Assembly: GCA_017522515.1 (NCBI GenBank)
Contig: JAFWZH010000323.1
Coordinates: 1-16,060 of the forward strand
Source: Clostridia bacterium
GTDB taxonomy: Bacteria; Bacillota_A; Clostridia; UBA1212; UBA1255
Direction: 5' to 3'
Length of the DNA: 16,060 nucleotides
Below, piece by piece: positions 1-16,060 of the stretch (within the stretch, counting starts at the first letter, position 1; every line of letters begins with the position of its first letter). A program made the translations under genes and the position numbers. Under the pieces are notes generated by a model that saw nothing but the letters and a program-made list of their open reading frames with translations, was not told the DNA's origin and did not search any database.

Positions 1-59
1 ATATGGTGTATTATATATTTTGTTGATATGGTTTTTCATTTACAAGTAAATTATATCAC

Positions 60-107
60 AAAAAAGACTACATTCCTACCCTTTAGGGTAAGTTTGTAGT
101 CCTTTTT
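60..107 (-). terminator. Terminator downstream of the integrase gene
   Basis: Read on the minus strand, an outer stem (AAAAAGGACTACA at 107-95 against TGTAGTCTTTTT at 72-61, one bulge) encloses an inner stem TACCCT/AGGGTA. A run of six T follows. It lies about 135 bp past the integrase stop, so it probably ends the minus-strand transcript of the integration module. Confidence 0.7.
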
Positions 108-113
108 CTTTTA

Positions 114-140
114 GGGCTGTTTTTTTACAGCCCCTTTTTT
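114..140 (+). terminator. Plus-strand intrinsic terminator
   Basis: GGGCTGT (114-120) and ACAGCCC (127-133) form a perfect 7-bp stem with a six-T loop, followed by C and six T. It would stop rightward transcription entering from the left flank before it runs antisense into the integrase. With the neighbouring minus-strand terminator it makes a back-to-back insulator. Confidence 0.65.
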
Positions 141-159
141 CTGTTTTTTTGTTTGATTT

Positions 160-183
160 TCTAACGCGGTTTCTAACAAACTT
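160..183. repeat. Candidate attachment site, left copy
   Basis: TTTCTAACAAACTT (170-183) recurs exactly at 15757-15770 in the same orientation. Both copies are preceded, four variable bases upstream, by TCTAAC, so 20 of 24 aligned positions agree. The site lies 58 bp beyond the integrase stop codon, where tyrosine-recombinase elements usually carry att. A 14-bp match alone could arise by chance in AT-rich DNA. Its extended similarity and position at both ends of the gene block make it a reasonable att candidate. It could instead be a pair of integrase arm-binding sites. Confidence 0.4.
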
Positions 184-241
184 ATTTTTAATTTTTAATG
201 CTTTTGTTACTGCGTTGAGCATATTTTTGAAATAACATAAC

Positions 242-1411
242 TTATAAATGTATTGCCTTTTCAAGAATGTTGATATTTTCTTTCTTTGCTTCATTGATGC
301 GATTTATGTAGTTTTTCTCTGTTGTGTCCACACTCGCATGTCCGAGCAAGACTGCAATTTCTGATATTTTTATCCCATTACTGTCAAGTAATGTTGCAAC
401 TGAATGCCTGAAATCATGAATCGTTGAGTGCGATAAACCTGCACCATCAATCAGACGATTCACAACTCTGTTAATTGCAGACAGATTGGAATATGGTTTC
501 ATTGTTGTGCTCAAGATAACGAAATCATCACCGGGATATGCTTTTCCCAAAATCTTTTTATATGCATCTTGCTTTTCCTTTTCTTTTTTCAGAACATTAT
601 ATACAAAGTCAGACATAGGTATTACTCTGTTACTTGCATCCGATTTAGGAGTAGTAATCATTTTTGTTGTTTTTGATTTTGTTCCTGTACGGTTTTTTGT
701 TATTATAATTTTTCTGTTTTCAAAATCTACACCAGTTGTCCAATCAAGAGCCATTGCTTCTCCTTTTCTTATGCCTGTCATAAAAATAAGAACTAAAAAA
801 GTATAAACATGGCTGTCTTTTGCTTTTGCATATGCAAGAAGCTTTTTGATTTCATCTATACCATAGACCTTTTTAATTTCTTTGATTTCCATTTCATAAA
901 CAGGCATTCGGGCATCATCTACAGGATTATACGGTATAAGTTTATCTTTTACAGCATCCTTTAACGCTGAAGATAAAACGTTTTTAATTTCTTTTACAGT
1001 TTTTTCTTTTAATCCACCATTGCCATCTGAACGCCCATCATTTTTAAGAAAGTTCAAATATTTAGTTATTATTCCCGGAGTTACATCATCAAGACTCAAT
1101 TCCAAAGGATCAAAGTAGGGGATAATCTTACCCTTAATTCGTTTTTCATAATCCTCATATGTAGAGGGCTTAAGATTCGGCTCAACTTCTACTATCCACT
1201 TTAATAAGTAGTTTGTAAGTAACATTTTATTTGATGAACGTTTTTTATCAAAATAATTTCTGATTACTCTTTCCATTGCAGCTTTTGCTTTTCTTTTATT
1301 TCCCGGTTTTGCTTCTATTCCGGTGTTAATCCATTTTTGTTTTCCATTATCACGGAATACCGCATAATAATATTTTCCCTTTGCGTGCACGCTACCGCTA
1401 ATATTTATCAT
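242..1411 (-). CDS. int: Tyrosine site-specific recombinase (integrase)
   Basis: This 389-residue protein is a phage/ICE-type tyrosine integrase that cuts and rejoins attachment sites. The whole catalytic set is visible: R215 (TGIRKGE), the beta-hairpin lysine near K256 (TPKSDASNR), H332 and R335 (HDFRHS), H358 (LLGHAS) and the nucleophile Y368 (TEKNY). Residues 1-60 are the basic arm-binding region and about 62-165 the core-binding domain, as in Tn916-like integrases. The enzyme looks complete and active. It lies downstream of the excisionase on the same strand, with a candidate att site just beyond its stop. The chosen ATG has no close Shine-Dalgarno; GAAAGGAAG lies about 26 bases upstream, separated from the ATG by a small hairpin. 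Confidence 0.95.
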   Translation of the reverse strand: MINISGSVHAKGKYYYAVFRDNGKQKWINTGIEAKPGNKRKAKAAMERVIRNYFDKKRSSNKMLLTNYLLKWIVEVEPNLKPSTYEDYEKRIKGKIIPYFDPLELSLDDVTPGIITKYLNFLKNDGRSDGNGGLKEKTVKEIKNVLSSALKDAVKDKLIPYNPVDDARMPVYEMEIKEIKKVYGIDEIKKLLAYAKAKDSHVYTFLVLIFMTGIRKGEAMALDWTTGVDFENRKIIITKNRTGTKSKTTKMITTPKSDASNRVIPMSDFVYNVLKKEKEKQDAYKKILGKAYPGDDFVILSTTMKPYSNLSAINRVVNRLIDGAGLSHSTIHDFRHSVATLLDSNGIKISEIAVLLGHASVDTTEKNYINRINEAKKENINILEKAIHL

Positions 1412-1450
1412 GTATTTATATCTGCACTGTTACAAGTGCTTCCTTTCTTA
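1412..1450 (-). promoter_or_regulatory. Structured ribosome binding site of int
   Basis: On the minus strand GAAAGGAAG is followed by GCACT-TGTAAC-AGTGC, a 5-bp stem with a 6-base loop, and then 12 bases to the int ATG. Folding the hairpin would bring the ribosome binding site to a usable distance. An in-frame TTG in the loop is followed at once by TAA, so it cannot be the start. Confidence 0.4.
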
Positions 1451-1455
1451 TAGTA

Positions 1456-1659
1456 TTATTGAAAAATTGAATTTACATATTCTATTACGCTAAGTTTTGG
1501 GATAATGTATCTATTCCCAATTCTATGTGCTTTGATTGTACCATCATTAAGTATTGAATAAGCTGTATTACGACCGATTCGTAACATTTGCTGCAGTTCT
1601 GCAATACTAACAATATCAGGATAATCTACAAACATTGCACCGTTAAATAAATCTTCCAT
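1456..1659 (-). CDS. xis: Excisionase-family DNA-binding protein (MerR-like HTH)
   Basis: This 67-residue protein has the excisionase/MerR-like pattern: a helix-turn-helix at about residues 17-37 (SIAELQQMLRIGRNTAYSIL), then the wing-like stretch IKAHRIGNRYIIPKLSVIEYV. Proteins of this family bind att arms and steer the integrase toward excision, or regulate integration genes. The ATG at 1659 has AAAGGAGA at good spacing; an upstream in-frame extension lacks a ribosome binding site and looks non-coding. It is followed by int on the same strand with a gap of about 45 bases. A purely regulatory role is also possible. Confidence 0.8.
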   Translation of the reverse strand: MEDLFNGAMFVDYPDIVSIAELQQMLRIGRNTAYSILNDGTIKAHRIGNRYIIPKLSVIEYVNSIFQ

Positions 1660-1810
1660 AGACTTTCTCCTTTTAATTAGTTTTGCAGGGTATATATAAA
1701 TGAGAATAATCTTGTATTTAGTTGAGTAATAAGTTAAACCCTGAGCTACGCATTTTTGCGTGAGATTCATAACGAAATGGTAAATTTCCGTTATTTCTGA
1801 CCATTAGTTT
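1660..1810. other. Gap between xis and the small upstream ORF
   Basis: No gene is seen. Two small inverted repeats are present: ATAACGAAAT against ATTTCCGTTAT (one bulge, about 1769-1796), and ACGCA/TGCGT around 1749-1762. Neither is followed by a T run on the minus strand, so they are more likely protein-binding or RNA structures than terminators. Confidence 0.35.
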
Positions 1811-2002
1811 TTACCTATTAAATATTTGTGAAAATACATTAAAGAATACGAATGAATACACCGTGCCTTCGGGGCTTACGAGATTATGGTCTTCCTGAAT
1901 TTCTCGGAGCTGTCCGAGGATTCTCTTTGCATCCTTTTCAGGGCAGAATAAAAGCATCTGGATTTCCTTATATGTATAATGCAGCTTATTGAAATTGCTC
2001 AC
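1811..2002 (-). CDS. Small wHTH-like protein of the integration module
   Basis: A 63-residue protein that I do not recognise by name. The segment YTYKEIQMLLFCPEKDAKRI, continuing into a second helix (about residues 9-40), resembles a short winged-helix DNA-binding domain. Such proteins are common beside xis and int in Firmicute elements. The start is GTG at 2002, chosen because AAGGAGG sits eight bases upstream. The C-terminal tail (VYSFVFFNVFSQIF) is hydrophobic and aromatic and may be non-native or degenerate. Its upstream region carries two long direct repeats, which it or the excisionase could bind. The function is inferred only from size, location and helix pattern. Confidence 0.6.
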   Translation of the reverse strand: MSNFNKLHYTYKEIQMLLFCPEKDAKRILGQLREIQEDHNLVSPEGTVYSFVFFNVFSQIFNR

Positions 2003-2030
2003 AAGGACTGCCTCCTTTCTTGTTTAATTT

Positions 2031-2166
2031 TGAAACACTATTTTTTGTTTCATATATAGTATGACATTTTTAAAAGCTGTTTTTTGCTCTACCATAACTT
2101 TTTTTGCCGTTTTTATACACAGCATTGAAACTGTTTTTTTGTGTTTCGTATATAGTATGACAGATT
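2031..2166. repeat. Pair of 41-bp direct repeats upstream of the small wHTH gene
   Basis: Copies at about 2031-2071 and 2125-2166 both read TGAAAC, a T-rich tract, GTTTC, then TATATAGTATGACA with small differences. Each copy contains an inverted GAAAC/GTTTC pair and, on the minus strand, a TACTATATA -10-like box. The arrangement suggests a duplicated promoter/operator or integrase/excisionase arm sites. The minus-strand ORF across it (2070-2261) is only an open frame through the repeats. Confidence 0.55.
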
Positions 2167-2533
2167 TCGCGAAAAAAAAGTTTTTCCTCATAGCCATTTT
2201 TTTCTATTTCTGTCATAAATTTCACTTTTGGAAAATTTCTAAAATTTTGACAACTTATCATTTAAATACAGCTGATGATTACACTTTATTTTCAAAAAAA
2301 ATATCCTTGCATAGAGAGTATGCAAGATATTCACTAAAAAAATTAATCCTGCATAAGTATTTTTACGAAAAAGTGCCGTGAGCCCTTATATATCAACGGT
2401 TTTCGCATTTTGAGAAAATTGAAAATTTTTCAAAAATATTTTTTTCAGCAACAAAAACACCTATTTATCACTCCATTTCGTCATATTTTCATCTAATAAT
2501 ATGATTTTTACTACTATCGCTTAACCGAAAAAA
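2167..2533. other. AT-rich non-coding stretch with one hairpin
   Basis: No convincing gene is seen. ATATCCTTGCATA (2301-2313) pairs with TATGCAAGATAT (2319-2330) with one bulge. The rest is A/T tracts, including a near-palindromic TTGAAAATTTTTCAA around 2418. It could be an origin or regulatory DNA, but nothing specific supports that. Confidence 0.3.
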
Positions 2534-2570
2534 GCAAACAGGACGCTGCGAAATGCAGCGCCCTGTTTGC
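2528..2570 (-). terminator. Terminator of the mobilization gene
   Basis: GCAAACAGG (2534-2542) and CGCTGC (2544-2549) pair with GCAGCG (2555-2560) and CCTGTTTGC (2562-2570), with one mismatch and a GAAAT loop. On the minus strand the stem is followed by TTTTTT. It lies about 90 bp past the relaxase stop. Confidence 0.85.
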
Positions 2571-2658
2571 GAACTTATAATCACATTTGGGGAAAACACC
2601 GTGGTAAAATGTCTCCCTTTATATAATGATTTTTTTATTACATCAATAACCGAAAAAA

Positions 2659-3387
2659 TTACAAAATTATTTCGTTGGTATTAAACAGTGGGCGGAAATC
2701 TGTTCCTTCTAAGTCAAAGATTTCATCATGTAATTCTGTTTTTCGTCTTTCTAATTGTCCGATATCCCGTTGAAGCTGCTTGTATCTTTTATACTCCGGC
2801 ATAGACATTAACTTTCGGTCTTTCAGAGCTCCTGTTAATATGCTTATTTTTCGCCCAAAATCGTTGCTTATTGTCGTTTCCATATCCGTGTGCAACGTTT
2901 GCAAATCACGTCTGTTAATCACTAATTTCGCCGATATACACTCCTTATCAGTGTCACGATTGGCGACTGGAATAAAGGCAAAATGGATATGAGGACTATT
3001 AATCAGCACTCCTTCAGGCGTCTTAAATCCCTCATCTTTGTGAACCCATGCAGAAACAATATTGTTCTTTCCATATCTGTCAGATAAAAATCTGTATGCA
3101 CTTTCAAAAAATCTCCGTTCATCTTCAGGCGGAACATCTTTCGGGAGAAACAGACAGCAGGAAGCAAGGATATTCAAATCTGCTCTGGGATTGCATCTTA
3201 CCTCCGCACACCTTTTGTTTATAAACTCCATCTGAGCTTCATTATGCTCTGCAAGATTGTAGTTAAGATATGTCCTTGTCGGATCAATGTTTCTGTTATC
3301 GGGAATGCCATTTCCTGAAAACGTTCTTTCAAAATGATTACATACTCTCGCGACATCTTTTCGTTTAAATTTCTCTATGTGTGCCAT
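2659..3387 (-). CDS. mob: MobV-type relaxase (Pre/Mob plasmid recombination family), short form
   Basis: This 242-residue protein carries the MobV relaxase signature: H19 in NHFER, the conserved NRNIDPTRTYLNY block at 31-43, and the metal-binding HKDE (116-119) plus SPHIHFAFIP (131-140, H133 and H135). MobV enzymes nick oriT and lead single-stranded transfer with a conjugation machinery supplied by another element. A short coiled-coil-like tail (about 195-230) follows. Most family members run to about 400 residues, so this one has a reduced C-terminal region. The start at 3387 has GAAGGTG at good spacing; the longer upstream frame runs through inverted repeats and is probably not translated. 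No type IV secretion genes are visible, so the element would be mobilizable rather than self-transmissible. Confidence 0.9.
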   Translation of the reverse strand: MAHIEKFKRKDVARVCNHFERTFSGNGIPDNRNIDPTRTYLNYNLAEHNEAQMEFINKRCAEVRCNPRADLNILASCCLFLPKDVPPEDERRFFESAYRFLSDRYGKNNIVSAWVHKDEGFKTPEGVLINSPHIHFAFIPVANRDTDKECISAKLVINRRDLQTLHTDMETTISNDFGRKISILTGALKDRKLMSMPEYKRYKQLQRDIGQLERRKTELHDEIFDLEGTDFRPLFNTNEIIL

Positions 3388-3436
3388 TTTAATCACCTTC
3401 TTTTTTTCTTTTTTCAAAAAGGTATAGCCCTTTACA

Positions 3437-3496
3437 CCTTTCTTCCGAAAGGTCCGGGCTCTCCGAGGGTGACAGAACAAGCATTACACCTTGTTC
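3437..3496. other. Candidate origin of transfer beside mob
   Basis: GAACAAG (3475-3481) and CTTGTTC (3490-3496) form a perfect 7-bp inverted repeat with an 8-base loop. CCTTTC/GAAAGG (about 3438-3452) forms a second small hairpin. The stretch is noticeably more GC-rich than its surroundings and lies directly upstream of the relaxase start, where MobV elements carry oriT. I do not see a known MobV nick sequence, so this rests on position and structure. Confidence 0.35.
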
Positions 3497-3514
3497 TATT
3501 CCCACAAACCTTTT

Positions 3515-3576
3515 CATATTAACAATATGACAGATTAATATGATCCATATGCGAGAAAATTAATGGGAATATGGAT
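3515..3576. repeat. Inverted repeats in the mob / HEPN-gene intergenic region
   Basis: CATATT-AAC-AATATG (3515-3529) is a perfect palindrome around a 3-base centre. ATCCATAT (3543-3550) and ATATGGAT (3569-3576) are perfect inverted arms 18 bases apart. They lie between two divergent genes and could be operators or part of the transfer origin. Confidence 0.45.
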
Positions 3577-3606
3577 ATTTACAATAAGTTGGTTTTTATT
3601 CTTACT

Positions 3607-3635
3607 TTGACATTACATATTCACGGTAGTATAAT
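3607..3635 (+). promoter_or_regulatory. Promoter of the DUF4209/HEPN-type gene
   Basis: TTGACA (3607-3612), a 17-base spacer, then TATAAT (3630-3635): a perfect sigma-A consensus about 90 bp upstream of the ATG at 3726. The gene therefore has its own strong promoter, as expected for a self-contained cargo gene. Confidence 0.85.
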
Positions 3636-3725
3636 GACAACAAACACAGATGAACAAAAAAAGACATACAAATTAGATTGGTTCAGAAAGACTTATACAG
3701 AACAGTAAAAAGGAAATAAATTGAT

Positions 3726-5468
3726 ATGAGCAATTCATTAAAACAAGAGATTCTTTCAGTATTAAACAATAATTCTTCTCTTGAGAATAAAAGAATTCTT
3801 CTTCAACAAATTAGTAAAAATCGCAGAGGAACAAACAGAGTATTATTAAGTGTAATCATACAGATTCTATCCAAGCACATCTTACCACTTCATTATTCTA
3901 AGAGTCTTGAAGATATGATTTATGTTGACTTGTCTGAACCTATATACACCAAGCTTAATAAGATTTTAGGGAAGGCACAATGCCAATATTTTAATGCGAT
4001 TTGTAGTGAATTACTTTGGAATCATAATCATAATACAGCTATGGCAAAAAAAGCAGTTGAATCTTATCTCAAGGAAATAGAAACACCAACGCATAATGAT
4101 AAGTATGGTTATGTTAGAATGTCATTAGGAATTTGTCGTATATATTCTAAATACAAATTACCTTTTTTTGATTATGAAATATTTTTACGAAAAGCACTTT
4201 TATATGTAGAAAAAAATCTTGATGAAGATAATTATGCAGTACTGTTTTTATTAAAGGCATTATCTGCAATTAATAAACATGTTGATTTGCTTGCAAATAC
4301 ATACAAAAAAGCAATTTGCTACTATGAAACAAACAATATGTATGAAAAAGCAAACGAATTTTTAGAGGATTTGGAGCAGCTCTTAAAAAATACAGATAAT
4401 AAGCACGAGATTTCACAATTAAAAGAAAGAATCGCAACAAATTATGAAAAAGCAACCGATAAATATGATTGGGATGATCCATCATCGTCATTTAAAATAA
4501 TCGCACTTATACATAAAGCAATGGCTGCATGGGACAGAACAAATAACGCGAAGAGCAAAACAGAAAGAAATAGACTTGCCAAACGAATAGAACCAGTAAA
4601 AAAATTGTCAATCAAAAATTTAGTTAGCTTCAAAGGTCCATCCATAGATATACGTGAGTGTATAGATCACATAAAAGAGTTTATTGATGCATCTTCTTTT
4701 GAAATGGTATTGTATCGTTTGTGCAATATTATAAAGCTGAAAAACCAAAAAGAAACTTACAATAAACATAAATCAGAAGATTTTAGTTTTCCGTTAATGT
4801 TTGGCGAAAAAGTTTTAGATCAGAATGGCAGAACAAAATGTATTATTCCTTCTGCCCTAACTACTTGTGAAGATGAAATATGTGCCATAATTGAACACGA
4901 AATTTACAAAGAATATAATCTTGCTGCGGATTTATTTATAAAACGCTATTTATGGATTGCAAAAGAAAGTTTTGACTTTAGCGAGGAAAATCTTGCTTTC
5001 TTGGTTGAAGATAATGCTTTCATTCCATCAGATCGAAAGACAACAATTTTAAAAGGATTAATTGCAGGATTTAATTTAGATTTGAGCACAGCAATGCATT
5101 TATTGATGCCACAATTAGAAAACTGCGTAAGATGTCTTGCTCAAGAATGTGGTGCAGTTGTCTACAAAACTGAAAAAAATGGCATTGAAAGCTGTCTTTC
5201 TTTTGAAAGTATTCTAAAATTACCTGAAGTAATAGAGTGTTTTGATGAAACATTTTTATTTAATCTGCGACTATTTTACACAAGTCCATACGCATTTGGA
5301 ATGAGAAATAATGTATGCCATGGATTGTATTCCGATGAGGAATTACAATCATCAGAAAGTTTGGCTGTATGGTGGTTTACTCTCAAGATTTGTTGTATGT
5401 TTTCAAAAAATCTTGATGAAAGGTTACTGTCGCAAACAAATGGATTGAAAGCAAAAGATAAAACATAA
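3726..5468 (+). CDS. DUF4209-type protein with C-terminal HEPN motif
   Basis: This 580-residue soluble protein has a long alpha-helical N-terminal region (helical repeat-like, about 1-330). Its C-terminal part resembles the DUF4209 family: the LPEVIECFDETFLFNLRLFY region followed by GMRNNVCHGL. R527-NNVC-H532 fits the RX4-6H motif of HEPN domains, many of which are RNases in toxin, CRISPR and abortive-infection systems. The ATG has AAAAGGAAA about eight bases upstream and its own consensus promoter, and a strong hairpin lies just past the stop, so this is a free-standing unit between mob and rep. Composition is very AT-rich, as in the host-like background. A defence or stress-RNase role is an inference from the motif and the mobile context; no partner gene is adjacent. 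Confidence 0.7.
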   Translation: MSNSLKQEILSVLNNNSSLENKRILLQQISKNRRGTNRVLLSVIIQILSKHILPLHYSKSLEDMIYVDLSEPIYTKLNKILGKAQCQYFNAICSELLWNHNHNTAMAKKAVESYLKEIETPTHNDKYGYVRMSLGICRIYSKYKLPFFDYEIFLRKALLYVEKNLDEDNYAVLFLLKALSAINKHVDLLANTYKKAICYYETNNMYEKANEFLEDLEQLLKNTDNKHEISQLKERIATNYEKATDKYDWDDPSSSFKIIALIHKAMAAWDRTNNAKSKTERNRLAKRIEPVKKLSIKNLVSFKGPSIDIRECIDHIKEFIDASSFEMVLYRLCNIIKLKNQKETYNKHKSEDFSFPLMFGEKVLDQNGRTKCIIPSALTTCEDEICAIIEHEIYKEYNLAADLFIKRYLWIAKESFDFSEENLAFLVEDNAFIPSDRKTTILKGLIAGFNLDLSTAMHLLMPQLENCVRCLAQECGAVVYKTEKNGIESCLSFESILKLPEVIECFDETFLFNLRLFYTSPYAFGMRNNVCHGLYSDEELQSSESLAVWWFTLKICCMFSKNLDERLLSQTNGLKAKDKT

Positions 5469-5486
5469 ATATATATAATAGCATGA

Positions 5487-5523
5487 AAACATACCCTCCG
5501 GCGTTGCGCCGGAGGGTATGTTT
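5487..5523 (+). terminator. Strong hairpin after the HEPN-type gene
   Basis: Bases 5487-5503 and 5507-5523 form a perfect 17-bp stem, GC-rich in its inner half (CCCTCCGGCG/CGCCGGAGGG), with a TTG loop. Only three T follow at once, but T-rich sequence continues downstream. It most likely terminates the HEPN-type transcript and separates it from rep. Confidence 0.75.
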
Positions 5524-5529
5524 CTGCCA

Positions 5530-5677
5530 TTTTCTCAACTTTTTTCAATTTTTTTCAATTTTTTCTCAAAAAAAGCCGATTTTGATAAAAAACTGCACGG
5601 TTTTTTATAGTCAATCTTTCATACTTATATAGGACATCAAAAAAATGTCTTAAAATTTATGAAAGGAGTTGTTTTTT
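5530..5677 (+). promoter_or_regulatory. Rep upstream region with T-rich repeats and a small inverted repeat
   Basis: TTTTTTCAA occurs about three times at 9-11 base intervals (5538-5570), an iteron-like array typical of origins, although simple in sequence. AAAAAAC/GTTTTTT (5587-5593/5600-5606) could form a weak hairpin. GACAT (5633-5637) and ATGTC (5645-5649) form an inverted repeat just ahead of the leader ORF. TTGATA-N17-TTATAG (5582-5610) is a weak promoter candidate. Confidence 0.35.
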
Positions 5678-5743
5678 ATGATAAACAACTTACTGTTACT
5701 CAAACTATTCAAAATATTAATAGAAAGGAGAAATTTACAATGA
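5678..5743 (+). CDS. Rep leader peptide, translationally coupled
   Basis: A 21-codon ORF starts at ATG 5678, nine bases after GAAAGGAG (5661-5668). It begins MINNLLLLKLFKILIERR and ends at TGA 5741-5743, overlapping the rep start (5740-5742) as ATGA. The ribosome binding site of rep (AAAGGAG, 5724-5730) lies inside it. The run of leucine codons and the stop/start overlap are typical of leader peptides that couple or tune translation of plasmid replication initiators. No homologue is recognised. A longer rep frame from ATG 5659 would place its start just before the leader's ribosome binding site and is less likely. Confidence 0.6.
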   Translation: MINNLLLLKLFKILIERRNLQ

Positions 5744-7410
5744 GATTTATTAACCATTTAATTGAACCCGAAATCGTTGAAGAAATTTTAGATTGCGGTT
5801 TCGAAGACTACATTTACAACAATGCCCCGTTAAAGGAAATTAAGACAGGGGACAAAAACGCAGACAAGCGAATCAGAATGCTTGTTCGCTTATGCCGACA
5901 GGCTATGTTAAAGCACAATCTGGAAAAGTATGTTGAAGACTACACCGGGGAAACTGATGAGGATGTTGTTACATATTTCAATAACATTCTGTCAGACGAT
6001 GAAAAGCATCGCTTTTTTATCTTCGCAGCGGACAAGCACGGCAATCTTGTTAATCTGTTCCATTACGGCAGGAAGAAACATATTCACTATTTGTCAAGAC
6101 TTGCAAATTGCGATGAAATCACCCTTTATTATCATGCAACACCATTCCGTTATTGGACAGCAGACAGAAATGCAATTTCTTTCCGTTCAATAATTGTTGA
6201 CATTGATACGGTACTGTTTGATTTTGATCCGCATACCGCAGACAAGGAAACAGTAAGAAATTTCTTCATAAAGAAATACTGCCTTCCTCCGGCTCTTTAT
6301 CCGGATGCAATTACTTTAAGCGGACACGGTGCTCACATTACGTATTACATAGAGGAATGCACTAAAGAAAACTTTGATCTCAGACAACGCATTTATGACA
6401 GCTTGATAGTTTTGCTTTCCGGCGATGTCGCCGTGAGGAATGGTGCGAGGAAATACAGGTGCCCAACCAGTTTTAATCTGAAAGACTCTACTCCTATTCG
6501 CACCCGTCTTTTTCTCTATGACAACGGAAACGATCACAGTCTTGAAAGATTTTTACCATACCTGAAACCACAAGAAGAAATTGACGAATACTTCAGTAAA
6601 AGCAAAGAGGCCTCTAATGAAAAACGAAGAAAGACTAACATACAAAAGCTTCTTGATGCAGGCTTTACTATGGAGCAGATTGAGAACAAAGAATATCTTA
6701 AAAGAAAACCGAAAAAGCCTAAAAACACAAAGCCTGCGGTAAACAAATCCTGCGATAAAAAGCCTTCCTCCGAAACACTTAACGAACCAGATAAAGATGT
6801 ACTTGTAGCCAATTTTTCTTATGACAAGGATTATGACCTTGATTTCAGTAAGCTTCGTTACAGGAATGATTACAGAACACAAGGCTTTTCATACTGGAAT
6901 GTTTTAGTTGACATCCATAATTTTTTGGTTCACCACTCCGCAAACAAACACCTGCTTCTTCATAAAAGGAATCTGTTTTTTCACATACTTTCAAACATTG
7001 GCAGACACATTTTTGAAGAGCCTGAAGATTTTATTGAATACTGCACTCAGTATTGTGACGAAACAAGTAATTACTATGATGAAATGTGCATCACGATATA
7101 TGCAAACTTCAGCGGTAATTTCTACCCATACAAATTAGAAACAATCGCTGATGCTATCGGTTTTACAAAAGAAGACATAATGAATTCATTTTGCAGTTTC
7201 AGCAGAGAAGAACGCGAAGCAAGACGAAGAAAATATGAAAGGGATTATTACCGCACAAACAGAGCCGATAACAAAGCTGCTCGCAAAAAGCAAGCTTGTA
7301 TGAAATATATAAGAGAAAACCCTGAAGCCGATTATAAGGAAGTGACAGACAGATTTCAGATATCAACCGCCACTTTTTACAGATATAAAAACGAACTGAC
7401 TGATATGTAA
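5740..7410 (+). CDS. rep: Plasmid-type replication protein, primase-polymerase (AEP)-like
   Basis: This 556-residue protein starts at ATG 5740, nine bases after AAAGGAG. Features of the archaeo-eukaryotic primase/RepB fold are visible: the acidic pair D154 and D156 in SIIVDIDT, the SGHGAH motif at 194-199, and the basic block GARKYRCPTSFNLKD from 235, which matches the conserved R/N/K motif of plasmid primase-like Rep proteins. A basic, lysine/proline-rich linker follows (about 295-345), then a helical domain. The C-terminus is HTH-like (YKEVTDRFQISTATFYRYK, about 532-550) and may bind the origin. Such proteins start replication of plasmids and of excised integrative elements. With mob and int it makes the element plasmid-like when circular. 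No separate helicase is seen. Confidence 0.8.
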   Translation: MRFINHLIEPEIVEEILDCGFEDYIYNNAPLKEIKTGDKNADKRIRMLVRLCRQAMLKHNLEKYVEDYTGETDEDVVTYFNNILSDDEKHRFFIFAADKHGNLVNLFHYGRKKHIHYLSRLANCDEITLYYHATPFRYWTADRNAISFRSIIVDIDTVLFDFDPHTADKETVRNFFIKKYCLPPALYPDAITLSGHGAHITYYIEECTKENFDLRQRIYDSLIVLLSGDVAVRNGARKYRCPTSFNLKDSTPIRTRLFLYDNGNDHSLERFLPYLKPQEEIDEYFSKSKEASNEKRRKTNIQKLLDAGFTMEQIENKEYLKRKPKKPKNTKPAVNKSCDKKPSSETLNEPDKDVLVANFSYDKDYDLDFSKLRYRNDYRTQGFSYWNVLVDIHNFLVHHSANKHLLLHKRNLFFHILSNIGRHIFEEPEDFIEYCTQYCDETSNYYDEMCITIYANFSGNFYPYKLETIADAIGFTKEDIMNSFCSFSREEREARRRKYERDYYRTNRADNKAARKKQACMKYIRENPEADYKEVTDRFQISTATFYRYKNELTDM

Positions 7411-7449
7411 AAAAGGGTGGGAACTGCAGCGCAGTTTCCACCCTTTTTT
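7411..7449. terminator. Bidirectional terminator shared by rep and the cargo operon
   Basis: Bases 7411-7427 and 7431-7447 form a 17-bp stem with one G-U-type position and an AGC loop. It starts right after the rep stop. AAAA on one side and TTTTTT on the other give a T run in both directions, so it can end both rep (plus) and the operon ending with the methyltransferase (minus). Confidence 0.9.
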
Positions 7450-7522
7450 CATTTTTTTCAACTTACTACAATATATATAAAACTTATATATCTCTTATTT
7501 GTCTCTTATTGTTTGTTTCATC

Positions 7523-8242
7523 TTACTTTTTATTTTGCGAGATAGTTTTTTTGCTGAGCTTTTCATACTCGGCAAAGAAAAACAACGGCAAATCTTTATT
7601 TTTTGTTACACCGTCATATGACACAGGTTCTTCAGTATGTCTTAATGAGAAACCTTGTTCTGCGGTTGCATTCAGATAGTAAGCCAAAGAGCGATGGAAA
7701 TGTTCAGTTTTGCCCCAAAACTCATTTGTAAAGGAATAAGGTTCAATATATGAGCTGATAGTTTTACCGTAACAAAAGCCTTTCTTATCTTTAACCCATT
7801 CACTGTCATAAAATGCAGGGTGTACGATAGAGTAGTAAAAAATGCCGCCCGGCTTTAATACTCTGTAACATTCAGAAAATACTTTTTCAATATTTTCAAC
7901 ATCCATTAGCACCTGATTACAAAAGATTAAATCATAACTTTCATTTTCATAAGGGAGGTTTTCTGTAATATCGCATATATCAAAAGTGCAGTTTTCATAA
8001 CGTGAACGGGCAATATGAATCATATTAGCAGAGCCGTCAACACCTATTACATCTGCACCGATATTTTGGAAATAATCAGTATAATATCCGTAGCCGCAAC
8101 CTAAATCTAATACTTTTTTACCTGACATTTCCTGAAAACGAGCCTTGACTACCCGTTTGTTGCTTTCAACAAAATCTGACTGCTCTTGGTCTTGTGTATA
8201 TTTCTTGGCTGCTTTATCCCATTGGTCAACTAATTTTTTCAT
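7523..8242 (-). CDS. Class I SAM-dependent methyltransferase
   Basis: This 239-residue cytosolic protein has the Rossmann methyltransferase motifs: motif I VLDLGCGYG (44-52), the acidic end of strand 2 (VIGVDGS, D69), the DICDITENLPY stretch, and the motif IV/post-I region YDLIFCNQVLMDV with VLKPGG. It belongs to the Methyltransf_11 type, which acts on many small molecules; the substrate cannot be told. The start is placed at 8242, with GAGGTG five bases upstream; the ATG at 8245 is equally in frame. The frame extending further up overlaps the previous gene and lacks a ribosome binding site. It is the last gene of the eight-gene operon. Confidence 0.85.
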   Translation of the reverse strand: MKKLVDQWDKAAKKYTQDQEQSDFVESNKRVVKARFQEMSGKKVLDLGCGYGYYTDYFQNIGADVIGVDGSANMIHIARSRYENCTFDICDITENLPYENESYDLIFCNQVLMDVENIEKVFSECYRVLKPGGIFYYSIVHPAFYDSEWVKDKKGFCYGKTISSYIEPYSFTNEFWGKTEHFHRSLAYYLNATAEQGFSLRHTEEPVSYDGVTKNKDLPLFFFAEYEKLSKKTISQNKK

Positions 8243-8252
8243 CATTTCACCT

Positions 8253-9041
8253 CTATCTTTTATTGAAAATTTGAAAATCATTGAATTTTTCATCTGATAA
8301 TTCTGCAAAAAGTCTCGGCGTGGAAATCTGACTTTCTAATCCTACTTTTTCCCAAGTAGCTGTCCAAATAAGATATGGCTCAAGCGGTAAACATTTTTTT
8401 ACTTTGATATGTGCACCGTCACGAACAAGCAAACCGTCTTTTGCAATCTTCTCGGCATCAAAATAAAGTCTTGCACCTGTTTTGTATTCAGCATTAATAT
8501 CCATTATAATTTTGCCTGATTGTTTAGAATTAACAACGATTTCTCCGCTGACACCACCACCGAACATTATGTAATCACTAAAATGAACAGGGTCTCCGAG
8601 TTGTTTTCCAATAGGTTCTTTTTCTGAAATGCTGAGATTATTCCAACTTTTTAGCATTCCGTCTTTCTGTATTTGATACCAATTTTCCATTGATGTACTA
8701 TGTATTAAAATTGGTGTTTCATAGGTTCGCAGAATTGTTTCATTATAACTGTGTCCATCATAATAGGTTTGAACTTCACTATATTCATCTTCCGTGATTG
8801 CTAAAATGCCGTTCAGATTATTTGCACCGCAGTATCCGATAAAATCACCGATAGCCATTTTCCAATCGTCGTGAAGCTGTTTGTTGATTTTTATAGTATA
8901 AGCACAACCATTGTTTGCACCAACAAGCATAGGTGTATCCATATCAGAGGGAAGAGTTAATATCATCCAAGATGAACCGTATTCAGAATTGGTTATGGGA
9001 TTTATATTGTTCTCTATAAAATCATCCACTCTATAAATCAC
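8253..9041 (-). CDS. Uncharacterised protein with a possible ADP-ribosyltransferase/KptA-like core
   Basis: This 262-residue protein is not one I can name. The segment ILIHSTSMENWYQIQKDGML followed by DPVHFSDYIMFGGGVSGEIVV resembles the H-(G/S)-T-x-x-x-x-I-x-x-x-G and V-H-x-S pattern of Tpt1/KptA RNA 2'-phosphotransferases and DarT-like ADP-ribosyltransferases, which use NAD+. The catalytic arginines of KptA are not obvious, so this is a fold guess. The N-terminal 120 residues are a separate, unrecognised domain with an acidic helix near ITEDEYSE. The GTG at 9041 is chosen because GGAG lies eight bases upstream; the first in-frame GTG (9050) overlaps that site. Spacing to its neighbours in the operon is about ten bases. 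Confidence 0.6.
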   Translation of the reverse strand: MIYRVDDFIENNINPITNSEYGSSWMILTLPSDMDTPMLVGANNGCAYTIKINKQLHDDWKMAIGDFIGYCGANNLNGILAITEDEYSEVQTYYDGHSYNETILRTYETPILIHSTSMENWYQIQKDGMLKSWNNLSISEKEPIGKQLGDPVHFSDYIMFGGGVSGEIVVNSKQSGKIIMDINAEYKTGARLYFDAEKIAKDGLLVRDGAHIKVKKCLPLEPYLIWTATWEKVGLESQISTPRLFAELSDEKFNDFQIFNKR

Positions 9042-9053
9042 ATTTATCACTCC

Positions 9054-9533
9054 TTACATTTCTTGAATAACATCTATTTCATCTTCGCCCGGAACTTCAA
9101 ATATTGAAGCAAATTTTACAGCAAGATTATCATCAACATAATAGGCATTTGTTTCTTCTGCAAGTACAGCATTGTTTCTCTTATTTAAGCGATATTTCCA
9201 TATTTCATCGCTGACGTCAATATAATGAAGCTCATATTCAATGCCACGGGATTTATAGAAATCTTTTACAGACTGCCGTTCAGCTTTTGTCCAGAAGCCC
9301 CAATCAAGAACGACATTAATATCGTTCTGAATAAGCTCTAAAGATTTATTTAACAGATATTTTTCTGTTCTTTCTACATATTCATCGTGTTTATCACCGC
9401 AATGCTGACCGAAAAGAGCAAGTGTTATCTCATCAACTGAAAGTAATACTGCATTGTTTTCAGCACAAAGTTTCTCTGCATATGTAGTTTTTCCGCAGCA
9501 GATTTTACCGCAGATTAAAAAGACTTTTACCAT
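9054..9533 (-). CDS. P-loop kinase-like ATP-binding protein (AAA_33 type)
   Basis: This protein of about 159 residues begins with a Walker A loop, GKICCGKT at residues 9-16. It continues with SVDEIT and VVLDWGFWTKAER (Walker B-like, with the WGF signature common in this group), and a basic lid (RLNKRN). Small P-loop proteins of this type include chloramphenicol phosphotransferase-like and other small-molecule kinases, so phosphorylation of a small molecule or nucleotide is likely, but the substrate is unknown. The ATG at 9533 is nine bases after AAGAGG; the ATG at 9542 overlaps the ribosome binding site. It ends within about 15 bases of the next gene's start. Confidence 0.75.
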   Translation of the reverse strand: MVKVFLICGKICCGKTTYAEKLCAENNAVLLSVDEITLALFGQHCGDKHDEYVERTEKYLLNKSLELIQNDINVVLDWGFWTKAERQSVKDFYKSRGIEYELHYIDVSDEIWKYRLNKRNNAVLAEETNAYYVDDNLAVKFASIFEVPGEDEIDVIQEM

Positions 9534-9549
9534 TAGTAACATCCTCTTA

Positions 9550-10320
9550 TTAGTCGTTAATTTCTTTTACTTCCGCCGTACCTGTAAAATACAATTGTCC
9601 CATTGCAATATTTGCACTTGATGTTGATATCGGAGAATAGTTTATAACAACACCTTTCAGATTTTGCAATTTATTGTAAATTATGAAACGGATTTCATGC
9701 TGATATGCCAAATCTTTTCTTTTATGCCATAATTCGGGATAATCCGATTGAGGTTCAATATAAAACTCTTTTGTTAAATCAATATCATAATTAACAATTT
9801 TGATTTTCCACTTATAATTATTTTTAATAAGTGCTTCACCAATAGAATCAATAATATGTCCTGCACTACCATAAAAGCCCGCAACTTCAGATGGTAATGT
9901 TCCATCTTGCAAAAAGCTCTCATACATTTTCGGTTCAAAATTGTATTTGAATTCACATGTTTTTATTTCGTTAGTACAATCAATTTCTCCAAATAGCTCT
10001 AATTCGTTTTTCTTTATTCCGTACATGCAAAACGCAAGCATCAAACGACTACTTTTTCTTCGCAAAAAGCAATATTCACCATCATCAATTATTTCTAAAT
10101 CATCTCCAAATCTTTGTTGGCTATCTTGTATGATTACTGAATTCTTTTTGCATCGAGCAAAGACACCTTCATACTTATCTCCTTGCTCATTGTTGTTACT
10201 TTCCTCCGCCTTTTTTATATATCCGTCAATAGCACCAAACCACGCTTCGCCATCTCGCAATTTTTCTATCCATTCTTGTTGTGAAATTTTCATACAAAGA
10301 ATCAAATCTTGTAATTCCAT
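9550..10320 (-). CDS. Uncharacterised DUF2971-like protein
   Basis: A protein of 256 residues without a firm family name. The N-terminal stretch EKLRDGEAWFGAIDGYIKKA with a nearby GDKYEG resembles proteins that open with a 'L-x-x-G-x-x-(Y/W)-F' strand and an E-rich helix. The C-terminal YQHEIRFIIY is like the Y-x-x-E-(W/Y/I)-R-(F/I)-I signature of DUF2971-type proteins, often found in mobile and phage-related loci. The biochemical role is unknown. The ATG at 10320 is preferred over 10329 because the latter sits directly on GAAAGG. It is the fifth gene of the operon, with a gap of about 17 bases from the HAD gene. Confidence 0.6.
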   Translation of the reverse strand: MELQDLILCMKISQQEWIEKLRDGEAWFGAIDGYIKKAEESNNNEQGDKYEGVFARCKKNSVIIQDSQQRFGDDLEIIDDGEYCFLRRKSSRLMLAFCMYGIKKNELELFGEIDCTNEIKTCEFKYNFEPKMYESFLQDGTLPSEVAGFYGSAGHIIDSIGEALIKNNYKWKIKIVNYDIDLTKEFYIEPQSDYPELWHKRKDLAYQHEIRFIIYNKLQNLKGVVINYSPISTSSANIAMGQLYFTGTAEVKEIND

Positions 10321-10337
10321 ATTTAACATCCTTTCTA

Positions 10338-11021
10338 CTATTGTCTTTCAATAAAATCAATTAACTGTTTTAAATTATATATTGTCCATTTATCATTATT
10401 TTCACCGCTTCTGTCAAGATAAAATGCCGAAAAGCCTTGCTCTCTTGCTCCGTCTGCTTCTTCTTTGCAATCGTCAACAAATATACTTTCAGAGGCGGTT
10501 ACTCCTTGTGCTTCAAGTGCAGCATTGAAAATAATCGGACTTGGTTTACCTGCACCGACTAAAGAGCTTGCAGTAAATGAGGTAAAATACTTTGCGATAC
10601 CAAGCTGTTGCAAAGTAAATTCAAGTGATGGTGAAGTATCACTAATAACTCCCATTTTATAGCCGTGTTTTTTGAAATATTCAAGCACCTCTACTGTTTC
10701 AGAGAACAATGCTTTGTCACCATTGCACCAAAGCTCATTAAAGAGTAAGTTAGCTTTGGGTTGAATATCTTCTGTAACACCTTCGCCTACAAGCAAATGA
10801 TAATAATATCTCTTGAAAAACTCACGTTCATCATCAAGCGTTTTATACCAAGGTTTTCTTCCTTCGCTTGCAAGGTTAAACAGCGACATCATCTTGTCGT
10901 AATTAAGTTCAAACGACTTGCCACTCCACTCTCTGATTGTCTTATCACGCCACGCTTCTTTTTCAGCAGTAAAATATGTTAAAGTTCCGTCACGGTCAAA
11001 GAATATTGCTTTGTAGTTCAT
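10338..11021 (-). CDS. HAD-family hydrolase (phosphatase)
   Basis: This 227-residue protein has all four haloacid dehalogenase motifs: the nucleophile D9 and D11 in FFDRDGTLT, S127 in ISDTS, K159 in GAGKPSPIIF, and D183/D184 in FVDDCKEEADGA. The helical cap between motifs I and II (about 15-100) is the C1 type of subfamily IA, which includes phosphoglycolate phosphatase-like and other small-phosphate-ester hydrolases. It is probably a soluble phosphatase; the substrate is unknown. The ATG at 11021 has GAGG seven bases upstream. The gap to the upstream GNAT gene is 9 bases. With the P-loop kinase-like protein the operon holds both a possible phosphorylating and a dephosphorylating enzyme. Confidence 0.9.
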   Translation of the reverse strand: MNYKAIFFDRDGTLTYFTAEKEAWRDKTIREWSGKSFELNYDKMMSLFNLASEGRKPWYKTLDDEREFFKRYYYHLLVGEGVTEDIQPKANLLFNELWCNGDKALFSETVEVLEYFKKHGYKMGVISDTSPSLEFTLQQLGIAKYFTSFTASSLVGAGKPSPIIFNAALEAQGVTASESIFVDDCKEEADGAREQGFSAFYLDRSGENNDKWTIYNLKQLIDFIERQ

Positions 11022-11030
11022 ATAGAGGCC

Positions 11031-11660
11031 TCATTTCCTATGCAAAATATGCCATACATCATCACCGGCGAATCCACATTTTCTATATAGTGCTTCAGGG
11101 TTAGTCGTATTATCTACTTTGCCTGAAACAGTTGCAAAAGCTGCAACATCTTTCATTCTGAACAGTAGTTCAGTTACTATCAATTGTCCTATTTTCTTTC
11201 CTCTGTATTGTGGCAATACCTGTATCCATTCAAGAATAAGTTCCTTCGCTTCTGTATCAAAATCAGCTATACCGCAACCAACATATTTATCCGTTGCTTT
11301 TTCCTTGACCATAATCCACAAAGCTGCATTGTAAACCGGTGTTTTAGTATAACTTTTAATAAGCTCTTTACTTACAGAGATGTCTGTATATGAATCGTTT
11401 ATTATCTGTACGATTGCTTTAATATCTTTCCTTGTTGCTGTTGTAATCTCAAGATCATTAGTTATAACTTTCGGTATTTCTTTGAGATTGTGGTACAAGC
11501 GAAAATATTTTTCGTCTATATAATCTGATAATATCTCCGCACTGAAATCATTATCGTGCAGAATTTTCATATCAGGCGGTATTGTAATATTTTTAGTTTT
11601 CCAATACGGAATAGAAAGAGTACCGCAAGGATTATTTAAATATTCGGTAAGTGTAATCAT
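11031..11660 (-). CDS. GNAT-family N-acetyltransferase
   Basis: This 209-residue protein has a GNAT domain from about residue 70. Acetyl-CoA-binding motif A is EWIQVLPQYRGKKIGQLIV (144-162, pyrophosphate loop Q/RxxGxG-like QYRGKKIG), and NPEALYRKCGF is motif B. The first 65 residues (NNPCGTLSIPYWK and on) form an unusual N-terminal extension. Its ATG overlaps the stop of the HIT gene as ATGA, with CAGGAG inside the HIT coding end, so the two are translationally coupled. The acyl acceptor is unknown; GNATs in such clusters often modify antibiotics, but nothing here proves that. Confidence 0.9.
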   Translation of the reverse strand: MITLTEYLNNPCGTLSIPYWKTKNITIPPDMKILHDNDFSAEILSDYIDEKYFRLYHNLKEIPKVITNDLEITTATRKDIKAIVQIINDSYTDISVSKELIKSYTKTPVYNAALWIMVKEKATDKYVGCGIADFDTEAKELILEWIQVLPQYRGKKIGQLIVTELLFRMKDVAAFATVSGKVDNTTNPEALYRKCGFAGDDVWHILHRK

Positions 11661-12130
11661 TTTTTCTCCTGATTAAAGAATTGCTTCATCTTTTTAAATA
11701 ATATTTCTCTATCGCCATCTGATAATATTGTTTCTTTTTTATTATCATAGTGATGACCGAACTCTTCGTCAAAATAACTATTACCATTTATAATTATAGG
11801 TTTTTCGTGCCGAGGTCTTACATGCAGATGTAAGTGTGGATAGGGGTTAGTTGATTTGAAAAAATCATTCATCAAACAACTCCAATTGCATAAATCAGCT
11901 TCTAATACATTTTTTAAACAACCTTCAATTTTTGCAATGATTTCTTTTAGTTCAATCCATTCCAACAAGTCGATAGCAGACAGATTTGCACAATGCCGTT
12001 TAAGAACCACAACACATCTACCCAAATAATCTTGTTTATCAGCAAAAAACACATACCAATACACACTTTCGTATAAGATGTTTTGTTTTTCTGTGTCAGT
12101 AAAATTGCACCAACAACAGTCTTTTGCCAT
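11657..12130 (-). CDS. HIT-family protein (nucleotidyl hydrolase/transferase)
   Basis: This 157-residue protein carries the histidine triad HLHLHVRPRH (99-108), the H-x-H-x-H motif whose middle histidine is the nucleophile in Ap4A hydrolases and related nucleotidyl transferases. An N-terminal CCWC cluster (residues 6-9) could bind zinc, as in some HIT proteins. The C-terminal 50 residues are longer than in minimal HIT proteins. The start at 12130 has AGAGG seven bases upstream; the in-frame GTG at 12136 lies on that site. It is coupled to the next GNAT through a 4-base overlap. The substrate is unknown, but a nucleotide ester or nucleotide-modified small molecule is likely. Confidence 0.85.
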   Translation of the reverse strand: MAKDCCWCNFTDTEKQNILYESVYWYVFFADKQDYLGRCVVVLKRHCANLSAIDLLEWIELKEIIAKIEGCLKNVLEADLCNWSCLMNDFFKSTNPYPHLHLHVRPRHEKPIIINGNSYFDEEFGHHYDNKKETILSDGDREILFKKMKQFFNQEKK

Positions 12131-12142
12131 TTTCACACCTCT

Positions 12143-13141
12143 TTATAATGATACTCTGTATCTTTGCGACCATTTTTCGTCTTCATAGAACTCATTCATT
12201 AAAGTTCCGCCGTTTTTGAGAATGGTTTTAATAGCTGATTTGTTGAACTTATACGGGACAATATCAACACTTGTCATACCCATATTTCTGCAAATTTCCA
12301 AGGCTGATTCAAGCATTTTTGTGCCAAGCCCTTTACCTCTGTGCCAAGGCACTATTCCTGCATGCAGATGACCTCTATGTGTATTCTTTTGATTGATTTC
12401 AATTGCACCTAATATTTCACTTGTATCATCAACAAAAAAGTATAGAGTACAAGGCACACCTGTTGACAACATAGAACCTGTTGTTCTGTCATCCTCACAC
12501 CATTCGAGCCACTTTGAATAGGATACATTTGCACCTAAGCTTTTACTGTATCGTCTTAACAATTCGGGTTGGATGTTTTCCTCTATCGATTCCCATTTGT
12601 CCATCATTTGAATATATGCTTCTTCATGAGTTTCATCGGAAATCACAAGTGAATATTTCTTTGGTTCCAGAGTTTTCATCATAACATAAGCTTTTATCTT
12701 TTTGCCGTATTCTGTTTTAAGCTTTTTAAGTTCCACAATATTGAAACCATATTTCTTATACAGATTTATTGCTGCAAGATTATCTTTTGTTGTCTGAACT
12801 CCGATTTGATTAAATCCTTTAGAATGCAGATATTCAAAAGCATATTCAACAGCAAATTTTCCGACACCTTGATGCTTATACTTATCTGAAACAACAAGCA
12901 TTGATATCCAGGCTGTATCGGCATTTAGCAAGCCGTTTAGCTTCAACCAAGCACAGACATCGTTATCAGCACAAATCAAAAAGTTTTCTTCATCAGCATC
13001 ACAAGCATTTTCATCAAAAATACATTTCCATTCTGACAACGAATGATATGTTGAATGGAGAGCTGCAATGTTACTTGTTTCAGACATTATTGATGCTACA
13101 TAATGAACATCTTCTACCACTAATGGTTTTACATAATACAT
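12143..13141 (-). CDS. Tandem GNAT acetyltransferase (two GNAT domains)
   Basis: This 332-residue protein is two GNAT domains in a row. The first (about 1-158) has motif A SMLVVSDKYKHQGVGKFAVE (KYKHQGVG 87-94) and motif B NLAAINLYKKYGF. The second (about 162-332) has GIVPWHRGKGLGTKML (HRGKGLG 267-273) and matches the YjbC-like GNAT type with NKSAIKTILKNGG. Both acetyl-CoA loops are intact, so both domains could be active, or one may bind the acceptor. It is the first gene of the operon; AGAGG lies seven bases before ATG, and the transcript leader carries a terminator hairpin about 25 bases upstream. Confidence 0.9.
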   Translation of the reverse strand: MYYVKPLVVEDVHYVASIMSETSNIAALHSTYHSLSEWKCIFDENACDADEENFLICADNDVCAWLKLNGLLNADTAWISMLVVSDKYKHQGVGKFAVEYAFEYLHSKGFNQIGVQTTKDNLAAINLYKKYGFNIVELKKLKTEYGKKIKAYVMMKTLEPKKYSLVISDETHEEAYIQMMDKWESIEENIQPELLRRYSKSLGANVSYSKWLEWCEDDRTTGSMLSTGVPCTLYFFVDDTSEILGAIEINQKNTHRGHLHAGIVPWHRGKGLGTKMLESALEICRNMGMTSVDIVPYKFNKSAIKTILKNGGTLMNEFYEDEKWSQRYRVSL

Positions 13142-13157
13142 AAAACAACCTCTTTCT

Positions 13158-13195
13158 AAAAAATTTAAGGCACCTCCGAAAATCGAAGATGCCTT
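13158..13195 (-). terminator. Leader terminator (attenuator) of the cargo operon
   Basis: On the minus strand, AAGGCATCTTCGA (13195-13183) pairs over all 13 positions (two G-U) with TCGGAGGTGCCTT (13179-13167) around a TTT loop. AAA and then TTTTTT follow. It sits between the operon promoter and its first gene, so unless it is overcome, transcription stops before the GNAT gene. Confidence 0.85.
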
Positions 13196-13221
13196 GTAAA
13201 TTCAGAAAGATATGTATTACA

Positions 13222-13278
13222 TCAATCACAAACGGACAAAACGGCTCTCCGATTTCGGATATTAAGATTATTCATCAT
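13222..13278 (-). CDS. Leader peptide of the attenuator
   Basis: A 17-18 codon ORF (MNNLNIRNRRAVLSVCD from ATG 13275, or one Met earlier) follows AGGTGG (13289-13284) at 5-8 bases and ends with TGA 13224-13222. It lies between the promoter and the terminator hairpin. Codons 8-11 form a segment (13253-13243) that can pair with the 5' arm of the terminator (13193-13182) over 11 bp with one bulge, giving an antiterminator. The peptide is not recognised. It contains R-N-R, the pattern of macrolide arrest motifs, but a ribosome halted there would cover the antiterminator segment, so that reading is uncertain. Confidence 0.65.
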   Translation of the reverse strand: MMNNLNIRNRRAVLSVCD

Positions 13279-13285
13279 TTTGTCC
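13234..13285 (-). ncRNA. Alternative RNA stems in the operon leader
   Basis: GGACAAAA (13285-13278, over the leader's ribosome binding site edge and first ATG) can pair perfectly with TTTTGTCC (13241-13234), enclosing CCG/CGG (13258-13249). This fold would occupy the antiterminator segment's surroundings and hinder leader translation. Together with antiterminator and terminator stems it makes a set of mutually exclusive structures, the mark of a transcription attenuator. Confidence 0.6.
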
Positions 13286-13309
13286 ACCTGCCTTTTAATA
13301 TTTCATATA

Positions 13310-13338
13310 ATTCTAATACTGTTTCCGTGAATTGTCAA
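13310..13338 (-). promoter_or_regulatory. Promoter of the eight-gene cargo operon
   Basis: On the minus strand, TTGACA (13338-13333), a 17-base spacer and TAGAAT (13315-13310) form a near-perfect sigma-A promoter. Transcription would begin near 13303, giving a leader of about 160 bases before the first gene. Confidence 0.85.
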
Positions 13339-13357
13339 CAACTTTGAATGTCCGACT

Positions 13358-13420
13358 GCAAAAGTGTTGATTTTAAGTGCAAAAATGTTTGAAAATTTCG
13401 CAAAAAAGTAGCTTTTTTAT
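13358..13420 (+). repeat. Three 21-bp phased GCAAAA repeats
   Basis: GCAAAA begins at 13358, 13379 and 13400, exactly 21 bases (two helical turns) apart, each followed by a GT two bases on (GCAAAAGTGT, GCAAAAATGT, GCAAAAAAGT). They lie between the divergent operon promoter and the promoter of the unknown gene. They may be operator sites or bend-inducing A-tracts. Confidence 0.45.
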
Positions 13421-13432
13421 CATTTTTTTGTG

Positions 13433-13461
13433 TTGAGCATTGCCCTTAACTTTCATATTAT
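13433..13461 (+). promoter_or_regulatory. Promoter of the unknown 323-residue gene, with a stem in its leader
   Basis: TTGAGC (13433-13438), a 17-base spacer and TATTAT (13456-13461) make a fair sigma-A promoter. Downstream, TAGCTGT (13465-13471) and ACAGCTA (13487-13493) form a perfect 7-bp inverted repeat before the gene's ribosome binding site. Confidence 0.5.
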
Positions 13462-13517
13462 TAATAGCTGTGACGATAGGAGTTATACAGCTAATAAATA
13501 TGAAAGGAACTGTTTAT

Positions 13518-14489
13518 ATGGACAACAGACAAAACAATTTTAAGGAACTTTTTACCGGAGGAAAATTTGCAATTTTCATTATGCAGCAAAACGGGGAGGC
13601 AACGGATGTCGCTTTGCGTGTGTGCAAGTGCTGTGACGACGGATTTCTGTTAAACCGCAGCTGCTTTGATTTCAGCAATGTCGCAGACGATCTGCCCGAA
13701 ATCAGAAAGGCAATCGCGGAGCCTGATGTCAAAATCATCCTCACCTGCGAAGAGGACAAGACCTACCTTGTGAACAAGTTCGGCATCACCACCGAAAATA
13801 TGTATATGTTGCAGGATATTGCCGAAGGGATTTTACAAGGTGAAATCCCGCGGGATACGCTTCAGACATTTACCGGCATTCACCTGATTTTCTATCCGCA
13901 AGAAGACTGTTCAAATGACACCTTATCGCAAAAAACAGAAACCATCCGTAAGGATATCAACAATCTCTTGCATTATCTGAAGCTGAAAGAGGCTATGCCA
14001 ATCAAACCGGAACGCAATCCCTATATGGATGCTTTTGTGAAGAAGACCGCTAACGAAAGCTACATTGTTGCCGGAATAAAACTCTTGGAACGTTATGGTC
14101 ATAAGTATTTTTGTGCTATAAAAAATACTCCGACATACGACAGTATTATGGTTGATACCGAATCAGAGGACTTGCAGGATCTGCACGATTTTTTGTGCAG
14201 CTGCGATATCGCAATCGGCTACGATTTGTCCGATTCCATAAAGTTTATTGTGGACAGGTTCAATTCAAGCCCTGTTTTACTTGACATTATGTTCATTGAT
14301 CTTCACGATGTCGCCAATGAGTTTCTGTGCAAGGACTACGAAAACACCGGCGGATATCTGTATCTGTTGAATCGCTTTTTACTGGCATATAAGCAACTGC
14401 ACTACGATACAGATTTTGACACCTTGCTGGACTTCTGCACACTTATGAAGGAAATCTCAATCCAATACAAAAAAGCCACAAACACGTAA
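13518..14489 (+). CDS. Unknown protein with two similar halves, possibly degenerate RNase H/DnaQ-like
   Basis: This 323-residue protein is not recognised. The ATG at 13518 has GAAAGGA about nine bases upstream; the longer frame from 13440 would add a hydrophobic stretch but has no ribosome binding site. Two segments read alike: 52-106 (LPEIRKAI, KIILTCEEDKTYLVNKFG, MLQDIAEGIL) and 214-270 (LQDLHDFL, IAIGYDLSDSIKFIVDRF, FIDLHDVANEFL). Each follows the order helix, strand, D/E-rich turn, helix, D-helix seen in DnaQ/RNase H-type 3'-5' exonucleases, without a full DEDD set. A duplicated, inactive fold is one reading, by inference only. Codon use is clearly more GC-rich than that of its neighbours, a sign of separate transfer. 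Confidence 0.6.
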   Translation: MDNRQNNFKELFTGGKFAIFIMQQNGEATDVALRVCKCCDDGFLLNRSCFDFSNVADDLPEIRKAIAEPDVKIILTCEEDKTYLVNKFGITTENMYMLQDIAEGILQGEIPRDTLQTFTGIHLIFYPQEDCSNDTLSQKTETIRKDINNLLHYLKLKEAMPIKPERNPYMDAFVKKTANESYIVAGIKLLERYGHKYFCAIKNTPTYDSIMVDTESEDLQDLHDFLCSCDIAIGYDLSDSIKFIVDRFNSSPVLLDIMFIDLHDVANEFLCKDYENTGGYLYLLNRFLLAYKQLHYDTDFDTLLDFCTLMKEISIQYKKATNT

Positions 14490-14679
14490 TTTCGCTATTT
14501 CTAATACTTCTTTAACTTTCATCCTTTGTTTTTTCTTTACGTAAAATTGTATTGCTCATTAAAATAATCTTTTGTGTTTGCTGATTATATTTTTGTTGTA
14601 AATCATAATTTCTCCTTTTTTAAATAATTTAATTCTAACAAAACAACATAATTTTTACTCCTTTCTTCTTATTAGACAC
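14457..14679 (-). pseudogene. String of minus-strand mini-ORFs with ribosome binding sites (possible remnants)
   Basis: On the minus strand lie four tiny ORFs. MLFC (14649-14635) follows GAAAGGAG. MIYNKNIISKHKRLF (14606-14559) follows AAAAGGAG. MSNTILRKEKTKDES (14559-14512) is joined to the previous one by TAATG. MKVKEVLEIAKLR (from 14522, frame to 14457) follows AAAGG and runs antisense into the end of the GC-rich gene. The last two have protein-like composition, resembling the starts of small regulatory proteins. They may be the truncated ends of genes broken when the neighbouring GC-rich gene arrived, or a leader-type cascade. No full product is likely. Confidence 0.4.
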
Positions 14680-14680
14680 G

Positions 14681-14710
14681 AAAAAGGCTGCCCACCTGGC
14701 AGCCTTTTTT
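14681..14710. terminator. Bidirectional terminator between the unknown gene and the Fic gene
   Basis: AAAAGGCTGCC and GGCAGCCTTTT form a perfect 11-bp stem around a CACCT loop, with further A on one side and T on the other. It gives a T run in both directions and so can end the unknown gene (plus) and the Fic gene (minus). Confidence 0.9.
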
Positions 14711-14729
14711 ACAGTAGTCTTATATTAAT

Positions 14730-15626
14730 TTATTCATCTTTTAATCTTCTCAATGGTTCCTCGAATTCTGCAATCAATTTATATAATGGGTCACGTCCCT
14801 CAAAAAAACTTTGATAAGAAGGAAATTCATTAGAAAGGTGTAATGCATCGAGAGTGTCTCGAGCCATTTTTGCTTCAACTACTCGTGTATCTCCATAAAA
14901 GTTAACAGTGTAAGTATATGTTTTAGGGAAAATAATCTGTTTAGTTTTTCTACGCATCCGTATTTTTAATCCAGAATACTCACATTGAACTCCCTGCTTC
15001 TCTAATACTTGTATAAACTCCTTCATAGTTATATCAGTATGGTATGATCTGTTTTTTTGTTCCACCAAACGTCTTATGATATAAGAAATTGTTTTAATAT
15101 TCTGATCATCAAATGATTTAAATTTTTTCCAAACTTTGTTATATTTAGTTTCAAGAGAATTTTCTGCAACAGCGAGTACTAACTTTTCAAAATCATAAAT
15201 TTGACTTTTAGGGTAGTATCCGTATGAATATAATTGATTTAACAATGTTAGTAGAGCTGTTCTTTTATTGCCATCATGAAATGCATGATCTTTTACTAAA
15301 CCAAAAAATAATGTTGAACAAATATCTATTGGATCAGTATATTTTGTTTTTCCAGCATAACTACAGGTCTGCCTACAAACAGCAGATGTTAATAAATCAA
15401 AGCTTCTCACGCCAACGAGCATTTTCTCGACTTCAACGCCTGCCGTTGGATCCGTGAAATAATCCGCAAGAATATAATGTGCTTTCAATACGTCAGAAAC
15501 ATTAATCAAAGGTTTAGAAATTTCTTGAAAGTCAGGACAATTCTTTAAATCGTAGTTATAGGCTTTATTGAGTTCATATGGAAGATACTTCATAAAATAA
15601 TCCTTTTTTTGACATTTTTCTTCCAT
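14730..15626 (-). CDS. Fic/Doc-family protein with an added C-terminal domain
   Basis: This 298-residue protein has the Fic core motif HAFHDGNKRTA (H114-R122), of the Doc type (HxFx[D/N]GNKR) rather than the AMPylating HPFxxGNGR type. Phage P1 Doc phosphorylates EF-Tu, so this may be a kinase-like toxin or regulator. The N-terminal 110 residues are helical Fic scaffold. Residues about 195-298 form an extra domain: ITMKEFIQVLEKQGVQCEYS recalls the HicA-like start, then a beta-rich FYGDTRVVEAK region. No S/TxxxE(G/N) inhibitory motif and no neighbouring antitoxin gene are visible. The ATG at 15626 has AGGAG at good spacing. Its promoter region carries a perfect palindrome, so self-regulation is possible. 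Confidence 0.85.
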   Translation of the reverse strand: MEEKCQKKDYFMKYLPYELNKAYNYDLKNCPDFQEISKPLINVSDVLKAHYILADYFTDPTAGVEVEKMLVGVRSFDLLTSAVCRQTCSYAGKTKYTDPIDICSTLFFGLVKDHAFHDGNKRTALLTLLNQLYSYGYYPKSQIYDFEKLVLAVAENSLETKYNKVWKKFKSFDDQNIKTISYIIRRLVEQKNRSYHTDITMKEFIQVLEKQGVQCEYSGLKIRMRRKTKQIIFPKTYTYTVNFYGDTRVVEAKMARDTLDALHLSNEFPSYQSFFEGRDPLYKLIAEFEEPLRRLKDE

Positions 15627-15679
15627 AATACATCTCCTATTTAAAATTGTCAATTTATATAATCTTATTCTCACAGAAT

Positions 15680-15717
15680 ATTATAGAAAATAGCTATCGA
15701 ATTATGCAATGCATAAT
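15680..15717 (-). promoter_or_regulatory. Fic promoter with overlapping palindromic operator
   Basis: On the minus strand TTGCAT (15709-15704), an 18-base spacer and TATAAT (15685-15680) form a good promoter. ATTATGCA-A-TGCATAAT (15701-15717), a 17-bp perfect palindrome, covers the -35 box, the position of a classical repressor operator. Confidence 0.6.
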
Positions 15718-15746
15718 GATTATTAAAGTTGTTTTTATTATAAATA

Positions 15747-15770
15747 TCTAACAGTTTTTCTAACAAACTT
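15747..15770. repeat. Candidate attachment site, right copy
   Basis: TTTCTAACAAACTT (15757-15770) is identical and in the same orientation to 170-183, with TCTAAC at the same distance upstream. If both are att cores, the element spans about 15.6 kb and includes the Fic gene. A third partial copy (TTCTAACAAA) at 14633-14642 reduces specificity. Confidence 0.4.
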
Positions 15771-15855
15771 CAAACTATATCGTGTTATATTATCCCTTCC
15801 AACAGATAAACTGGATAAAACAACCCCATATAATTGCTAATAACACTGAAAAATA

Positions 15856-15892
15856 CAGCGGTCGGAGCCTTCGAGCCCTTCTGCCCCTGCCA
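15856..15892 (+). other. tRNA 3'-end-like remnant
   Basis: GGAGCCTTCGAGCCCTTC followed by TGCCCCTGCCA looks like the T-arm, acceptor and CCA end of a tRNA. The 5' half of the T stem does not pair with the 3' half, and no D or anticodon arm lies upstream. It could be a displaced tRNA end left by an earlier integration, or chance. It is not called as a tRNA gene. Confidence 0.3.
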
Positions 15893-15896
15893 GAAA

Positions 15897-16027
15897 AACC
15901 GACTTGTTTCGACAAGTCGGTTCAGACTGCTGACAAACCCTCGTTTTAATTTAATTCGGGGGTTGTTTTTTTTGTTAAAAGTAAAAAAGATAGCAATGTA
16001 TTATCCGCAACACATTGCTATCTTTTT
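15897..16027. terminator. Three consecutive hairpins at the right edge
   Basis: First, AACCGACTTGT/ACAAGTCGGTT (15896-15922) has an 11-bp stem and TTCG loop. Second, AACCCTCG/CGGGGGTT (15936-15964) is followed by G and eight T, a plus-strand terminator. Third, AAAAAGATAGCAATGT (15984-15999) pairs perfectly with 16012-16027, with A and T runs on both sides, a bidirectional terminator. No gene is seen between 15627 and the window end. Confidence 0.7.
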
Positions 16028-16060
16028 CATATTCTGTGCAGCTGCCGTGAGCAGACATTG

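Follow-up and report, generated by a model that had tools for sequence, protein, structure and literature searches.

The locus considered here raises the question of what governs the expression of eight genes packed on the minus strand of a 16,060-nt stretch of DNA from a Clostridia bacterium (contig JAFWZH010000323.1), hereafter referred to as the window. A preliminary description had read the segment 13338–13158, ahead of these genes, as a translation-sensing attenuator. This reading is favored by the covariation of the antiterminator, the kept frame of the leader ORF, a limit at +20 on the position of the antiterminator and ribosome-mask folding. The element is predicted, with a probability of about 0.7, to be a start-region ribosome-stalling transcription attenuator that heads arrays of modifying enzymes.

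Leader anatomy and window genes

The structural parts listed in the preliminary description were all recovered (Table 1): the near-consensus promoter, the leader ORF of 17–18 codons with its own ribosome binding site (18 codons, or 17 if counted from the second ATG, downstream of the SD sequence AGGUGG), the 13-bp terminator with its T6 run ahead of the first gene, and the 11-bp pairing of 13253–13243 with the terminator 5′ arm, which has a single bulged base and is lengthened by the duplex programme to 13 bp (−16.0 kcal/mol). The third stem, which had been said to close the start region of the leader, corresponds to P1, a 16-bp helix formed by 13291–13276 with 13243–13228. The antiterminator sits in the loop of P1, and the two have one base in common only. 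The eight downstream genes were likewise found tightly packed, with gaps of 6, −4, 9, 8, 7, 3 and −56 nt.

Table 1. Features of the leader and of the array in the window
Feature	Coordinates	Strand	Description
Promoter	13310..13338	-	TTGACA (13338-13333), 17-nt spacer, TAGAAT (13315-13310); 11/12 consensus matches
P1 5′ arm	13276..13291	-	contains leader SD (AGGUGG) and AUG
Leader ORF	13222..13278	-	MMNNLNIRNRRAVLSVCD, 18 codons + stop TGA; ATG 13278, stop 13224-13222
Antiterminator segment	13243..13253	-	codons 9-12; can pair with terminator 5′ arm
P1 3′ arm	13228..13243	-	codes for last leader codons (V-L-S...); pairs with SD/AUG
UCUUUCU	13204..13210	-	can pair with AGAAAGA 13157-13151 (gene 1 SD) around terminator
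Intrinsic terminator hairpin (predicted)	13167..13195	-	13 bp
Terminator T6 run	13158..13163	-	within tail AAATTTTTTA
Gene 1	12143..13141	-	two GNAT acetyltransferase domains
Gene 2	11657..12136	-	HIT domain protein
Gene 3	11031..11660	-	GNAT acetyltransferase; recurs in other leader operons
Gene 4	10338..11021	-	HAD hydrolase
Gene 5	9550..10329	-	no family found
Gene 6	9054..9542	-	AAA_33 P-loop protein
Gene 7	8253..9050	-	no family found
Gene 8	7523..8308	-	methyltransferase; start uncertain, overlaps gene 7

Region 13303–13142 folded at −53.4 kcal/mol (z = −6.5), an energy equaled by none of 200 shuffles. Over the whole window, terminator-like sites numbered 17 against 7.9 ± 2.6 in shuffles, and promoter-like sites showed no enrichment (65 against 69.3 ± 8.2). 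A helix closing around the terminator may mask the gene 1 SD; it was matched by no more than 5% of shuffles in 22 of 60 distinct loci, one of which is the window. This helix looks like an optional feature of the family, and it could act as a second, translational lock on gene 1.

Genes 5 and 7 yielded neither a family nor a solved relative below E = 0.2, and no ABC-F gene was found among the eight. PADLOC returned weak matches, and the methyltransferase domain of gene 8 matched mad2. Elsewhere in the window, positions 242–3480 encode Phage_integrase, HTH_17 (excisionase-like) and Mob_Pre proteins, so an integrated mobile element seems to lie beside the array. A Fic-domain protein (14730–15674) adjoins the array, with a strong promoter-like site at 15653–15625.

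Relatives of the leader and its reading frame

The leader was searched with blastn in 147 relatives of the nearest genome, and matches were obtained in 14 of them, or in 12 once a terminator-like piece (L010) and two chance pieces (L013, L014) had been set aside; several of these genomes carry the leader two or three times, in front of different genes. A covariance model comprising P1 and the ORF alone (R1, 19 sequences) then matched at 72 places, spread over 42 of 398 family genomes searched; two of these places (L098, L100) were later judged false, and their removal leaves one genome (G163) with no leader. The same model was positive in 5 of 391 genomes of the class, one being the centre genome. 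A second model (R2, 70 sequences) was positive in 18 of 394 order genomes, including three that belong to the family, and in 1 of 249 across the phylum, the centre genome itself; none of the 248 others sampled with R2 gave a match. These counts come from rough E-values and mostly draft assemblies, and the searches of more than 40 genomes had stricter filters, by which weak members may be missed. Of 91 model matches, three were antisense, and among the remaining 88 L098 (the start of a long gene) and L100 (which has no ORF) were dropped; L103 had no model match. One contig may stand under two locus numbers (L001/L025, L002/L023, L015/L027, L021/L029), and identical sequences were counted once in all distinct counts.

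Altogether, about 100 related leaders came out of the sequence and covariance-model searches. Most belong to one Clostridia family, a single genome can have up to five leader places, and among the sampled clades one accounts for most occurrences of the element. Among the seven named loci that carry gene 1, six belong to uncultured gut Clostridia of goat, buffalo, sheep and deer and one to an Oscillospiraceae record, and the leader is present at six of the seven, L024 lacking it. Plasmid and phage records gave no blastn match to the leader, and viral contigs gave one exact match to an 18-base piece only, with the remainder of the leader absent there. No Rfam family reached its gathering score anywhere in the window: over the leader the only listed match was U7 (23.9 bits against a gathering score of 34), while PyrR, Phe_leader and rli61 matched weakly, elsewhere in the window, and were rejected.

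The leader ORF ranges from 16 to 35 codons across the family. Among 77 distinct ORFs (L101 excluded), twelve different spacings occur between the AUG and the first base of the P1 3′ arm; the spacing equals 2 modulo 3 in 75 of these ORFs, over ten lengths, the exceptions being the single leaders L091 and L097. All 15 held-out leaders, which came from the order search, keep the frame too; in L061 and L119, the loss of a base within the arm puts the last codons in another frame. A stop codon lies 13–37 nt from the start of the P1 3′ arm in all 77 distinct leaders. Since folding alone would impose no three-base period, we infer that the leader ORF is translated. An untranslated, riboswitch-like element bound at P1 by a ligand or a protein would agree with the strong conservation of the P1 sequence, but the frame kept over ten lengths, the nearby stop in every leader and the lack of a gathering-level Rfam match in the window make it very improbable.

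Comparison of the family peptides showed no shared run of codons for any amino acid, and residues 3–7 were variable. An amino-acid leader-peptide attenuator of the trp or his kind is argued against by the lack of a common codon run, and a drug-specific arrest-peptide leader of the erm kind by the variable middle of the peptide and by the RNR motif, which had been pointed out in the window's peptide and proved not to be general among its relatives. The preliminary description had left translation inhibitors and starvation side by side as the inducing signal; starvation looks less likely, because the leader codons differ among relatives. Codon 2 encodes Thr in 52 of 76 distinct peptides, though it lies outside both P1 and the antiterminator, and we presume that a Thr at this position might suit stalling by phenicols or oxazolidinones. 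The sequence VLS is common to the leader peptides, but it coincides with the P1 arm.

Antiterminator pairing and ribosome position

Neither the terminator nor the antiterminator pairing was contained in the covariance models, so their presence in the relatives is a largely independent check. A script found the terminator in 84 of 86 leaders, one of them spurious owing to Ns (L027, dropped); the two leaders without a script terminator were L008, which shows one otherwise, and L095, whose contig ends. The 83 kept gave 75 distinct combinations of antiterminator and terminator arm, on which the pairing tests were run, while the 75 used below for frame, footprint and masked folding are distinct ORFs with a terminator.

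The antiterminator pairing beat a spacer control in 75 of 75 combinations, and no more than 5% of shuffles were as good in 63 of 75. Its mean energy was −12.2 kcal/mol, against −7.6 kcal/mol when partners were exchanged between dissimilar leaders, although a leader's own pairing stood above every dissimilar swap in only 25 of 75; pairing was weak in L087 and L068. Two pairing alphabets dominate: type A, the window's kind (CGGAG/CUCCG or CGAAG/CUUCG), and type B (AAAUCA with UGAUUU), which often extends into the loop. In 39 type A leaders (38 of 47 loci plus L008, excluding L068 for its weak pairing and eight long leaders), 93.9% of antiterminator cells were paired, none of 500 shuffles reached the covariation score, and one column pair was GC in 25 leaders and AU in 12; the terminator was 99.2% paired in the same 39. 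In 28 of 35 type B leaders (excluding L087 for its weak pairing, together with L012, L080, L091, L092, L097 and L099), 93.9% were again paired and 10 cells had changed on both sides. P1 was 96.3% paired over the whole set with 9 of 16 pairs changed on both sides, in an alignment fitted to P1; on the 39 type A leaders alone it showed no covariation beyond shuffles (one pair), because it varies too little there.

Homologs lacking the ORF or the pairing had been named as the case that would speak against the attenuator. Among the 15 held-out leaders the frame was kept throughout, and 13 had the terminator and its pairing with the antiterminator; of the other two, L117 has no terminator and the terminator of L115 is distant and unpaired with the antiterminator. 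The shuffle test on the held-out set reached the 5% level in 3 of 14, a test made weak by the AU-rich composition of type B. Both pairing and covariation thus describe an antiterminator and a terminator that are mutually exclusive, and the fold z-score, the pairing against shuffles, the covariation and the frame conservation together rule out a chance origin of the architecture.

The position of the ribosome was compared with these structures by means of published footprints. The edge of a ribosome on the AUG lies at +16 in a 30S toeprint of vmlR (PMC9226507) and at +16 to +18 in profiling of toiL (PMC12121999). Counted from the A of the AUG, antiterminator pairing begins between +20 and +75 in 75 of 75 leaders and never nearer; it begins at exactly +20 in 11 of 75, and at +20 or +21 in 10 of the 15 held-out leaders. 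By either edge figure, a ribosome at codon 1 would leave the antiterminator bare in all leaders; by the +16 edge, so would a ribosome at codon 2, and in the window also one at codon 3.

Masked folding was carried out for the stage at which the 5′ arm and loop of the terminator have been transcribed, with a programme that cannot form pseudoknots. The antiterminator had a probability of 0.5 or more in 74 of 75 leaders with the ribosome modelled on codon 1 (window 0.91), in 68 of 75 with the ribosome on codon 3 (window 0.91) and, by construction of the mask, in 0 of 75 with the ribosome in mid-ORF (window 0). With a ribosome at the stop codon, the count was 48 of 75 (window 0.97). Without a ribosome, the antiterminator was favored in 27 of 75 and P1 in 44 of 75; in the window the naked RNA gave 0.90 for the antiterminator and 0.02 for P1, so the folding of the window itself lends no support to P1 acting as an anti-antiterminator. 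When the full-length RNA was folded with the start codon masked, the terminator was preferred in 55 of 75 leaders (window 0.26). Since the terminator wins in the finished transcript, the switch would have to be kinetic, operating during transcription, in most leaders.

From these comparisons of sequence we infer termination, translation, stalling and induction in the leader family, and the following course is proposed. During normal growth, a ribosome would load early, pass the middle codons and cover the antiterminator; alternatively, it would leave and P1 would close, and either way the terminator would form and transcription would end near 13158. Under a compound that holds the ribosome on the AUG or on the next codon or two, the footprint would block P1 and leave the antiterminator bare, so that it would pair with the nascent 5′ arm of the terminator and the polymerase would continue into the whole array. 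The sensor would then be the state of the initiating ribosome and not the peptide, and one leader family would gate many different arrays of modifying enzymes.

The preliminary description had required the ribosome to wait near codons 1–4. A stall in the start region is favored by comparison, but a ribosome at the stop codon, a case left aside in that description, also leaves the antiterminator largely free. An unlikely alternative accordingly places the critical stall at the stop codon, where the ribosome would cover the P1 3′ arm, leaving the antiterminator free upstream, and where slow termination or a C-terminal arrest would switch the array on. The stop codon lies 16–22 nt past the antiterminator in 67 of 75 leaders (range 13–43), the stop-codon masks given above agree with such a stall, and a peptide ending in SVCD is frequent among type A leaders. 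Against this, neither the stop distance nor the residues following VLS are constant (e.g., SAI, SV, SSN) and some leaders extend far beyond P1 (L088), so that no arrest motif is common outside type A; normal ribosomes would also reach the stop codon, and expression would presumably be leaky.

A further alternative, which we consider distinctly improbable, is that the array is on when the leader is not translated, the naked RNA forming the antiterminator either by itself or in an H-type pseudoknot with P1, and only a translating ribosome breaking it. The antiterminator does lie in the P1 loop, flush with the 3′ arm or a few bases from it, a geometry that by reasoning rather than computation would permit a pseudoknot, and the ribosome-free folding of 27 leaders, the window among them, favors it even without pseudoknots. 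In the other 48 of 75, however, the naked RNA does not favor the antiterminator, and in the analogous leaders cplR (PMC10201436) and vmlR (PMC9226507) the start-codon mutants are off.

A stall of initiating ribosomes has its closest parallels in mechanism in these same two leaders. The vmlR leader of Bacillus subtilis, which controls one ABC-F gene, has a 3-codon uORF whose initiation is required for induction, and it is induced by drugs that stall initiating ribosomes; like the family described here, it combines a leader ORF bound up with a 5′ hairpin, an antiterminator, an intrinsic terminator and an SD-sequestering helix (PMC9226507). The vmlR SD, in contrast, is single-stranded before the hairpin (PMC9226507), whereas here the SD and AUG lie inside the stem, the ORF has 16–35 codons, the antiterminator sits in the stem loop and the genes governed are mosaic modifier arrays. 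In cplR of Clostridioides difficile, a 5′ hairpin also sequesters the uORF and is followed by a terminator, and a start-codon mutant reporter is inactive; its uORF, however, is a tripeptide, it controls one ABC-F gene, and the terminator stem itself hides the gene SD (PMC10201436). A uORF with an SD before an intrinsic terminator, the former backed by frame conservation, and an exclusive antiterminator/terminator pair are thus shared with the vmlR/cplR kind, while the very short uORF (3–4 codons in the cases described) and, as judged from the eight window genes and 30 first genes, the control of an ABC-F gene are not. The best reading is that the leader family works like vmlR and cplR, homology to them not being claimed; it is not filed as a member of that kind because ORF length, SD and AUG in the stem, antiterminator in the loop and governed genes differ.

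On the toiL uORF of E. coli, tetracycline and retapamulin hold ribosomes at the start codon, which shows by analogy that a stall there need not be limited to reporting one drug class; toiL, which senses several drug classes, belongs to one operon in E. coli (PMC12121999). Each of vmlR, cplR and toiL guards a single gene or operon, while here one gate is reused across a clade before mosaic arrays. The leader may thus be a shared alarm for translation-blocking compounds. If so, the gate would label genes used by gut Clostridia against such compounds, and the targets of the enzymes and a precise gene shuffling without sites would become testable questions. In the literature consulted, no account of shuffled modifier arrays or of a GNAT leader family was recognized; the motif list of PMC8040213 could include the element.

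Mosaic arrays behind the leader

The genes that directly follow the leader are diverse, 76 script-found first genes (a few spurious or truncated) falling into 23 sequence clusters. Pfam searches on 30 representatives identified 11 GNAT acetyltransferases, as well as HAD, histidine phosphatase, methyltransferase, GrpB, PNP_UDP_1 phosphorylase, TIM barrel, ABC transporter and LytTR response regulator matches, and 4 had no match. The ABC matches, in genes read to the end of a 1.6-kb stretch, were ABC_tran (L057, L099) and ABC_membrane (L097).

Longer sequence was available for 27 operons (20 fetched, the window and six others; loci L021–L026, L122–L141 and window 7523–13141). Their 184 genes formed 77 families at 60% identity, figures that are slightly rough because fused ORFs join GrpB and HAD in one cluster (F0). 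Thirty-three families of non-first genes recur in at least two operons, and 26 of these stand behind two or more different first-gene families. Homologs of two tested cassettes were sought in the 42 leader-bearing genomes, which had been picked for carrying leaders. Of 25 with at least 83% identity, 23 have a same-strand leader upstream within 10.2 kb; the remaining two stand together at the very start of a contig (G231:C14), where upstream sequence is missing. Homologs below 80% identity had a leader in none of five cases, one of these (G476:C8) lying 2.2 kb from a contig start. Among the 147 relatives not so picked, gene 3 was found at 84% identity or more in three genomes, each time behind a leader, together with four weaker homologs (40–54%) not known to follow one.

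The gaps between genes have a median of 7 nt (157 gaps, 27 operons). In 135 pairs of homologous cassettes with different upstream neighbors, which are not independent of one another, identity was about 0.8 within the gene, fell to roughly 0.4–0.6 over the SD and reached background by about 16 nt upstream. The operons are mosaics: their genes are interchangeable, and the junctions, at which no recombination site was seen, fall at gene boundaries. The units look like single genes with their own SD. Integron gene-cassette arrays are also built as a regulated head followed by interchangeable genes. The arrays described here have no attC-sized spacer, however, and an integron cassette array with attC sites is indirectly argued against by the gap size and by the loss of identity about 16 nt upstream of the start codons. 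We tentatively propose, at somewhat under even odds, that an integron-like system lacking integron sites operates in a clade of gut Clostridia, in which single-gene units (acetyltransferases, methyltransferases, phosphatases, P-loop proteins) would be shuffled at gene boundaries, each array being silent behind one standard, drug-agnostic ribosome-stall gate, and any inhibitor of early translation would release the cell's entire enzyme stock together.

The gene 1 homolog at L024 did provide a copy without a leader, but that copy is itself fused or chimeric. At about 9570–10897 of L024, a GNAT gene without its first 31 residues is fused in frame with a second ORF, the junction lying at a DEEN common to both. 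This second ORF holds one stop, and we take it to be primase-like; the fusion could reflect recombination or a chimeric assembly. A separate sub-family (L012, L070, L078, L083, L085, L089, L091, L093, L094 and L096) has mostly longer leaders, of about 24–35 codons, and precedes a single gene cluster, identified by Pfam on L012 and L091 only as LytTR response regulators.
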